The notes below the pieces were generated by a model. That model worked only from the letters and a program-made list of their open reading frames with translations. It was not told where the DNA came from and searched no databases. A program made the translations under genes and the position numbers. From Billgrantia saliphila (lineage in GTDB: Bacteria; Pseudomonadota; Gammaproteobacteria; Pseudomonadales; Halomonadaceae): DNA of 64,000 nucleotides. The stretch covers positions 62,001 through 126,000 of the forward strand of contig NZ_PJRN01000003.1 in assembly GCF_002930105.1 (NCBI RefSeq), written 5' to 3'. Shown one piece after another: positions 1 to 64,000 of this stretch; the first letter of the stretch is position 1; each line of letters opens with the position of its first letter.

Positions 1-92
1 TGCATGGCCATGCGCTGGGCGGTCTTGGGCCCCACGCCCGGCAATACACGCAGCGACTCCATCAGCCGCTCGACAAGGGGGGAAAAGCTCAT
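1..92 (-). CDS. recR: Recombination protein RecR, N-terminal part (runs off the window)
   Basis: Only the first 30 codons are inside the window. The ATG is at 92-90 and the peptide begins [20 protein letters not shown] and continues with [10 protein letters not shown], the helix-hairpin-helix start typical of RecR. In the family RecR binds DNA with RecF/RecO and helps load RecA at gaps. The gene follows ybaB on the same strand, and dnaX-ybaB-recR is a widely conserved order. The catalytic and Toprim parts lie outside the window, so integrity cannot be judged. Confidence 0.9.
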
Positions 93-240
93 TAAGCACC
101 TCTGGCTGACGCTGGCCGAAGCTCGGGCGAGCGAAGAACAGGCAAAGCAAGAGATCCTCGCGAGCGCAGCGCTTACCCAAGGTAAACGTACCTTCGAAAG
201 GATCTTCGACGCGGCTTGATCGAGCGCTACTCAGCGTGCC

Positions 241-567
241 TTAGAACGGCATCTTGAAGCCCGGCGGCAAATTCAGCCCTGCCGTGGCTTCCTCCATCTT
301 CGTACGGGAGGTCGTCTCTACCTTGCGCACCGCGTCGTTGACCGCCGCGGCCAGCAGATCCTCGAGCAGCTCCTTGTCCTCCTCCATGACGCTCGGGTCG
401 ATATCGACCTTGCTCACGTCGTGGCGCCCGTTCATGGTGATCTTGACCATGCCGGCCCCGGCCTCGCCGGTCACTTCGGCCTTGGCGATTTCCTCCTGCA
501 CGCGCTGCATCTTCTGCTGCATTTCCTGGGCCTGCTTCATCAGGTTGCCCATTCCACCTTTCATCAT
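241..567 (-). CDS. ybaB: YbaB/EbfC family nucleoid-associated protein
   Basis: Encodes about 108 residues, the usual family length. The protein starts [20 protein letters not shown] and ends in a Pro/Gly-rich tail with [10 protein letters not shown], both hallmarks of the YbaB/EbfC family. These are small dimeric DNA-binding proteins of the nucleoid. Two consecutive ATG codons (567-565 and 564-562) follow AGAGGA, so the start may be either. The longer reading frame extending upstream overlaps dnaX and looks non-native. The gene lies about 40 bases after dnaX and about 150 before recR, consistent with one transcription unit linked to replication and repair. Confidence 0.93.
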
Positions 568-607
568 GTCCGTTCCTCTCGCTAGGCAAAGTCGAAACTG
601 CTGGGTG

Positions 608-2665
608 TCAGGCGCGGGGAGCGACATCCGCCGGCTTGACGGTCGAGGCGATCAATCGCGCCCCGAAGGCTTCCTGTAGCTGCTGAACCCGAGGATCCCG
701 CTCCAGGGCCGCCACGGCCTCGGCATGGCGTTCGGCGGCTATCCGTTCGGCCTGCTGTCGCGGTGTCTCCACGTCCGTCGGCAGTGGCCCCGGCACTATT
801 GCGAGCTGACGGGTCACACCTATCGCGGCGAGCGCCTGCTGCACGCGGCGCACATGGATCTCGGCGTTCATGGCCTCCTGCGAGGGGTCGAGACGCAGGG
901 TCAAACGGTTGCCGTCGTCGGCTTCGACTACGCAATGAGCCGCAAGGTTGCGCGTCAGCCCCCCAAGTCCCAGGGAATCGAAGCTGGCGAGCCAACGCGC
1001 ATGATCCCAGCGCCCTCCGGACGGAGCATCGGCCACCGGGGGTGCGACATGAGCCGTGACGCGCTCCCCCTCCGGGGCCGGGGACTCGTCGACGGAAACC
1101 GATTCGTAGACCGAAGCCGGCTCGGGTGCTTCGAGTACCGCAACATCGGTATCGTCCGCTTCTTGGCTCGTACTGCCCGGCCGAGCCTTGGAGACCATCG
1201 CTGTTTCATCCTGCGGCTCGCTGCGGCTCGGCATGGCATGGCGGGGCGCAGCGGACTCGGACGGCACGGAAGCATCCCCAGGCACCGGCCCGTGAACAGG
1301 CGAGGCCTCCTCCCAAGGCGGAGGCGGCTCATGGGCGAGGCTCGCCTCGGCCGCAGTTGACGAATTCGAGGTCGGCACAGGCTCGCCCGCGGATGCCGGT
1401 TGGCTCGGAATCGGCTCGGGCGCTTCCGGTCGCCGGGCCGGACTGGCCGCCGCTTCTGCCGGTGGTGTCGGCGGGGCGCCAGATTCGCCCTGAGCGGGGG
1501 ATGACGTACCACCACCATTTTCACCGCGCAACGGCAGGGGCGTCGTGGCCGGCTGCGGCACGCCCTGTGGTCGAAAAGCCAGCATGCGCAGCAGAGTCAT
1601 CTCCAGCGCGGTACGCAGGTCGGGCGCATGTTCCATGTCGCCGCGCCCTTGAACGCCGATCTGATAATAGAGCTGCACGTCCTCGGCGGTGAAACGCGAG
1701 GCCAGCGTCAGCACCGTGTCGCGATCGCCATGACCGTTATCCACCGCATCGGGCACCATCTGGGCCACGGCCAGACGATGCAGCACGGCACTGATGTCGT
1801 CGAGCACGGCGGCGAAGTCCGGACCCTGCTCGGCCAGCTGGGCCACCTCGCGCAGCACGCGCGCGGCATCGATGTCGGCAAGTGCCTCGACCAGTGCCAG
1901 CACGTGGCGATGGTCCAGGGTGCCGAGCATGGCGGCGACGTCGGCATGGCGTATCTGACCCTGCCCGAAGGCGATCGCCTGATCGGTGAGGCTCATGGCG
2001 TCGCGCATCGAGCCGTCGGCGGCGCGCCCCAGCAACCAGAGCGCGCTCTCCTCGAAGTCGATCCCCTCGGCCTCGAGCACCTTGGCCAGATGGGTGACGA
2101 TGCGCTCCGGCGGCATGTTCTTGAGCGTGAACTGCAGGCAGCGCGACAGCACCGTGGCGGGCAGTTTCTGCGGGTCGGTGGTGGCGAGCAGGAACTTGAC
2201 GTGGGGCGGCGGTTCCTCGAGCGTCTTCAATAGTGCATTGAAGCTGCTGGTCGAAAGCATGTGCACCTCATCGATGAGATACACCTTGTAGCGCCCTTGA
2301 GTGGGCGCGTACTGCACGTTGTCGAGCAGCTCGCGGGTATCCTCGACCTTGGTACGTGAGGCGGCGTCGACCTCGATCAGGTCGACGAAGCGCCCCTCGT
2401 CGATGGCGCGACAGCTGGCGCACTCGCCGCAGGGCGACGAGGTCACCCCATCGTCACCGCGCCCGCCGGCAGTGCAGTTGAGGCACTTGGCCAGAATTCT
2501 CGCCAGGGTGGTCTTGCCTACCCCCCGCGTGCCGGTAAACAGATAGGCGTGATGCAAGCGTCCCTGATCGAGGGCGTTGACCAGGGCGCGCTGGACGTGC
2601 TCCTGGCCCACCAGCTCATGGAACGTGCGCGGCCGCCACTTGCGGGCCAGGACCTGATAGCTCAT
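608..2665 (-). CDS. dnaX: DNA polymerase III subunits gamma/tau
   Basis: 685 residues starting [20 protein letters not shown], the standard DnaX N-terminus, so the ATG at 2665 is chosen over an upstream in-frame start. The AAA+ clamp-loader module shows a Walker A GTRGVGKT (residues 45-52), a zinc-binding cluster (Cys61, Cys64, Cys79, Cys82, Cys85) with a short insertion, and DEVHMLS as Walker B. Residues about 370-560 are a low-complexity Pro/Ala/Glu/Ser linker, followed by a conserved C-terminal tau-specific domain that contacts DnaB and the polymerase core. I see no A-AAA-AAG slippery heptamer, so there is no direct sign of an E. coli-type frameshift making gamma. First gene of dnaX-ybaB-recR. 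Confidence 0.96.
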
Positions 2666-2801
2666 GCGGCATGAAATCCTTGCAGCTGGGCTGGCTGGCA
2701 GCCGGCCTGGAAGCGTCGTCATGGGCAGGGAACGCCTGGCCATGACGGTCTGGAAAATAACTGCTCATTCTACCGGCTAAGGTCAGGGGCGCAAAGCCGC
2801 G

Positions 2802-2993
2802 TCAGCCGATGCCGTCACGATAGTCGCGAAGCAGCACCCTGCCCCGCTCGCGAATGAATTCGAGCGCCCTGGCCCGCTTCCAGTTGTCACGATAGACCAG
2901 CTCGAAACTGAACGTCATCGCCGGAATGAATGGGCGCATGACCATGAGGCAATTGTGGTTGGCAACCTTGCCGGTGCCATAGACTGCAGACAA
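2802..2993 (-). pseudogene. Short ORF, possible remnant (LysR-like C-terminus?)
   Basis: A 63-codon frame ending at 2802, in the gap between dnaX and the M20 peptidase. Its second half (FELVYRDNWKRARALEFIRE...) has the flavour of the C-terminal strand-helix of a LysR effector domain, but the first part matches nothing I know and there is no convincing ribosome site. It could be the tail of a lost regulator of the divergent, also broken, peptidase gene, or a chance frame. The rest of the interval 2666-3080 holds only an AT-rich stretch near 3000-3020 that could carry a promoter for the plus-strand gene. Confidence 0.25.
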
Positions 2994-3080
2994 CCGTTCG
3001 TAACATAAAAAACAAACGGGCAGATTCGATGAGCCAAACCTCGCATTCCAACCTCGACGAGTATCGACTGGGAGATTGTG

Positions 3081-4364
3081 ATGCTAGATAGCATCGAGAA
3101 GCGTATCGTCGCCCAGTGCGACGCGCTGATGGACGATACCTTGGCACTGACCCGCGACTTGGTGCGCGACTACAGCGTGCTGGGCCGGGAGCATGGCGCC
3201 CTGGAAACCATGCAGCGCTGGTTCGAATGACTGGACATGCCGGCAGTCAGGGTACCACTGGATGCGCCGGGCTTCGCCGACCATCACCACCGGGCGCCAA
3301 CGTACTGGGACAACGCCGGCCGCTACAATCTGGTGGCCCGACTCAACGCCGATGCAGCGGGGCCGCACTTGGTGTTCAACGGCCACCTCGACGTGGTGCC
3401 CGCCGAGCCCATCGACATGTGGAGTCGCCCACCCTGGGAGCCGTGGGAAAAGGACGGCTGGCTCTACGGACGTGGCGCCGGGGACATGAAGGCCGGCATC
3501 GCAGCCATGATCATGGCCGTGCATGCCGTGCGCGAAGCCGGCGTGGTTATCGACTTCCCCTTGACCCTGCAGACGGTGATCGAGGAGGAGTGTACCGGTA
3601 ATGGCGCGCTCGCCTGCCTACACCAAGGCTACAGCGGGGATTTCGTACTGATCCCTGAGCCCTTCGGTGCACAGATCTATGCCGGCCAGGTGGGCGTGCT
3701 GTGGTTTCGCATGCGCCTGGATGGCGTGCCGGCCCACGTGCTCGACACCCGCGCCGGCAGCAACGCCATCGAGGCGATACTCGACTACCTGCCTGCCTTC
3801 AAGTCACTGGAAGCCGAGATCAATGACCTGCCGCGCCAGCCTCCCTACGACGACCTGGATCACCCCTTCAATCTCAGCATCGGCAGTATCGAGGGCGGTA
3901 ACTGGGCTTCCAGCGTGCCGGCGCACGCCGTCATCGAAGGGCGCGTCGGTTTCCCGCCAGGCATGACGCCCGCCGAGGTCATGCACCGGGTCCGCGAGAC
4001 GGTCGAGAAGCGCCATGCCCTACTCGGCACCGGCAATCCCGCACCTCGGGTCGAATTCCACGGCTTCCGCTCCGAGGGATTGCTGGTCGATCTCGAGGCA
4101 CCCGGCATCCGGCTGCTGTCGAGATGCCACCAGGACCTGCTCGGCGTAACGCCGGCCCGCTACCTCTCCACTTGCACCACCGACCTGCGCGCCTTCCACG
4201 TCAGTGGTGGAATCAACGGCACCTGCTACGGCCCCGTGGCCCAGCGCATCCACGGCGTCGACGAGTGTGTCGAGATCGACTCGATCCGTCACGTGCTGAC
4301 CACCTATGCGCTATTCGTCCATCGTTGGGCGCGGTTGGCCGAATCCGGAGGAAGCGGCATATAA
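3081..4364 (+). pseudogene. M20 family metallopeptidase (ArgE/DapE-like), interrupted by in-frame TGA
   Basis: From ATG 3081 (GGGAG seven bases upstream) the frame reads MLDSIEKRIVAQCDALMDDT and onward to codon 49, where TGA at 3228-3230 stops it. The same frame continues without break to 4364, giving a full family-length protein of about 427 residues if the stop is ignored. The downstream part holds the co-catalytic metal motif HLDVVPAEP, the Glu-Glu motif in EEECTGNGA, and a conserved C-terminal DLRAF/GGINGTCYGP region. M20 deacylases remove acyl groups from amino-acid derivatives. Translation restarting at ATG 3237 would lack the N-terminal helix but keep the active site. Either a recent nonsense mutation, a sequencing error, or a shortened but working enzyme. 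Confidence 0.75.
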
Positions 4365-4539
4365 AAGACGCCATCTAATCGATTATGCCTGCAGTGTCTT
4401 CGCACTCGTCCGCCGCAGTCGGAGATGAACGCCCGGGCCACGACCCGCGACGACGCCCTGTCGCCCTGTCACCCAGGTGATCGGCGCCTAGTTGCCCGCC
4501 GCGATATTTCGCATTGTTGCGAACCGGAGCCTGAAACGC

Positions 4540-4566
4540 AGCGGGGAGGCCGTTGGCCTCCCCGCT
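4540..4566. terminator. Rho-independent terminator hairpin, probably bidirectional
   Basis: Perfect inverted repeat AGCGGGGAGGCC / GGCCTCCCCGCT with a three-base loop. It sits 22 bases past the stop of the minus-strand gene at 4589-4891 and also downstream of the plus-strand M20 gene. The plus side is followed by TTGCTTTA, the minus side by TGCGTTT, so T-tracts are weak on both sides. The rest of 4365-4588 holds nothing I can recognise. Confidence 0.75.
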
Positions 4567-4588
4567 TGCTTTATCCTTGAACGTCCTG

Positions 4589-4891
4589 TCAGGCGCAGTC
4601 CGCCGCGCCTTCACCGAACATGTCGAACAGCAGCTCGCGCCCCATGCCGGTCAGCACAAAGCGGCCCTGCTCGTTGTAAACGGCGGCTTCGCTGCTCTCG
4701 AGCACTCGCTGACAGGCTCGCCATTCCTTGGACGCCTCACGCAACTGGCGCAAGGCTCGGCTGTCGAGCCCGCGGAAGGGAACGGTGATCGTTTCCAGCA
4801 CGTGGCCGTGCTGGTAGAGCAGGAAGGCAGCATTCGACAGGCACTGGCGCAAGCTGCGCTGAATAGCATCGTCCGGCGTGTCGGTATGCAT
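4589..4891 (-). CDS. Small hypothetical protein, 100 aa
   Basis: Starts MHTDTPDDAIQRSLRQCLSN. The ATG at 4891 is preceded by GAGAGGAGGGTGCC, a strong ribosome site, which decides against the longer frame to 4945. The protein is soluble, with two Cys near each end and sequence such as LETITVPFRGLDSRALRQLR and GRFVLTGMGRELLFDMFGE. I do not recognise a family. It stands alone between its terminator at 4540-4566 and the SRP RNA gene. Codon usage resembles the neighbours, so it is probably a real lineage-specific gene. Confidence 0.75.
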   Translation of the reverse strand: MHTDTPDDAIQRSLRQCLSNAAFLLYQHGHVLETITVPFRGLDSRALRQLREASKEWRACQRVLESSEAAVYNEQGRFVLTGMGRELLFDMFGEGAADCA

Positions 4892-5167
4892 GGCACCCTC
4901 CTCTCGTGGTATTTGCTGCATTGCATGATACCAGCGAGACGGCATTATACCAAGGTCTAATCAGACTTTAGGCGTAAATCTTTTCGAGCAGTTCGCAACA
5001 GCCAGGCTGCTGGTGCAGCAATTGGCTCGTGCTGCTGAGCTCCCAGTACACAGGGCAGGTGCTGAACGTGGTGACATCACGGTTCCAGGCATCGCGCCTA
5101 GCCGTGCCGTACGTCATGTTAGTCAGGCAGAACAAGAGGAAACGCGGGGAAGAAGGCCTCGAATGGA

Positions 5168-5278
<111 letters not shown>

Positions 5279-5351
5279 CGACACGATTCCTGCCGGGCGC
5301 AGACAGGCATCGAACTCGACGTAGCATCAAGGGCTTGACGAGTGCGCGAGC

Positions 5352-5380
5352 ACTATACCAGCGGTGCCGGAGAGCAGCAA
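5352..5380 (-). promoter_or_regulatory. Sigma70-type promoter for ffs
   Basis: On the minus strand, TTGCTG (5380-5375) and TATAGT (5357-5352) are separated by exactly 17 bases. It faces the 4.5S RNA gene with no other gene between. Transcription would start near 5345, some 67 bases before the mature RNA. Confidence 0.65.
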
Positions 5381-5485
5381 GGGCAGAGCCCCGGCGTGTT
5401 TGCCCTGTAAGGCAGCGAGGAATCAGCTAGGGTAAAGGAACGGTTTTGGTCGCAAAAGGAAGGACCCCCAACAGGAGACGTTCCA

Positions 5486-6709
5486 ATGAACAAGAATCCC
5501 GACAAGGGCTATATCGCATTGCTAGGCTGGAGCCTGAACGCTATCGAAGCCGCGGAGAACTTTGATCGCCGTTATATTGTGGTGGCCCCCGAATGGGCGG
5601 AGGAGTATTGCCAGCAACATGACATCCCCCACGTTTCGTGGAATTTCGAACGGTTGAATGACCGCTCGATGGAGATCGCCGAAACCCTCAAGGAAATGGG
5701 CGTCGACGTGGCGATCCCGCTGTTCGAGGAAACAGTGGAATGGGCCGGCGCCATCAACTCGCTGCTGCTCGACAACCCGCGTCTCTACGGGCAATCGCTG
5801 CTGCTGCGCGACAAGGCCTTGATGAAGCGTCGCGCCCAGCTTGGCGGCATTCGCGTGGGCATTTTCGAGGAAGCCCACGACAAGGGCGACGTCATCCGTT
5901 TTCTCAAGCGAGTCAACCAAACCCTGCTCAAGCTCGACGGCGACCCCAACGACCCTATTCACCTGAAGGCTTTCGACAAGGCCGGCTGCCTGGGCCACCG
6001 GGTGATCCGCACCCCCGACGAAGTCGATACCATTCCCGACGAGGAGTTTCCGGTATTGATGGAATCGCACCTGGACGGCTGGGAGTTCGCCGTCGAGGCC
6101 TGGATTCATAACGGCAAGATCGCCTTCCTCAACATCTCGGAATACGTCACGCTGGGCTATTCGGTCTTCGTGCCCGCCTCGCCGGAGCTTGAGCAGTACC
6201 GCCCGCAGATAACCGCCCAGATCGAGAAACTGATAAAGACGTTCGATATCGAATTCGGCCTGATCCACCCCGAGTACTTCGTGACCAGCGATGGCGAGAT
6301 GTACTTCGGCGAGGTAGCCTATCGACCGCCGGGCTTCAAGGTCTTCGAACTGCTCGAACGGGTCTACGGCTTCAATGCCTACCAGGCCAGCATGCTGGTC
6401 TTCGACCCCAAGAGCACTATCGAGGAGGTCAAGGCCTTCTTCCCCAAGGAGGTGGAGGACGCCAAGTGCTACGCCGGCTGCTTCGGTGTCTACCCTCGTC
6501 GTCGGGTGGTCAGCCGCCTGGAGATTCCCGAAGAGGTCGAGGACGACCCCTACTTCGAGTCGCATGAGCTCACGACGCCGATGGAAGAGACGGTCACCAA
6601 GCGCACGGCATTCGGCACCCACTGGGGGCTGATCTATTTCAAGGGCGAGGATCCGCATCGACTGAGAGACTTGCTCAAGCACCAGGAAGAACTTGATTTC
6701 TATATCTGA
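5486..6709 (+). CDS. ATP-grasp domain protein (carboxylate-amine/thiol ligase-like)
   Basis: 407 residues; ATG preceded by AGGAGACGTTCCA. The N-terminal part (YIALLGWSLNAIEAAENF...) resembles the Rossmann-like pre-ATP-grasp domain. LLLRDKALMKRRAQLGGIRV (about residue 108 on) opens the ATP-grasp core, and IEFGLIHPEYFV followed by GEVAYRPPG near residue 275 is the metal/phosphate-binding region, where the usual Asn after Glu is replaced. Such enzymes activate a carboxylate with ATP and join it to an amine or similar group. Substrate unknown. It is followed 43 bases later by the large gene at 6753, almost certainly co-transcribed, suggesting the two act on one product. Confidence 0.85.
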   Translation: MNKNPDKGYIALLGWSLNAIEAAENFDRRYIVVAPEWAEEYCQQHDIPHVSWNFERLNDRSMEIAETLKEMGVDVAIPLFEETVEWAGAINSLLLDNPRLYGQSLLLRDKALMKRRAQLGGIRVGIFEEAHDKGDVIRFLKRVNQTLLKLDGDPNDPIHLKAFDKAGCLGHRVIRTPDEVDTIPDEEFPVLMESHLDGWEFAVEAWIHNGKIAFLNISEYVTLGYSVFVPASPELEQYRPQITAQIEKLIKTFDIEFGLIHPEYFVTSDGEMYFGEVAYRPPGFKVFELLERVYGFNAYQASMLVFDPKSTIEEVKAFFPKEVEDAKCYAGCFGVYPRRRVVSRLEIPEEVEDDPYFESHELTTPMEETVTKRTAFGTHWGLIYFKGEDPHRLRDLLKHQEELDFYI

Positions 6710-6752
6710 GCAAGGCGTCATGGTCATGACAGCCTGATCAAGAGGAGCCGGC

Positions 6753-8804
6753 GTGACCACGAACGGGCAAATGCAGGACGCCAGCCAGACTCTGGCAGGC
6801 GATGACAAGCTTCCCGGCCTGCTGGCGAAGTTCGACGAGGCCACCGCCCTGCTGGGCGAGTCTCGTGACTTCGCCAAACCCGGAAAGCTACCCCGCGTAC
6901 TCGACACCGCCCGCCGCGTGCTGCTGCAACCGGGTGGTGCGTCGGCGCTGGAATTTCGCGCCAAAGCACTGGAGGAAGCCGGCGTATTTCAGGGCTCGGA
7001 CTGGGAGACGCCGCAGTATCTGTTGCCCTCCCTGACCACCCATGCGCTCAAGAGCCCCAACGCCAATACTGTAGTGATCGAGGCATTAAGCGAGCTGCGA
7101 TTGTTGGCGGTGGCCAAGGGCGACTACGTTCATCCGTTGATTTCGACCGAACAGGCCCATCATTACCTGACCCAGGCAATGGCGCTCAATCTCTGGCTGC
7201 TGTTCGGCGCCCCCAGCGAGGCCGAGCGGGAAACCCAGGGCCGGTTGGCGCAGATTCCCCGCCACCTGTTCCATCACCTGGCGGAGCGTATCGGCTACGA
7301 ACATATCATCGACAAGCTGATCGAGGAGATCTGGCGAATCCTGCAGCAGCGTCCCATCCAGGTGGATGCCGTCAAGCAGATGATCACCCAGATAGCCATC
7401 TGCCAAGCCAATCCCGAGATCGACCTGGGCGTCAGTGGCCAGGGCGCCGATCGCCTGGTCAGTTCATTGTTCGGGCCCACCCAGGCTTGCCGCGAAGATC
7501 CAGGGCTGGAGGTCTATCGCGAACGGCTCTCCAGCATGGACAACGCCGCCCTGCAGAGCGAGGCCACCGGTTTCGCCCGCGCCATGCACGATACCGGCCT
7601 GGTCTCGGCCTATCACCCGGTACTGCTACGCCATCTGCTCGACCACAGTGACCATCTGCTGACCGAGGCCCTGGGCCTCTCCTCGACCGGCAGAGATTGT
7701 CTGCTGTGCTATCGCGAGCTGGTCCATGCGCTGATCCGCAGCGCAGTGCACCCGCCCACTCCCCAAGCCGTCTACGGTCTGGCGTTGATGCTCGAGCGCG
7801 GCATTCTCTATCAACCTCCGGTGGCTCCGGCCATGTGGCGCCAGCTGGGCCTGCCGCTCTCGGAGTGGTCGCAGGCGCGTCTCAACCTCGCTTTCGGCGA
7901 GACGATTTCCCCAAGGGCGCGGCTGCTGGAAGGGGTATTGTGCATGCTTGGCCAGCCCCTGGGTGTCGGCCAGGGCAACAACCCGACCTGCCAATCGGCG
8001 CGCGCCCTCTCCATGTGGGCTTACAACGATCCCGACTACCTGCTGCAGATGGTCGCCTGGGCGGCTCGCGACGACGAGATCATCATGCACTTCGAGGGCC
8101 AAGCCATCTCCTCGATGGAGAGCCTGGGCGGCGTGGCCCACAGCCTGCCCATGGATCTCGATCCGGTATCGTTGATCGTGGTCCCCCACCTGGACAGAAT
8201 CTACGCCGAGATGGGACGGCGCTGCGTCGATCGCGAAGGCGATCCGCACCGCTGGGTCAATCCCGAATTTCACGGCTGGTGGTCGGGTCGTGGCTTTCGT
8301 ATCAACGTCGACGTGGCCACCGGCATGCTGCATGAGGTCGATACCTTCCTGCGTCACTTCTATGCCAGCTACCACCCCTACTACAACGGCAACCAGCCGT
8401 TGATTCACCCCCAGCCGGCCGGTATCGCCGTGACCGACAGTGCGGCCCGCTTCATCGGTTGGCATGCGATTACGGTGCTGCGGGTGTCACTGGATCCGAC
8501 GGACGTCATGCGGGTCTACTTCTACAATCCCAACAACGACAGCGGCCAGGACTGGGGTGACGGCATCAAGGTAAGCACGGCAGGGCACGGCGAACGCTTC
8601 GGTGAAGCCTCGCTGCCCTTCGAGCAGTTCGCCTCACGCCTATATATCTTCCACTACGACCCGCTCGAGCGCGGCGAGCTGGCCCAGATCACTCAAGAGG
8701 AGATCGACCGCGTCACCGTCTATCTCTACCGCAGTTGGGGCGCCGACCGAGTGCCTGCGTCCGATCTCCAGGCCGATGCCGGGGCGGGGCCCGGACACGG
8801 CTGA
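6753..8804 (+). CDS. Uncharacterised 683-aa protein with papain-like Cys/His/Asn arrangement
   Basis: GTG start at 6753 with AGAGGAG five bases upstream. I do not recognise the protein as a named family. Residues 1-400 look all-helical. Then QGNNPTCQSARALS places Gln407 six residues before Cys413, the spacing of the oxyanion Gln and nucleophile in papain. GWHAITVL gives His571 and YFYNPNNDS gives Asn592. Order and distances (158 and 21 residues) resemble papain (134 and 16). So a C-terminal cysteine peptidase or acyl-transferase-like domain is a reasonable inference. No signal peptide or membrane segment is evident, so it is probably cytoplasmic. Co-transcribed with the ATP-grasp gene; convergent with the AbrB gene, four bases apart. 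Confidence 0.8.
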   Translation: MTTNGQMQDASQTLAGDDKLPGLLAKFDEATALLGESRDFAKPGKLPRVLDTARRVLLQPGGASALEFRAKALEEAGVFQGSDWETPQYLLPSLTTHALKSPNANTVVIEALSELRLLAVAKGDYVHPLISTEQAHHYLTQAMALNLWLLFGAPSEAERETQGRLAQIPRHLFHHLAERIGYEHIIDKLIEEIWRILQQRPIQVDAVKQMITQIAICQANPEIDLGVSGQGADRLVSSLFGPTQACREDPGLEVYRERLSSMDNAALQSEATGFARAMHDTGLVSAYHPVLLRHLLDHSDHLLTEALGLSSTGRDCLLCYRELVHALIRSAVHPPTPQAVYGLALMLERGILYQPPVAPAMWRQLGLPLSEWSQARLNLAFGETISPRARLLEGVLCMLGQPLGVGQGNNPTCQSARALSMWAYNDPDYLLQMVAWAARDDEIIMHFEGQAISSMESLGGVAHSLPMDLDPVSLIVVPHLDRIYAEMGRRCVDREGDPHRWVNPEFHGWWSGRGFRINVDVATGMLHEVDTFLRHFYASYHPYYNGNQPLIHPQPAGIAVTDSAARFIGWHAITVLRVSLDPTDVMRVYFYNPNNDSGQDWGDGIKVSTAGHGERFGEASLPFEQFASRLYIFHYDPLERGELAQITQEEIDRVTVYLYRSWGADRVPASDLQADAGAGPGHG

Positions 8805-8808
8805 GCCT

Positions 8809-9849
8809 CTACCCTCCGCCCCGCTCATCGTGGCGTAACAGCCAGCGCGCCCAAAGCGGGGCGAAGAGCATCAGCGCCACCATGCGCAGCAGGTGGTGAA
8901 AGGCCACGAAGACCGGATCGAGTTCCAGCGCCACGGCCAGAATGGCCATCTCGCCGATGCCGCCCGGCGCCAGCGCCAGTAGCGCCACGTCGCGCGGCAC
9001 GCCCACCCCTAGGTGGATCAGTTCGGCGAACACGGCCAGCACCGCCAAGGCCGCCAGCGTGGCGACGAGGGCCTCGAACAGATAGCGCCCCAGCCGTGCC
9101 GAAGAGAGCCCGCGGAAGCGCGAACCGATGGCGCAGCCCAGCACCCAGAGCATCAGGTTCATGCCCCACTCCGGTAGCCGCAGGCTGGCGATGTCGAAGC
9201 CGGAAAGCAGAGCGGCGAACAGCAGCGGCGCAAGCAGCGTGGGCGTGGGCAGACGCAGCCAGCGCCCGAGCGGGAAAAGCAGCGGCAGGAACAGCAGCAT
9301 CCAGGGTGCCGAGAGGGCCTGATCGACGGCCGCTTCCATCTCGGCGCCGCTCGCCCCTTCATAAAACCAGAACAGCGGCGGCAGGAGGAGCACCACCAGC
9401 ACCACGCGCAGCGACTGGGCGATGGCGATACGTTGTGCGTCGCCACCGCATTTCTCGCCCATCAGTATCATCGCCGTCATCGCCCCGGGTGCCGAGGCGA
9501 ACCAGGCACTCACCGAATCGAAACCGCGGTACCGATACCAGGCCGCGGCCACGGCGGTGGATAGCGCCACACCGGCGAGCAGCAACAGGGCCGATAGCGG
9601 CCAGTCGAGCATCCTCTCGGCCAACTGTGGGGTCACACGGCTGCCCAGTACCAGGCCGAGCACGCCGAGAAAGCCTTCGCGCAGCGGCTCCGGCACGCCG
9701 ACTGAAATCCCTCGGGCCGAAATGACGAGATTGGCCACGAGCGGCCCCAGCATCCATGCTAACGGCAGACCGACGAGATGAAACACCACGCCGCCGACAG
9801 CCCCGGTGGCCAGCGACCGGACCAGCAGCTTGGTTTCTCTTCGACTCAC
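8809..9849 (-). CDS. AbrB family membrane protein (duplicated AbrB domain)
   Basis: 346 residues, about ten hydrophobic segments. The two halves repeat the AbrB-membrane motif: GLPLAWMLGPLVANLV near the N-terminus and a second related half with LALAPGGIGEMAILAVAL. SAPGAMTAMILMGEKCGGD is the conserved loop of the first half. These proteins are often labelled ammonia monooxygenase-like or AbrB regulators, but they are integral membrane proteins of unsettled function, perhaps transporters. GTG start at 9849 with AGGAG five bases upstream. Single gene, divergent from tlyA; the 78-base gap must hold both promoters. Confidence 0.85.
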   Translation of the reverse strand: MSRRETKLLVRSLATGAVGGVVFHLVGLPLAWMLGPLVANLVISARGISVGVPEPLREGFLGVLGLVLGSRVTPQLAERMLDWPLSALLLLAGVALSTAVAAAWYRYRGFDSVSAWFASAPGAMTAMILMGEKCGGDAQRIAIAQSLRVVLVVLLLPPLFWFYEGASGAEMEAAVDQALSAPWMLLFLPLLFPLGRWLRLPTPTLLAPLLFAALLSGFDIASLRLPEWGMNLMLWVLGCAIGSRFRGLSSARLGRYLFEALVATLAALAVLAVFAELIHLGVGVPRDVALLALAPGGIGEMAILAVALELDPVFVAFHHLLRMVALMLFAPLWARWLLRHDERGGG

Positions 9850-9927
9850 GCGATCTCCTTTGTTAACGGGCTAACGAACTGATTATGCCATAATGCCGCC
9901 CTGTCCCTCTGACCGCCGGTGAGTTCC

Positions 9928-10692
9928 ATGCTCCGCCTCGATCAATTGCTCGTCACCCAGGGCCTGGCCCGCTCGCGTACTCGTGCACAACGGCTGATTC
10001 GCCATGGCCGGGTCAGCCTGGCGGATACGGGGCGGATACTGGCCAAGCCCGGCGAGAAACTCCCCGAAGAGGTGCGGCTGAACGTGACGGACGACCCCGA
10101 AGAACGCTATGTCTCGCGCGCCGGACTGAAGCTCGAAGCACTGATCGACGCCCTGAGCCTATCGCTGGAAGGCAAGCTGGTGCTCGACGTCGGCCAGTCC
10201 ACCGGCGGCTTCACCGATTGCGCGCTGGCCTTCGGCGCCAGCCATGTGATCGGCGTGGAGGTGGGCCACGGACAGCTCGATTCCGAACTGCGCGGCGACC
10301 CTCGCGTCACCTGCCTGGAGGGACTCAACGCCAGGACCATGACCGACGAGCTGCGCCTGCACGAGGCGCTGGCGGCCCGCGGCGCCACGGGTCCCGATGT
10401 GGCGGTAATGGATGTCTCGTTCATCTCGCAGACATTGATCCTGCCACAGCTGGCCGCTCTGCTGCCCTCGAGTGCCGAGCTGCTGAGCTTGGTCAAGCCG
10501 CAGTTCGAGGTGGGTCCGGGCGGCGTCAATGCGCGCGGCATCGTGGCCGATCCGGCCCGCTACGCCGAGGTCGAAGTCAACATTCGCAATGTCTGCGAGG
10601 CATCCGGTCTGCGTGTGATGCACTGGCAGGAAAGCCCGCTGCAGGGCGGCGACGGCAATCGCGAATTCCTGCTCTACGCGATGAAGGGATAG
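9928..10692 (+). CDS. tlyA: TlyA family rRNA (cytidine-2'-O)-methyltransferase / S4-domain protein
   Basis: 254 residues from ATG 9928 (MLRLDQLLVTQGLARSRTRA), with GGTGAG just upstream acting as ribosome site; the in-frame GTG at 9919 lies inside that site. The N-terminal 60 residues form an S4 RNA-binding domain. The FtsJ-like methyltransferase core shows LDVGQSTGGFTDCAL (SAM binding), VMDVSFIS and KPQFEVG. In characterised members the protein 2'-O-methylates rRNA cytidines, and some are linked to haemolysin phenotypes. It converges with the mscK-like gene, leaving 8 bases between stops. Confidence 0.9.
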   Translation: MLRLDQLLVTQGLARSRTRAQRLIRHGRVSLADTGRILAKPGEKLPEEVRLNVTDDPEERYVSRAGLKLEALIDALSLSLEGKLVLDVGQSTGGFTDCALAFGASHVIGVEVGHGQLDSELRGDPRVTCLEGLNARTMTDELRLHEALAARGATGPDVAVMDVSFISQTLILPQLAALLPSSAELLSLVKPQFEVGPGGVNARGIVADPARYAEVEVNIRNVCEASGLRVMHWQESPLQGGDGNREFLLYAMKG

Positions 10693-10700
10693 CGGCCACC

Positions 10701-13700
10701 TCAGCGGCCGTCACCCCCGCCACCGTCACCGTCGCCGCTACTGCCGATCTCGATCTCTCCGGGATCGCCCGCGGCGCCGGGGGGAGGAAACTGCTCTCCG
10801 CAGCCATCCGTCGGCGTCACCGTCTGCACCTTCTTCTTCGCCTCGTCGCCAGCGCGGTGCAGCCAGACGTCGAGCTGATTGAAGGCGATGTCGATACCGT
10901 GCTCGTGGAACAGCTCACCCACTCGGCAGTTGATCTCGTCGGTAGCGAAGAGTCGATCGCCCAGCGAGTTGACGAACACTCGCAACTCGAAGGTGAGCGT
11001 GCTCTCGCCGTAGTTCATGAAGAATACCTGCGGTTCCGGATCGCCCAGCACCCGCGGGTTCTCGTCGGCAACCCGACGCAGCAGCCGGTGCACCAAACGC
11101 TGATCCGAGCCGTAGGCGACACCGAAGGTGAGCACCACCCGGGTGATGGTGTCCGACAACGACCAGTTGATCAGTTGGTCGGTGACGAAGGTCTTGTTGG
11201 GAATGATGATTTCCTTGCGGTCGAAGTCCGTCACCGTGGTCGCGCGGATACGGATGCGGCTCACCGTACCGGTGAGGTTGCCCAGGGTGATGGTGTCACC
11301 GATACGCACCGGCCGCTCGAACAGGATGATCAAGCCCGAGACGAAGTTGGCGAATATCTCCTGCAGGCCGAAGCCAAGTCCCACGCCCAGCGCCGCCACC
11401 AGCCATTGCAGTTGGCTCCAGGCCACGCCCAAGGTGGCCAGCGAGACGACCAGCCCGGTACCGATGATGGTGTAGGAGAGTAGCGAGGTGATGGCATAGG
11501 CACTGCCCTGCTTCAATTCCAGCCGCGACAGCACCATCACCTCCAGAAGACCGGGCAGGTTGCGCGCCATTACCACCGTGAGGACGAAGATCAACAGCGC
11601 CGTGAAGATATCCGCCACCGACAGCGCGCTGGTGACGAGCTCCGAGCCCACCCCGTCGCTGGCCTCCCAGATGGCCACGTCATCGAGGTAGCCGAGCACG
11701 GTGAGCAGGTCCGACCACACCAGGTAGAGCAGTACGGCGAAGCCGATCAACAGGATGAGCTTGGACAGACGCAGCGACTGCTGGTTGATCTGCTCCATGT
11801 CCAGCGGCGGCTCTTCGACCACTTCGATGGCACCCTCGGCGCCCTCCTGCGCCTGGGCGCGACGACGCGTCAGCGCCCGCTTGAAAGCCAGCCGCCTGGC
11901 CGCCACCGCCAGGCCGCGCACCAGGGAGGCTTCGACCAGAATCCACATCGCCATCAAGTAGAGCGTGATGACGAAGCGCCCCACCAGGCTCAGCGCGGTA
12001 TATTCGTAGCCGGACATGATCAGGCCCACCAGCGCCACGGGCACCGCCGCCATGATCAGCCCCAGCACCAGACGGAACAGCTTGACGCCGAAGAATGGCG
12101 TGTGTGCCAGGATCAGACGCGCCAGCAATACGCTCATGGACAGCAGGCCGGCCACCAGCAGGCCCAGCGCCAGCGGCCGCTGGGTCAGACTGATCTCACC
12201 GTCGCGGGCCAGGATGGCGATCAACAGCACCGGTATCAGCGCCACTCCCAGCCAGCCCAGTAGCCAGCGCAACCGAGCGACGTAGCCTGCCGGCCAATAG
12301 AAATGCTTGGTTGCCACCCCATCGCGCACCAGCAGCCGCCGCGACCAGGCAATGAAAGCCCAGGCCAGGGCCAGATGCCAGAAGGCCTGGCCGAGCCCGA
12401 CAGCAATGCCTTGACCGGCGGCGACCAGCGCCGAGCCGAACCCGGCCAGGGTCAACGGGCCCGGCAGCGCCAGCAGCGCATTGAGCGCCACCGCCTGGGG
12501 CGTATGCGCCTGTGAATCGCTGCGCAGTCGACCGATCTGGTCGTGCAGCACGGCCAGCCGTCGCTGGATGCGGCGGCGCAGGCCCAGCAGCGCCAGGGCA
12601 GCCAGTACGAAAGGCAACCCGGCAATCGCCTCGATCCCCGGCTTGCGCCAATGCACCGGCAATACCTCGCGCCACTCGCCCTGCTGCCACTCGGAAGCCA
12701 GATTGTTGGGAAGATGGCGGAACCAGGCCAGATCCAACGGCCGGGTATTGGCGATCCAGAACAGCTGCTCGTCGATGGTGGTACGCAGATCGAGCGAGGT
12801 TTCCAGGAGCTGCTGCTGGTTGAGCTGCAGCTCGATGGCGGCACTCAGCAGGCCGCCATAAGTCTGCTCGAGCTGATCGACCAGTTGACGCCGCGATTGG
12901 TAGAGGCCCTGCAGCGACTCCACCAGCGCCTCGCTGACCTCGACGCCCGCCTCCTCGAGTCGCTGGCTGGCCAGCCGTTCGCTCTGGCGCAGGGCGTCGC
13001 GCTGTCTCACCAGATCGAACTGGCGCAGGCGCAAGTCGGCGATCTCATCCTGCAGGTTGCCCCGGGCGTCCACCTGCGGCAACGAGCGGCGCTGCTCACG
13101 CAGGATGCGCGACAGGAGCAGGCTGCCGCGGATCGCCTCGATCTGCTCGTTCAAACTGCGCTGCAGTTGGCGCACGTAATCCAACTGGCTTCGGGTCGCC
13201 AGGCTTTCGCGGACCAGCCCGTTGTGGCGGTCATTGGCTTGCAGCAGCTCGAGGCTGAGGTCGCGGTTGATCTGCTGGGCACGCTCCAGCACCGGATGCC
13301 CCGCCTCGAGCAGCGGATCGTCCCGGGCGGCGTCGGCGATCGCCTGCTCCGAGGCGATACGGCGCTGACGGTCGATCACGCTCTGCAGCAGGGTCAATTC
13401 GGCTTCCTGGCGCGCGATCTGCTGAGTCAGCAGGTCGCGGCGCTGCTGGGCCAGCTCGCGCAACCGGGTGTTGCTGCCCAGTTCTCGCTGATGCAGCCGC
13501 AGGGTGCGCTCGGCCAGGCGCCGCTCGACGCGCAGCTGCAACAGCCGCGGCGACTCCTCGCTGGCCCCCTGGCCCTCCAGCGCATCCAGCGACCGGCGCG
13601 TGCGCTCGGCAGCCTGCATGGCATCGGAGATCGCCTGCTGTGCCCGCTCCGGCAGGGTCTGGGCGGAAAGCAGCTGGGCGCTGACATCGGCCAGGCGGTC

Positions 13701-14102
13701 CTGCAGCTGCTGCAGCTCGAACACCGCTTCCTGCTGGCGATACTCCAGCTCGTCCAGCGGCACGTCGTCCAGGTCGGAGGCCGAGCGCTCCAGCGCGGCT
13801 TCCTCCTCCTGAAGCAGCTCTCGTTCGAGGCGAAGCAGCTCACCGGGCGCTGCCTCCAGCCGCTGTTCCAGCGCCTCGAACCGCTCCTCGACGCTCGTCA
13901 ACTGCTCCAGTGCCGTCAGGGTCGCCTCGAGGGCTTCGATATCGCGCCGCTCCGCGTCGCCGACGCTCTGCCCCTCCTCGGGGCGCAGCTCGGCCAGACG
14001 CGCCTCGATCGCGTCGCGATCGGGCAGGTCGTCATCGGCCATGGCCGGGAACCCAGCCAGGAGCAGTAGCATCAGCAGAAAGCACCAGCCGACGAGGTCC
14101 AT
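10701..14102 (-). CDS. MscK/KefA-type large mechanosensitive channel
   Basis: 1133 residues. The ATG at 14102 is chosen because it starts a clean signal peptide (MDLVGWCFLLMLLLLAGFPA, then MADDD). Residues about 25-480 are a long periplasmic coiled coil rich in Leu/Glu/Gln/Arg. About 500-900 hold a series of transmembrane helices. The C-terminal MscS domain includes GLGFGLQEIFANFVSG, FERPVRIGDTI and IPNKTFVTDQLINWSLSD. The extreme C-terminus is acidic and Gly-rich. Such channels release solutes on hypo-osmotic shock, which suits a halophile, and MscK may be ion-gated. Single gene, divergent from pldA. Confidence 0.92.
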   Translation of the reverse strand: MDLVGWCFLLMLLLLAGFPAMADDDLPDRDAIEARLAELRPEEGQSVGDAERRDIEALEATLTALEQLTSVEERFEALEQRLEAAPGELLRLERELLQEEEAALERSASDLDDVPLDELEYRQQEAVFELQQLQDRLADVSAQLLSAQTLPERAQQAISDAMQAAERTRRSLDALEGQGASEESPRLLQLRVERRLAERTLRLHQRELGSNTRLRELAQQRRDLLTQQIARQEAELTLLQSVIDRQRRIASEQAIADAARDDPLLEAGHPVLERAQQINRDLSLELLQANDRHNGLVRESLATRSQLDYVRQLQRSLNEQIEAIRGSLLLSRILREQRRSLPQVDARGNLQDEIADLRLRQFDLVRQRDALRQSERLASQRLEEAGVEVSEALVESLQGLYQSRRQLVDQLEQTYGGLLSAAIELQLNQQQLLETSLDLRTTIDEQLFWIANTRPLDLAWFRHLPNNLASEWQQGEWREVLPVHWRKPGIEAIAGLPFVLAALALLGLRRRIQRRLAVLHDQIGRLRSDSQAHTPQAVALNALLALPGPLTLAGFGSALVAAGQGIAVGLGQAFWHLALAWAFIAWSRRLLVRDGVATKHFYWPAGYVARLRWLLGWLGVALIPVLLIAILARDGEISLTQRPLALGLLVAGLLSMSVLLARLILAHTPFFGVKLFRLVLGLIMAAVPVALVGLIMSGYEYTALSLVGRFVITLYLMAMWILVEASLVRGLAVAARRLAFKRALTRRRAQAQEGAEGAIEVVEEPPLDMEQINQQSLRLSKLILLIGFAVLLYLVWSDLLTVLGYLDDVAIWEASDGVGSELVTSALSVADIFTALLIFVLTVVMARNLPGLLEVMVLSRLELKQGSAYAITSLLSYTIIGTGLVVSLATLGVAWSQLQWLVAALGVGLGFGLQEIFANFVSGLIILFERPVRIGDTITLGNLTGTVSRIRIRATTVTDFDRKEIIIPNKTFVTDQLINWSLSDTITRVVLTFGVAYGSDQRLVHRLLRRVADENPRVLGDPEPQVFFMNYGESTLTFELRVFVNSLGDRLFATDEINCRVGELFHEHGIDIAFNQLDVWLHRAGDEAKKKVQTVTPTDGCGEQFPPPGAAGDPGEIEIGSSGDGDGGGGDGR

Positions 14103-14305
14103 CGAAGGATCGACTCGCCGTCGGTAACAAGGGAGAAGGTTGTACAGTTTGCTCACACTAACTCTCGGTTGGACTGGCCCTGACCCAGGGCCGATTCTCG
14201 GCCTCCGCGCACGGCAAGGCAATGGGCGTAAGCCATTCTTATGGTTGACTTGTCACAAGGGCATGGTAGAAACGGCGTTCAACCTCCGCTTTCGGTTCCG
14301 CCCTT

Positions 14306-15364
14306 ATGCTGCCACTCCGCCTCGTTACGCCGGCTTTCCTTCTGCTTATGCTCGGCACCGCCGATAGCGTATCAGCACAGGCGCCTCCTCTTACAGAGGC
14401 GGAGCGCGCCGCCATCGAGGCCCGCGTCGAAACCCTGAGCGAGGAGTTGGATACCTTGCGCCGGCAACTCGCGGAGGATCGGCTCGAGCCGGACGAACGG
14501 CGTCTCGGTCTGGATGAGGTGCTGACCATCGCCTCCGAACAGGAGCTCGAGTCGGTGCAAGAACGCCGCCAGCTCGAACGCGAGTCCATGCGCAACCCCT
14601 TTTCCATCACCGCACACCGGCGCAATTATCTCTTGCCGTTGAATTACGACCGTCGTCCCAACGAGGAAGTCTTCGGCGACGTCGACAGGGATGGGACGCC
14701 CGATCGCGCCGAGGTCAAGTTTCAGTTCAGTGCCAAGTTCAACCTGATCGAACAGCTCTTTGGCGACTACGGTGGCGATCTCTATTTCGCCTATACCCAA
14801 CGCAGCTGGTGGCAGGCCTATAACACCGACTCTTCTTCGCCATTCCGCGAGACCAACTACGAACCTGAATTCTTCATCGATTTCGAGAACCGCCTGTCGC
14901 TGCTGGGCTGGACCAATGTCAACAACCGATTGAGCTTCAATCACGAATCCAACGGTCGCTCGGGGGATATGTCGCGCAGTTGGAACCGCGTCATTCTCGA
15001 GTCGACTTTCATCAATGACGACTGGCTGGTCAGCGTGGCGCCCCATTGGCGAGTGCCGGAGTCGGCAGGAGATGACGACAATCCCGATATCGAGCGCTAT
15101 CTGGGCTATGGCGAGATCACGGTCGCCCATCGCATGGGCGACAATGAGGTGGCCGTGCAATGGCACGGCAATCCTGGCGCCGGTCACATGGGTACCCGAG
15201 TGGATTATTCCTGGCCGCTGCATGGCAATATCCGTGGCCATTTGCAGTACTTCTACGGCTACGGCGACAGCATGATCGACTACGATCATCGTACCCAACG
15301 CGTCGGTATCGGCTTCAGCCTCAACCCCATTTTCTCGGGTAGCAGTTCGCTTATTGCCGAATGA
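14306..15364 (+). CDS. pldA: Outer-membrane phospholipase A (OMPLA)
   Basis: 352 residues. Signal peptide MLPLRLVTPAFLLLMLGTAD followed by SVSAQA, then a charged coiled stretch (residues 28-90) not typical of E. coli PldA, then the beta-barrel. The catalytic signature NHESNGRSGDMSRSWNR contains the His-Ser pair and following Asn of the family. RNPFSITAHRRNYLLP is the conserved start of the barrel domain. The enzyme hydrolyses phospholipids flipped to the outer leaflet, requiring dimerisation and Ca2+. Stands alone, divergent from the channel gene; the short gap 14103-14305 must carry promoters for both. Confidence 0.93.
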   Translation: MLPLRLVTPAFLLLMLGTADSVSAQAPPLTEAERAAIEARVETLSEELDTLRRQLAEDRLEPDERRLGLDEVLTIASEQELESVQERRQLERESMRNPFSITAHRRNYLLPLNYDRRPNEEVFGDVDRDGTPDRAEVKFQFSAKFNLIEQLFGDYGGDLYFAYTQRSWWQAYNTDSSSPFRETNYEPEFFIDFENRLSLLGWTNVNNRLSFNHESNGRSGDMSRSWNRVILESTFINDDWLVSVAPHWRVPESAGDDDNPDIERYLGYGEITVAHRMGDNEVAVQWHGNPGAGHMGTRVDYSWPLHGNIRGHLQYFYGYGDSMIDYDHRTQRVGIGFSLNPIFSGSSSLIAE

Positions 15365-15453
15365 CGCCGTTCCGTGATGCAGCGAGGCGGCATTGAAGTC
15401 GCTGTTACGGCTGTTATGCTGAACGAGTCATTCATTGTCAAAGGAAGACTGTC

Positions 15454-15786
15454 ATGGCCTCACGCACACCGCACGTGGACGAAACCACCCGCCAGCTGAA
15501 AGAGGATCTCCAGCACCTGTCCCATACCATCGAGGAGCTGGTTAGCGCGACGGCCGACGACTCCCGCGGCAACATCAAGGAACTGAGGGAACGCGCCGAG
15601 AAGCGGCTCAAGGAAACTCGCCAACGCCTCGAAGCCCGGGGTGAGCGACTCTACGGCGAGGCCCGTGATTCGATCAGCCATCAGGTCGATAGCTGCGACC
15701 GCTACGTCCACGAGAATCCATGGACCAGTATCGGCATCGGCGCCATCCTGGGCATGATCATCGGCATGTTGATCGGGCGACGCTGA
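15454..15786 (+). CDS. DUF883 family protein (YqjD/ElaB-like)
   Basis: 110 residues: an amphipathic, charged helical region, then one C-terminal membrane helix with glycine zipper (IGIGAILGMIIGMLIGRR), the family pattern. E. coli YqjD and ElaB are inner-membrane proteins that bind ribosomes in stationary phase. The stop overlaps the next start (TGATG), and three such genes follow in order, as in the E. coli yqjDEK locus. ATG at 15454 follows AAAGGAAGACTGTC. Confidence 0.9.
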   Translation: MASRTPHVDETTRQLKEDLQHLSHTIEELVSATADDSRGNIKELRERAEKRLKETRQRLEARGERLYGEARDSISHQVDSCDRYVHENPWTSIGIGAILGMIIGMLIGRR

Positions 15787-16187
15787 TGGCGTCTGGCGAA
15801 GGCCCCACGCAGCGCCTGATCGCTGCCGGCAGGCGCCTGTTATCCAGCCTGATGGCTTCCGGCGAGACGCGTATGCGTCTCGCCGTGCTTGAGCTGGAAG
15901 AGGAGCGTGCCCGTCTCGCTACCCTGATACTGCTACTGGGCATCAGTCTGGTACTGGTGATGTTCGGCCTGGGCATGCTGATGCTGCTTGTGGTGGTGTT
16001 GTTCTGGGAGACCCATCGCCTGGCCGCCATCGGCATCAGTGCCGCAGTGCTATTGGGCGGCGGTCTGCTCGTCGCCCTGCAGGCGATGCGCTTGGCACGC
16101 CGCCGCAGCCTGCTGAAGGAAACCCTGGCCCAGTTGGCCCTGGATCGTCATCTGCTGGAGAGCCAACGTGACACGCCGCACTCGTGA
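15786..16187 (+). CDS. Phage-holin-superfamily / YqjE-like membrane protein
   Basis: 133 residues from ATG 15786, overlapping the previous stop by one base. Two strong hydrophobic helices (residues about 39-65 and 75-95) separated by a short polar turn, flanked by charged helices, as in the YqjE/DUF1469 family. The function is not known; co-location with YqjD-like and YqjK-like proteins suggests a small membrane complex. The frame extends further upstream but that part overlaps the previous gene and looks non-native. Confidence 0.85.
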   Translation: MASGEGPTQRLIAAGRRLLSSLMASGETRMRLAVLELEEERARLATLILLLGISLVLVMFGLGMLMLLVVVLFWETHRLAAIGISAAVLLGGGLLVALQAMRLARRRSLLKETLAQLALDRHLLESQRDTPHS

Positions 16188-16473
16188 CTCGCGCCGGGCA
16201 CGCGCCGAGCGCAAGGCCGAGCTGATCGCCATGATCGAGCAGCAGCGCATCGACATGCTGGTCGAGGCGAGCCGCTGGCAGCAGGCAGGCCGATCGCTCG
16301 ATAAGGGCTGGCAGCGCCTGGCGCGCTACCGTGGGCTGCTGTACGTGGCGGGTGGGGCTCTGCTGGTGGGCAGTGCCCGAAGACCTCACTCGCTGGCTCG
16401 CCTCGCCAGGCGACTCGCCGCGGGAGGGCTACTGCTCAATCGGGCGCGGCTCCTCCTACGCCAGCTTCGCTGA
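16168..16473 (+). CDS. YqjK-like small basic protein
   Basis: 101 residues with a GTG start at 16168, preceded by GGAGAGCCAAC and overlapping the previous gene by 20 bases. Very rich in Arg (MTRRTRDSRRARAERKAELI at the start), with a single weak hydrophobic patch near residues 57-68. The YqjK family is uncharacterised. Third gene of the trio; no clear terminator in the 48 bases before the convergent TetR-like gene. Confidence 0.75.
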   Translation: MTRRTRDSRRARAERKAELIAMIEQQRIDMLVEASRWQQAGRSLDKGWQRLARYRGLLYVAGGALLVGSARRPHSLARLARRLAAGGLLLNRARLLLRQLR

Positions 16474-16521
16474 CGCCGGGCGAGCCTGAACGGCATAACT
16501 CATATCGCCAATCCTAAAGTC

Positions 16522-17175
16522 CTACAGTTGCGCGTCGGCGTGGCGCTCACGCCGCTTAGCCGCTCCCGGCACCCACTTCATGCAGCTTTCGCCAAGCTTG
16601 AGCTGACGCTCGACGAAGCGCCGCGTGTGTCGCTGCCCCTCGCTGGTATCTATCGACCAGACCGCCAGTGCCGCCATGAACAGCTGGGTCAAAGCGATTT
16701 CCTCGAGCTGGGCGCGGCGGGTTCCGTAGCGAGCCTCGAGCCGCGCTGCTTCGCGTAGCCACTGCACGGTGCGCGACAGGTCGAACACCATCGGGACCCA
16801 GGTATGCAGATGCGGCAGGTGCGCCTTGGTGCGCAGCATTTCCACCGTCACCCGGCGATGCGCACCAAAGGCACCGAACCAGGCCAGCAGGCAGTGCTCG
16901 ATGCGCACCCGCTCGGGCCAGTCGTCGAAGGTATCGGGCTTGTCGGCCAGCATCGCGCGCCAGCCGCGTTGGAACCAGGCGTTGGCCACGTCGTCCATGT
17001 CGCGGAAGCGCTCCAGCACGACCGACATGGGCAACCCGAGGCCTCGGGCGACTTCACTCAAACGTACCGCTCGCCATCCCCGCTCCTCGGCCTGACGAAC
17101 GGCTTCGTCGACGATACCGTCGACGAAGGGAGACGTGCTGGACTCGGATGAGTCGTGAATGGCGATCATGGTCAT
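16522..17175 (-). CDS. TetR-fold protein, COQ9-like
   Basis: 217 residues. N-terminal helix-turn-helix-like segment (VDEAVRQAEERGWRAVRLSE then VARGLGLPMSVVLERF) resembles TetR. The C-terminal part ends with LAVWSIDTSEGQRHTRRFVE, close to the pattern W-x2-D-x-S-x5-T-x2-F seen in COQ9 proteins, which are TetR-fold lipid-binding partners of ubiquinone synthesis rather than DNA binders. I cannot decide between regulator and COQ9-like lipid protein. The gene is transcribed alone, 75 bases downstream of egtD on the same strand. Two ATG codons (17175, 17169) are possible starts, neither with a strong ribosome site. Confidence 0.75.
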   Translation of the reverse strand: MTMIAIHDSSESSTSPFVDGIVDEAVRQAEERGWRAVRLSEVARGLGLPMSVVLERFRDMDDVANAWFQRGWRAMLADKPDTFDDWPERVRIEHCLLAWFGAFGAHRRVTVEMLRTKAHLPHLHTWVPMVFDLSRTVQWLREAARLEARYGTRRAQLEEIALTQLFMAALAVWSIDTSEGQRHTRRFVERQLKLGESCMKWVPGAAKRRERHADAQL

Positions 17176-17250
17176 GGCGGGCCCCGACTTGCAGCGTTTT
17201 CCTGCTATGGAGCATAGACCGGAATCGACACATGATCCCTCGTTCGAGCT

Positions 17251-18216
17251 TTACCCTCCCCGCTCCAGGTAGTGGATACAGAACAACGCGTCGGGATCGG
17301 TCCATTGGGCACGCGGCTCGAAGCCGGCACAGGCGGCCAGGCACTGAAAGCCATCGATGCTGTACTTGTAGGAGTTCTCGGTGTGCAGCGATTCACCCTC
17401 GGTAAAACGAATGCGCTCCCCCGCCACCCGAATCGACTGGTCGCATCGACTCACCAGATGCATCTCGATGCGCGAATCACGCTCGTTGTAGAAGGCGCGG
17501 TGACTGAAGTGGCGCGGCTCGACGTCAGCGTCGAATTCATGGCGCAAGCGCTCCAGCAGGTTGAGGTTGAAGGCCGCCGTGACGCCTGCCGCATCGTTGT
17601 AGGCGGCATCGAGCACGGCACGATCCTTGATCAGGTCGACGCCGATCAGCAGACCGCCGCCGACGGGCAGCAGCTCTGCCAGGCCGCGCAGGAACCCCTC
17701 GGCCTCGTCGGGGGTGAAGTTGCCGATGCTCGAACCGGGGAAGAAGGCCACCGGCCGCTCCCCGCCGAATCCCTCCGGCCAGGCCATCGGGCAGGTGAAG
17801 TCGGCGCAGGCGGCATGCACCTCCAGCCAGGGGTAGTCGCTCGCAAGTTGCCGGGTACTCTCCAGCAGGAAGTCGCGCGAGATATCCACTCCCAGATAGC
17901 AAGCAGGACGCAGCGCCTCGAGCAATAGACGCACCTTGCGGCTGGCCCCGCTGCCGAGCTCGATCAACGCGGCGTGGGGTCCGACCACCTCGGCGATCTC
18001 GGCCGTCGCGGCACTCAATATTGCCTCCTCGGTGCGGGTCGGATAATACTCCGGCTGGCGACAGATGGCGTCGAAAAGCTCCGAGCCGCGCCGGTCGTAG
18101 AGGAACTTGGGCGACGTGAACTTGGGCGTGGACGCCAACCCCGCCAACAGCTCTTCGCTCAGCGAAACCGCCGCGGCCGGCGGATGCTGATCGTGGAAAC
18201 GAACGAACGGCTCCAT
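17251..18216 (-). CDS. egtD: L-histidine N(alpha)-methyltransferase
   Basis: 321 residues, the family length. ATG 18216 gives MEPFVRFHDQHPPAAAVSLS; it lies one base past the egtB stop, so the two are translationally close. Motifs: TSPKFLYDRRGSELFDAICR and PEYYPTRTEEAIL at the N-terminus, ALIELGSGASRKVRLLLEAL for SAM binding, FFPGSSIGNFTPDEA, and a C-terminal ENSYKYS that contacts histidine. EgtD makes hercynine from histidine with three SAM. Second gene of an egtB-egtD operon. Confidence 0.95.
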   Translation of the reverse strand: MEPFVRFHDQHPPAAAVSLSEELLAGLASTPKFTSPKFLYDRRGSELFDAICRQPEYYPTRTEEAILSAATAEIAEVVGPHAALIELGSGASRKVRLLLEALRPACYLGVDISRDFLLESTRQLASDYPWLEVHAACADFTCPMAWPEGFGGERPVAFFPGSSIGNFTPDEAEGFLRGLAELLPVGGGLLIGVDLIKDRAVLDAAYNDAAGVTAAFNLNLLERLRHEFDADVEPRHFSHRAFYNERDSRIEMHLVSRCDQSIRVAGERIRFTEGESLHTENSYKYSIDGFQCLAACAGFEPRAQWTDPDALFCIHYLERGG

Positions 18217-18217
18217 G

Positions 18218-19516
18218 TCATGCCTCCCTGGCCAGCCGGAAGCCGGAGAACGCCCAGCGCGCATACGGTGGGAAGAAGTTGCGATAGGTCGGACGAATGT
18301 GCTCGGCCGGCGTGGCGCAACAGCCTCCACGCAGGACCATTTGTCCCGACATGAACTTGCCGTTGTATTCGCCCAGCGTGCCCGGCAGGGTCCGAAAGCC
18401 CGGATAGGGCCGATAGGCGCTTCCAGTCCACTCCCAGACGTCACCGAACAGCTGCATGGGCTCCTCGTCCCGCGCTGCGGCGACAACCGGCTGGAGGCAA
18501 TCGGCGTCAACGAAGTTGTCGCTCATGGTGACGTCGCGGGCGGCGACTTCCCACTCCGCCTCGCTGGGCAGGCGAGCCCCTGCCCAGCGGGCGTAGGCAT
18601 CGGCCTCGAAGAAGCTGACGTGAACCACAGGCGCATGCGAATCCACCGGGCGCAGTCCGCCCAAAGTGAAGTGATGCCAGTCGCCGTCACGCTTCACCCA
18701 GTACAGCGGTGCGTGCCAGCTCCCTTGGCCGACCTGCCGCCAACCGTCCGAAAGCCACAGCTCGGGCCGCTCGTAGCCGCCATCCTCCATGAAGGCGAGA
18801 AACTCGCCGTTGGTCACGGGACGATTGGCGAGCTGAAAGGCTTCGAGGAACTGGCGATGGCGTGGGCTCTCGTTGTCGTAGGCGAAACCATCGCTGGCCA
18901 TGTCGTGGCCGATGGTGCGAATACCGGCCGCACGGTCGAACCAGGCAAGTGCAACGGGCGCCTGATGCAAGGGCGGAACGAGATCCTCGCGGTAGGCGGG
19001 GCACAGCGGGTTCTGGGCCAGGATGTGCTTGATGTCCATGAGCAGCAGTTCCTGGTGCTGCTGTTCGTGATGCAGCCCAAGCTCGAGTCGTCGGACGATC
19101 TCCCCGCCATGCTCCGCGGGCAGCGATTCGAGCAGCTCCGCCATGGCGGCATCGACATGGGCGCGAAAGCGATAAACGTCGGCCACGGTAGGACGCGACA
19201 GCGTGCCTCGGCGAGGACGGGGAAACGGCACCCCGTGCGTTTCGTAATAGGAATTGAAGAGAAAGTCGTAGACGGGATCGAGCGGTCGGTAGCGGGGCAG
19301 GAAGGGAGCGAGAATGAAGGCTTCGAAGAACCAGGTAACGTGGGCGAGATGCCACTTCGGCGGGCTGACGTCATCCATGCTCTGTATGACGAAGTCCTCG
19401 GTGCAGAGCGGTGCGCAGAGCCTTTCGGATGCCTGCCGTATGCGCTGGTAGCGTCTCAGCCACTCTTTGGCGTGCAGGTTGTCGGGCGTTTCGAGCTGTT
19501 GGGCGAAGGGGGGCAT
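18218..19516 (-). CDS. egtB: Ergothioneine biosynthesis protein EgtB (hercynine sulfoxide synthase)
   Basis: 432 residues; ATG 19516 follows CAGGAGAGCAAC. An N-terminal DinB-like domain carries the iron ligands in HLAHVTWFFE and HHEQQHQE (H-x3-H-x-E, about residue 150), and the C-terminal FGE-sulfatase domain includes RLPSEAEWEVAARD, FGDVWEWTGSAY, VLRGGCCATP and RPTYRNFFPP. EgtB joins hercynine with a thiol and O2. No EgtC-type amidohydrolase or EgtE-type lyase gene is nearby, so whether the thiol is gamma-glutamylcysteine or cysteine cannot be read from context. First gene of the operon. Confidence 0.95.
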   Translation of the reverse strand: MPPFAQQLETPDNLHAKEWLRRYQRIRQASERLCAPLCTEDFVIQSMDDVSPPKWHLAHVTWFFEAFILAPFLPRYRPLDPVYDFLFNSYYETHGVPFPRPRRGTLSRPTVADVYRFRAHVDAAMAELLESLPAEHGGEIVRRLELGLHHEQQHQELLLMDIKHILAQNPLCPAYREDLVPPLHQAPVALAWFDRAAGIRTIGHDMASDGFAYDNESPRHRQFLEAFQLANRPVTNGEFLAFMEDGGYERPELWLSDGWRQVGQGSWHAPLYWVKRDGDWHHFTLGGLRPVDSHAPVVHVSFFEADAYARWAGARLPSEAEWEVAARDVTMSDNFVDADCLQPVVAAARDEEPMQLFGDVWEWTGSAYRPYPGFRTLPGTLGEYNGKFMSGQMVLRGGCCATPAEHIRPTYRNFFPPYARWAFSGFRLAREA

Positions 19517-19645
19517 GTTGCTCTCCTGTGACGGGCCACGGCGTGGCGGACCGATTCCACAAGCGTAGCAACGCTCTTTCCAACGTCAGGTTACGAAGCG
19601 TAATCCTTTGTCGCCCAGCGAGGCATCACCGCGCCACAGGGGCCT

Positions 19646-20857
19646 TCAAAGCGCCGAGCCGCAGGCGACTCCAGAGGCCCACGCCCACTGGAAGTTGTAA
19701 CCGCCCAGCTCTCCGGTGACATCGAGCACCTCGCCGATGAAGCGCAGCTGGGGCAATCCTGAAACGGAAAAATCCCGAGAGGAGATCGCACCGGTATCGA
19801 CGCCACCCAGAGTGACCTCGGCGGTGCGCCAGCCTTCGGTGCCGGCGGGCCTGAGGCGCCAGGCACCGAGACGTTCGCGCCATGCCCCGATACGCGCATT
19901 GGACAGCTCGGCCAGGGTGGGGTCCTCGCCATACCACTCGCCCAAGGCTTGAGCCAGGCGGCGCGGTAAGCGTTCACCGAGCCAGGTGGAGAGCTGACGA
20001 CGAGGCGTCTCGCGGCGCGCCGAGGCCAGGGCATCGGCGAGATCGATGCCCGGCAGCAGGTCGATCTCGAGTTCGTCGCCGGGCTCCCAGTAGCTCGATA
20101 TCTGCAGCATGCCCGGGCCGGAGAGGCCGCGATGAGTAAACAGCATCGGCTCGCGGTAGCGCCTCTCCCGCCCCGGTCCCCGGCGCTGCCCGTCGCGCAC
20201 GACACCGACCGCCACGTCGCAGGCCACACCGGCCAGGTCGGCCGCACGCGACTTCCACTGGGACGTCAGCGTGAAGGGCACCAGCGCCGGCCGCGTCTGC
20301 GTTACCGCCAAGCCGAACTGACGTGCGATGTCATAGCCGAAGCCGCTCGCCCCCATGGTGGGAATCGACAGCCCGCCGGTGGCGATCACCACGGCGCCGG
20401 TATCGAGGGTACCGCTGGATGACGTCAGCCGCATGCCCTCCCCGCGACGCTCGAGCCGCTCCACCCGACAGTTCAACCGAAGCGTCACGCCGGCCCAGTC
20501 GCACTCGGTAAGCAGAACCCCGAGCAGCTCCTTGGCCGAGTGGGCGCAGAACAATTGTCCCGGCGCCTTCTCGACGTACTCCACGCCATGGCGCTCCACC
20601 AGCTCAACAAAATGCTCCGGGCGATAGCGCTTCAGCGCGGATATGCAAAAGTGCGGATTGGCGGAGAAGAAATTGGCCGGTCCCGTCGCCAGGTTGGTGA
20701 AGTTGCAGCGCCCTCCCCCCGACATCAGGATCTTCTTGCCGGGCTTGTTGGCGTGGTCGACGACCAGCACGCGGCGTCCGGCGTAGCCGGCAGTCAGCGC
20801 ACACATCAATCCGGCAGCGCCGGCGCCGATAACTACCACATCGAAGGAAGATGGCAT
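19646..20857 (-). CDS. HI0933/BaiN-RdsA family FAD-dependent oxidoreductase
   Basis: 403 residues. N-terminal dinucleotide fold VVVIGAGAAGLMCALTAGYA, then the family signature KPGKKILMSGGGRCNFTN, and a C-terminal second FAD segment with ISSRDFSVSGLPQLRFIGEV followed by LDVTGELGGYNFQWAWASG. The family is widespread as YhiN/HI0933 flavoproteins of uncertain substrate; some members have been named for bile-acid reduction. ATG at 20857 is preceded by CAGGGTGAAACGCG. Single gene, divergent from the RND operon. Confidence 0.9.
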   Translation of the reverse strand: MPSSFDVVVIGAGAAGLMCALTAGYAGRRVLVVDHANKPGKKILMSGGGRCNFTNLATGPANFFSANPHFCISALKRYRPEHFVELVERHGVEYVEKAPGQLFCAHSAKELLGVLLTECDWAGVTLRLNCRVERLERRGEGMRLTSSSGTLDTGAVVIATGGLSIPTMGASGFGYDIARQFGLAVTQTRPALVPFTLTSQWKSRAADLAGVACDVAVGVVRDGQRRGPGRERRYREPMLFTHRGLSGPGMLQISSYWEPGDELEIDLLPGIDLADALASARRETPRRQLSTWLGERLPRRLAQALGEWYGEDPTLAELSNARIGAWRERLGAWRLRPAGTEGWRTAEVTLGGVDTGAISSRDFSVSGLPQLRFIGEVLDVTGELGGYNFQWAWASGVACGSAL

Positions 20858-21100
20858 CGCGTTTCACCCTGGAACTCGAGGGCGTCGATTCTATCAGAGC
20901 CACCCCCGAGCCATGCAGCGACACCCTCCAATCGACGGGGTGAGCCTGGACTTCTATACAAAAGCTGTACGATCTGAGACTAATGTCGATCTATCTTGCG
21001 CTTTTTTTGTCACATGCGTGGCGAGAAAAATAAGTAGGCTGGTATGGGGCGCCCAGGGAGCGGTGTCCACGCAACTGCCGAATCACGATAACGAGCCCAT

Positions 21101-22222
21101 ATGACCCCATCGCGCCCCACCCCTCTCGCGCTGGCCCGCCGGCTGGCCAGGTTGCTCAGCCCACTGTGCCTGATCGCCAGCCTTGTTCTAGTACCGAGCC
21201 TGCTGACCGCCCAGGAGCGCCCCGCCGTGATCGGCGCCCGCGCCGGCGTCGAGCCCTGGTCGGATCCCCTGGAAGCGCTCGGCACGCTACGCGCCGACGA
21301 AAGCGTCACACTCTCGGCCACGGTCACCGAGCTGGTGGCCGAGCTGAACTACCAGGACGGTGAAATGGTGGAGGCGGGCCAGCTACTGATTCGCCTGGAC
21401 GATGCCGAGGAGCGCGCTCAGCTTCGCGCCGCCCAGGCACTGCGCGACGAGCGGCGAGGCACAGTGGATCGCTTGAGCCAGTTGCAGAGCCGCAACATGG
21501 CGCCGCGCGCCGACGTGGAGGACAGCCAGGCGCAGCTGCGCCAGGTCGAGGCGGAGGTTCAGGCATTGGAGGCGCGGCTGACCAATTACCGGATTCGCGC
21601 GCCGTTCGCCGGCCGGGTGGGCTTTCGAAACATCAGCCTGGGGAGCTTGGTCACGCCCGGTACGGAGTTGGTCACCTTGGACAAGCTCGACGAGATGAAG
21701 CTCGATTTCAGCGTGCCGGAGTCCTTCTTGTCGATTCTCGCCCCCGGCTTGCCATTGACCGCCCGCAGTGCGGCCTTTCCCGACGAGCGCTTCGAGGGCG
21801 AGGTGGCCAGCATCGGTTCGCGGATCGATCCGGTCAGCCGCAGCGTCGCGGTGCGGGCGAAGCTGGACAATTCCGAACTGCGCCTGCGCCCCGGCATGCT
21901 GATGGAAGTGGTGCTACGTCGCAATCCGCGCCAGGCGGTGGTGGTCCCCGAGTCGGTACTGGTTCCCAGCGGCGACAAGCAGTACGTGCTGATGATCGAC
22001 GAGGCGGATGACAACCGCCTGGTGCGGCGCCAGGTGAGAGTCGGCGAGCGCCGTACCGGTCAGGCCGAGATCCTCGAAGGGCTCGCAGGCGGAGAGCTTC
22101 TGGTCAGCCACGGCCTGCAGCGCGCCCAAGAAGGCGATCGGGTGCGGGTGCTGGGTATCGCCGATGACGACACCTCGGTCCGCGAAATTCTCGAGGCCAA
22201 TCGTCACGAGGAAGACGTCTGA
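21101..22222 (+). CDS. RND efflux periplasmic adaptor (membrane fusion protein)
   Basis: 373 residues with an Arg-rich signal peptide (residues 1-37, ending LLTAQE). Lipoyl/hairpin region: VTELVAELNYQDGEMVEAGQ, then a short alpha-helical hairpin, then YRIRAPFAGRVGFRNISLGS, and the beta-barrel with SVPESFLSIL. The adaptor would bridge the inner-membrane pump to an outer-membrane channel. It overlaps the pump gene by one base (TGATG). No outer-membrane factor is encoded next to it, so it may recruit a shared TolC. Confidence 0.92.
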   Translation: MTPSRPTPLALARRLARLLSPLCLIASLVLVPSLLTAQERPAVIGARAGVEPWSDPLEALGTLRADESVTLSATVTELVAELNYQDGEMVEAGQLLIRLDDAEERAQLRAAQALRDERRGTVDRLSQLQSRNMAPRADVEDSQAQLRQVEAEVQALEARLTNYRIRAPFAGRVGFRNISLGSLVTPGTELVTLDKLDEMKLDFSVPESFLSILAPGLPLTARSAAFPDERFEGEVASIGSRIDPVSRSVAVRAKLDNSELRLRPGMLMEVVLRRNPRQAVVVPESVLVPSGDKQYVLMIDEADDNRLVRRQVRVGERRTGQAEILEGLAGGELLVSHGLQRAQEGDRVRVLGIADDDTSVREILEANRHEEDV

Positions 22223-25200
22223 TGCGGCTCTCGGATATCTCCGTCCAGCGCCCGGTGCTCGCCACCGTGCTGGCCCTGCTGATCGTCGCCTTCGGCCTGC
22301 TGGCTCTGCAGCGCCTGCCGCTGCAGGAGTATCCCTCAATCGATCCGCCGGTGGTCAGCATCGAAACCCGCTACCCCGGTGCCTCGGCCAGCGTAGTCGA
22401 GACCCGTATCACCCAGGTCCTTGAGGACCGCATCGCCGGGGTAGAAGGCATCGAACTGATCACTTCCACCAGCGAGGATGGCCAATCGCGTATCGACATC
22501 GAGTTTCGCCTCGACATGGATATCGACGCGGCGGCCAACGACGTGCGCGACCGAATCTCGGGAGCGATGCAGAACCTGCCCGACGAAGCCGACCCACCGG
22601 AAGTGCAGAAGACCGATTCTAGCGAAGAGGTCGTGTTGTGGCTGTCCCTCTCCGGTGCCGGCTACACCATTCCCGAGCTGACCGATTACGCCGAGCGCTA
22701 CCTAGTGGATGGTTTCTCCGTGCAACCCGGGGTGGCGCGCGTGCGCGTGGGCGGTGGCCGCGAGTACGCCATGCGCGTGTGGCTCGACCGCAACGCCCTG
22801 GCCGCCCGCGATCTAACCGTCGGCGACGTGGAGAGCGCCCTGCGCGCCGAGAACGTCGAGCTTCCCGCGGGCGCCATCGAGTCAAGCGATCGACAGTTCG
22901 TGGTGCGCCTGCCGCGCAGTTTCGCCGAGCCAGTGGATTTCGAGCGCCTGGCCCTGGCCCGCGGCGATGACGGCTACCTGGTGCGCCTGGGCGACGTGGC
23001 GCGAGTGGAGATCGGCTCGGTGGAGGATCGCTCGATCTTCCGCGCCAACGGCGTGCCGATGGTGGGCCTGGGCATCATGAAACAGTCCACCGCCAACGTG
23101 CTCGGGGTATCGCAGGGGGTCCAGGCGGAGCTGGAGCGGGTACAGAACAGCCTGCCCGACGGCATGTCGCTGCGCCTCAACTATGACGCCTCGGTGTTCG
23201 TCTCGGGCGCTATCGAGCAGGTCGTGCTCACCCTGTTCATCGCCATGGGCCTGGTCGTGGTGGTGATCTTCATGTTCCTCGGCAACGTGCGCACCACGCT
23301 GATTCCCGCGGTTACCGTACCGATCGCCATCATCGGCTCTTTCATGGCGCTGACGCTGATGGGCTTCTCGATCAATCTGCTCACCCTGCTCGCCCTGGTG
23401 CTGGCCATCGGCCTGATCGTCGACGACGCCATCGTGGTGCTCGAGAACATCCATCGGCGCATGCACGACTACGGCGAGACGCCGCTGGTCGCGGCCTTTC
23501 GCGGCAGCCGCCAGATCGCTTTCGCCGTTATCGCCACCACCCTGGTGCTGGTCGCGGTATTCGTGCCGCTGGGCTTCCTGCAGGGCAATGTGGGTCGCCT
23601 GTTCTCCGAATTCGCCCTGACCATGGCTGCCGCGGTGGTCATCTCCAGCGTACTGGCCCTGTCGCTGACGCCGATGATGGCGTCGAAGATTCTCAAGCCT
23701 TCGATGCACGACAGCCGTATCGCCCACGGCGTGCAGTGGCTGCTGGAGTTCTCGCAGCGCCTCTACCGCACGCTGCTGGTCGGTGTACTCAAGACACGGC
23801 TGCTGGTGCTGGGAGTGTTCGTCGGGTTGACCGCCGCCACCGCATGGCTCGCCGACCGTCTGCCCAGCGAATACACCCCGCAGGAGGATCGCGGCAGCTT
23901 CATCATACTGGTCAACGGCCCGGAGGGAGCGACGTTCGACTACACCATGGACTACATGGATGAAATCGAGACGCGCCTCGCCTCCTTTATCGACAGCGGC
24001 GAGCTGCAGCGGGTCGTGGTCCGGGCGCCTCGTGGATTCGGCAATATCGAGAATTTCAACAATGGCTTCGTGATCGTCAGCATGGCCGATTGGGGGGAGC
24101 GGCGCGACGCATGGTCGATCATGAACGACGTGCGGAGCAAACTCGCCGACCTGCCCGGTGTGCAGGCCTTCCCGGTGATGCGCCAAGGGTTCGGCCAGCG
24201 CATCAGCAAGCCGGTGGAGTTCGTGCTTGGCGGCGGCACCTATGAAGAGCTCGCCGAGTGGCGCGATCTGTTGATGGCGCATATTCGCGAGGACAATCCG
24301 CGCCTGATCGGTCTGGACAGCAACTACAAGGAAACCCAGCCCCAGCTGCGCGTCGAGATCGATTATACGCGGGCCGCCGACCTGGGCGTCACCGTGACCG
24401 AGATCGGACGGACCCTCGAGGTCATGCTGGGCGGGCGCAACGTGACCCGCTATCTCGACAATGGCCAGGAGTACGACGTGATCGTCGAGGGCGATCGCGC
24501 CAACCAGTCAAGTCCGCGCGCCCTGGACAACATCCAGGTGCGCTCGGCGCGTACCGGGGAGCTGATTCCGTTGGCCAGCCTGGTGAGCTTCTCCGACGAG
24601 GCCGGCGCCAGCACGCTCAATCGCTTCAATCGTCTGCGCGCCATCACCATCGAGGCCAACCTGGCCAACGGCTACGCGCTGGGCGATGCGCTGGAGTACC
24701 TTGAAGCGGCAGCCGACGAGGTCCTGCCGGGCCAGGCCCAGACCGACGTCAGCGGCGCTTCGCGCGACTACGATCGCGCCAGCGGTGCCACCCTCACCCT
24801 GTTGATACTGGGCGGCCTAGTGGTCTTCCTGGTACTGGCGGCACAGTTCGAGAGCTTCATCCATCCCTTCGTGATCATGCTCACCGTGCCCCTGGCCATG
24901 AGCGGTGCCATGCTGGGGCTCTACGTCACCGGCCAGTCGCTCAATATCTACAGTCAGGTGGGCCTGGTGATGCTGATCGGGCTGGCCTCGAAAAACGGCA
25001 TCCTGATCGTGGAATTCGCAAACCAGCTTCGCGACGAGGGCATCGCCTTTCGCGACGCCCTGCTGGAAGCCTCCGTGACGAGGCTGCGGCCGATCCTGAT
25101 GACGGCGGTCACCACCATGGCCGGTTCCGTCCCGCTGATCGTCTCGACCGGCGCCGGCGCCGAGTCACGCATGGTGATCGGCACCGTGATTCTTGCCGGT

Positions 25201-25338
25201 GTCGCGGCCGCCACCTTCTTCACCCTGTTCGTGGTGCCGGTGGCCTACGACCTGCTGGCACGCCACACCGGCTCGCCCGGCGACGTACGCCGGCGCCTCG
25301 AGGCGGAAATGGCCGAGCCGCCGGGTGCCGGGCATTGA
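22222..25338 (+). CDS. RND family multidrug/solute efflux pump (HAE1/MMPL-type permease)
   Basis: 1038 residues with the RND layout: TM1 (FGLLALQRLPLQEYPSIDPP follows it), a large periplasmic loop, TM2-6 with LAIGLIVDDAIVVLEN carrying the paired Asp residues of the proton relay in TM4, TM7, a second large loop and TM8-12 ending in VVPVAYDLLARHTG. ETRYPGASASVVETRIT is a typical porter-domain start. Proton-driven export of hydrophobic compounds is the family role; the substrate is unknown. Second gene of the adaptor-pump operon, convergent with the ASRT gene one base away. Confidence 0.95.
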   Translation: MRLSDISVQRPVLATVLALLIVAFGLLALQRLPLQEYPSIDPPVVSIETRYPGASASVVETRITQVLEDRIAGVEGIELITSTSEDGQSRIDIEFRLDMDIDAAANDVRDRISGAMQNLPDEADPPEVQKTDSSEEVVLWLSLSGAGYTIPELTDYAERYLVDGFSVQPGVARVRVGGGREYAMRVWLDRNALAARDLTVGDVESALRAENVELPAGAIESSDRQFVVRLPRSFAEPVDFERLALARGDDGYLVRLGDVARVEIGSVEDRSIFRANGVPMVGLGIMKQSTANVLGVSQGVQAELERVQNSLPDGMSLRLNYDASVFVSGAIEQVVLTLFIAMGLVVVVIFMFLGNVRTTLIPAVTVPIAIIGSFMALTLMGFSINLLTLLALVLAIGLIVDDAIVVLENIHRRMHDYGETPLVAAFRGSRQIAFAVIATTLVLVAVFVPLGFLQGNVGRLFSEFALTMAAAVVISSVLALSLTPMMASKILKPSMHDSRIAHGVQWLLEFSQRLYRTLLVGVLKTRLLVLGVFVGLTAATAWLADRLPSEYTPQEDRGSFIILVNGPEGATFDYTMDYMDEIETRLASFIDSGELQRVVVRAPRGFGNIENFNNGFVIVSMADWGERRDAWSIMNDVRSKLADLPGVQAFPVMRQGFGQRISKPVEFVLGGGTYEELAEWRDLLMAHIREDNPRLIGLDSNYKETQPQLRVEIDYTRAADLGVTVTEIGRTLEVMLGGRNVTRYLDNGQEYDVIVEGDRANQSSPRALDNIQVRSARTGELIPLASLVSFSDEAGASTLNRFNRLRAITIEANLANGYALGDALEYLEAAADEVLPGQAQTDVSGASRDYDRASGATLTLLILGGLVVFLVLAAQFESFIHPFVIMLTVPLAMSGAMLGLYVTGQSLNIYSQVGLVMLIGLASKNGILIVEFANQLRDEGIAFRDALLEASVTRLRPILMTAVTTMAGSVPLIVSTGAGAESRMVIGTVILAGVAAATFFTLFVVPVAYDLLARHTGSPGDVRRRLEAEMAEPPGAGH

Positions 25339-25339
25339 G

Positions 25340-25723
25340 TCAGCTCTCGACGGGAAAGGCCATGGTGCTCAGCAGCGCCAGCTCGCTCTGCCGGGAATCG
25401 AGGCGCGTATGCTGCACGACGATCGGCACGTCGGATTCGATGAGACTGGCGTAATCGGTGTCGCGCGGTACCGGTTCGGGATCCTCCAGCTCGTTGAAGC
25501 GCAGGTGACGGGTACGCCGAGGAGGCACACGGACCTCATAGGGCCCCACCGGCTCGCGGTCGCTGAAGAATAGCGTGATCCTAACCCGCGCCTCGCTCGA
25601 CGAGGCGTTGAGCAGACAAGCCGTTTCGTGGCTGGTCATCTGCGGCGCGGGGCCATGACTCTCGCTCGGGATGTACCCCTCGGCGATGGCCCAGCGGTTA
25701 CGTCCGACACTCGTCTCGTCCAT
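25340..25723 (-). CDS. Sensory rhodopsin transducer (ASRT) family protein
   Basis: 127 residues, the size of Anabaena sensory rhodopsin transducer. Diagnostic stretches are RWAIAEGYIPSESHGP, MTSHETACLLNAS, ITLFFSDREPVGPYEV, RTRHLRFNELEDPEPVPRDT and IVVQHTRLDSRQ. The family forms small soluble beta-sandwich oligomers; one member interacts with a rhodopsin, while most bacteria carrying the gene lack rhodopsins and the domain has been proposed to bind small molecules such as sugars. No rhodopsin gene is in the window. GAGGAG seven bases before the ATG. Last gene of a five-gene metabolic operon, which favours a metabolic role. Confidence 0.88.
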   Translation of the reverse strand: MDETSVGRNRWAIAEGYIPSESHGPAPQMTSHETACLLNASSSEARVRITLFFSDREPVGPYEVRVPPRRTRHLRFNELEDPEPVPRDTDYASLIESDVPIVVQHTRLDSRQSELALLSTMAFPVES

Positions 25724-25755
25724 GATGCTCTCCTCGTGAGATTACGGTACTCGAC

Positions 25756-26793
25756 TCACGACCTGCGCTGGTCCGCCACGAGATGCCGAGTTCGCTGCGA
25801 GTGCCGGGCGGCGCACCAGGCCATCCCGGCCAACAGCAGCGACCCGGCGATCAGCCCAACCTGATCGCGATGCGTCGTCAGCCAGAACTGTCCGCTATGA
25901 CGCTTCGACTCGCGCCCAAAGCGGCCGCGGGCCCCCATGTCGCCCTTGATCGGTTGCCACAGGTTGTCGGGGCGCTCGGGGTCTTCCTTCTCTGCGGTCT
26001 GCTGTCCGTCGACGGCAGAGCGCGCCAGCCACCGATCCATGAGCGCGGGAAGTAGCCGGTTGCCCCAGATCGTGACCGCGGTCGACGAGCCGACATGGAG
26101 TTCGCGCCGACGCTGATGTGCGGCCCAGTAGACGGCTCTTGCCCCCACCTCGGGCTGAAACACGGGTGCCATGGGACGGGCGCGCCGGGGCATACGATTG
26201 CGACACCAGTCGAACTGGGGCGTATTGAGCGCCGGCATCTCGACCTGGGTGACATGTACGGCGCTGCCCTCGTGCATCAGTTCACAGCGCAGCGCCTCGG
26301 TCATTCCCTTGATGGCGTGCTTGGCGCCACAGTAGGCGCTTTGCAGCGGTATCGAGCGATGGGCCAGGGCCGAGCCGACCTGCACGATGGTGCCGCGGTT
26401 GCGCGGGCGCATGCGCTTGAGCGCTGCCATCGTGCCATGCACGTAGCCCAGGTAGGTGACCTCGGTCACGCGGCGAAACTCGTCCGGACTCATCTCGTGC
26501 AAAGGTGAGAATACGGTGGTCATGACACCGTTGACCCAGATGTCGATGGGGCCGAGTTCGGCCTCGATGCGCTCGGCGGCACGTTCGACCTGGGTCGCAT
26601 CGGCCACGTCGACACTCATCGTCACGGCGCGTGCGCCGAGGGCCTCGATCTCGCTCTTCACCGCCTCCAGCCGGCCCGGACTGCGCGAGATCAGCCCCAA
26701 TGCGGCCCCATGGCGGGCGAATTCTCGTGCGATGGCACGCCCCAGCCCGGCGCCCGCGCCGGTGACGACGACCACTTCCTGACGGTCTTGCAT
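25756..26793 (-). CDS. Short-chain dehydrogenase/reductase with C-terminal membrane segment
   Basis: 345 residues from ATG 26793 (AGGAGG five bases upstream; the GTG at 26799 overlaps that site). Residues 1-240 are a classical SDR: VVVTGAGAGLGRAIAREFAR for NAD(P) binding, and catalytic Ser in VGSALAHRS with YCGAKHA (Tyr-x3-Lys). The NAG motif is altered to WVNGVMTT. Unusually the protein extends about 100 residues with a basic linker and one hydrophobic helix (DQVGLIAGSLLLAGMAWCAA), suggesting membrane attachment. It follows the FAD/Fe-S gene by 39 bases, same operon. Substrate not known. Confidence 0.88.
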   Translation of the reverse strand: MQDRQEVVVVTGAGAGLGRAIAREFARHGAALGLISRSPGRLEAVKSEIEALGARAVTMSVDVADATQVERAAERIEAELGPIDIWVNGVMTTVFSPLHEMSPDEFRRVTEVTYLGYVHGTMAALKRMRPRNRGTIVQVGSALAHRSIPLQSAYCGAKHAIKGMTEALRCELMHEGSAVHVTQVEMPALNTPQFDWCRNRMPRRARPMAPVFQPEVGARAVYWAAHQRRRELHVGSSTAVTIWGNRLLPALMDRWLARSAVDGQQTAEKEDPERPDNLWQPIKGDMGARGRFGRESKRHSGQFWLTTHRDQVGLIAGSLLLAGMAWCAARHSQRTRHLVADQRRS

Positions 26794-26832
26794 ATGCACC
26801 TCCTTTGCCTTGCCTGCTTCGGCATTCGTTGC

Positions 26833-29800
26833 CTATCGTCTGGCTCGGCGCTGCCAACCCCAAGCCGCCAAGCCGCCCACGGCCATGGCGCCGGCCATGG
26901 CGGCGACGCGCCGATTGGCCCGACGCTGCGCCTGGACGCGCCGCCATTCGAGCGCCCTTTCCGGCGGCGCATCGGTGGGAATGCCGCGGCCCTCCTCGAG
27001 GGCCAGGCGTAGCACCTCGGCGATATGCAGCGCGCGCCTCGGCGTGGCGTCGGCGATCTGCCGGCGGCAACTGAAGCCATTGGTGACGATCAGCGTCTGC
27101 GGTTCGGCCTCTCGAACGCGCGGCAGCAGGATCCGCTCACCGATGGCCATCGACACGTCGTACTTGTCACGTTCATAGCCGAAGGAACCGGACATTCCGC
27201 AGCAGCCCGAATCCAGCAGTTCGTAATCCAGTCCCATCTCCTCGAGCAGCGCCCTCTCGGCCTCCAGATGAAGCACGGACTTGTGATGGCAATGTCCGTG
27301 AACCAGCGCCTTGCGGGCGAAGCGCGGCGGCCGATAATCTTCGGCGCGCTGCATCAGAAATTCGCTGAGCATAAGGCTGTTGTCGCTCAGACGCCGCGCC
27401 CGGGCATCGTCCGGAAAGAGATTGATCAGTTCGTCGCGAAAGACCGTGATGCATGACGGCTCGAGCCCGATGATGGGCGTACCGGCCGCCAAGGTGTCGT
27501 CCAGGGCGGTCATGACACGTTCCAGGTAAGACTTGGCGTGCCCGAGCATGCCGAAGTCGTACAGCGGCCGCCCGCAGCACAGCCCTACCGGAGGCAGGGT
27601 GACGCGATAGCCCGCCGCCTCGAGCACCTCGGTGGCGGCCTGGGCCGTCTCGGGATAGAAGTGGTTGCTGAACGTGTCGGCCCAGAGCATGACGGCCGGC
27701 GCGTGAGCATTGACTTCCCTACGCTTGGCGAACCAGTCGCGAAACGTCTCGGGTGCGTAGCGTGGCGCCGGGCGCTGCGGGGGCATGGAGACCAGGCGCT
27801 TGGTCACCGCGCTCACCCATGGCGCGCCGCTGGCGAAGTTGACCAGGGCCGGCACCTTCGACGCCAGCCGTGACCAGCGGTCGATGAAGCCGAAGGCATA
27901 GTGGAACGGCGGACGCCGATGCCCACCGGGGCCGTAGTAGTGCGACAGAAATTCGGCCTTGTAGGTCGCCATGTCGACGTTCACCGGACAGTCGTTGACG
28001 CACCCCTTGCAGGCCAGGCACAGGTCTAGCGATTCACGCACCTCGTCGGACTGCCAGCCGTCGGTGATCAGGTCGCCGTTCATCATCTCGAACAGCAGCC
28101 GGGCCCGCCCTCGTGTCGAATGCTTCTCCTCGCGAGTCGCCATGTAGCTGGGGCACATGGTGCCGTTGTCGCTGCGGCACTTGCCGACGCCGACACAGCG
28201 GAACGCGACCTTGGCGAAGCTGCGCTCGTCTTCGGGAAACGTGAAGGTCGTCTCTACCTGTCGCGGCGTGTAGTCGATCATGCGCAGGTTTTCATCCAGG
28301 CGGTAGGGATCGATGACCTTGCCGGGATTCATCCTCCATTGCGGATCCCAGATGCGCTTGAACTCGCGAAACGCCTCGGTCAGCTCGGGTCCGTACATGC
28401 GCTCCAACAACTCGCCGCGTGCCTGGCCATCGCCGTGCTCGCCGGACAGCGAGCCGCCATGGGAGACCACCAGATCGGCGGCCTCCTCGACAAAGCGCCG
28501 GTACTTCGCAATGCCCTCCTCCGACTGCAGGTCGAAGTCGATGCGCGAATGGATGCAACCCTGCCCGAAGTGGCCGTAGAACGCGCCGACGTAGCCGTAC
28601 TTGCGATAGAGCGCCTTGAGGTCACGCACGTAGTCGCCCACCCGCCCCGGCGGCACCGCGGAGTCTTCCCAGCCGGGCCAGTGCGGTGTGCGCTCGGGCG
28701 GTGGAAACGCCGTCGCCCCCAGCCCTGCCTTGCGCACCTCCCATAGCTCAGCCGCCTGCGCCGGATCGTCGACGATCCGGTAATCCACGATGCGGCTGCC
28801 GGCACCGCGCAGCCCTTCGACCAATTCGCGCGCCTCGCGGCAGGTGGCGTCGGCGTCGGAGCCGCCGTATTCGATCAGCAAGTAGGCATCGCCGCGGGGC
28901 ATCCGCTGGAGGGCCTCTTCATGCATGTACTGTCGGATTTCATGCTCGAGCAGCCGCTTGTCGATGGCCTCGAGGGCGATCGGCCGCGTCTCGATGATCA
29001 GCGGCACATGGTCGCCGGCCTCTTCGACGCTGTCGAAGCCCACCACCACGAGCGTGCGATGCGACACGTCCTCGGTCAGCTTGAGGGTGGCATTCAATAC
29101 CGTCATGCAGGTGCCCTCGGTGCCGCACAGAGCGCTGGCCAGGTTGAAGCCGCGCTCCGGCAAGAGGTCGTCGAGGTTATAACCGGAGACTCGACGCGGC
29201 ATGTGCTCGACCTGCGGGTAGGCCTGACGAATGCGCTCGGCATAGGCATCACGAAGCCGGCGCAGGCGCTCGAAGATCTCGCCCCGGCGGCCGCCCTCGG
29301 CGACGATCGCGTCGACCTCCTCCTCGCTGTAGCCATCCTTGAGTGTCATGCGCACACCGTCGTAGGTCAGGATATCCAGCGCCTGCACGTTGTCGCATGT
29401 GCGCGGCCCATGGCCGTGGCACTGTGCCTGGACGGAGTGCACACCGCAGGAGTTGTTGCCGATATTGCCGCCGATGGTGCACCACTCATGGGTGGAGGGG
29501 TCGGGCGGGAAGACCAGGCCATAGGGTGCCAGCGCCTGGTTGACCTTGTCGTTGATCGCCCCGGCCTCCACGGTGACTCGCTTGTTCACGGTGTCGATAT
29601 CGACGACGCGGTCCAGGTACTTGGAATGATCGATCACCACCGCGTGATTGACCGTTTCCCCCGACAGGCTGGTACCGGCGCCGCGCGACAGGATCGGCAC
29701 GTCATGCGCCTGACAGATGCGATGAATGGCAACGATATCCTCCACCGAGCGTGGGATCGTCACGCCGATGGGTGGCTGGCGATAGTTCGACGCATCATTG

Positions 29801-29928
29801 GCGTAGAGCGCCCGGCTACCGGCATCGAAACGCACTTCACCGGCGATGGCCGCGGACAGCTCCTCGGCCAGGCGATGATAGCCATCCCTGACATCGACGG
29901 AGCGGGCGACATGCAGCGATGATTCCAT
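26833..29928 (-). CDS. FAD-binding 2-hydroxyacid dehydrogenase fused to Fe-S (CCG) module, YdiJ/D-lactate dehydrogenase-like
   Basis: 1031 residues; ATG 29928 follows AAGGAGCCGAAC. Order: FAD-binding PCMH domain (IPRSVEDIVAIHRICQAHDV, SRGAGTSLSGETVN, GNIGNNSCGVHS), FAD-oxidase C-terminal domain ending HGDGQARGELLERMYG, then two 4Fe-4S motifs (CVGVGKC...MCPSY near 575 and CLACKGCVNDCP near 640), then two CCG domains (GLCCGRPLYDFG, DSGCCGMSGSFGYE). The last 20 residues form a short hydrophobic anchor followed by Arg. Enzymes of this layout oxidise D-2-hydroxyacids such as lactate or 2-hydroxyglutarate and pass electrons to quinone. Between the enolase-superfamily and SDR genes in one operon. 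Confidence 0.93.
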   Translation of the reverse strand: MESSLHVARSVDVRDGYHRLAEELSAAIAGEVRFDAGSRALYANDASNYRQPPIGVTIPRSVEDIVAIHRICQAHDVPILSRGAGTSLSGETVNHAVVIDHSKYLDRVVDIDTVNKRVTVEAGAINDKVNQALAPYGLVFPPDPSTHEWCTIGGNIGNNSCGVHSVQAQCHGHGPRTCDNVQALDILTYDGVRMTLKDGYSEEEVDAIVAEGGRRGEIFERLRRLRDAYAERIRQAYPQVEHMPRRVSGYNLDDLLPERGFNLASALCGTEGTCMTVLNATLKLTEDVSHRTLVVVGFDSVEEAGDHVPLIIETRPIALEAIDKRLLEHEIRQYMHEEALQRMPRGDAYLLIEYGGSDADATCREARELVEGLRGAGSRIVDYRIVDDPAQAAELWEVRKAGLGATAFPPPERTPHWPGWEDSAVPPGRVGDYVRDLKALYRKYGYVGAFYGHFGQGCIHSRIDFDLQSEEGIAKYRRFVEEAADLVVSHGGSLSGEHGDGQARGELLERMYGPELTEAFREFKRIWDPQWRMNPGKVIDPYRLDENLRMIDYTPRQVETTFTFPEDERSFAKVAFRCVGVGKCRSDNGTMCPSYMATREEKHSTRGRARLLFEMMNGDLITDGWQSDEVRESLDLCLACKGCVNDCPVNVDMATYKAEFLSHYYGPGGHRRPPFHYAFGFIDRWSRLASKVPALVNFASGAPWVSAVTKRLVSMPPQRPAPRYAPETFRDWFAKRREVNAHAPAVMLWADTFSNHFYPETAQAATEVLEAAGYRVTLPPVGLCCGRPLYDFGMLGHAKSYLERVMTALDDTLAAGTPIIGLEPSCITVFRDELINLFPDDARARRLSDNSLMLSEFLMQRAEDYRPPRFARKALVHGHCHHKSVLHLEAERALLEEMGLDYELLDSGCCGMSGSFGYERDKYDVSMAIGERILLPRVREAEPQTLIVTNGFSCRRQIADATPRRALHIAEVLRLALEEGRGIPTDAPPERALEWRRVQAQRRANRRVAAMAGAMAVGGLAAWGWQRRARR

Positions 29929-29938
29929 GTTCGGCTCC

Positions 29939-31045
29939 TTATGCTCTTGTCGATGCGATTCGGTAGCGCCTGGCCTCATCGGCCTTGAATTCCAGCCCCA
30001 GGCCGGGCCGGGCGAGGTCCGGCTCCATCTCGCCCGTTGCGCCCGGCGCCACGGCGCCATCGAAGAACAGCGACTCGATACGAGCATGGTCGTGGAAGTA
30101 TTCCAGGTGCCTGACCGAGGGCGCGCAGCAACCGGCGTGCAGGTGCAGGGCCGGAGCGGTGTGCGTGGATAACGGCACTTGGAAGGCGTCGCATAGCACC
30201 GCCGCATCGAGAAAGCCGCTGAGACCGGCGCAACGGGTGATATCGGCCTGGAGTACGTCGACCGCCTGGGCGGCAAGCATGCGCCGGAAATAGGGCACGT
30301 CGAAGCCGTACTCGCCCGCCGCCACCTCGGCGGGCAGGCGATCGCGCAGCATTCGCAGGCCCTCGAGATCGTCCGATGAGACCGGCTCCTCGTACCAGCT
30401 TACGCCATAACGCGGGAAGACCTCGGCCATGGCCAGCGCCTGTTTGCGCGTGTAGGCGCCATTGGCATCGACGAACAGCTCGGCCTCGGCACCGATTGCC
30501 TCGCGGGCCAGGCGAATGCGCTCGCGATCGCGCCGAGCGTCGCGGCCGATCTTCATCTTCACCCGCGACATGCCCGATGCCACCCAGTCGGCGAGCTGCC
30601 GCTGGAGGCGTTCGTCAGGGTAGGAGGTGAAGCCACCGCTGCCGTAGACCGGCACCGTCTGGCGCACCGCCCCCAGCAGGCTGACCAGCGGTACGTCGAG
30701 CAGGCGCGCCTTGAGATCCCACATCGCCACATCGGTCGCGGCAATGGCCATCGACGCAAGCCCGGGGCGACCCAGGTTGCGTATGGCTCCCACCATTCCG
30801 AGCCAGGCCGCGCGCACATCGAAGGCATCATGACCCAGGATGAGAGCGGCCAGCTTGTCTTCGATCAACGTCGCGCAGGCCTGATGGGCGTAGGTATAGC
30901 CGATTCCGGTCTCTCCGCCAGCGGCCAGTTCGACCAGGATCAGCGTCGTGTCCTCCCAGGCCAGCGTGCCGTCCTCTTCGGGCGCGTCGGTGGGCACGCA
31001 ATAGACGCTCACCCATAGGGCTTCGATGGGCACGTGGCGCTGCAT
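29939..31045 (-). CDS. Enolase-superfamily enzyme (mandelate racemase/muconate-lactonizing type)
   Basis: 368 residues from ATG 31045 (GGAAGG upstream). Capping domain N-terminal, barrel C-terminal. Catalytic and metal residues visible: Lys-x-Lys in RVKMKIG, Asp in FVDANGAYT, Glu in WYEEPV, Glu in AAGEYGF, and His in STHTAPALHLHAG. Members dehydrate sugar acids or racemise hydroxyacids; the exact substrate cannot be read here. It sits 25 bases after the TPP enzyme gene and 10 bases before the FAD/Fe-S gene, pointing to breakdown of a sugar acid or hydroxyacid. Confidence 0.9.
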   Translation of the reverse strand: MQRHVPIEALWVSVYCVPTDAPEEDGTLAWEDTTLILVELAAGGETGIGYTYAHQACATLIEDKLAALILGHDAFDVRAAWLGMVGAIRNLGRPGLASMAIAATDVAMWDLKARLLDVPLVSLLGAVRQTVPVYGSGGFTSYPDERLQRQLADWVASGMSRVKMKIGRDARRDRERIRLAREAIGAEAELFVDANGAYTRKQALAMAEVFPRYGVSWYEEPVSSDDLEGLRMLRDRLPAEVAAGEYGFDVPYFRRMLAAQAVDVLQADITRCAGLSGFLDAAVLCDAFQVPLSTHTAPALHLHAGCCAPSVRHLEYFHDHARIESLFFDGAVAPGATGEMEPDLARPGLGLEFKADEARRYRIASTRA

Positions 31046-31070
31046 GATGCCCTTCCTCCCGTGGTTGCAT

Positions 31071-32867
31071 TCAATGCCTGCGGACCTTGGGCACGAACTC
31101 CCGCGCGAACTGCTTGAACGAAGCCTTGACGATACCCAGCGCATCCGGGTCGCCATGCAGCAGCGCCGACATGTAGGCCTGGGCCTGCTCGCGCTTGATG
31201 TGCGGCGGAATCGGCGGCACGTCGGGGTCGGAGACGACTTCCAGCACCACGGGACGATCGGCGCTCAGCGCCCGGTCCCAGGCACCGGCCAGCGCGTCCG
31301 GCTCGGTGACCCGGATTCCCTTCAGCCCGATCAGCTCGGCGTACTCCGCGTACGGGAAGTCAGGGATGTTCTGTGATGCCTCATATTTCGGATCACCTTC
31401 CATGACACGCATCTCCCAGGTCACCTGGTTGAGGTCCTGGTTGTTGAGCACCATGACTACGAGCCGCGGGTCGCTCCAGCGCTGCCAGTACTTGGCGACG
31501 GTGATCAGTTCCGCACTGCCGTTCATCTGCATCGCCCCGTCACCGACCAGAGCGATGGCGACACGGTCCGGATAGGCGAACTTGGCGGCGATCGCATACG
31601 GCACCCCATTACCCATGGTCGCCAAGCCCCCGGATAGCGATGCCATCATGCCACGGCGAATCTTGAGGTCACGGGCATACCAGTTGGCCGCCGACCCCGA
31701 ATCGCTGGTCAGGATGCAGTTATCGGGCAGGCGGGGAGAGAGCTCCCAGAAGGCGCGCTGCGGGTTTATCGGCTCGGCCTCGGCCATGGCGCGCTCCTCG
31801 AGTACGTTCCACCATTGCGCAACGCTGCTCTCGATATGCTCACGCCAGGAGCGATCGCGCTTCTCCTCCAGCAGCGGCAACAGCGCCTGCAGCGTACCCG
31901 CGCTGTCGCCGACCAGGTTCACCTCCATCGGATAGCGGATGCTGAGCATGCGTGGGTCGATGTCGATCTGCACACCGCGGGCCTGACCCTCCTCGGGAAG
32001 GAACTCGGAGTACGGGAACCCCGAGCCGATCATCAGCAGCGTGTCGCAATTGGCCATCAGTTCCCAGCTCGCATTGGTTCCCAGCAATCCGATCGAGCCG
32101 GTCACGAAGGGCAGGTCGTCGGGCAACGCCGCACGCCCGAGCAATGCTTTGGCCACGCCGGCGCCGAGTCGCTCGGCGACCTGGATCACCTCGTCGGTCG
32201 CGCCGAGCGCCCCGGCGCCCACCAGGATCGCCACACGCTCGCCCTCGTTGAGCACGGCGGCGGCCCGACGCAACTCCTCCTCATGGGGCACCACGCGCGG
32301 ACGCGCATAGCCAACCCCGGAGTGGATCGTGCCATGGGCATGCGGCGGCGTATCCACAGCCGGCTGCGTTTGCAGGTCGTTGGGCACGATGACGGCGGTT
32401 ACGGTGCGTTCCGATAGGGCGATACGGATCGCACGGTCGATCAGATGACGGACCTGAGCGGGGCTGGTCGCCATATGAACGAATTCGTGAGCAACGTCCT
32501 TGAACAGCGAGATAAGGTCCACCTCCTGCTGGTACTCGCCCCCCATGGCAGCCCGGGCCTGCTGACCGACGATGGCGACGACGGGCTGGTGATCCTTCTT
32601 GGCGTCGTAGAGTCCATTGAGCAGGTGGATGGCGCCCGGTCCCGAAGTGGCAGTGCAGACCCCCACTTCGCCGGTGAACTTGGCATGGGCGCAGGCCATG
32701 AACGCCGCCATCTCCTCGTGACGCGTCTGGATGAACTCGAAGCGATCGTCCGCCCGGTTCAGGGCTCCCATGATGCCGTTGCTGCCATCGCCCGGATAGC
32801 CGTAAATGCGCTTGACGCCCCATTCCCCCAGGCGCCTGATGATAAAGTCGCCGACTTGTTCGCTCAT
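31071..32867 (-). CDS. Thiamine-pyrophosphate-dependent enzyme (pyruvate oxidase/acetolactate synthase-like)
   Basis: 598 residues, full length for the family. The catalytic Glu lies in FIQTRHEEMAAFMA (about residue 51). ATSGPGAIHLLNGLYDAK and VVAIVGQQARAAMGGEYQQE belong to the PYR domain; a central FAD/ADP-type domain has VAILVGAGALGATDEVIQVA; the TPP motif GDGAMQMNGSAELITVAKYW followed later by VLNNQDLNQVTWE is in the PP domain. It resembles pyruvate oxidase/ubiquinone-dependent pyruvate dehydrogenase and related decarboxylases. Promoter-proximal gene of the operon running to 25340. Confidence 0.92.
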   Translation of the reverse strand: MSEQVGDFIIRRLGEWGVKRIYGYPGDGSNGIMGALNRADDRFEFIQTRHEEMAAFMACAHAKFTGEVGVCTATSGPGAIHLLNGLYDAKKDHQPVVAIVGQQARAAMGGEYQQEVDLISLFKDVAHEFVHMATSPAQVRHLIDRAIRIALSERTVTAVIVPNDLQTQPAVDTPPHAHGTIHSGVGYARPRVVPHEEELRRAAAVLNEGERVAILVGAGALGATDEVIQVAERLGAGVAKALLGRAALPDDLPFVTGSIGLLGTNASWELMANCDTLLMIGSGFPYSEFLPEEGQARGVQIDIDPRMLSIRYPMEVNLVGDSAGTLQALLPLLEEKRDRSWREHIESSVAQWWNVLEERAMAEAEPINPQRAFWELSPRLPDNCILTSDSGSAANWYARDLKIRRGMMASLSGGLATMGNGVPYAIAAKFAYPDRVAIALVGDGAMQMNGSAELITVAKYWQRWSDPRLVVMVLNNQDLNQVTWEMRVMEGDPKYEASQNIPDFPYAEYAELIGLKGIRVTEPDALAGAWDRALSADRPVVLEVVSDPDVPPIPPHIKREQAQAYMSALLHGDPDALGIVKASFKQFAREFVPKVRRH

Positions 32868-33273
32868 GTTTGGCTCTCCCCTAGCATTTCAGTGCTCGGA
32901 TTCGACATTCCCAAAGCACACGCTTTCCATGGAAATCACTAGAGCTATAGTCAGCTGTATTAGGATGGTCAATGTGTCCTGGCGGGACGGCTTCGCTTCG
33001 TTTACTCGCTTCACCAAGTCAGGAATTTATCGGAATAACCATGACTTAGGACGAATATGCGCTATACGTCACTTTCGAGCAGGAGATGTCCAACAGCGCA
33101 CCTCGAGCGGAACCACACGTGCCCAGGAATAGAGAATGCGAAGGCTGTTTAACTGCTCCCTGCGGTGTAAAGAAAAGAGATTTTTTGTTCCTTTTTGCCA
33201 TTAACGCCACGACTTGCACGATCCGGAACATCGCAGTTCGTAACGACATGGAAGCGCACAGAAGGGGGTCGAA
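32868..33273. promoter_or_regulatory. Divergent intergenic region between TPP-enzyme operon and GH15 gene
   Basis: 406 bases with no supported gene. It must carry promoters for both directions. It contains a 12-bp perfect palindrome TTTCCATGGAAA at 32924-32935, about 57 bases before the minus-strand ATG, a plausible operator, and an AT-rich patch near 33165-33205. I cannot assign definite -35/-10 boxes. Confidence 0.4.
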
Positions 33274-35100
33274 GTGGATCACACGACACGGAAGATCGAA
33301 GACTACGGGTTCATCGGCAATATGCGCACGGCCGCCCTCATCGACCGCGATGCTTCGATGAGCTGGCTGTGCCTGCCACGGTTCGATTCGGATGCCTGCT
33401 GCGCGGCGCTGCTCGGGAATGACGACAACGGCCATTGGTGTATTCGCCCCACCGAGACGGTCCGAACCCGCTCGCGTCGCTACCGCGGCGAGACGCTCGT
33501 GCTGGAGACGCTCTTCGAGACGACACATGGCAGCGTCGCCGTGATCGATTTCATGCCGATCGCCAGCAAGAGCGACAACGAAGAGAACGTGATGCGTATC
33601 GTCGAGGGGCGAAGCGGCTGCGTGACGATGCGCTCATATGCGGCTTTTCGCTTCGGTTATGGCCGTCTGAAGCCTTGGCTGAGCCAGGATGCGAATAGCG
33701 TATCCGCTGTGGCCGGCCCGGATGGCCTGCGCCTGGAAGCTCCCATCGAAATGGAAACTCGAGGCAGCGACATCATCGCTACCTTCGAGATTCGTGCGGG
33801 CGAAAGCGTGCCATTCGTATTGACGTGGTACCCCCCCTATCGCGACGCCCCTAACCACTGGGATGCGCTACGTTCGCTCGAAGAGACCGAATGCTGGTGG
33901 AGCGAATGGAGTTCGCGCTGTCGGGTTGCCGAACGCTATCGGGAGCCGGTGGTGAGATCCTTGATCACGCTCAAGGCGCTCACCCATATCGAAACCGGCG
34001 GCATGGTGGGGGCCGCCACCACCTCCCTGCCCGAACAACCCGGCGCCGGCCTCAACTGGGATTACCGCTACACCTGGCTGCGCGACGCCACCTTTACCCT
34101 CTATGCCCTGCTCTCCTCGGGCTACCGGGATGAGGCCTGCGCTTGGAGGGAATGGCTGCTGCGCGCGGTGGCTGGCGACCCCGGCAAGCTACAGCCGCTG
34201 TACGGCCTGGCCGGTGAGCGGCGACTCTACGAGCATGAAATCGAATGGCTGGAGGGCTTCAACGGCTGTTGGCCGGTACGCATCGGTAACGATGCCTTCC
34301 GGCAAAACCAGCTCGACGTTTATGGCGAAGTGATGGATGGTCTGCACCTCGCTCGCGTCCATCATATCGAGCCCTCCCACAACATGTGGGACATCCAATG
34401 CAAAATGATCGATTTTCTCGAACAACATTGGAGCGAGAAAGGCGCCGGCCTCTGGGAGAGCCGCGAGCCCGCACGCCACTATACCCACTCCAAGGTCATG
34501 GCCTGGGTCGCGGTGGATCGGGTCATCAAGGGTGCCGAGCACTTCGGCCTCGCCGGCGACGTTCAGCGCTGGCGAGAGCTGCGTCAGCGTATCCATGACG
34601 ACGTCTGCACTCACGGCTTCAATCGCAAGCGCAACAGTTTCGTCCAGTACTATGGCGCGGATGCGTTGGACGCCTCGCTGTTGCTGCTACCACAGGTCGG
34701 CTTTCTTCCCATCGAGGATCCGCGCATTCGCGGCACTATCGAAGCCATACAAGCCGAGCTGGTGCACGACGGTTTCGTCTACCGCTATTCCCACGGCGAC
34801 GAGGAACGCCACCTGACGGAAGGGGAAGGCGCCTTTCTGGTCTGTAGCTTCTGGCTGGTGGATACGCTCGAGCTGCTCGGTCGGCACGACGAGGCGCGCG
34901 ATCTCTTCGACAAGCTGCTCAGCGTACGCAACGATCTCGGTCTCCTCGCCGAGGAGTATCATCCCATCACGCGTTGCCAGCTGGGCAATTTTCCGCAGGC
35001 CTTTTCCCATGTAGGACTGATCAACAGTGCCCATAACCTCAGCAAGGATATGCCGGACCATAAGGGGCCGGCACAGGAGCGCAGCGACGAGGGGCGTTGA
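33274..35100 (+). CDS. Glycoside hydrolase family 15 protein (glucoamylase/trehalase-like)
   Basis: 608 residues; GTG start at 33274 with AGAAGGGGG upstream. N-terminal beta-sandwich (IEDYGFIGNMRTAALIDRDA, then SMSWLCLPRFDSD), then the (alpha/alpha)6 barrel with NWDYRYTWLRDATFTL, GLWESREPARHYTHSKVMAW (catalytic acid Glu near residue 393) and TEGEGAFLVCSFWLVDTLEL (second catalytic Glu near 516). Bacterial relatives hydrolyse alpha-glucosidic bonds, some specifically trehalose. No signal peptide, so cytoplasmic. In a halophile an intracellular trehalase-like role is plausible but not shown. Divergent from the TPP-enzyme operon. Confidence 0.93.
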   Translation: MDHTTRKIEDYGFIGNMRTAALIDRDASMSWLCLPRFDSDACCAALLGNDDNGHWCIRPTETVRTRSRRYRGETLVLETLFETTHGSVAVIDFMPIASKSDNEENVMRIVEGRSGCVTMRSYAAFRFGYGRLKPWLSQDANSVSAVAGPDGLRLEAPIEMETRGSDIIATFEIRAGESVPFVLTWYPPYRDAPNHWDALRSLEETECWWSEWSSRCRVAERYREPVVRSLITLKALTHIETGGMVGAATTSLPEQPGAGLNWDYRYTWLRDATFTLYALLSSGYRDEACAWREWLLRAVAGDPGKLQPLYGLAGERRLYEHEIEWLEGFNGCWPVRIGNDAFRQNQLDVYGEVMDGLHLARVHHIEPSHNMWDIQCKMIDFLEQHWSEKGAGLWESREPARHYTHSKVMAWVAVDRVIKGAEHFGLAGDVQRWRELRQRIHDDVCTHGFNRKRNSFVQYYGADALDASLLLLPQVGFLPIEDPRIRGTIEAIQAELVHDGFVYRYSHGDEERHLTEGEGAFLVCSFWLVDTLELLGRHDEARDLFDKLLSVRNDLGLLAEEYHPITRCQLGNFPQAFSHVGLINSAHNLSKDMPDHKGPAQERSDEGR

Positions 35101-35142
35101 GCCAAGGCTACCCAACGAGCGACAAGGAAGTGGAGAAGCGCC

Positions 35143-35416
35143 ATGATCGAGCTCGAAACGGCACCACCGTCAACCATTCGCCTACCGACTGCGATTGCGC
35201 CGCTGCTTTGGCAAGCCAAGCGGTACGGGGAGGCGCACTGATGGGACCCCGCGAAATCTAACACGAAGATGTCGAATTCCCGCTCTGATGCGGGAGTGCG
35301 ACCGACATGGACATTCGGCGGCCACGCTGTTCCCTGACTATGAAGGCGCCGCGCGCCATGCCGAGGAGATATTCCTCATTCATGAACTGAGTGCGGCCAC
35401 CCAGCAAACGCAGTGA
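35143..35416 (+). pseudogene. Degraded coding remnant
   Basis: After GH15 there is a 32-codon frame (ATG 35143, ribosome site AAGGAAGTGGAGAAG) that stops at 35241, and another frame ending at 35416 whose last part reads ATLFPDYEGAARHAEE, reminiscent of the end of FRG-type domains. Neither looks like an intact gene. I suggest a remnant of a lost gene, with low certainty. The rest of 35101-35507 contains only the terminator at 35462-35483. Confidence 0.25.
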
Positions 35417-35461
35417 ACTCACTCGCTCGCATCACCCCGAGCCGACGAGGCCAGACGACAA

Positions 35462-35483
35462 GGGCCACCCCAAAGGGTGGCCC
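35462..35483 (-). terminator. Rho-independent terminator after the DUF3617 gene
   Basis: Perfect stem GGGCCACCC / GGGTGGCCC with a four-base loop, read on the minus strand and followed by TTGTCGTCT. It lies 25 bases past the stop at 35508. Confidence 0.75.
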
Positions 35484-35507
35484 CGCTGCGAACCGGCTCG
35501 GAATTAC

Positions 35508-35933
35508 TCAGCAGTCGCCGATGCGTTCGCCCTCGATGGTAGTCTCGAGACGCATCTTACCCATCGGCGACTCGGTATCGATATTCACGTTGCCTTCGAC
35601 GTGCTCTCCCAGAAAATCCATACGACCATCGATATTGGCTTCGCCACCCTCGGCATGGCAGACCATCTGGTAATCGACCCCATCCTCCGAGACGTTGTGC
35701 TCGAGCAGTTCGCAGCCTTCCTCCACCTCGAGAAACTGGAAATCGGCGTCGTCCAGATCGCCTTGGACGATGCACTCTTGATGGCTCTCGGTCTGGTCGG
35801 GAATCGGCACATCGCCCTTGACGGACGTAGTACTGGTAAATTGCCATTGCCCCGGCACGATGTTGGGCGATTCGGCCATGGCCGTGAGCGGCAGAATCAG
35901 CACGGCGGCGGCAAGAAAGGGACGAAAAGACAT
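35508..35933 (-). CDS. DUF3617 family secreted protein
   Basis: 141 residues from ATG 35933, chosen because it begins a clear signal peptide (MSFRPFLAAAVLILPLTAMA, cleavage after AMA). The mature protein is acidic, with PGQWQFTSTTSVKGD at the start, three or four Cys (CIVQG, GCELLEH, MVCHAEGG, GDC at the end) and GRMDFLGEHVEGNVNIDTES near the end, as in DUF3617 periplasmic proteins. The function is unknown; an extracytoplasmic disulfide-containing fold is likely. Monocistronic with its own terminator. Confidence 0.82.
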   Translation of the reverse strand: MSFRPFLAAAVLILPLTAMAESPNIVPGQWQFTSTTSVKGDVPIPDQTESHQECIVQGDLDDADFQFLEVEEGCELLEHNVSEDGVDYQMVCHAEGGEANIDGRMDFLGEHVEGNVNIDTESPMGKMRLETTIEGERIGDC

Positions 35934-36059
35934 GAAAAGCTCCGTTGTGTCGGTAGGCAATGGCGAGGATAACCTCATCGTGCACGCATTCGATGCGACT
36001 TCAGCTTACCGCACCCCAGCGGAGAAAAGGAGACGACCGGTGCCTGATATCTTTCGTGC

Positions 36060-37973
36060 TCAGGTGGTCATTGGGCTCGCGTGAGCATCAAGCACGAGTT
36101 CATCCATAGGCATCGGACGGCCGAACAGGTAGCCTTGGAACGCCCCGCAGCCGTGCTCCAACAACCATTGATGCTGCGCCTCCGTTTCCACCCCTTCCGC
36201 CGTGACACCGAGCTTGAGGCTGGCTGCCAGGGTGATCGTGGTCGACACGATGGCGGCATCCACCGGATCTTCGAGTACCCCGTCGATGAACGACTTGTCG
36301 ATCTTCAATCCATGCAGGGGCAACCGCTTGAGGTAGTTCAGCGACGAGTATCCGGTACCGAAATCGTCCAGAGCGAAGCGAATGCCCAGCTTGCTCAGAC
36401 GCAGCATGATGTTGCGTACCCGCTCGGGATCTTCCATCAACAGACTTTCGGTGACTTCGAGCACCAGACGACTGGGGTCGGCTCCTGTCGACTCGAGCGT
36501 ATGCTGCACCCTGGCGATGAAGTCGGTCTGATGGAACTGAACCGAGCTGACATTGACCGCGATGGTCAACGCCTGTCGGTTATGATCGCCGGCCCACGTC
36601 GCCAACTGTCGGCACGCCCGCTCGAGTACCCAGTAACCGATCGGCAGGATCATTCGATTCTTCTCCGCCAAGGGAATGAATTGGCTCGGCGGGACCAGAC
36701 CGCGCTGGGGATGTTCCCAGCGTATCAGCGCTTCGACCCCAGTCACCCGCGACCGCTCGTCGACCTGAATCTGGTAGTGCAGACGCAGCTCGTCGCGGAC
36801 GATGGCCTGATGCAGATCGGCCTCGAGATGAACGCGTGCCATCACGTCGGCTTGCATGTCGGAGTTGAAGAACCGCATCGTATTGCCTCCGGCAGCCTTG
36901 GCCTGCTGCAAGGCAATATCGGCTTGGCGCATGGCGCCGTCGACATTAGCTTGTCCATTGGCGAAAAGGGTGATGCCGATGCTGGCGCTAACCGGCAGCG
37001 GCAGCGTGTTGTCATCGGATTGGGCGCTGGCGATCTGTACCAGCAGCTTCTCGGCCACGCGCTCGGCGGCGTGAGCCGCCCGTTCGACGTCCAGCCCCAA
37101 GTCATGAATCAACAGCACGAACTCATCGGCTCCCAGACGGGCCAGGGTGTCGCTTTCGCGCACCGTTTCCTCCAGGCTGTGGGCCACCCGTCGCAACAAT
37201 CGGTCGCCGCGCTGCAATCCCTGGGTCTCGTTTATGACTTTGAAATCGTCAAGATCGATGAACAGCAGCGCCGCATAGCGCTCACTGCGTCGAGTGCCCC
37301 GCACGACCATTTCGAGCCGGTCGAACAGCAGGCGGCGGTTGGGTAACCCCGTCAAGGGATCATAGAAAGTGAGCCGGTACTTGCTCTCCTGGATGTCGCG
37401 GAATTCGCTGATATCGGTAGAAATGCCGCAGAGCGCCTGGATTACTCCATTGGCATCACGCAGCGGCAGCTTGACCGTCAGGAAAGGGCCAAGACGGTCG
37501 TCGGCCCCCAGGAAGCGTTCCTCTTCAGCTACGACCTTCTCGCCCTGCTCGAGTACGCGCCGGTCGTCGACGTGCAGTTCCGCCGCAACGCTCGCATCGA
37601 AGAGCTCGGCATCGGTGCTGCCGAGAATGACCTCGGCAGGTCGATCCAGTACTTCGGTAACGCGTCGATTGACATACTGATAGCGATAATCGGCCGATTT
37701 GATGTAGATGCAGGCGTCCACATTGTCGAGGATGGTCGCCAGTTCATCCTTGGCGGCCCGCTGATAGGCCGCCTCACGCTTGAATCGGCGCCGATGGCGA
37801 CGTGCCCATGCCACGACAAGCACGAGTACTATCGCAAGTGCTGACAAGCCCCAGCCGAAGGCAGGCGTTGGCGGAATGCCGCTCGGGGAGGCGGAAGTGA
37901 TCGATGGCAGACCAGCCAGTATCCCTGCGTACGCAAACCGACAAGCCCTCCACAGCCAGTCAGAAATGGACAT
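36060..37973 (-). CDS. PAS-GGDEF-EAL membrane protein (c-di-GMP turnover)
   Basis: 637 residues. N-terminal hydrophobic segments (residues about 12-30 and 40-60), a PAS domain (ILDNVDACIYIKSADYRYQY to about 200), a GGDEF domain (YDPLTGLPNRRLLFDRLEMV) and an EAL domain. The GGDEF signature reads GADEF, so cyclase activity is uncertain. The EAL side keeps EALIRWEH, NVSSVQFH, EVTESLL, DDFGTGYSSLNYLKRLP, KIDKSFI and EGVET, all residues expected for c-di-GMP hydrolysis. Most likely a phosphodiesterase, possibly bifunctional. Monocistronic; upstream lies the CsrA-sponge RNA region. Confidence 0.92.
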   Translation of the reverse strand: MSISDWLWRACRFAYAGILAGLPSITSASPSGIPPTPAFGWGLSALAIVLVLVVAWARRHRRRFKREAAYQRAAKDELATILDNVDACIYIKSADYRYQYVNRRVTEVLDRPAEVILGSTDAELFDASVAAELHVDDRRVLEQGEKVVAEEERFLGADDRLGPFLTVKLPLRDANGVIQALCGISTDISEFRDIQESKYRLTFYDPLTGLPNRRLLFDRLEMVVRGTRRSERYAALLFIDLDDFKVINETQGLQRGDRLLRRVAHSLEETVRESDTLARLGADEFVLLIHDLGLDVERAAHAAERVAEKLLVQIASAQSDDNTLPLPVSASIGITLFANGQANVDGAMRQADIALQQAKAAGGNTMRFFNSDMQADVMARVHLEADLHQAIVRDELRLHYQIQVDERSRVTGVEALIRWEHPQRGLVPPSQFIPLAEKNRMILPIGYWVLERACRQLATWAGDHNRQALTIAVNVSSVQFHQTDFIARVQHTLESTGADPSRLVLEVTESLLMEDPERVRNIMLRLSKLGIRFALDDFGTGYSSLNYLKRLPLHGLKIDKSFIDGVLEDPVDAAIVSTTITLAASLKLGVTAEGVETEAQHQWLLEHGCGAFQGYLFGRPMPMDELVLDAHASPMTT

Positions 37974-38353
37974 CCCGTCACCTGTTCGAATGGTACGTCA
38001 CTTTATAGCAGATAATGCTAAATTAACCGCAGGACTAGCGTCGAGCTTCTTGGCGCGCCCATGCAACCAATGATTACCTGCTCCATCGGCTACCACTCTG
38101 CCTTCCCATGGCACCCGACGTTCCATCATCTCTCTTGCCATGGCGAAGCGAAAGCAAAAAATTGCGCCAAGGTTGGCGGCTTTTCATGGGTTTCCTTTCC
38201 CAAATGTCAGCACGGGAGGGATAGCATTCCCTGCCTTGTCATGCCGTTCGGGTGGATGACTTTCGACGAACTGGCCCATCGAGTCCGGCCGCATCGTCGC
38301 GACTTTCGATGCCTTCGGTCATAAAGGCGCGAGGCCACTGCTCGTACTCATAC
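37974..38353. other. Non-coding interval between the GGDEF-EAL gene and the first sponge RNA
   Basis: 380 bases. A plus-strand frame at 38061-38324 has no ribosome site and an atypical composition rich in His and Cys, so I do not call it. An AT-rich patch near 38000-38035 is the likely promoter area for the minus-strand PAS-GGDEF-EAL gene. I see no hairpin with T-tract here. Confidence 0.4.
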
Positions 38354-38500
38354 AAAAAAAGCCCGGCCTTGCGGCCGGGCTGCATCTTCGCTTCCTTGCT
38401 TAACCTCCTCGAGCCTCCTGCTCGAGCCTCCCTGGGCATGAGTCGTCCTGACTCGGTCTTCCCTGATGAGCTTCCGTTGCCCATGGAGGTAGAATGACAG
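38354..38500 (-). ncRNA. CsrB/RsmX-Y-Z-type CsrA-sequestering RNA, copy 1
   Basis: On the minus strand about 147 nt with seven GGA motifs, several in hairpin loops: GAGTC-AGGAC-GACTC and CTCGAGC-AGGA-GGCTCGAG. It ends in AGCCCGGCC-GCAA-GGCCGGGCT followed by seven T, a strong terminator. An 18-bp GacA-type palindrome lies upstream (38540-38557), with the block CTTATCCCATGTTA between. Three similar copies lie at 38.7, 42.6 and 45.2 kb. GGA-in-loop arrays are the hallmark of RNAs that titrate the translational repressor CsrA/RsmA. The 5' end is estimated from alignment of the four copies. Confidence 0.85.
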
Positions 38501-38539
38501 CCTTGGGGCAGACTGTACGTAACATGGGATAAGCCGCTT

Positions 38540-38557
38540 TGTACGATATTTGCTACA
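38540..38557 (-). promoter_or_regulatory. GacA-type upstream activating sequence, sponge RNA copy 1
   Basis: Reads TGTAGC-N6-CGTACA on the minus strand, matching the palindromic GacA box TGTAAG-N6-CTTACA in layout and in TGTA/TACA ends. Six bases separate it from the conserved block CTTATCC found at the same place in all four copies. Confidence 0.7.
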
Positions 38558-38661
38558 TCGAACGTAGGAGATGCCACTTCGGGGATTTACTTCAGCAATG
38601 CCATAAAAACGCAAGACCGTCGAGCCAGACCCGCTCGTACGCGAAAGCGTAATGCCTGTCC

Positions 38662-38689
38662 GTATAGCAGAGCCAAGGCTCTGCTATAC
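38662..38689. repeat. 13-bp perfect inverted repeat
   Basis: GTATAGCAGAGCC, a two-base gap AA, then its exact complement. It lies between sponge RNA copies 1 and 2, some 105 bases upstream of the copy 1 activator box. No T-tract follows on either strand, so it is not a plain terminator; an operator or a small palindromic repeat are alternatives. Confidence 0.6.
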
Positions 38690-38705
38690 ACTCTATGAGG
38701 CGCCC

Positions 38706-38848
38706 AAAAGAAAACCCGGCCTTGCGGCCGGGCAAAATCTTCGCTTCCCTACATTCACCTCGAACGTCCTTTGCTCGAGCATCCCTGGAGCTGAGTCGTC
38801 CTGACTCGATCATCCCTGATAAGCCTCCATGCTCATGGGGCCACTCTG
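38706..38848 (-). ncRNA. CsrB/RsmX-Y-Z-type CsrA-sequestering RNA, copy 2
   Basis: About 143 nt on the minus strand with six GGA motifs, including the shared hairpin GAGTC-AGGAC-GACTC and the following GGGATGCTCGAGC stem. The terminator is CCCGGCC-GCAA-GGCCGGG followed by TTTTCTTTT. The region GGGAAGCGAAGAT just before the terminator is almost identical in copies 1 to 3. A likely -10 is TTAAGC near 38854-38859. GacA box at 38892-38909. Lies immediately downstream of the LysR gene on the same strand but has its own promoter elements. Confidence 0.85.
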
Positions 38849-38891
38849 ACAGCTTAAGGCTGAAGCGCCTTTAACCTGGGATAAGCGGCTT

Positions 38892-38909
38892 TGTAGGAAA
38901 TCGGCTACA
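38892..38909 (-). promoter_or_regulatory. GacA-type upstream activating sequence, sponge RNA copy 2
   Basis: TGTAGC-N6-CCTACA on the minus strand, a near-perfect palindrome. It ends eight bases from the stop codon of the LysR gene and sits six bases from the CTTATCCCAGGTTA block. Confidence 0.75.
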
Positions 38910-38916
38910 AAGAACG

Positions 38917-39897
38917 TCAGCCATTGGCTACGAACAAGCAATCTTTAGAAGAGGCCGATTGCGTTTCTGCGCCATCAGCGACTTTCACTCTGAGATCCAG
39001 CTCCTCGAGATAGCTCTCCAGCACCAGGTTGGGCGGAGCCCCCTTACGCGTGATGGCGCTGTAGTGGGTGAGGTAGTGCCAACGTTCGGGGTTCAGGGCA
39101 CGCATGCGACCACTGCTCACCCAGCGCTCGGCGTAGTGGGTCGGTAGGTAGCCGATGTAGCGATTGGATAGGATGAGAAAGGCGATTCCCTCCCGATCCG
39201 TCGCCGAGGCGGCGGCCCGGAGGGGCTCGTGGAGCGCCTTGATTTCGGGGGTCTGGGCGTACGCTGGGACCACGGCGTCGCAGTTCGCCAAGTGTCGCTC
39301 GCCCACCTCCTCGGTATCGTACAGGGGATGGCCGGAGGCGCAATAGAGCTGCGAGGTCTCCGCGTATAGCGGGAGGTAATCGAGCCCGGGCAGGCTCTTC
39401 AATGCCGGGATCACGCCGGTATGCAGGCGTCCATCCAGCACGGCCAACTCGATGTCGCTGGGTGGGATCATGCGGATATTGATGCGCACCTCCGGGCCGC
39501 GCTCCTTCAACGCGCTGAGGGCGTTGGTGATATGCATCTCGGGCATGGTCACCAGGTTGTCGGTGATGCCGATATTGAGCTCGCCCTTGAGCCAGGCATG
39601 CAGTCCGTTGACCCGGGTGCGAAACCCCTCCACCGCAGCCAGCAGTTGCATGGTGGCCTCGTAGACTTCCGCCCCTTCATCGGTCAGGGAGAAACCGCTG
39701 CGCCCGCGCTGGCACAACCGCAGACCGAGTCGCGTCTCGAGATCGTTCATCGCCATGCTGATGGCGGCGCGGCTGATGTTCAGTTCCACCTCGGCGGCGG
39801 AGAAACCACCGCATTCGACCACCTTTCGGTAGATCTTCAGCAGGCGCAGATCGGCATCGCTGGGCTGGGCCGACAGGGCCTCCTTGCGGCGTGACAT
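38917..39897 (-). CDS. LysR family transcriptional regulator
   Basis: 326 residues. The N-terminal winged helix-turn-helix is at about 14-75 (LLKIYRKVVECGGFSAAEVE, then LNISRAAISMAMNDLETRLG), followed by the effector domain from about 105 (LNIGITDNLVTMPEMHITNA). Divergent from the transaminase gene at 40070, with a 172-base AT-rich gap, the classical arrangement for a LysR protein controlling its neighbour. The inducer is unknown; an amino acid or omega-amino acid is a reasonable guess from the partner gene. Its stop is eight bases from the sponge RNA activator box, so the two units are tightly packed. Confidence 0.9.
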   Translation of the reverse strand: MSRRKEALSAQPSDADLRLLKIYRKVVECGGFSAAEVELNISRAAISMAMNDLETRLGLRLCQRGRSGFSLTDEGAEVYEATMQLLAAVEGFRTRVNGLHAWLKGELNIGITDNLVTMPEMHITNALSALKERGPEVRINIRMIPPSDIELAVLDGRLHTGVIPALKSLPGLDYLPLYAETSQLYCASGHPLYDTEEVGERHLANCDAVVPAYAQTPEIKALHEPLRAAASATDREGIAFLILSNRYIGYLPTHYAERWVSSGRMRALNPERWHYLTHYSAITRKGAPPNLVLESYLEELDLRVKVADGAETQSASSKDCLFVANG

Positions 39898-40069
39898 GGG
39901 CGTTTCCTTCCGTCATGACGTTCGGCTTCGAGGGTATCGCTGCCAGAGAAGAAAGTTAAGCAATGGGTTGCGTGAGATTAAAAACTTCTGGATTTAACTT
40001 ATCGTCACCCCGATCTAGCCTGTCTTCATATAGTCACCAATAACAGCAATGCCATCAGAGGGCGCTGCC

Positions 40070-41413
40070 ATGACAGTTCAACAACCCCCAGGGGCTGCCG
40101 GCCTGAGCCAGGAACAGCTGGATGCCTACTGGATGCCCTATACAGGCAACCGCCAGTTCAAGCGCGACCCGCGCATCATCGTAAGCGCCGAAGGCAGTTA
40201 CTTCACCGACGCCGACGGTCGCCGCATCTTCGATGCCCTCTCCGGCCTGTGGACCTGCGGCGCCGGTCACTGTCGCCCCGAGATCGCCGGAGCCGTGAAT
40301 CAGCAGCTGCAGCAGCTGGACTACGCCCCGGCGTTCCAGTATGGCCACCCCAAGGCCTTCGAACTGGCGCATCGCATGCGCGGGCTGACCCCGCAAGGGC
40401 TCGACTACGTGTTCTTCACCGGCTCCGGCTCCGAGAGCGCCGACACCGCGCTGAAGATCGCGCGCGCCTATTGGCGCAAGAAGGGCAAGCCGACCAAGAC
40501 CAAGCTGATCGGTCGTGCCAAGGGCTATCATGGCGTCAACTTCGGTGGCTTCAGCCTGGGCGGCATCGCCGCCAATCGCACCATCTTCGGCCAGGGCGTC
40601 GATGCCGACCACCTGCCCCATACCCTGCTCGCCGAGAACGCCTTCTCCAAGGGCATGCCCGAGCGCGGCGCCGAACGCGCCGAGGAGCTACTGGAGCTGA
40701 TCGCCCTGCACGACGCTTCCAACATCGCTGCGGTGATCGTCGAGCCCCTGGCCGGTTCGGCCGGGGTGATCCCACCGCCCAAGGGCTACCTGCAGCGCCT
40801 GCGCGAAATCTGCGATGCGCACGACATTCTGCTGATCTTCGACGAAGTCATCACCGGCTTCGGCCGCATGGGCGCGATGACCGGTGCCGAGGAATTCGGC
40901 GTGGTACCGGACATCATGAACGTGGCCAAGCAGTTGACCAACGGCGCGGTACCCATGGGCGCGGTGATCGTGCAAAACGCGATTTACCAGACCTTCATGG
41001 AACAGGGCGGCCCCGACTACATGCTCGAGCTGCCCCACGGCTACACCTACTCTGGCCATCCGGTGGCCTGCGCCGCGGCGCTCGCGGCCCTGGATGTGCT
41101 CGAGAACGATCGCCTGATCGAGCGCGTGCGGGAGATGAGCCCGGTCTTCGAGGAGTCGCTTCATGGCCTCAAGGGAACTCGCTACATCACCGATATCCGC
41201 AACTACGGTCTCGCCGGCGCCCTGCAGATCGAACCCTACCCCGGCGAGCCTGCCCGGCGCCCTTTCGAGATCGCCATGAAGTGCTGGGAGAAAGGCTTCT
41301 ACGTACGCTACGGCGGCGACACCATTCAGCTCGGCCTGCCCTTCATCGTCGAGCGCGACGAGATCGACCGCCTGATCAACGTTCTTGGCGACGCGCTAGA
41401 CGAACTCGACTGA
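40070..41413 (+). CDS. Class III PLP aminotransferase (omega-amino acid--pyruvate type)
   Basis: 447 residues from ATG 40070, preceded by AGAGGGCGCTGCC; the ATG at 40049 has no ribosome site. Motifs: YWMPYTGNRQFKRDPR near the N-terminus (typical of beta-alanine/omega-amino acid:pyruvate transaminases), FFTGSGSESADTALKIARAY, GRAKGYHGVNFGGFSLGG, LLIFDEVITGFGRMG and the PLP-lysine region NVAKQLTNGAVPMGAVIV. It would transfer an amino group from an omega-amino acid or amine to pyruvate. Single gene controlled probably by the divergent LysR protein. Confidence 0.92.
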   Translation: MTVQQPPGAAGLSQEQLDAYWMPYTGNRQFKRDPRIIVSAEGSYFTDADGRRIFDALSGLWTCGAGHCRPEIAGAVNQQLQQLDYAPAFQYGHPKAFELAHRMRGLTPQGLDYVFFTGSGSESADTALKIARAYWRKKGKPTKTKLIGRAKGYHGVNFGGFSLGGIAANRTIFGQGVDADHLPHTLLAENAFSKGMPERGAERAEELLELIALHDASNIAAVIVEPLAGSAGVIPPPKGYLQRLREICDAHDILLIFDEVITGFGRMGAMTGAEEFGVVPDIMNVAKQLTNGAVPMGAVIVQNAIYQTFMEQGGPDYMLELPHGYTYSGHPVACAAALAALDVLENDRLIERVREMSPVFEESLHGLKGTRYITDIRNYGLAGALQIEPYPGEPARRPFEIAMKCWEKGFYVRYGGDTIQLGLPFIVERDEIDRLINVLGDALDELD

Positions 41414-41563
41414 GCATGCGGTTTGGCAACGTCGCCCATGCCAAGCCGAAGACAAAGGCACCGCAAAGAAAGCTCACCTAAGGGCACATAGAATAACTTT
41501 GCGATTGCCGCCTTGGTGCCATGCTGGTTGACAGGATAATGACGTTTGCGACAAGGAGGTTGC

Positions 41564-41692
41564 ATGCGATTCCCGCCAACGCGTCCCGATGCACTCCATC
41601 CCGCCCACCCCTATCCTGCCTTCCTCCAAGGCATCGTCTTCGCGGCTTTGCCTTGGAATGGCGCGGACAGGTCCCAGGAGGATGAAGAGTGA
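41564..41692 (+). CDS. Small leader ORF, 42 aa, coupled to the hydrolase gene
   Basis: ATG 41564 has an excellent ribosome site (ACAAGGAGGTTGC). The peptide begins MRFPPTRPDALHPAHPYPAF and ends SQEDEE; the TGA at 41690-41692 overlaps the GTG start of the hydrolase (GTGA). A possible promoter is TTGGTG (41513-41518) and GATAAT (41535-41540), 16 bases apart. I know no homologue. It may be a true small protein or a translational leader. The rest of 41414-41563 shows nothing else. Confidence 0.45.
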   Translation: MRFPPTRPDALHPAHPYPAFLQGIVFAALPWNGADRSQEDEE

Positions 41693-42567
41693 AATCGGAC
41701 TGGAACGACACTCGTCATGACGTGAATGGGTTGGCCCTGCATTGGGTCGAGGCTGGCCCGCCAAAAGGGCCCTTGCTCATTCTGCTGCATGGGTTTCCCG
41801 AGTTCTGGTGGGGCTGGCATCATCACATAACCCCGCTGGCGGAGCAGGGCTTTCACGTGATTGCCCTCGACATGCGAGGCTACAACCTCAGCGACGCGCC
41901 ACAGGAAATCGACGCCTATCGGCTCGATGCCCTGGTCGCTGATGTGGTGGCGTTGGCCGACCATCACGGTGCAGAGAGTTTCCAACTGGTGGGGCATGAC
42001 TGGGGCGGCGTGGTGGCCTGGAGTGTGGCAGCCAGACATCCGCAGCGTCTGACACGTCTCGTCGTCATGGCGGCGCCGCACCCTGGCCAGTGGACCCGTG
42101 AGGTCTTCAAACACCCCACCCAACTGGTGCGCAGCAGTTATGTCGCCCTGTTCCAGCTTCCCTGGCTGCCCGAAGCCTTGCTTCAGGGTTTCGGTTTCGC
42201 CAGCCTGCGCACCACCCTGATTGGCAGCGCCAACCCGAGCACGTTCTCGTCGGACGACCTGGCTCGCTATGCCGAAGCCTGGTCGCAGCCTGGCGCTCTC
42301 ACCGGCATGCTCAATTACTACCGCGCGCTACGTGAGCGTACTTCGTTCGACCACGCGGCGAGAATCGAGCCGCGTACACTCATATTATGGGGCGAGAAGG
42401 ATCGCTTCCTCGAAGCCCATCTGGCCCGCGCCGCACTCGAACTCTGCGACGATGCCCGGCTGGAGATCGTGCCTGGCACGACACACTGGCTGCATCATGA
42501 GGCACCGGAGCGAATCGGTACTCTGCTGGCCGGTTTCCTGAAGGCTGACAAGATGTCCCGGGCGTGA
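41689..42567 (+). CDS. Alpha/beta hydrolase (epoxide hydrolase/haloalkane dehalogenase-like)
   Basis: 292 residues with a GTG start at 41689 (AGGAGG seven bases upstream). Motifs: LHGFPEFWWGWHHHITPLAE (oxyanion hole HGFPE), VGHDWGGVVAWSVAARHPQR with Asp as nucleophile in the GHDWGG elbow, LWGEKDRFLEAHLA (acid) and TTHWLHHEAPERI (catalytic His). An Asp nucleophile plus HGFPE points to the epoxide hydrolase/dehalogenase branch rather than esterases. No signal peptide. Its end is followed within 26 bases by the terminator of the third sponge RNA, which may also stop this transcript. Confidence 0.9.
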   Translation: MKSDWNDTRHDVNGLALHWVEAGPPKGPLLILLHGFPEFWWGWHHHITPLAEQGFHVIALDMRGYNLSDAPQEIDAYRLDALVADVVALADHHGAESFQLVGHDWGGVVAWSVAARHPQRLTRLVVMAAPHPGQWTREVFKHPTQLVRSSYVALFQLPWLPEALLQGFGFASLRTTLIGSANPSTFSSDDLARYAEAWSQPGALTGMLNYYRALRERTSFDHAARIEPRTLILWGEKDRFLEAHLARAALELCDDARLEIVPGTTHWLHHEAPERIGTLLAGFLKADKMSRA

Positions 42568-42592
42568 GTCGTCTGAGGAGCCGGAAGCGGAC

Positions 42593-42738
42593 AAAAGAAA
42601 GCCCGGCCTTGCGGCCGGGCAAAATCTTCGCTTCCCTTCCTTCTGCCTCGAGCGTCCTGGTTGCTCGAGCATCCTTGGGGCTTGAGTCGTCCTGACTCGG
42701 TCTTCCCTGATGAGCCTCCCTGGCTCATGTGTGTAGCT
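42593..42738 (-). ncRNA. CsrB/RsmX-Y-Z-type CsrA-sequestering RNA, copy 3
   Basis: About 146 nt on the minus strand with seven GGA motifs; shares with copies 1 and 2 the segment CATCAGGGAAGACCGAGTCA and the AGGAC hairpin, then CTCGAGC...GGACGCTCGAG. The terminator is GCCCGGCC-GCAA-GGCCGGGC followed by TTTCTTTT. A -10-like TATAGC lies at 42744-42749. GacA-type box at 42784-42801. It lies between the convergent hydrolase gene and the AraC-type gene. Confidence 0.85.
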
Positions 42739-42783
42739 TGGCAGCTATAGCGGCATCTGTACCTAACCTGTGATAAGTGGACG

Positions 42784-42801
42784 CGTAAGAGATCGCCGAC
42801 A
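42784..42801 (-). promoter_or_regulatory. GacA-type upstream activating sequence, sponge RNA copy 3 (degenerate)
   Basis: TGTCGG-N6-CTTACG on the minus strand. One half fits the GacA consensus well and the other is weaker, so this copy may respond less. Spacing to the CTTATCACAGGTTA block is six bases, as in the other copies. Confidence 0.6.
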
Positions 42802-42850
42802 CGTGGTGTCATCCAGCACGCCCCCTTGCCGGAGCGGCTCCGCTCGATGT

Positions 42851-43753
42851 TCACGAGGCGTCCAGCGCCCGCTCCTCCCGTCGGTGCCGAAGCGGCGAAA
42901 TTCCGAAGTAGCGTTTGTAGTCCCGGCTGAACTGGGACACGCTGCGATAACCAACGCGAATCGCCACCTGATTGACGTTGCACGCCTCCTGGCTGAGCAA
43001 CTGCTGGGCCTTGATCAGGCGTAATCGCTTCACGTACTGCAGCGGCGAAGCCTGAGCGATTTGCCTGAAGTGCTGATGAAAAGTCGAGGGGCTCATGCTG
43101 GCCTGACGGGCCATCGATTCCACCGATATCTCTTCAGCGAAGTCGGCGTGCAGCCGGGAGAGCACCCGGACGATACGCGAATAGTTACCCTGATGACGCA
43201 CCAGGGCGCGCAGCGCCGGCCCCTGCTCCCCCTTCAACGCCTCGAAGACGACGTCCCTGACTCGGCTCTCGCCCATGATCGACGTCTCGGCAGAATCGTG
43301 CAGGGTTCGCAGCAGTCGGACCACCGCCCCGTGCATGCCCTCAGTCATCGTCACCGAAGCCATGGGCACCGGATCCGGGCCGCTCTCCACCGGCCCCGCC
43401 TCTTCCATTGCCGCCACCATCTCGCCGAGCAGCGCCGGATCGAGGCGCACGGCCAATCCCAGCATGGGCGCGTTGCAAGTGGCAAACGTCTCGCACTCGA
43501 AGGGCAGCGGTAGCGTCTGGACCAGGTAATGGCCCGGCCCGTATTGGATCTCGCGATCGCCGAGATAACCGATCTTGTTGCCCTGGGCGATAACAAACAG
43601 GCCCGGCTCGTAGATCAGCGGCGTACGCGGCCGCGGGCGATGCATGGCCATCAACGACACGCCGGCTAGCGAAGTCGCGGTGAAGCCCTCCCGCTCGGCC
43701 AGCGGGGCAAGCAGGCCAACCAGCTCGTCGACCGGGGTCGGTGGTATCGCCAT
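42851..43753 (-). CDS. AraC family transcriptional regulator (AraC_N type)
   Basis: 300 residues. The N-terminal effector domain (PLIYEPGLFVIAQGNKIGYL, YLVQTLPLPFECETFA) is of the AraC_N/YqhC type; the C-terminal two helix-turn-helix units include ISVESMARQASMSPSTFHQH and VNQVAIRVGYRSVSQFSRDY. In E. coli the similar YqhC controls an aldehyde reductase gene next to it. Here the divergent neighbour is also an alcohol dehydrogenase/aldehyde reductase, so control of that gene in response to aldehydes is a fair inference. Confidence 0.9.
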   Translation of the reverse strand: MAIPPTPVDELVGLLAPLAEREGFTATSLAGVSLMAMHRPRPRTPLIYEPGLFVIAQGNKIGYLGDREIQYGPGHYLVQTLPLPFECETFATCNAPMLGLAVRLDPALLGEMVAAMEEAGPVESGPDPVPMASVTMTEGMHGAVVRLLRTLHDSAETSIMGESRVRDVVFEALKGEQGPALRALVRHQGNYSRIVRVLSRLHADFAEEISVESMARQASMSPSTFHQHFRQIAQASPLQYVKRLRLIKAQQLLSQEACNVNQVAIRVGYRSVSQFSRDYKRYFGISPLRHRREERALDAS

Positions 43754-43924
43754 GACAGCACCCTCTATCTCTCTTGCCAGACATTATGACGGCTTTTTTC
43801 GTCTCAGGAGGAAGAAGAGCGCAGCCTTCCGGAGAAACGAGCAAAAATGCCGGAGGAACCTGCAACACCGCCCGCGTCTCCTCGACCATACTGGGCGCAC
43901 GTTAAACATCAAGAGGAGTGTGAC

Positions 43925-44980
43925 ATGAGCCAAACTCGCGCCTATGCGGCCTACGCCCCCGACCAGCTCCTGGCCCCCTTCCAGTTCGAGCGTCGCCAGC
44001 CGCGACCGGACGATGTTGCCATCGAAATCCTTTATTGCGGCGTCTGCCACAGCGACCTTCACTTCGCTCGCGACGACTGGGGCATGAGCCGCTATCCCGT
44101 CGTCCCCGGGCACGAGATCGTCGGACGCGTCATCGCCGTGGGCGACCAGGTTACGCGTTTCCAGGCGGGCGACCTGGTCGGCGTGGGCTGCATGGTCGAC
44201 TCCTGCCGCCATTGCCAGCCCTGCCGCGACGGTGTCGAGCAGTTCTGCCTCGAAGGCTTCACCATGACCTACGGCAGCGACGATCACCAGGACGGCACGC
44301 TGACCCAGGGCGGTTACTCGGACAACATCGTGGTCAGCGAGCGCTTCGTGCTGCGCATGCCTGAAGGCATCGATCTCGCTTCCGCCGCGCCGATCTTGTG
44401 CGCCGGCATCACCACCTACTCGCCGCTCAAGCACTACGGCGTGAAGGCCGGCCACAAGGTTGGGGTGATCGGCATGGGCGGGCTTGGCCACATGGGGGTC
44501 AAGCTGGCCAAGGCGCTGGGCGCCGAAGTGACCGTCTTCACCCGTTCCGAAAGCAAGGTCGATGAAGCCAGGGGGCATGGTGCCGACCACGTGGTCGTTT
44601 CCACCGACCTCGCCCAGATGGATGCCGTGGCCGAGACCTTCGACTTCATGCTCGACACCGTGCCGGTGCAGCACGACCTCAACCCCTACCTGGCGGCCCT
44701 GAAGTACGACGGCACCCACATCCTGGTCGGCCTGCTCGATCCCATCGAGCCCGCCATCAATGCTTTCAACCTGGTGTTCAAGCGCCGCGTGCTCGCGGGC
44801 TCACTGATCGGCGGCATCCAGGAGACCCAGGAGCTGCTGGACTTCTGCGCCGAGCACAACATTCGCTGCGACATCGAGATGCTCGATATTCACGACATCA
44901 ACGAAGCCTACGCGCGCATGGAGAAAGGCGACGTGCGCTACCGCTTCGTGATCGACATGGCGTCGTTGAAAAAGGCCTGA
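43925..44980 (+). CDS. Zinc-dependent alcohol dehydrogenase (CAD/YahK-type aldehyde reductase)
   Basis: 351 residues from ATG 43925 (AAGAGGAGTGTGAC upstream); the longer frame to 43847 lacks a ribosome site. Catalytic zinc ligands are in CGVCHSDLHFARDDWG and PGHEIVGRV; structural zinc Cys are in DSCRHCQPCRDGVEQFC. Nucleotide binding GMGGLGHMGVKLAKALGAE followed by FTRSESK suggests NADP(H). Relatives reduce a broad range of aldehydes. Probably controlled by the divergent AraC-type protein. Confidence 0.93.
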   Translation: MSQTRAYAAYAPDQLLAPFQFERRQPRPDDVAIEILYCGVCHSDLHFARDDWGMSRYPVVPGHEIVGRVIAVGDQVTRFQAGDLVGVGCMVDSCRHCQPCRDGVEQFCLEGFTMTYGSDDHQDGTLTQGGYSDNIVVSERFVLRMPEGIDLASAAPILCAGITTYSPLKHYGVKAGHKVGVIGMGGLGHMGVKLAKALGAEVTVFTRSESKVDEARGHGADHVVVSTDLAQMDAVAETFDFMLDTVPVQHDLNPYLAALKYDGTHILVGLLDPIEPAINAFNLVFKRRVLAGSLIGGIQETQELLDFCAEHNIRCDIEMLDIHDINEAYARMEKGDVRYRFVIDMASLKKA

Positions 44981-45000
44981 ACGTGTCACGCAAACGAAAG

Positions 45001-45023
45001 GACCCCGACCGATGGCCGGGGTC
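45001..45023 (+). terminator. Hairpin after the alcohol dehydrogenase gene
   Basis: GACCCCG and CGGGGTC enclose a nine-base loop, 20 bases past the stop. No T-tract follows on the plus strand, so it may be a weak or factor-assisted terminator. Between it and 45152 nothing else is recognisable. Confidence 0.5.
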
Positions 45024-45152
45024 AGGTGCGATGAGACGCGATATTTTGGCGAACCCGCAGGGAACGCGAAACCACAGCATCTCCCGCATCAGTATGGCCG
45101 TCTCGGCATGACCCAGCACTGAAGAGTACCGCTGCATCGAGTCGAGCCCGCC

Positions 45153-45302
45153 AAAGAAAAAGCCCGGCCACTAAGGCCGGGCTTTCTATCGACGCTTCCC
45201 TATCCAACCAACCTTGGGCATCCTGCCCAAGCGTCCTTGGGTATGAGCGTTCCGTCGCTCGACCTTCCGTGTTGGGCGATCCATTGCCCGATGCCTACAG
45301 CG
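45153..45302 (-). ncRNA. CsrB/RsmX-Y-Z-type CsrA-sequestering RNA, copy 4 (divergent)
   Basis: About 150 nt on the minus strand with seven GGA motifs. The primary sequence differs from copies 1-3 but the plan is the same: GGGC-AATGGATC-GCCC, GAGCG-ACGGAA-CGCTC and CTTGGGC-AGGAT-GCCCAAG hairpins, then GGGAAGCG, then terminator AAAGCCCGGCC-TTAG-TGGCCGGGCTTT with more T. Covariation of stems with conserved GGA loops supports a real RNA. Two GacA-type boxes lie upstream at 45348-45387. Confidence 0.85.
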
Positions 45303-45347
45303 TGGCACAGATGAACGGATCCAGTGTTAACCGAGGATAAACTTCCA

Positions 45348-45387
45348 TGTAAGAAATTGCTGTGACTTATGTAGGATAAAACTTACA
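45348..45387 (-). promoter_or_regulatory. Tandem GacA-type boxes, sponge RNA copy 4
   Basis: Two sites: 45370-45387 reads TGTAAG-N6-CCTACA on the minus strand, nearly the full GacA consensus. 45348-45365 reads TCACAG-N6-CTTACA and holds the position occupied by the single box in the other copies, six bases from the TTTATCC block. A double box may give stronger or graded activation. Confidence 0.75.
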
Positions 45388-45408
45388 TGGCCGAAGCTAC
45401 TGGCCATG

Positions 45409-46275
45409 CTAGCGGTCGAAGACGACCGTGCGGCTGGCATGCAGGAAGACCCGCCGCTCCACGTGCAGGGCGACTGCCTTGGCCAGGGTCAGGCATTCGA
45501 TGTCACGCCCCTTGGCCACGAGGTCTTCCGGGTAGTCGGCATGGCTCACCGACGCCACGCCCTGGGTGATGATGGGCCCCTCGTCCAGGTCGTCGTTGAT
45601 GTAGTGGGCGGTGGCGCCGACCAGCTTGACACCCTTCTCGTACGCCTGGTGATAGGGGCGCGCGCCCTTGAAGCCGGGCAGCAGCGAATGGTGGATATTG
45701 ATCGCGCGACCGGCGAGCCGGGTGCACATCCGGCTCGACAGCACCTGCATGTAGCGGGCCAGGATCACCAGCTCGGCGCCGCTCGCCTCTATCACCTCCT
45801 CGACACTGGCCTCCTGTTCGAATTTGGTCTCGGGCGTGATCGGAAAGTGGTGATAGGGAATGCCGTGCCACTCCGCCAATGACGCCAGGTCGGGATGGTT
45901 GGAGACGATGGCACGAATCTCGATCGGCAGCTGGCCGGTGCGGTAGCGATACAACAGGTCGTTGAGGCAATGGTCGGCCTTGGACACCATGATCACCACC
46001 GGCATACGCCGCCCCGGGGGTGTCAGCTCGAAGTTCATGTCGAATTCGACGGCACGTTCGGCGAAACCGGTAAGAAAGGCCTCGGCCTCGAAGTCCTCCG
46101 CCTCGGGCCGGAACTCGGTGCGAATGAAGAAACGGCCGCTCAGCTCATCGTCGAAGGAGTGCTGTTCGGTGATGTAGCAGCGGCTTTCCTTGAGGAAGCG
46201 CGTGACCACGTCGACAGTGCCGAGTCGGCTCGGGCATTGGGCCGCCAGGATCCAACGATTGGGGCTGTCTTGCAT
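45409..46275 (-). CDS. purU: Formyltetrahydrofolate deformylase
   Basis: 288 residues from ATG 46275 (GGGAGAGACATC upstream). N-terminal ACT-type domain (WILAAQCPSRLGTVDVVTRF), then a formyltransferase-like catalytic domain with VVIMVSKADHCLNDLL, INIHHSLLPGFKGARPYHQA and THYI-like ATAHYINDDLDEGPI. PurU hydrolyses 10-formyl-THF to formate and THF. As last gene of glyA-soxBDAG-purU it returns folate to the cycle when methyl groups are oxidised, as in other betaine/sarcosine users. The gene ends just before the sponge RNA 4 activator boxes. Confidence 0.95.
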   Translation of the reverse strand: MQDSPNRWILAAQCPSRLGTVDVVTRFLKESRCYITEQHSFDDELSGRFFIRTEFRPEAEDFEAEAFLTGFAERAVEFDMNFELTPPGRRMPVVIMVSKADHCLNDLLYRYRTGQLPIEIRAIVSNHPDLASLAEWHGIPYHHFPITPETKFEQEASVEEVIEASGAELVILARYMQVLSSRMCTRLAGRAINIHHSLLPGFKGARPYHQAYEKGVKLVGATAHYINDDLDEGPIITQGVASVSHADYPEDLVAKGRDIECLTLAKAVALHVERRVFLHASRTVVFDR

Positions 46276-46321
46276 GTGATGTCTCTCCCGGATGGGGCCG
46301 GCGCCAGCCGGCCCCGACCTG

Positions 46322-46972
46322 TCAGGCCTCGACGCCGATGGCGTACTCCTCGCCGGCATCCAGCAGCCAGCGATAGAGGTAGTCGGCGAAGCTGCGTCGC
46401 AGTACCAGCTCCCAACGCGTCTCACCGACGCGACGCAGGATCAGGCTACTCTTGGCGAACACCGTGGTCACGCCCTTGCCTACCGGGAAGGCCATGGGGT
46501 GGACGTCGTAAGGCGTCGATTTCATCAGCAGCTCGCAGACCTTGTCGCCCTCGAGTTCGAGCAACGTCTGGCCGCCGCTGACATTGACAATGGCGTAGTG
46601 GGCGTCGCCCAGGGCCTCGCGCAGCGTGCCTTCCAGTTCGCACTCCTCGCCGCCGGGCACGATCACGAGCCATTCGTCCGGCGAGAGCCATTGGATCGAG
46701 CGTTCGCCGCTCTCATCCAGGCTCAGGCTATTGGGGCGAGCCGGCAGCGGGAGGCCGAGCACCTGGCGCACGACATCGTCGAGCACGATGGCGCCGCCGC
46801 GCAGGATCAGGTGGCCGAGCATGGCCCGCTCGCGCATCACCACGCGGCTGTTGGCGCCGACGTTCGGTCGGCCGCTGTCATGATAGGACCAGGCCAGCGG
46901 GGACTCGGCCGGGACATCGCTCTTGGGTCGCACGTCGTACACGTTGGCCCAGGTCGCAGTGTGTTCAGACAT
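46322..46972 (-). CDS. soxG: Sarcosine oxidase gamma subunit
   Basis: 216 residues. The sequence is of the GcvT/SoxG-like fold: RERAMLGHLILRGG, WLSPDEWLVIVPGGEE, YAIVNVSGGQTLLELEGDKV and a C-terminal SFADYLYRWLLDAGEEY. The gamma subunit is a structural part of the heterotetrameric enzyme. It overlaps the soxA stop by 8 bases and precedes purU by 46 bases. Confidence 0.93.
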   Translation of the reverse strand: MSEHTATWANVYDVRPKSDVPAESPLAWSYHDSGRPNVGANSRVVMRERAMLGHLILRGGAIVLDDVVRQVLGLPLPARPNSLSLDESGERSIQWLSPDEWLVIVPGGEECELEGTLREALGDAHYAIVNVSGGQTLLELEGDKVCELLMKSTPYDVHPMAFPVGKGVTTVFAKSSLILRRVGETRWELVLRRSFADYLYRWLLDAGEEYAIGVEA

Positions 46973-49900
46973 GCTGGCGCTCTCCCTTACGGTCGTAGAA
47001 GATCGTGCCGACGATTTCCGCGGCGTGGGTCTGGCCGTTGGCCATGGGCAGGTAGACAGTCTCGCCCATACGGTGGTGGCCGCCCTTGACCACCGCCAGG
47101 GCGAAGCCGCTGCCCAGCGTCGGGCTGTAGTAGCTAGAGGTCACATGCCCCACCATGGGCATGGGAATGGCGTGGTCGGGATCGAAGACGATCTGGGCGC
47201 CCTCCTCCAGCACCACCGTGGGGTCCTTCGGCCTGAGGCCCACCAACTGCTTGCGGTCTGTGCGACGGGTATCGGAACGCGACAGCGCCCGCTTGCCGAC
47301 CCACGAGAACGGCTTGTCGTAACCGACGGCCCACTGCATGCCCAAATCCTCTGGCGTGACCGAGCCGTCGCTGTCCTGGCCGGCGATGATGAAACCCTTC
47401 TCCGCACGCAGCACGTGCATGGTTTCGGTGCCGTAGGGCGTCAAGCCGTACTTGTCGCCGTGCTCGAACAGGATCTTCCAGACGTGCATGGCGTAGTTGG
47501 CCTGGACGTTGATCTCGTAGGCAAGCTCGCCGGTGAAGGAGATGCGGAACACCCGGGCCGGCACACCGGCGACCTTGCCCTCGCGCCAGTCCATGAACTT
47601 GAACGTGTCGCGTGAGAGATCGATGTCGGTGATCTCGGCCAGCAGGTTGCGCGCCTCGGGACCGGTCACGGTCATGGTCGCCCAGTGGTCGGTCACCGAG
47701 GTGAAATAAACCTGCAGCTCCGGCCACTCGGTCTGGTGCCACAGTTCAAGCCATTCCATGACCCCAGCAGCACCGCCGGTGGTGGTGGTCATCAGGAAGT
47801 GATTCTCGCCCAGGCAGCTGGTGGTGCCGTCGTCCATCAGCATGCCGTCGTCCTTGCACATCAGGCCGTAGCGCGCACGCCCCACCTCGAGCTTCAGCCA
47901 CTTGTTGGTGTAGATGCGGTTGAGGAACTCGCGGGCGTCCGGGCCCTGAATGTCGATCTTGCCCAACGTGGAGGCGTCGAGGATGCCGACCTTCTCGCGC
48001 ACTGCCAGGCACTCGCGGGCCACCGCCTCGTGCATCGTCTCCTGCTTGCCATTCACGGTCTGCGGAAAGTACCAGGGGCGCTTCCACTGGCCGACGTCCT
48101 CGAACTCGGCGCCGTGCTCCACGTGCCACTGGTGCAGCGCGGTGTAACGCTCCGGGTCGAACAGTTCGCGGCAGTGGCGGCCTACGATGGCGCCGAAAGT
48201 CACCGGCGTGTAGTTGGGGCGGAACACGGTGGTGCCCACCTCGGGTATCGACTTGCCCAGGCAGCGCGCAGCAATGGCCATGCCATTGATGTTGCCGAGC
48301 TTGCCCTGGTCGGTACCGAAGCCCATGGCGGTGTAGCGCTTGACGTGCTCGATAGACTCGAAGCCTTCGCGGGTGGCGATCTCGATAGCCGCCGCGGTGA
48401 CGTCGTTCTGCAGGTCGACGAACTGCTTGGGCGCTCGCAGCGTGGGCTTCTCATGGGGTACCTGGTAGAGCGCGCAAGCCGCCCCCTCATGCCTGGCATC
48501 GATCTGGGGCAGCTCGATGGCCCTGGCCGACAGGCCGAGCGTCTCGAGGGCCCGCGCCGCCATGGCGACGCCGTCGGCCAAGCCTTCCGCCAGGTCGTGG
48601 ATGCCACGGGCGCTGCCGGCAGCATGCACGCCCTTCACCAGGCCGGGCACGAAGCCGAGAATCGCCTCGTTCCAGGTCGGCCGCGCGCCGGTGTGGGAGG
48701 CCAGATGGATCACCGGGCTGTAGCCGCCGGAGCTGGCGATGGTATCGCAATCCAGCGTCTCGGCCTGGCCGGTAACCTTGAATGCCTCGGCGTCGATGGT
48801 CGCGACGCGCGCGCCGGTCACCCGCGTGCCGCCCTTGGCCTCGAGCACCGCCGCACCGTCGATGATGCGAATGCCGCGCTCGCGGGCCTGCGCCACCAGA
48901 TCGCCCGTCGGCGCGGAGCGGGCATCGACGATGGCCACCACCTCGCGGCCGGCGTCCTGCCAATCGAGGGCGGCACGGTAGGCGTGGTCGTTGGTGGTGG
49001 AGAGCACCAATCGGCGGCCCGGCACCACGCCGTAGCGACGGATATAGGTGGACACGGCACCGGCCAGCAGATTGCCCGGCACGTCGTTGCCGGCATACAC
49101 CAGCGGGCGCTCGTGGGCGCCGGTCGCCAGCAGCACCTGGCCGGCGCGCACGCGGTGCATCCGCGACCGGGCGGTACGATGGCCGCCCTTCAATGAGGCG
49201 GTCTCGCCGAGATGCTCGGTGCGCCGCTCGTGCAGCGTGACGAAATGATGGTCGTGGTAGCCGTTGGCAGTGGTGCGCGGCAGCAGAGTGACGTTGTCGA
49301 GCCCGGCAAGTTCCTCCAGCACCTGCGCCACCCACTGGGCGGCCGGCTGGTGATCGAGCAGCTCGCGGCTGTCGAGCAGCGAACCGCCCAACTCCTCCTG
49401 CTCGTCGCAAAGTATCACCCGGGCACCGCTGCGCGCCGCCGTCAGCGCCGCCGCCAGCCCGGTCGGGCCGGCGCCGATCACCAGCACGTCGCAATTCTGG
49501 TGCAGGTGATCGTAGATATCGGGATCCGGCTCCATGGGGCTGCGCCCGAGGCCCGCGCCCTTGCGGATGTACTTTTCATAAGTCATCCACATGGAAGCCG
49601 GGGCCATGAAGGTCTTGTAGTAGAAGCCCGGCGGCATCAGCGAGCCGCTCAGCTTGCCGATCATGCCCATCATGTCGCGCTGGACGCTGGGCCAGCCGTT
49701 GGTGCTGCGCGCTACGAGTCCCTCGAACAGCGCTTGCTGGGTGGCGCGCACGTTGGGCACCTGGGCCGCTTCGGTACTGCCCAGTTGGACCAGCGCATTG
49801 GGCTCCTCAGCGCTGGCGGCGACGATGCCGCGCGGGCGCGAGTACTTGAAGCTGCGGTTGACGACGTCGACCCCATTGGCCAGCAGCGCCGAGGCCAGGG

Positions 49901-50015
49901 TGTCGCCGGCGTGGCCCTGGTAACGCTTGCCGTTGAAGGTGAAGCTCAGCTTGCGAGAGCGGTCGATGCGCCCACCCTCCTTGAGCCGGTTCGGCTGTTT
50001 TAAGGACTTGTTCAT
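46965..50015 (-). CDS. soxA: Sarcosine oxidase alpha subunit
   Basis: 1016 residues. Order: N-terminal 2Fe-2S-ferredoxin-like domain without iron Cys (SFTFNGKRYQGHAGDTLASA, SFKYSRPRGI), a pyridine nucleotide-disulfide oxidoreductase domain (CDVLVIGAGPTGLAAALTAA), and a C-terminal GcvT/folate-binding aminomethyltransferase domain (DASTLGKIDIQGPDAREFLN). The alpha subunit binds NAD+ and THF and makes 5,10-methylene-THF from the methyl group of sarcosine. Overlaps soxD by 4 bases and soxG by 8, so coordinate translation is expected. Confidence 0.96.
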   Translation of the reverse strand: MNKSLKQPNRLKEGGRIDRSRKLSFTFNGKRYQGHAGDTLASALLANGVDVVNRSFKYSRPRGIVAASAEEPNALVQLGSTEAAQVPNVRATQQALFEGLVARSTNGWPSVQRDMMGMIGKLSGSLMPPGFYYKTFMAPASMWMTYEKYIRKGAGLGRSPMEPDPDIYDHLHQNCDVLVIGAGPTGLAAALTAARSGARVILCDEQEELGGSLLDSRELLDHQPAAQWVAQVLEELAGLDNVTLLPRTTANGYHDHHFVTLHERRTEHLGETASLKGGHRTARSRMHRVRAGQVLLATGAHERPLVYAGNDVPGNLLAGAVSTYIRRYGVVPGRRLVLSTTNDHAYRAALDWQDAGREVVAIVDARSAPTGDLVAQARERGIRIIDGAAVLEAKGGTRVTGARVATIDAEAFKVTGQAETLDCDTIASSGGYSPVIHLASHTGARPTWNEAILGFVPGLVKGVHAAGSARGIHDLAEGLADGVAMAARALETLGLSARAIELPQIDARHEGAACALYQVPHEKPTLRAPKQFVDLQNDVTAAAIEIATREGFESIEHVKRYTAMGFGTDQGKLGNINGMAIAARCLGKSIPEVGTTVFRPNYTPVTFGAIVGRHCRELFDPERYTALHQWHVEHGAEFEDVGQWKRPWYFPQTVNGKQETMHEAVARECLAVREKVGILDASTLGKIDIQGPDAREFLNRIYTNKWLKLEVGRARYGLMCKDDGMLMDDGTTSCLGENHFLMTTTTGGAAGVMEWLELWHQTEWPELQVYFTSVTDHWATMTVTGPEARNLLAEITDIDLSRDTFKFMDWREGKVAGVPARVFRISFTGELAYEINVQANYAMHVWKILFEHGDKYGLTPYGTETMHVLRAEKGFIIAGQDSDGSVTPEDLGMQWAVGYDKPFSWVGKRALSRSDTRRTDRKQLVGLRPKDPTVVLEEGAQIVFDPDHAIPMPMVGHVTSSYYSPTLGSGFALAVVKGGHHRMGETVYLPMANGQTHAAEIVGTIFYDRKGERQHV

Positions 50016-50404
50016 GCCTTGACTCCTTTGACCGATGCCACTGAGGCGTTGCTGGCGCCCACGGTCTGCTGGCCGCTGCCGGCGACCTGCACGCTGCCCT
50101 GCGCTTCGCGGTTCGCCAGACTCTCGGCGGTGATCGTCGGCTGTTCACCCATCTTGTAGGTTTCGAGAATCTCGTAGGTCACGGTGTGGCGCGTGATGTT
50201 GAAGAACTTGCGGCAGCCGACCGCATGAACCCACAGCTCGTGGTGGATGCCGCGCGGGTTGTCGCGAAAGAACAGGTAGTCGCCCCACTCCTCGTCGCTG
50301 CAAGCCTCGGGGTCCGCCGGTCGCGCGATGTGCGCCTGGCCCTTGGGGTGAAACTCCTCTTCCTCGCGGAGCTCCTCACAGTAGGGGCAGTAGATATGGA
50401 ACAT
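50012..50404 (-). CDS. soxD: Sarcosine oxidase delta subunit, with long C-terminal tail
   Basis: 130 residues. The zinc site of SoxD is visible as Cys6 and Cys9 (MFHIYCPYCEELREEEEFHP), His60 and Cys64 (ELWVHAVGCRKFFNITR). The first 95 residues fit the family; residues 96-130 form a low-complexity Ser/Val/Gly/Ala/Gln tail (SVQVAGSGQQTVGASNASVA) that the core fold does not need. Located between soxB and soxA. Confidence 0.94.
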   Translation of the reverse strand: MFHIYCPYCEELREEEEFHPKGQAHIARPADPEACSDEEWGDYLFFRDNPRGIHHELWVHAVGCRKFFNITRHTVTYEILETYKMGEQPTITAESLANREAQGSVQVAGSGQQTVGASNASVASVKGVKA

Positions 50405-50416
50405 GCTCGAACCTCC

Positions 50417-51667
50417 TTAATGCGCAACGCCCGCGGCGCCATGCTCGTCGACCAGGGCTCCGCTATGGAAACGGTCGATGGAAAAGGGTGCCGCGATCGG
50501 GTGGGCCTGGCCCTTGGCCAGGGTCCAGGCGAACACGTTCCCCGAACCCGGGGTGGCCTTGAAGCCTCCAGTGCCCCAGCCGCAGTTGAAGAACAGCCCC
50601 TTGACTGGCGTCTTCGACAAGATCGGGCAGGCGTCGGGGCAGGTGTCGACGATGCCGCCCCACTGCCGGTTCATGCGCACTCGCGAGAAGATCGGGAACA
50701 TCTCGACGATGGCCTGCAGGGTGTGCTCCACGGTGGGGTAGCTGCCGCGCTGGCCGTAGCCGTTGTAGCCGTCGATACCGGCGCCGATCACCAGGTCGCC
50801 TTTGTCGGTCTGGCTGATGTAGCCGTGCACGTGGTTGGACATCACCACGGTATCGAGAATCGGCTTGAGCGGCTCGGAAACCAGCGCCTGCAGCGGGTGA
50901 GATTCCAGCGGCAAGCGGAAACCGGCCATCTGCGCCAGCACGCCCGAATTGCCCGCTGCCACGCAGCCGACGGTCTTGGCCTCGATGTCGCCGCGGTTGG
51001 TATGCACACCGTAGACGCGCCCGTCACGAATCTTGAAGCCGGTGACCTCGGTGTTCTGCAGCAGGTCCACGCCCAGCGCGTCGGCGGCACGGGCGAAACC
51101 CCAGGCCACGGCGTCGTGGCGCGCCACGCCGGCTCGCGGCTGCCAGGAGGCGCCGAGAATGGGATAGCGGGCGTTCTTCGAGCAGTCCATGATCGGTACG
51201 ATCTCCTGGATCTGCGCGGGTGTGAGCACCTCGCTGTCGATGCCATTGAGCCGGTTGGCATTGACTCGGCGCTGGATGTCGCGCATGTCCTGCAGGGTGT
51301 GCCCCAGGTTCATCACGCCACGCTGGGAGAACATCACGTTGTAGTTGAGGTCCTGCGACAGCCCTTCCCACAGTTTCATGGAGTGCTCGTAGAGCGCCGC
51401 GGCCTCGTCCCACAGGTAGTTGGAGCGCACGATGGTGGTGTTGCGCGCGGTATTGCCGCCACCCAGCCAGCCCTTCTCCAGCACCGCCACGTTCGTGATG
51501 CCGTGCTCCTTGGCCAGGTAGTAGGCGGTGGCCAGGCCGTGGCCACCGCCGCCGACGATAATCACGTCGTATTGCTTCTTGGGGGTGGGATTGCGCCACT
51601 GGCGTTCCCAGTTCTCATGGTGACTGAGGGCGTGCCTGGCCAGCCCGAAACCTGAATAGCGTTGCAT
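50417..51667 (-). CDS. soxB: Sarcosine oxidase beta subunit
   Basis: 416 residues from ATG 51667 (GAGGAGAGAGAAC upstream); the longer frame reaches into the intergenic space and is not used. [20 protein letters not shown] binds [23 protein letters not shown] contains the conserved His/Arg-type flavin-linkage region of the family; [20 protein letters not shown] is the C-terminal motif. The beta subunit carries the flavins that oxidise sarcosine. It follows glyA by 49 bases. Confidence 0.96.
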
Positions 51668-51716
51668 GTTCTCTCTCCTCGACCGGCCCCGCTCGACAGG
51701 GCCGGCCCATACGGGT

Positions 51717-53018
51717 TCAGGCGATGGCGTTTTCGTGCGCCGCTGCTGCGGGGGCGGCGCCGTAGACCGGATGCCGCTCGCAGAGCGCGGCGACCTTCTC
51801 GCGCACCTCGGCCTCCACCGCATCGGTGTTGCCTTGCTCGGCCAGCACGTCGAGGATGTCGCAGATCCAGCCGGCAAGCCGACCGCAGTCGTCCACATCG
51901 AAACCACGCGAGGTCACCGCCGGGGTGCCGATGCGCAGACCGGAGGTGACGAAGGGGCTCTGCGGGTCGTTGGGGACGGCATTCTTGTTGACGGTGATAT
52001 GCGAGCGGCCCAGCGCCGCGTCGGCATCCTTGCCGGTGACACCCTGGCGGATCAGCGAGACCAGGAAGAGGTGGTCGTCGGTGCCGCCTGAGACGACGTC
52101 GTAACCACGCTCGACGAAGACGCCGGCCATGGTGCGGGCGTTGTCGATCACCCGCTGCTGGTACTTCACGAAGGACTGGCTCATGGCTTCCTTGAAGGCC
52201 ACCGCCTTGGCCGCGATTACGTGCATCAGCGGGCCGCCCTGCTGACCGGGGAAGACCGCGCCGTTGAGCTTCTTATAGAGCTCCGGGTCGCCATGGGCCG
52301 AGAGAATCAGGCCGCCGCGCGGACCGCGCAGGGTCTTGTGGGTGGTGGTGGTGACCACGTGGGCATGCGGAATCGGGCTCGGGTAGAGCCCGGCGGCCAC
52401 CAGACCCGCCACGTGAGCCATGTCGACCATCAGCCAGGCGCCCACCTCGTCGGCGATATCACGGAAGCGCCGCCAGTCCACCACTCGCGAGTAGGCGGAG
52501 AATCCGGCGATGATCAGCTTCGGCTTGTGGCTGCGCGCCAGGCGCTCGACCTCGGCGTAGTCGATCTCGCCGGTCTCGGCGTTCAGGCCGTACTGCACGG
52601 CATGGTAGTGTTTGCCTGAGAAGTTGGGTGCCGCCCCGTGAGTCAGGTGGCCGCCGTGGGCCAGGCTCATGCCGAGCACGGTGTCGCCCGGCTTGACCAG
52701 CGCCATGAAGGCGGCGGCGTTGGCCTGGGCACCGGAATGCGGCTGGACGTTGGCGTAGTCGGCGCCGAACAGGTCGCAGGCGCGCTCGATGGCGAGCTTT
52801 TCAACCACGTCGACATGCTCGCAGCCGCCGTAGTAGCGCTTGCCCGGGTAGCCCTCAGCGTACTTGTTGGTCAGCTGTGTGCCCTGGGCCTCCATCACCG
52901 CCCGACTGGCGTAGTTCTCCGAGGCGATCAGCTCGACGTGCGCCTCCTGGCGCGCCACTTCCTCGGCGATGGCGGCGGCGATCTGAGAGTCGAACGAGGC
53001 GAGATCTGCTTGGTTCAT
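51717..53018 (-). CDS. glyA: Serine hydroxymethyltransferase
   Basis: 433 residues; ATG 53018 follows CAGGAGCCAGAC. Motifs include [40 protein letters not shown], and the PLP lysine in [19 protein letters not shown]. It is slightly longer than usual because of an Ala-rich tail ([14 protein letters not shown]). Placed first in the sarcosine operon, it would combine glycine with the methylene-THF made by SoxBDAG to give serine. A second, housekeeping glyA elsewhere is likely. Confidence 0.96.
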
Positions 53019-53337
53019 GTCTGGCTCCTGTTGTTATGCCTGGCGTTATGGCGTTGTCAGGAATGCGGCTGACGGCACGGAGGGTTTCCCCCGAATCTAT
53101 CGGCAACCCGCAGGGGTAAAAAATTTGTAATCCTTATGCCTGGATAATCGTCGCGCGGAGGCGCCGGCTCACGCTGAAATTAATAGCGGAGACCGCAGGC
53201 GAAAGATTGAACGAATGCGACAGCTTTCCTGAACGGCCAGGATGCCGAGGACAACGCGCTTCCGTTGGCGAGCGCCGATCGGCAGTGAAACCCGCATGGC
53301 TGGAATGCGCGCGATACGTGAGGGAGCGACACAGCGC
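53019..53337 (-). promoter_or_regulatory. Upstream region of the glyA-sox-purU operon
   Basis: 319 bases without a supported gene. It includes an AT-rich patch at 53118-53150 (AAAAAATTTG and TAATCC) that probably holds the promoter. I looked for a glycine riboswitch here and do not see its conserved core. Confidence 0.4.
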
Positions 53338-54375
53338 TCAGATGGCTGGGCGCGATTCGATATGCAGGAAGAAAGGATCGACCCGGTCGCTGTCCGGGTC
53401 ACCGGCACGCTTGCGCATTTCCGACGGCGGCATGCCGAAGGCGCTGCGGAAGTGGCGCGAGAAATGAGCCGTGTCGGCGAAGCCGCAACGCTCGCCGATC
53501 TCGGTGATGCTCTTGCCGGTGTAGTGCAACAGCCAAAGCCCATAACGCAGGCGCAGATCACGGGCGAACTTCTGTGGTGCCACCCCCAGCGTCTCGCGGA
53601 AACGGCGCTCAAGATGACGTCGAGACGTTCCGACCCGCTCCGCCAGCGCATCCATCGAGATCGGCTCGCCCAGATGCTGCTCTAGCACGGCAATGGAACG
53701 CCGCACCAGACGATCCTCGATCTTGCCGAACACGACCGGCTGCGGCTGCGGATGCGCGCCGATGCGGGCTTCCTCGAGCAGCATGATGCGCAAGCTCTTC
53801 ATGGCCCATGCCTTGCCCAGATGCCGCTCGACCAGGTAGGCGGCCAGGTCCGCCCCCGCCGCGCCACCCGCACAGGTCAAGCGATCGCCGTCGTCGATGA
53901 AAAGGCGATCTGCCACCGGCTCGATGGCGGGAAAGCGCTGGATCATGTCGCGGTGGTGGTACCAGCTCACGCAACAGCGCCGGCCGACCATCAGACCCGC
54001 TTGGATGAGGGCAAAGACACCGGTGCAGACTCCCACCAGCGGAACCTCGGCCGCCGCCGCCCGGCGTAAGTAGGCCAGCGCGGTGGCATCGGCCTGCTCG
54101 GCGGTGTCCAGTACGCCACCGATCACCACGATGTAGTCGAAGGCCTCCGGCGCCTGAAAGGGTGCGCATGGCGAGATGGCAGCCCCGCAGCTGGAGGTGG
54201 CCGGTTCCCCCGTGCTGGTCATGAAGGTCCAGTGACAGCGCAACTGACGGCTTCGATCGCCCTCGTCGGCCGCGAGGCGCAGACAATCGACAAAAGCCGC
54301 AAACGGCATCAGGGTGAAGCGGTGCAGCAGGACGAAGCCGACCGAGAGGGGCTCGCCCCGATAGGGAAGATCCAT
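53338..54375 (-). CDS. GlxA family AraC-type regulator (GbdR/SouR-like)
   Basis: 345 residues from ATG 54375, preceded by GGAG. The N-terminal half is a DJ-1/PfpI-like domain (FDYIVVIGGVLDTAEQADAT, VPLVGVCTGVFALIQAGLMV with a Cys at the nucleophile elbow). The C-terminal half is an AraC helix-turn-helix (ISMDALAERVGTSRRHLERR, ITEIGERCGFADTAHFSRHF). Related regulators sense glycine betaine/dimethylglycine or sarcosine and activate betaine catabolism. Its position directly upstream of glyA-soxBDAG-purU on the same strand makes it the likely activator. The exact ligand cannot be read from sequence. Confidence 0.9.
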   Translation of the reverse strand: MDLPYRGEPLSVGFVLLHRFTLMPFAAFVDCLRLAADEGDRSRQLRCHWTFMTSTGEPATSSCGAAISPCAPFQAPEAFDYIVVIGGVLDTAEQADATALAYLRRAAAAEVPLVGVCTGVFALIQAGLMVGRRCCVSWYHHRDMIQRFPAIEPVADRLFIDDGDRLTCAGGAAGADLAAYLVERHLGKAWAMKSLRIMLLEEARIGAHPQPQPVVFGKIEDRLVRRSIAVLEQHLGEPISMDALAERVGTSRRHLERRFRETLGVAPQKFARDLRLRYGLWLLHYTGKSITEIGERCGFADTAHFSRHFRSAFGMPPSEMRKRAGDPDSDRVDPFFLHIESRPAI

Positions 54376-54658
54376 GGCGGCTCCTACCAGACGTGGGGGG
54401 CCGGAAACACCGAGCGGGAATACCTGGCGAATCGACTCTATCGGATTGTACAGGACTGGCAAGGCGCTGTGCGGTACAAGGATTCATGGCATACCCGCCG
54501 ATCTTTTACGAGCTTTCATCACCAACCTCTTCCGCGCGAAACCGAGCGACTGTCAAGGGCGCCCACGCCTCATCCGATTCCTACCCCAGCTAGCGCTTGA
54601 CACACCATTGTTCCTTATATAGAACGTTCGTTAAAAGGAACAACCAGGCGGCATCTCC

Positions 54659-55189
54659 ATGGACCCTCTTTCGCTCGACACCCTAGGCCACCACCTGCAA
54701 AACCTGCGTCGCGAACGGGGTTGGTCGCTCTCGCAGATGGCGGCTGCCGCGGGCATTGCCAAGTCAAACCTCTCGCGCCTCGAGCAGGGCTGCGGCAACC
54801 CGACTCTGGATACGCTATGGCGGTTGGCGGTGCAGCTTGAAGTACCTTTCGGCACCCTGGTGGCACCGATTCGCGCGCCGCTCGGCGAGGATGGCGTGCA
54901 GGTGATGCTCATCGATCAAGGGCAGGACAAGCCACGCGTGGATGCCTACTGGATGCGCTGCGCGCCTTACACAGAACGTCGCGCCGAACCCCACACACGC
55001 GGCGCTCGGGAGTCGCTGACTCTCATCAGCGGCTGGCTGAAGGCCGGCCCCGAAGGTGACACGCACGCGCTGCGCCCCGGGGACACCTTGACCTTCGCGG
55101 CAGACCAGCCGCACACCTACGTCACGCGGGAAAACTGGGCAACGCTGATGCTCAGCGTGATCTACGCCGCGCCGGGAGAGAACCCATGA
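54659..55189 (+). CDS. XRE-family regulator with cupin domain
   Basis: 176 residues. N-terminal helix-turn-helix (LGHHLQNLRRERGWSLSQMA, then AAAGIAKSNLSRLEQGCGNP), C-terminal cupin barrel (ESLTLISGWLKAGPEGDTHA to about 170). The stop overlaps the azlC start by 4 bases (ATGA), so regulator and transporter are one unit, an arrangement often seen for azlC. It probably senses an amino acid and controls the operon. Confidence 0.92.
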   Translation: MDPLSLDTLGHHLQNLRRERGWSLSQMAAAAGIAKSNLSRLEQGCGNPTLDTLWRLAVQLEVPFGTLVAPIRAPLGEDGVQVMLIDQGQDKPRVDAYWMRCAPYTERRAEPHTRGARESLTLISGWLKAGPEGDTHALRPGDTLTFAADQPHTYVTRENWATLMLSVIYAAPGENP

Positions 55190-55917
55190 CCCAACCCATC
55201 GTGCACGCAGCCCCGCGCGCCTGGCTGACGGGGCTGCGCGAGGCCATCCCGTTGATGAGCGGCTACGTACCGGTCGCCATTTCCTTCGGGCTGGTCGCCA
55301 CCCAGGCTGGCTTCAGCACCTGGGAGGCGACCCTCATCTCGACGCTCGTCTATGCCGGCGCCTCGCAGTTTCTTTTCGTCAGCATGGTCGCCGCTGGTTC
55401 ACCGCTGTGGCTCGTGGTGCTAATGACGCTACTGATCAACATGCGCCATGTGGTCTATGCCCCCAATCTCGCTCCCTGGCTGAACCAGGGGCGCTGGTGG
55501 CCTTGGCTGATGCACGGACTTACCGACCAGATCTTTGCTCTGGCCCATACGCGTCTACCTCAGTTACCGGAGTCGCAGCGGCTCGGCTGGTTCGCCGGTG
55601 CCGCTCTGCTGGCTTGGGTGAGCTGGATCGGCGGCACGGCAGTCGGTGCCGTGGCCGGAGAGGAGCTGACCCGCCGCTGGCCGCTGCTCGGCGAGGTCAT
55701 GCCTTTCGCCCTGCCCGCCCTGTTTCTGGTACTTCTGGCACCACGCTTCACTGGACTCCGCTGGTCGCTGGCGCTGGGCAGCGCAGTGATCGTCGCGGCG
55801 TTACTCACCGAGAAGGGACTGTCCAACGCCGCAATACCGCTTGCCGCCGCCTGTGGCGCATTGTGCTTTTACGTGGTCAGGTTCAACGCAACAGCAGGAG
55901 GAAAGCGAGATGAGTAG
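55186..55917 (+). CDS. azlC: Branched-chain amino acid exporter large subunit, AzlC family
   Basis: 243 residues, with REAIPLMSGYVPVAISFGLV and STLVYAGASQFLFVSMVAAG as the family signature, then several more membrane helices. The AzlCD/YgaZH type exports branched-chain amino acids. The next gene, AzlD, begins within its last codons. Confidence 0.93.
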   Translation: MTQPIVHAAPRAWLTGLREAIPLMSGYVPVAISFGLVATQAGFSTWEATLISTLVYAGASQFLFVSMVAAGSPLWLVVLMTLLINMRHVVYAPNLAPWLNQGRWWPWLMHGLTDQIFALAHTRLPQLPESQRLGWFAGAALLAWVSWIGGTAVGAVAGEELTRRWPLLGEVMPFALPALFLVLLAPRFTGLRWSLALGSAVIVAALLTEKGLSNAAIPLAAACGALCFYVVRFNATAGGKRDE

Positions 55918-56251
55918 CGCACTCTGGCTCGCGGTCCTGGCCACTGCGGCAGGCACGCTGCTGATGCGTATACTGCCGCTGCTATGGATGCGACATCGTC
56001 TCGAGCGCCGCGAGCGCGATGACGACTTCGACGCCATGCCCCAGTGGCTCGGCATCCTCGGCCCTGTATTGATCGCTGCGGTGCTAGGCAGCTCCCTGGT
56101 GCCGAGCCCCTCCATTCTCCTCTACTGGTCAGCGACCGCGTGCGGTGTCGCCATCACTTTGCTCGTCTGGTGGCGCCTGCGCTCGCTAGGCTGGCCGGTA
56201 GCGGCCGGAGTATCAGCTTATGGGCTGGTGATCATCATCCTGGGGCTGTGA
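55910..56251 (+). CDS. azlD: Branched-chain amino acid exporter small subunit, AzlD family
   Basis: 113 residues from ATG 55910 (AGGAGGAAAGCGAG upstream), overlapping azlC by 8 bases. Three or four membrane helices, with ATAAGTLLMRILPLLWMRHR near the N-terminus, as in the family (LRxLPLxL). Last gene of the XRE-azlC-azlD operon. Confidence 0.9.
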   Translation: MSSALWLAVLATAAGTLLMRILPLLWMRHRLERRERDDDFDAMPQWLGILGPVLIAAVLGSSLVPSPSILLYWSATACGVAITLLVWWRLRSLGWPVAAGVSAYGLVIIILGL

Positions 56252-56585
56252 TTCCGCGAGGATGAATCCGGCATCCTCAATCCGACTCCTCTCCCATAGT
56301 GGCCGTGTAGTTTCACTCACCAAGCGGTAAAGGATGGTGATTTCTGAAGAGGACGATCTCCCGCCTCATGGCCCAGCGAATCATAGATCACCTTGAATGG
56401 GTTCGAATCGTTGAATAACCATCTATGAAACTTAATTAATGCGCCATCACGGTGCACATTTTTTTGCCTTTTAAAAGCGATTTCGCTTCATATCCATGTC
56501 TATTACGCACATGAGCTATGCAATTGCTGCATATTGGTGCAGCGAAGTATAGTGAGCGAACCCAATTAATCTTAGGCCACGCCAT
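56252..56585. other. Intergenic region upstream of gdhA
   Basis: 334 bases. The first half shows nothing I can name. The second half is AT-rich and holds the gdhA promoter and an inverted repeat, listed separately. Confidence 0.5.
56524..56553 (+). promoter_or_regulatory. gdhA promoter with overlapping inverted repeat
   Basis: TTGCTG (56524-56529) and TATAGT (56548-56553) are 18 bases apart. A perfect inverted repeat GCTGCA-TATTGG-TGCAGC (56526-56543) overlaps the -35 and spacer, where a bound regulator would block or remodel the promoter. One half (GGTGCA) resembles NtrC half-sites, but no sigma54 -24/-12 pair is seen. Confidence 0.55.
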
Positions 56586-57938
56586 ATGACGTACGTACAC
56601 GACACTCTGGAAGGACTCCGGAAGAGCAGCCCGGCTCAGGGAGAGTTCTATCAGGCCGCCGAGGAAGTCCTCGAATGCCTGCGACCACTGCTCGAAACCG
56701 TTCCGCGTTACCATCAGCACAGTATCATCGAGCGCATTGTTGAGCCGGAGCGGCAGATTCTGTTTCGGGTCTGCTGGGTCGACGATGCCGGCAAGGTTCA
56801 AGTCAACAAGGGTTATCGAATCCAGTTCAATTCGGCACTGGGGCCGTACAAGGGTGGCTTGCGCTTCCATCCCAGCGTCAACGCCAGCATCGTCAAGTTC
56901 CTTGGCTTCGAGCAGATCTTCAAGAACGCCTTGACCGGCTTGCCCATAGGGGGAGGCAAAGGCGGCTCCAACTTCGACCCGAAGGGTAAATCCGACGGTG
57001 AGATCATGCGCTTCTGCCAGTCTTTCATGAACGAGTTATACCGCCACATTGGCCCAACCATCGACGTTCCGGCAGGGGATATCGGCGTAGGGGCACGTGA
57101 AATCGGCTACCTCTATGGCCAGTACAAGCGCCTCACGGGACGCTACGAAGGAGTCTTCACCGGAAAGGGCCTCAACTGGGGCGGCTCGCTCGGTCGCAAG
57201 GAAGCCACTGGCTACGGCGCAGTCTACTTTGCCCAGAACATGCTCGAAGCACGCAGTGACAGCATCGCGGGCAAGACCTGCCTGGTGTCGGGGGCGGGCA
57301 ATGTGGCCATCTATACCATCGAGAAGCTCTATCAGCTCGGCGCCCGCCCCGTAACCTGCTCGGACTCGCGCGGAACGATCCACCATCCGGAAGGCATCGA
57401 CCTCGATACGCTCAAGCTGCTCAAAGAAGTCAAGCGCGCCTCCTTGCGTGAGTATGTCGAGCACCACCCCGAGGCACACTACATCGATGCCCGTGACTAC
57501 CCTTCCGACGGCCATGCCGTGTGGCGTTTCAAGGGTGACGTCGCCTTCCCCAGCGCCACCCAGAACGAAGTGACCGAAGCGGATGCCATCGCATTGCTGC
57601 AGAACGGCGTGCACTGCATCAGCGAAGGCTCGAACATGGCCTCCACCGCAACAGCCGTGGACCGCTTCCTTGGAGCCAAGATCGCCTATGGCCCCGGCAA
57701 GGCCGCCAATGCCGGTGGTGTCGCCACCAGTCAGTTAGAGATGGCGCAGAACAGCAGCATGCAACAGTGGTCACTGGAAAAGGTCGATACCAAGTTGCAA
57801 ACCATCATGGCGGATATTCACCGACAATGTGCCAGCACGGCTGAGGAATTCGACGATCCCACCAACCTGGTGCTTGGTGCGAACATCGCCGGCTTCCGCA
57901 AGGTGGCGGATGCCATGATCGACCAGGGCGTGGTGTAA
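56586..57938 (+). CDS. gdhA: NADP-specific glutamate dehydrogenase
   Basis: 450 residues, the length of hexameric bacterial GDH. Key stretches: GYRIQFNSALGPYKGGLRFH, KNALTGLPIGGGKGGSNFDP (catalytic Lys), DVPAGDIGVGAREIGYLYGQ (catalytic Asp), CLVSGAGNVAIYTIEKLYQL (nucleotide binding) and a C-terminal ANIAGFRKVADAM. It assimilates ammonium into glutamate, an important compatible solute and nitrogen donor in halophiles. Monocistronic, with its own terminator. Confidence 0.96.
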   Translation: MTYVHDTLEGLRKSSPAQGEFYQAAEEVLECLRPLLETVPRYHQHSIIERIVEPERQILFRVCWVDDAGKVQVNKGYRIQFNSALGPYKGGLRFHPSVNASIVKFLGFEQIFKNALTGLPIGGGKGGSNFDPKGKSDGEIMRFCQSFMNELYRHIGPTIDVPAGDIGVGAREIGYLYGQYKRLTGRYEGVFTGKGLNWGGSLGRKEATGYGAVYFAQNMLEARSDSIAGKTCLVSGAGNVAIYTIEKLYQLGARPVTCSDSRGTIHHPEGIDLDTLKLLKEVKRASLREYVEHHPEAHYIDARDYPSDGHAVWRFKGDVAFPSATQNEVTEADAIALLQNGVHCISEGSNMASTATAVDRFLGAKIAYGPGKAANAGGVATSQLEMAQNSSMQQWSLEKVDTKLQTIMADIHRQCASTAEEFDDPTNLVLGANIAGFRKVADAMIDQGVV

Positions 57939-57957
57939 ACACTTCACCCCGTTCACG

Positions 57958-57978
57958 GCCCGACCCACCTGGTCGGGC
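57958..57978 (+). terminator. Terminator hairpin after gdhA
   Basis: GCCCGACC and GGTCGGGC around a five-base loop, 19 bases after the stop. The following GCTGTTGG is only weakly T-rich. Confidence 0.6.
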
Positions 57979-58050
57979 GCTGTTGGCCTTCCGCAGCCAA
58001 GGCGATTCTGCACTATGCTCGAAGTGCCAGTGGCTTCTAAGGAGGGCGAC

Positions 58051-58248
58051 ATGGACAAGGCCGTCATCGACGCAATACGGAAAAAAGAGCAGCTACCTGA
58101 CAGCATGACGGATAGCGAAATAGCTCAGGAATACAAAGGGACATATACCGCAGCCAGAGCCGCTGTGAGCCTGCATCATAAACCGCTCGACCAAGTGCTC
58201 GCTGACGCAATGGGTAAAGTGTTCCCATTTATGAAGAAAAAGAAGTAA
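58051..58248 (+). CDS. Small hypothetical protein, 65 aa
   Basis: ATG 58051 follows AAGGAGGGCGAC, a strong ribosome site. Starts MDKAVIDAIRKKEQLPDSMT and ends in four Lys; mixed charged, probably helical, no membrane segment. I do not recognise it. It is AT-richer than the surroundings and lies beside the next unknown gene and tRNA-Ser, suggesting a small acquired segment. Confidence 0.65.
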   Translation: MDKAVIDAIRKKEQLPDSMTDSEIAQEYKGTYTAARAAVSLHHKPLDQVLADAMGKVFPFMKKKK

Positions 58249-58317
58249 CTGGAGTGACAGCACTTTCCCAGTGCGGGCGTTTTCGGGCAAGGTGTTCTGA
58301 ACAGAAAGGAGAAACCG

Positions 58318-58896
58318 ATGGACACCTTGCTCATTGTCCCAGCCACCGCAAATCAAGGTTTTTGGCAAAGCTTCACTGTCGATAACTGGATTTCGTTGTT
58401 TTCGTCCCTTCTCACCTTCGTTATCGCAGCAGCCGCCCTTGGCCAATGGCGCTCATCACAAAAAGCGCATAGGCAGGAAAATACGCCGATAGTAAAGAGT
58501 GACTTTCACTTTCCAGGTGTTAGGCCCGGAATGGTTACTTTGACGAATAGCGGGCTGGGTCCTGCACTGCTCCAGGAAATAAACATTTTTCTTGGGGGAA
58601 AAAAGTTTGAAGGGATATTAAAGGAAGCATGTGAAGAGGCCATCCACACGATAGGAGATACTTCCGGAGCCCCTCTTGTGGTAACGCGTAATTATGAGTA
58701 CCAGAGAGGTTACCCAATAGGTAGAGATGAAACGATCCGCCTTGTTGAATTTCGATTCTTCAACGAGAGCCGGCCAAACGTGGGGGCTATCAAAGAGGAA
58801 ACAGAGAAGAAAAGCCTTCAAATCGAGGTGGTCTATCAAGATATTTTTGGCAGACGACACGTCGCTCTTGACCCACAACCTGGCAATACCCTATAG
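58318..58896 (+). CDS. Hypothetical membrane-anchored protein, 192 aa
   Basis: ATG 58318 with AAAGGAG upstream. One N-terminal membrane helix (NWISLFSSLLTFVIAAAALG, about residues 23-42) is followed by a soluble domain starting near residue 58 with FPGVRPGMVTLTNSGLGPAL, which recalls small extracytoplasmic beta-rich domains found in defence-island and unknown proteins. No catalytic motif is visible. Codon use is clearly AT-richer than the neighbours, a sign of transfer. I cannot assign a function. Confidence 0.75.
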   Translation: MDTLLIVPATANQGFWQSFTVDNWISLFSSLLTFVIAAAALGQWRSSQKAHRQENTPIVKSDFHFPGVRPGMVTLTNSGLGPALLQEINIFLGGKKFEGILKEACEEAIHTIGDTSGAPLVVTRNYEYQRGYPIGRDETIRLVEFRFFNESRPNVGAIKEETEKKSLQIEVVYQDIFGRRHVALDPQPGNTL

Positions 58897-59031
58897 ATCA
58901 GCTTGATTCAGCGTCGCTTGGAAGGTGGATTCGAATCGCTGGGCAGAATGTTCCGCAAAAGGTTGAGAATCCTGAATCTTTAAGCGTTCACAGCTTTGTT
59001 CTCAAAACCGCTCCCAAAGGCCAGAAACGAC

Positions 59032-59066
59032 AAAGGGAAATCGAGCTCACCGCTTGATTTCCCTTT
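59032..59066 (-). terminator. Terminator downstream of tRNA-Ser
   Basis: An 11-bp perfect stem AAAGGGAAATC / GATTTCCCTTT with a 13-base loop, 10 bases after the tRNA 3' end on the minus strand. TTT ends the stem. Confidence 0.7.
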
Positions 59067-59075
59067 AAAATGCTG

Positions 59076-59163
59076 TGGCGGAGGGGGAGGGATTCGAACC
59101 CTCGAAGCCTTTCGACTTACACACTTTCCAGGCGTGCTCCTTCGACCACTCGGACACCCCTCC
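59076..59163 (-). tRNA. tRNA-Ser (anticodon GGA)
   Basis: 88 nt on the minus strand including encoded CCA. Acceptor GGAGGGG pairs with CCCCTCC; the long variable arm typical of serine tRNAs (GTCGAAAGGC) is present; T arm GGGTTCGAATCCC; anticodon GGA lies in CTGGAAA. It lies between the AT-richer unknown genes and the thioesterase gene, and could serve as an integration hotspot. Confidence 0.95.
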
Positions 59164-59265
59164 ACATTGTGGTCCTCACGCCTTTTGGCTATGCCTTGTG
59201 CGTCAGAACGGCGCAAAGTCTAACGGCTTAAGTATGCGTTTGCAAGCCGGTTTCGGCTTCGAGGA

Positions 59266-59769
59266 TCAGCCGGCAGGCAGCACGGCGTAGTCGCCGCGGG
59301 CTTCCAGGCATAGGGTATCGCCGCACCAGAGCTGCTGCGCCAGGCCGATACGGCCACGCCCCCGGCTCGCCAGGCGCTCGGCAAGCGTCTCGGGCCCCCG
59401 CCCGCTTTCGGGTTCGCAGGTCAGACGGTAGTCGCCGGTAACGGGAGCCAGGAAGCACTGACCGGCCTCGGCCACCACCACGTCGCGGACGTAGCCGCGC
59501 TCGCGCAGCCAGAGGGTGGTCCAGCACCAGCCCAGCAGCGTGGTCTGGGCGGTGAGTGCGCCGCCGAAGCCAGTGCCCTTGTCGTTGAGATTGGGCGCAA
59601 GCGCGAGCTCCCAGACCAACCGCTCCCCTTCCCGACGCATCTTTTGTATGCCCAGGTGCTCGACCATGGGGATGGCGTCGCCGAGCCAGGCGAGAAAGAC
59701 CTGCAGATCGTCTCTCTGGCCGGGGTCGGGCAGCGGCAGGCGCGGATGGGGAACGCCGACTTTACGCAT
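59266..59769 (-). CDS. YiiD C-terminal-type thioesterase
   Basis: 167 residues. Hotdog-fold type with ELALAPNLNDKGTGFGGALT and AQTTLLGWCWTTLWLRERG; matches the YiiD_C thioesterase domain as a stand-alone protein. Substrate unknown. Four bases after ydjA, same operon. No signal peptide. Confidence 0.82.
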   Translation of the reverse strand: MRKVGVPHPRLPLPDPGQRDDLQVFLAWLGDAIPMVEHLGIQKMRREGERLVWELALAPNLNDKGTGFGGALTAQTTLLGWCWTTLWLRERGYVRDVVVAEAGQCFLAPVTGDYRLTCEPESGRGPETLAERLASRGRGRIGLAQQLWCGDTLCLEARGDYAVLPAG

Positions 59770-59773
59770 GGCT

Positions 59774-60334
59774 TCAGGCCCAGCGTTCGACGAAATCGCT
59801 GATACGATGCTCGGCGATCGACTTGTGGCGCCCGCCGAGCTGACCGAGGTAGATGAAGGCGATCAATTCGTCTTCCTCTTCCAGGCCGAGCCCCTTGCGC
59901 ACGGTGGGGTCGAAGGCGTACTTGCCGCTGCGCCACATGGCACCGAGCCCTTGGGCGTGGGCGGCGAGCAGGATACCGTGAGCGGCACAGCCAGCGGAGA
60001 GCACCTGCTCGATCTTCGGCACCTTGGGCACATCGGGAGCCACCTTGGCGATCACCGCGATGATCATGGGGGCGCGCAACGGCTTCTTGCGCACCGCATC
60101 CAGCTCGGCGTCCTCGATGCTGGGGTCTTCACGATATTCGGCTTCGGCGAAGAGTTCCCCCAGACGTTCGAGGCCTTCGCCGGAGAACTCGATGAAGCGC
60201 CACGGGCGCAGCTCCTTGTGATCCGGCGCACGCAGGGCCGCCCGATAGATCGCCTCCATCTGCTCGGGGCTGGGTGCCGGGCCGGTCAACTTGCCCATCG
60301 AACTACGCTGGTGCAATAGGGTAATTGCGTCCAT
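59774..60334 (-). CDS. ydjA: YdjA-type nitroreductase
   Basis: 186 residues from ATG 60334, with AAGGGAAACCGT upstream; the frame extends upstream into the MITE-like element but is not used. HQRSSMGKLTGPAPSPEQME, RAPDHKELRPWRFIEFSGEG and SAGCAAHGILLAAHAQGLGA are YdjA-type FMN-binding motifs; YdjA is the smallest nitroreductase branch. Physiological substrate unknown. Confidence 0.9.
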   Translation of the reverse strand: MDAITLLHQRSSMGKLTGPAPSPEQMEAIYRAALRAPDHKELRPWRFIEFSGEGLERLGELFAEAEYREDPSIEDAELDAVRKKPLRAPMIIAVIAKVAPDVPKVPKIEQVLSAGCAAHGILLAAHAQGLGAMWRSGKYAFDPTVRKGLGLEEEDELIAFIYLGQLGGRHKSIAEHRISDFVERWA

Positions 60335-60350
60335 ACGGTTTCCCTTGTTA

Positions 60351-60575
60351 AGGAAACACTGCACAAATGTCTGCGCGCGCGAATCACTGCGTTGCGCGGT
60401 GCCGAAGCGGCGGACCGTCGGAATCATCACATATACCCCATATGCTCCGGTAGACTCGAAGCCTACGGCTTCTCGCCCCTTCGGGGCCATCCTGCGGGTG
60501 TTTGTCGCTTCGCTCGGTGCTGCGCTCCGTGCGCCTTGTGCTTCATTTCGCTCGCCGATTTGTTCAGCGTTTCCT
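60351..60575. mobile_element. MITE-like element with 18-bp imperfect terminal inverted repeats
   Basis: AGGAAACACTGCACAAAT at the left end (60351-60368) and ATTTGTTCAGCGTTTCCT at the right end (60558-60575) are inverted repeats matching at 16 of 18 positions. The 225-bp interior has no gene, is full of short palindromes (CCCCTTCGGGG, GCTTCGCTCG, GAAGCCTACGGCTTC) and directly abuts the ydjA ribosome site. No target-site duplication is certain. Looks like a non-autonomous transposable element or other genomic repeat. Confidence 0.6.
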
Positions 60576-60638
60576 CTAAGTCTTCGACAAAGATCGATCA
60601 AACTTTACCAGTTGCTGCGAAGACTGTCGTGCCGGGGC

Positions 60639-61475
60639 TTACTGTCTCGCCAAGCGCAGGGGCTCCGGCGGCCGTTCGCCGGGCGTGGCACGCCAGGGGC
60701 TGATGTCGAGCCCGCCGCGACGCACGTAGCGCGCCAGCACCAGTAGCCGCTCGGGGCGAGCGCGGGCCATCAGGTCGGTGAAGATGTGCTCCACGCAGTG
60801 TTCGTGGAAGTCCTGATGTTGGCGATAACCGATCAGGTAGCGCAGCAGGCCCTCGCGGTCGAGTTTGGGGCCACGGTAGCGGATCAGCACGCTGCCCCAG
60901 TCGGGCTGGCCGGTCACCGGACAGTTGGACTTGAGCAGGTGCGAGTAGAGCGTCTCTTCGACGATCTCCTCCCCCACCCGCAGGTGCTCGGCGCTGGGCG
61001 TGTAGTCGTCGATCTCGACATCGAGCTCGTCGAGGCACTCGCCGGGCAACCGGCACGCAGCGAGCGCTTCGTCATCGACGCCGAACAATTCCACCGTGAC
61101 CGGCGCCCCGGCCGCCTGGGCCAGGTCGCGCTCGAGCACGTCGATCACCTGCTCGCGGCTTTCGAAGCGGGTCTGATTGAAGCCGTTGAGATAGAGCTTC
61201 CATGACTTCGACTCGATCAGGTTGGGCGACTCGGCCGGCAGCCGGAAGCGCGCCACAGCTACCAGCGGCTTGCCGCGGGCGTTGAGCCAGCTGATCTCGA
61301 AGGCGTGCCACTCATCCTCGCCGATGAAAGGCAGCTTGCCCTCCTCGATGCCCAGCGGCGCACGATTGGCGGCGCGGGGAATGGGATAGAGCAGCCCGGC
61401 ATCGTAGTGCTCGGGGTAGGCGGACTCGCGCCCCAGCGGGGCATGTTCGAGCGTATCGGGACGATGATGACTCAT
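60639..61475 (-). CDS. queF: NADPH-dependent 7-cyano-7-deazaguanine reductase
   Basis: 278 residues, the long two-domain QueF type. ATG 61475 overlaps the permease stop (ATGA). Catalytic Cys lies in LLKSNCPVTGQPDWGSVLIR (about residue 184); ESPNLIESKSWKLYLNGFNQ and FHEHCVEHIFTDL are conserved. It reduces preQ0 to preQ1 in queuosine synthesis. Downstream end of an operon with the ABC exporter. Confidence 0.95.
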   Translation of the reverse strand: MSHHRPDTLEHAPLGRESAYPEHYDAGLLYPIPRAANRAPLGIEEGKLPFIGEDEWHAFEISWLNARGKPLVAVARFRLPAESPNLIESKSWKLYLNGFNQTRFESREQVIDVLERDLAQAAGAPVTVELFGVDDEALAACRLPGECLDELDVEIDDYTPSAEHLRVGEEIVEETLYSHLLKSNCPVTGQPDWGSVLIRYRGPKLDREGLLRYLIGYRQHQDFHEHCVEHIFTDLMARARPERLLVLARYVRRGGLDISPWRATPGERPPEPLRLARQ

Positions 61476-62245
61476 GATCGGATACCTTTGCCCTGCTCCA
61501 GCATCCACAGGGCGATGCCAAAGAGCACGACGATGAAAGCGACGATGGCGGCCAACGCCCAGCCTACCGGGATGTCGGAAACCCCCAGGAAGCCGTGACG
61601 GAATACATTGACCATGTACAGGATCGGGTTGAGCAGCGAAGCGCCCTGCCAGAACGGCGGCAACAGCGAGATCGAGTAGAACACCCCGCCCAGGTAGGTC
61701 AGCGGCGTCAGCACGAAGGTCGGAACGATGGAGACGTCATCGAACTTGTCGGCCAGCAGCGCATTGATGAAACCACCGATGGAGAACAGCGCCGCGGTGA
61801 GGACCACCACGCCCACGGTCAGCAACGGATGCGCCACGCTGAGGCGGGTGAAGAACAGCGACACGATAGTGACGATCAGCCCAACACCCAGGCCGCGGGC
61901 CATGCCGCCGAGCACGAAACCGGCGAGGATCACCCAGTTGGGCATCGGCGAGACCATCATCTCCTCCACGCTGCGCTGGAACTTGTTGGAGAAGAACGAT
62001 GAGGCCACGTTGGAGTAGCTGTTGGTGATCACCGCCATCATGATCAGCCCGGGCACGATGAAGTCCATGTAGCTGAAGCCATCCATCTCGCCGATACGCG
62101 AGCCGATCAGGCTGCCGAAGATGATGAAGTACATGGTCATGGTGATCGATGGCGGCAGCAGGGTCTGCGGCCAGATGCGCGTGAAGCGCTTGACCTCCTT
62201 GTACACCACGGTCCAGAGAGCGATGGCGACCTGAGTGGGATTCAT
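61472..62245 (-). CDS. ABC-2 type transporter permease (YadH-like)
   Basis: 257 residues with six membrane helices; ABC-2 signature GVGLIVTIVSLFFTRLSVAH and, near the C-terminus, FYSISLLPPFWQGASLLNPI plus YMVNVFRHGFLGVSD. Pairs with the ATPase at 62242, overlapping its stop by 4 bases. YadGH-type exporter of unknown substrate. Confidence 0.93.
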   Translation of the reverse strand: MNPTQVAIALWTVVYKEVKRFTRIWPQTLLPPSITMTMYFIIFGSLIGSRIGEMDGFSYMDFIVPGLIMMAVITNSYSNVASSFFSNKFQRSVEEMMVSPMPNWVILAGFVLGGMARGLGVGLIVTIVSLFFTRLSVAHPLLTVGVVVLTAALFSIGGFINALLADKFDDVSIVPTFVLTPLTYLGGVFYSISLLPPFWQGASLLNPILYMVNVFRHGFLGVSDIPVGWALAAIVAFIVVLFGIALWMLEQGKGIRS

Positions 62246-63201
62246 TGACTCACCTCCGCCTTCTTGACCGGATTGGCGCGATTCCCCTCCTCCACCATGG
62301 AAACGAACATCTCCTCCAGCCGGTTGGCCCGGTTGCGCATGGAGACGACCTCGATGCCGCGCTCGCCCAGGGCGGTGAATACATCATTAAGGCGCTGGCC
62401 GCGGTGCACCACCACGGCAAGCTGGGCACTGTCCACCTGCCTTACCTCGAAGCCCTCGATCGCCGGCGCATCTTCTACCGGATGAGCCAGGTCGAGCAGG
62501 AAGGTCTCGGTATCGAGTTCGGCCAGCAGGCCGCGCACGCTGGTGTTACGCACGATCTCGCCGTGGTTGATGATCGCCACGTTGCGACACAGGCTCTCGG
62601 CTTCCTCGAGATAGTGGGTGGTGAGAATGATGGTGGTGCCCTCGTCGCGATTGATGCGGCGCATGTATTCCCACATGCTGCGACGCAGCTCGATATCGAC
62701 CCCGGCAGTGGGCTCGTCGAGAATCAATAGCTTGGGCCGATGCATCAGCGCGCGGGCGATCATCAGGCGGCGCTTCATGCCGCCGGAGAGCATGCGCGCG
62801 CTGCCGTTACGCTTGTCCCACAGGCCGAGGTCCTTGAGCAGCGTTTCGGCACGGGGCAGCGCCTCGCGCCGCGGCATGCCGTAGTAGCCCGCCTGCGCCA
62901 GCACGATGTCGATCACCTTCTCGAACTGGTTGAAGTTGAATTCCTGCGGCACCACGCCCAGGTGATACTTGGCGCGTGCGAAGTCTCGGTCGATGTCGAT
63001 GCCGAAGATCGAGACCGCGCCGGCGGTTTTCTGTACCAGAGAGCACACGACGCCCAGCGTGGTGGACTTGCCGGCCCCGTTGGGGCCCAGCAGGGCGAAG
63101 AAATCGCCCTGCTCGACGTCGAGATCGATGCCCTTCAGGGCGTGAAAGCCGTTGCCGTAGACCTTGGTCAGGCCACGGATCGACAGCGCCGGTTCGGCCA
63201 T
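62242..63201 (-). CDS. ABC transporter ATP-binding protein (YadG-like)
   Basis: 319 residues: Walker A LLGPNGAGKSTTLG, signature LSGGMKRRLMIARAL, Walker B LLILDEPTAG, and a His switch TTHYLEEAE. A C-terminal extension from about residue 220 resembles that of DrrA/YadG-type exporters. First gene of the ATPase-permease-queF unit. Confidence 0.95.
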   Translation of the reverse strand: MAEPALSIRGLTKVYGNGFHALKGIDLDVEQGDFFALLGPNGAGKSTTLGVVCSLVQKTAGAVSIFGIDIDRDFARAKYHLGVVPQEFNFNQFEKVIDIVLAQAGYYGMPRREALPRAETLLKDLGLWDKRNGSARMLSGGMKRRLMIARALMHRPKLLILDEPTAGVDIELRRSMWEYMRRINRDEGTTIILTTHYLEEAESLCRNVAIINHGEIVRNTSVRGLLAELDTETFLLDLAHPVEDAPAIEGFEVRQVDSAQLAVVVHRGQRLNDVFTALGERGIEVVSMRNRANRLEEMFVSMVEEGNRANPVKKAEVSQ

Positions 63202-63335
63202 GGGACATCCTTGGTTTAGATGGAAAACGAGTTCAGGACATTAGGGCGCGAAGGAATTTTTCAAGCCTGACCCAGGAAAAACGCAGCGTGACCTCGCCCA
63301 TGGGCAAGGTAAGCAAATTTTTTTGGGGGAGAAAA

Positions 63336-63578
63336 TGGAGCGGGAAAGGAGATCGACCGGGCTGGCGCACCAGATCACGACCCGAGCCATGGCACCCTGG
63401 AAAACGGATAAGGAAATGGAGCGGGAAAGGAGATCGACCGGGCTGGCGCACCAGATCACGACCCGAGCCATGGCACCCTGGAAAATGGATAAGGAAATGG
63501 AGCGGGAAAGGAGATCGACCGGGCTGGCGCACCAGATCACGACCCGAGCCATGGCACCCTGGAAAATGGATAAGGAAA
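63336..63578. repeat. Three tandem 81-bp repeats seeded from the tRNA-Gly 3' end
   Basis: Units start at 63336, 63417 and 63498, each exactly 81 bp, and run directly into tRNA-Gly at 63579. Each begins TGGAGCGGGAAAGGAGAT, identical to the complement of the last 18 bases (with CCA) of tRNA-Gly. Copies differ at one position near 63405 (C versus T). The unit is a multiple of three, so open frames run through it on both strands, encoding repeated 27-residue peptides. The plan resembles the rtT repeats of the E. coli tyrT operon. On the minus strand they would be co-transcribed behind tRNA-Gly. Confidence 0.95.
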
Positions 63579-63653
63579 TGGAGCGGGAAAGGAGATTCGA
63601 ACTCCCGACCCTCGCCTTGGCAAGGCGATGCTCTACCACTGAGCTATTCCCGC
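63579..63653 (-). tRNA. tRNA-Gly (anticodon GCC), copy 1
   Basis: 75 nt including CCA on the minus strand: acceptor GCGGGAA...TTCCCGC, D loop AGCTCAGTGGTAGAGC, anticodon GCC in CTTGCCAAG, T arm GGGAGTTCGAATCTCC. Identical to copy 2. Confidence 0.96.
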
Positions 63654-63675
63654 TTATCGACACGGTACGTCGAGG

Positions 63676-63751
63676 TGGCGTCCCATAGGGGGTTCGAACC
63701 CCTGTTCCCGCCGTGAAAGGGCGGTGTCCTAGGCCACTAGACGAATGGGAC
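63676..63751 (-). tRNA. tRNA-Glu (anticodon TTC)
   Basis: 76 nt including CCA: acceptor GTCCCAT/ATGGGAC, anticodon TTC in CCTTTCAC, T arm AGGGGTTCGAACCCCCT. Lies 22 bases upstream of tRNA-Gly copy 1 in the same transcription direction. Confidence 0.96.
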
Positions 63752-63789
63752 GCAAAAGACAGGCATGACAACATCACCTGAAAAGATGA

Positions 63790-63827
63790 TGGAGCGGGAA
63801 AGGAGATCGACCGGGCTGGCGCACCAG
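63790..63827. repeat. Partial fourth copy of the tRNA-Gly-derived repeat
   Basis: 38 bases identical to the first part of the 81-bp unit, up to GCACCAG, then CTCCCGACCCTCACCTT (63828-63844), which again resembles internal tRNA-Gly sequence. Lies between tRNA-Glu and tRNA-Gly copy 2, so the repeat family was copied or recombined between the two tRNA-Gly genes. Confidence 0.85.
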
Positions 63828-63871
63828 CTCCCGACCCTCACCTTGACCTGCTCACCTGCCGAAGCAGGATT

Positions 63872-63946
63872 TGGAGCGGGAAAGGAGATTCGAACTCCCG
63901 ACCCTCGCCTTGGCAAGGCGATGCTCTACCACTGAGCTATTCCCGC
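63872..63946 (-). tRNA. tRNA-Gly (anticodon GCC), copy 2
   Basis: 75 nt including CCA, identical in sequence to copy 1. First of the three tRNAs in the direction of transcription within the window; more tRNA genes may lie beyond position 64000. Confidence 0.96.
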
Positions 63947-64000
63947 ATGCACGACAGTCTATGCTATCACTGACGCAACCGCTATCGCTGCTGCAACCGG

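Follow-up and report, generated by a model that had tools for sequence, protein, structure and literature searches.

RsmZ of Pseudomonas is under the control of GacA, and RNAs of the CsrB type are longer. In Azotobacter vinelandii, RsmZ1-7 and RsmY1-2 are listed beside RsmA in a review table (PMC7366521), and the Rsm RNAs are described as GacA-dependent (PMC4824345). Tandem rsmX-1/rsmX-2 genes of Pseudomonas brassicacearum and RsmX1-5 of P. syringae are presented in an article that also quotes a correlation between the number of sRNAs and that of Rsm proteins (PMC7911923). Another article describes tandem csrB2/csrB3 genes in Aeromonas salmonicida and the CsrB1-4 paralogues of Vibrio tasmaniensis, which fall into synteny groups, one being independent of the two-component system (PMC6262261). 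Halomonas anticariensis has GacS-GacA, and its mimic sRNA is given as 'Unknown' in the review table (PMC7366521). No prior report of the Billgrantia RNAs described here was found in the literature searched, and we interpret these predicted RNAs as CsrA-sequestering sponges of the same kind as RsmZ and CsrB, amplified so far that their number relative to CsrA is unusual.

Covariance model R1 predicts four RNA genes, all on the minus strand and 133-140 nt long, in the window, which is the whole 64-kb stretch of DNA analysed. These are copy 1 at 38357..38490 (152 bits, 7 GGA motifs), copy 2 at 38710..38842 (132.8 bits, 6 GGA), copy 3 at 42597..42734 (140.5 bits, 7 GGA) and copy 4, a diverged subtype, at 45158..45297 (127.5 bits, 7 GGA). 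The limits of copy 1 are the boundaries of model R1, and its real 5' end probably lies a few nucleotides further inside. The number of RNAs in the window, their strand and their 6-7 GGA motifs are thus as the first-pass annotation had given them, whereas its length of about 145 nt is too long. The GGGAAGCG element had been assigned to all four RNAs; copies 2, 3 and 4 have it unaltered, but copy 1 reads AGGAAGCG instead. Sequence and fold place the terminator hairpins on the minus strand at 38360..38381, 38715..38733, 42601..42620 and 45161..45183 for copies 1 to 4, and the CCCGGCC/GGCCGGG terminator with its T-tract is present in every copy, as originally described. A GacA-type box had also been noticed upstream of each copy, and indeed in all four cases a minus-strand box agreeing at 11 of 14 specified bases is found 58-59 nt ahead of the first base of the model, at 38540..38557, 38892..38909 and 42784..42801 for copies 1, 2 and 3 and at 45348..45365 for copy 4, which has a second, distal box with 12 of 14 bases at 45370..45387.

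A PAS-GGDEF-EAL protein gene identified by Pfam (36060..37973, minus strand) neighbours copy 1, and this gene or its relatives have an RNA copy upstream on the same strand in 7 of the 15 compared genomes. This arrangement would suit cis-acting leaders or attenuators of adjoining genes such as the GGDEF-EAL gene. However, a strong terminator with a T-tract closes every window copy, the genes that come after copies 3 and 4 run in the opposite direction, and the next element after copy 2 is copy 1, so that a leader function is most unlikely.

Copies 1-3 are 81-86% identical to one another and 67-71% identical to copy 4, in which most stem substitutions are compensatory but one hairpin 1 pair is broken; the initial view of three similar copies and a diverged fourth with its stems kept is therefore borne out. 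In dinucleotide shuffling, 3, 6, 0 and 1 of 200 shuffles folded as well as copies 1, 2, 3 and 4, respectively, and when copies 1 and 4 are folded singly, their minimum-energy structures are without hairpin 1 of the consensus. Model R2 was built from 31 of the 35 R1 matches, leaving out two opposite-strand matches, L056 and one weak L050 match. In 31 copies drawn from five genomes, standard pairs fill 95.3% of the pair cells and 21 of the 26 pairs show two-sided changes, a number matched by 0 of 500 shuffles. Consistently, 24 extra copies from three sister-genus genomes, which were found with the model and were absent from its building set, have 93.9% of cells paired and two-sided changes at 23 of the 26 pairs (0/500 shuffles). 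Covariation in the 31 and again in the 24 copies supports the proposed selection on structure, and a conserved secondary structure is one of the properties expected of CsrA-sequestering sRNAs.

Several GGA motifs at conserved loop or linker sites, another such property, are present as well, since GGA occurs in six common segments, all loops or linkers, each of them in 29-31 of the 31 copies. Against mononucleotide shuffles, no window copy shows a significant GGA excess by itself (p 0.064-0.148), and over 33 copies, which remain after two opposite-strand overlapping matches are dropped from the 35, p ranges from 0.010 to 0.414 and is mostly not significant. The motifs were then pooled, and the 31 copies together contain 232 GGA, whereas 1000 shuffles averaged 142.5 and never exceeded 171.

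The genome has one csrA (CsrA equivalog, 122.1 bits against a cut-off of 73), as expected where CsrA-sequestering sRNAs occur, and a single csrA is found in 87 of 90 genomes of the genus, the three misses all being less than 90% complete. It also has one regulator matching the UvrY/SirA/GacA equivalog at 283.7 bits (cut-off 280) and a kinase for which the BarA model is the best match, yet at 615.8 bits, below the cut-off of 890. The first-pass annotation had held that absence of csrA and gacS/gacA homologues would refute its proposal; csrA, a regulator of the UvrY/GacA family and a BarA-like kinase are present. Boxes were scored against what we take to be the GacA-box consensus. Among 78 upstream stretches (80 matches minus two opposite-strand ones), 54 have a box with at least 10 of 14 bases, a score that 4.2% of shuffles attain, and 53 of the 54 boxes fall between -57 and -62 or between -79 and -85. 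Such a box precedes 6 of the genome's 11 copies; the five others score 8 or 9, and a score of 9 is also attained by 24% of the shuffles.

These 11 copies, detected by the covariance model, include the four in the window and carry 86 GGA motifs in total against one csrA, so the original count of four paralogues understated the scale. Of the 90 genomes of this genus, 22 carry 4-11 copies, the named carriers being Billgrantia and its near relatives. Family-wide, 139 of 275 genomes have a match, often with one or two copies each, and in a sister genus three genomes yield 13-21 matches. Pairwise identity among the 11 copies is 59-86%, each copy is nearer to some copy in another compared genome than to its own paralogues, and many sit at gene positions shared between related genomes, so that the paralogues look old and the loci appear to have been kept, in line with the comparison of related genomes suggested at the outset. 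Repeats, mobile elements or strong terminators that had spread without any function could also account for the copy number, the tandem arrangement of some copies and the near constancy of the terminator, but the internal helices covary, and the copies have diverged and occupy shared positions in several genomes, making this explanation scarcely credible.

The csrA and gacA homologues, the covariation and the kept loci together support the sponge reading, and the four RNAs of the window, out of eleven paralogous predicted sRNAs, are very probably CsrA sponges, likely activated by GacA/UvrY through the upstream box. We infer that the RNAs are transcribed, bind CsrA and are controlled by GacA. 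The predicted GGA-bearing loops would bind CsrA dimers, and capture of CsrA on the RNAs would free its target mRNAs. The GacA/UvrY response regulator likely turns on transcription through the box, and several copies may jointly set the level of free CsrA. GGA-rich loops could instead pair with pyrimidine-rich stretches, as in base-pairing small RNAs of the Hfq or ProQ type that use GGA for RNA pairing. This is very unlikely, however, because the GGA segments stay constant while each helix shows two-sided changes, and because the upstream boxes, together with csrA and gacA, suit the Csr class.

Within the sponge reading, and not excluding it, the copies could be a matter of mere dosage, being interchangeable and simply adding CsrA sites, with no role peculiar to any one of them. 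The copies have their fold and their six GGA segments in common, and the four CsrB copies of V. tasmaniensis are reported as mostly redundant in a protease assay (PMC6262261). Nevertheless, the divergence of the 11 copies, their closer kinship to copies of other genomes, their shared gene positions and their variable upstream regions all weigh against mere dosage, which is possible but on balance doubtful. Since 5 of the 11 copies are without a good GacA box, it is most likely that the many copies give both dose and separate inputs. A wider hypothesis, which we regard as plausible rather than probable when all its parts are taken together, is that Csr in the Halomonadaceae forms a many-to-one switchboard in which one CsrA would face about a dozen separately promoted sponge genes. 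The sponges would be old paralogues at their own loci, some driven by GacA and some by other inputs; one sponge, of a second family, would be under a PhoB-like phosphate box; and the sister genus richest in copies would pair a sponge with an extra csrA in divergent cassettes. If this is true, CsrA activity would sum many independent signals, and evolution could tune it through the number of sponge copies. With 11 predicted sponges for one CsrA, the standing question of whether many sibling sponges are kept for dose or for separate inputs becomes testable.

The Rfam models for Csr and Rsm RNAs, named early on as a check, did not bear the proposal out at curated thresholds. No family of Rfam 15 passed its cut-off on the copies tested: no Csr/Rsm family was found in the window, nor in 20 loci that hold additional copies, and the same tool recovered E. 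coli CsrB at 380 bits. A lax threshold gave nine matches in the window, the best being PrrB_RsmZ on copy 3 at 25.8 bits against a cut-off of 44; the other eight, mainly resting on terminator hairpins, were set aside. RF00166 gave 13 weak matches over the 90 genus genomes, with none of the 90 above the cut-off, and since 14 control genomes also had no match above it, this run has no positive control. Eight of the 13 correspond, by pattern or coordinates, to a second, different RNA, two are copies of the sponge family (G068, G062) and three are neither. For our own models, 14 weak R1 matches and two weak R2 matches, other than L024, were also inspected: several were terminators or coding DNA and were dropped, and others led to the second RNA, which is captured by model R3.

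Compared with RsmZ/PrrB (RF00166), the Billgrantia RNAs are alike in length, GGA motifs and terminal hairpin, and copy 3 aligns over the whole model, whereas nothing in the window or in any of the 90 genus genomes passes its cut-off, and the copies number 11 here. With CsrB/RsmB of E. coli (RF00018) they share the proposed job, sequestration of CsrA via GGA, but CsrB is 369 nt long and has no window match at cut-off. The RNAs are natural candidates for the mimic sRNA of the group to which H. anticariensis belongs, for which coordinates and a covariance model are now supplied. The clustering of four copies was first thought to be unusual; tandem Csr/Rsm RNA genes do have precedents (PMC7911923, PMC6262261). 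As in P. brassicacearum and P. syringae, the predicted sponge genes are amplified and partly in tandem; unlike there, 11 RNAs per single csrA run contrary to the correlation as quoted (PMC7911923). The paralogues of V. tasmaniensis likewise form synteny groups, but are only four. A. vinelandii resembles Billgrantia in the description of its many Rsm RNAs, and the nine RNAs tabulated for it (PMC7366521) are exceeded by the 11 predicted sponges per CsrA found here and by the 13-21 matches in the three sister-genus genomes.

Four predicted RNAs, proposed to be CsrA sponges, are encoded on the minus strand of the window, copy 1 at 38357-38490, copy 2 at 38710-38842, copy 3 at 42597-42734 and copy 4 at 45158-45297, as delineated by the sequence, their alignment and R1, a covariance model of the four copies. 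In agreement with the first-pass annotation, which had described a shared plan of GGA hairpins, a common element and a terminator, the alignment has shown that each copy contains three hairpins whose loops carry GGA, and further GGA motifs in the linkers, and that all four carry a CCCGGCC/GGCCGGG terminator with a T-tract. The GGGAAGCG element is present in copies 2-4, and copy 1 has the variant AGGAAGCG. Copies 1-3 share 81-86% identity with one another and 67-71% with copy 4; the stems of copy 4 are largely kept through paired changes, such as GAGUC/GACUC to GAGCG/CGCUC, consistent with the claim that this copy diverged in bases and retained its stems. When each copy is folded as a single sequence, 3, 6, 0 and 1 of 200 dinucleotide shuffles are as good as copies 1-4, respectively, each copy beating most of them; for copies 1 and 4 folded in this way, the minimum-energy structure lacks hairpin 1.

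In the assembly that contains the window (47 contigs, 4.34 Mb), a search with R1 yields 11 strong matches: the four window copies, four further copies on the same contig (C32:241533-244456), two tandem copies (C44:238768 and 239075) and one copy at C9:31451. The next match (E 0.052) is the opposite strand of the terminator of one copy. R2, a model built from 31 copies out of five genomes, recovers the same 11. The four paralogues first described are present, but the total was understated.

Standard pairs fill 95.3% of the pair cells of the 31-copy alignment, which was fitted to the model and in which slid controls pair at 23-47%. Two-sided changes occur at 21 of the 26 pairs, and none of 500 shuffles matches any of the measures. 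Among 24 copies from three sister-genus genomes, absent from model building yet found with the model, 93.9% of pair cells are paired, with two-sided changes at 23 of 26 pairs. The covariation in both sets supports the earlier proposal of selection on structure. Six segments hold GGA in 29, 31, 29, 31, 31 and 31 of the 31 copies. GGA occurs 232 times in these copies, whereas 1000 shuffles average 142.5 and never exceed 171; the excess is mostly not significant when copies are shuffled one by one.

The GacA consensus TGTAAGNNATNNCTTACA was scored over the 160 nt upstream of 78 copies, with mononucleotide shuffles as controls. Ten of its 14 bases are reached by 54 of the 78 stretches (4.2% of shuffles) and 12 by 34 (0.08% of shuffles), and 53 of the 54 stretches scoring at least 10 have the box centred at -57 to -62 or -79 to -85. 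By this consensus, the GacA-type boxes proposed for the four window copies all score at least 11. Across the genome, 6 of the 11 copies have a box reaching 10 of 14; the remaining five attain 8-9, as do many shuffles, although in two of them the best partial match sits at the customary position of -59. By raw count, 61 of the 78 copies are preceded by a GTTA element, its commonest distance being 34 nt. The many copies may provide dose, separate inputs or both, and separate inputs are favoured in part because five copies lack good GacA boxes.

The partner genes expected by the first-pass annotation are found in part. A single csrA gene (66 aa, NCBIfam equivalog above cut-off) is present, together with one UvrY match at E 1e-20 or better and a UvrY/SirA/GacA equivalog match just above cut-off, whereas the 934-aa hybrid kinase has BarA as its best model with a score below the BarA cut-off; a second kinase match is shorter. 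A single csrA is found in 87 of 90 genus genomes, the three misses being less than 90% complete. In three genomes of a sister genus, which have 13-21 sponge hits and 3, 3 and 2 csrA genes, a sponge gene and an extra csrA are divergently oriented at a distance of about 155-162 nt (loci L178, G154:C12; L186, G159:C23; L187, G164:C28). Such pairing is not a general rule, because eight of the other nine genomes compared have one csrA and 2-10 sponge matches, and the ninth has two csrA genes, neither adjoining a sponge found there.

Scanning named genomes for an exact pattern gave 39 stretches, 28 of them from genomes named Billgrantia or Halomonas; the other 11, each a lone match in an unrelated bacterium, are probably due to chance. 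Within the GTDB genus, 26 of 90 genomes match R2 at E 0.001: 22 have 4-11 copies, one has two and three have a single copy. Two of these single-copy matches are weak, and the locus of one carries a different GGA-rich RNA. At the family level, 139 of 275 genomes match R2; high copy counts there are lower bounds, because 12 candidates were scored per genome. Rescoring with 150 candidates gives 21, 13 and 14 hits in three genomes of one sister genus; some of the 21 overlap, and ten regions taken from that richest genome hold 14 non-overlapping copies.

The second GGA-rich RNA, of about 127 nt and from a different family, occurs in 81 of the 90 genus genomes: 75 have one copy, five have two and one has three. 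Its single copy in B. saliphila lies on the minus strand at C1:137173-137296 (L206:3674-3797), downstream of a gene that by eye is trmJ-like; further loci are L194-L205. GTCA repeats 11 nt apart, a spacing and motif that we take to be PhoB-box-like, are found upstream of the RNA at all 12 loci examined. The second RNA may be a CsrA sponge under phosphate control.

In percent identity, every one of the 11 sponge copies is closer to some copy in another genome than to the other copies of its own. Since the comparison, over 15 genomes, sets 67 foreign copies against 10 own copies, narrow cases such as 70 versus 68% mean little. Judged from flanking gene families within 5 kb, the four window copies share flanks with B. 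pellis, in line with the alignment of related loci suggested earlier; the C32 cluster does so with up to seven genomes, the C44 pair with five and the C9 copy with two. The B. pellis partners of copies 3 and 4 are flanked by the same gene families as in the window; a hydrolase gene adjoining copy 3 is absent at its partner locus. For copy 1, none of the 7 B. pellis copies in the comparison (B. pellis has 10-11 hits in total) is a reciprocal best match, which suggests that copy 1 is a younger tandem duplicate. From the identities, the shared flanks and the unpartnered copy 1, we therefore take the set to be an old, retained family that has recently grown somewhat.

A sponge copy lies upstream of, and on the same strand as, a PAS-GGDEF-EAL gene (window 36060-37973), an arrangement seen in 7 of 15 genomes (also L045, L135, L138, L142, L145 and L159). 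A putative zinc metallo-peptidase gene (Peptidase_Mx, L152:5114-6181) closely follows the C9 copy in the same orientation, an association seen in two other genomes (L139, L162). A guanidine-II riboswitch aptamer (L039:3662-3712, minus strand; 41 bits, cut-off 32) lies about 114 nt downstream of a sponge copy on C32.

The anatomy of the RNAs and their partner genes are observed here, and each functional step is read by analogy with established Csr/Rsm systems: the sponges most likely work as the RNAs of those systems do, which are switched on by GacA, capture CsrA dimers with their GGA loops and thereby release the mRNAs that CsrA represses. A search with Rfam Csr/Rsm models had been suggested; the copies tested fall below every Rfam cut-off. 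These RNAs are unreported among the matches listed for the Halomonas Csr/Gac/sRNA literature, subscription papers being mostly outside that scope, and the portions available of PMC7366521, PMC12889724 and PMC13414033 do not mention them. In a review table, the mimic sRNA of Halomonas anticariensis is given as "Unknown", Azotobacter vinelandii has RsmZ1-7 and RsmY1-2, and P. syringae has RsmX1-5, RsmY and RsmZ (PMC7366521). The sponges likely do the same job as RsmZ and CsrB; in view of their Rfam scores and their extreme ratio to CsrA, we read them as a variant of that kind.
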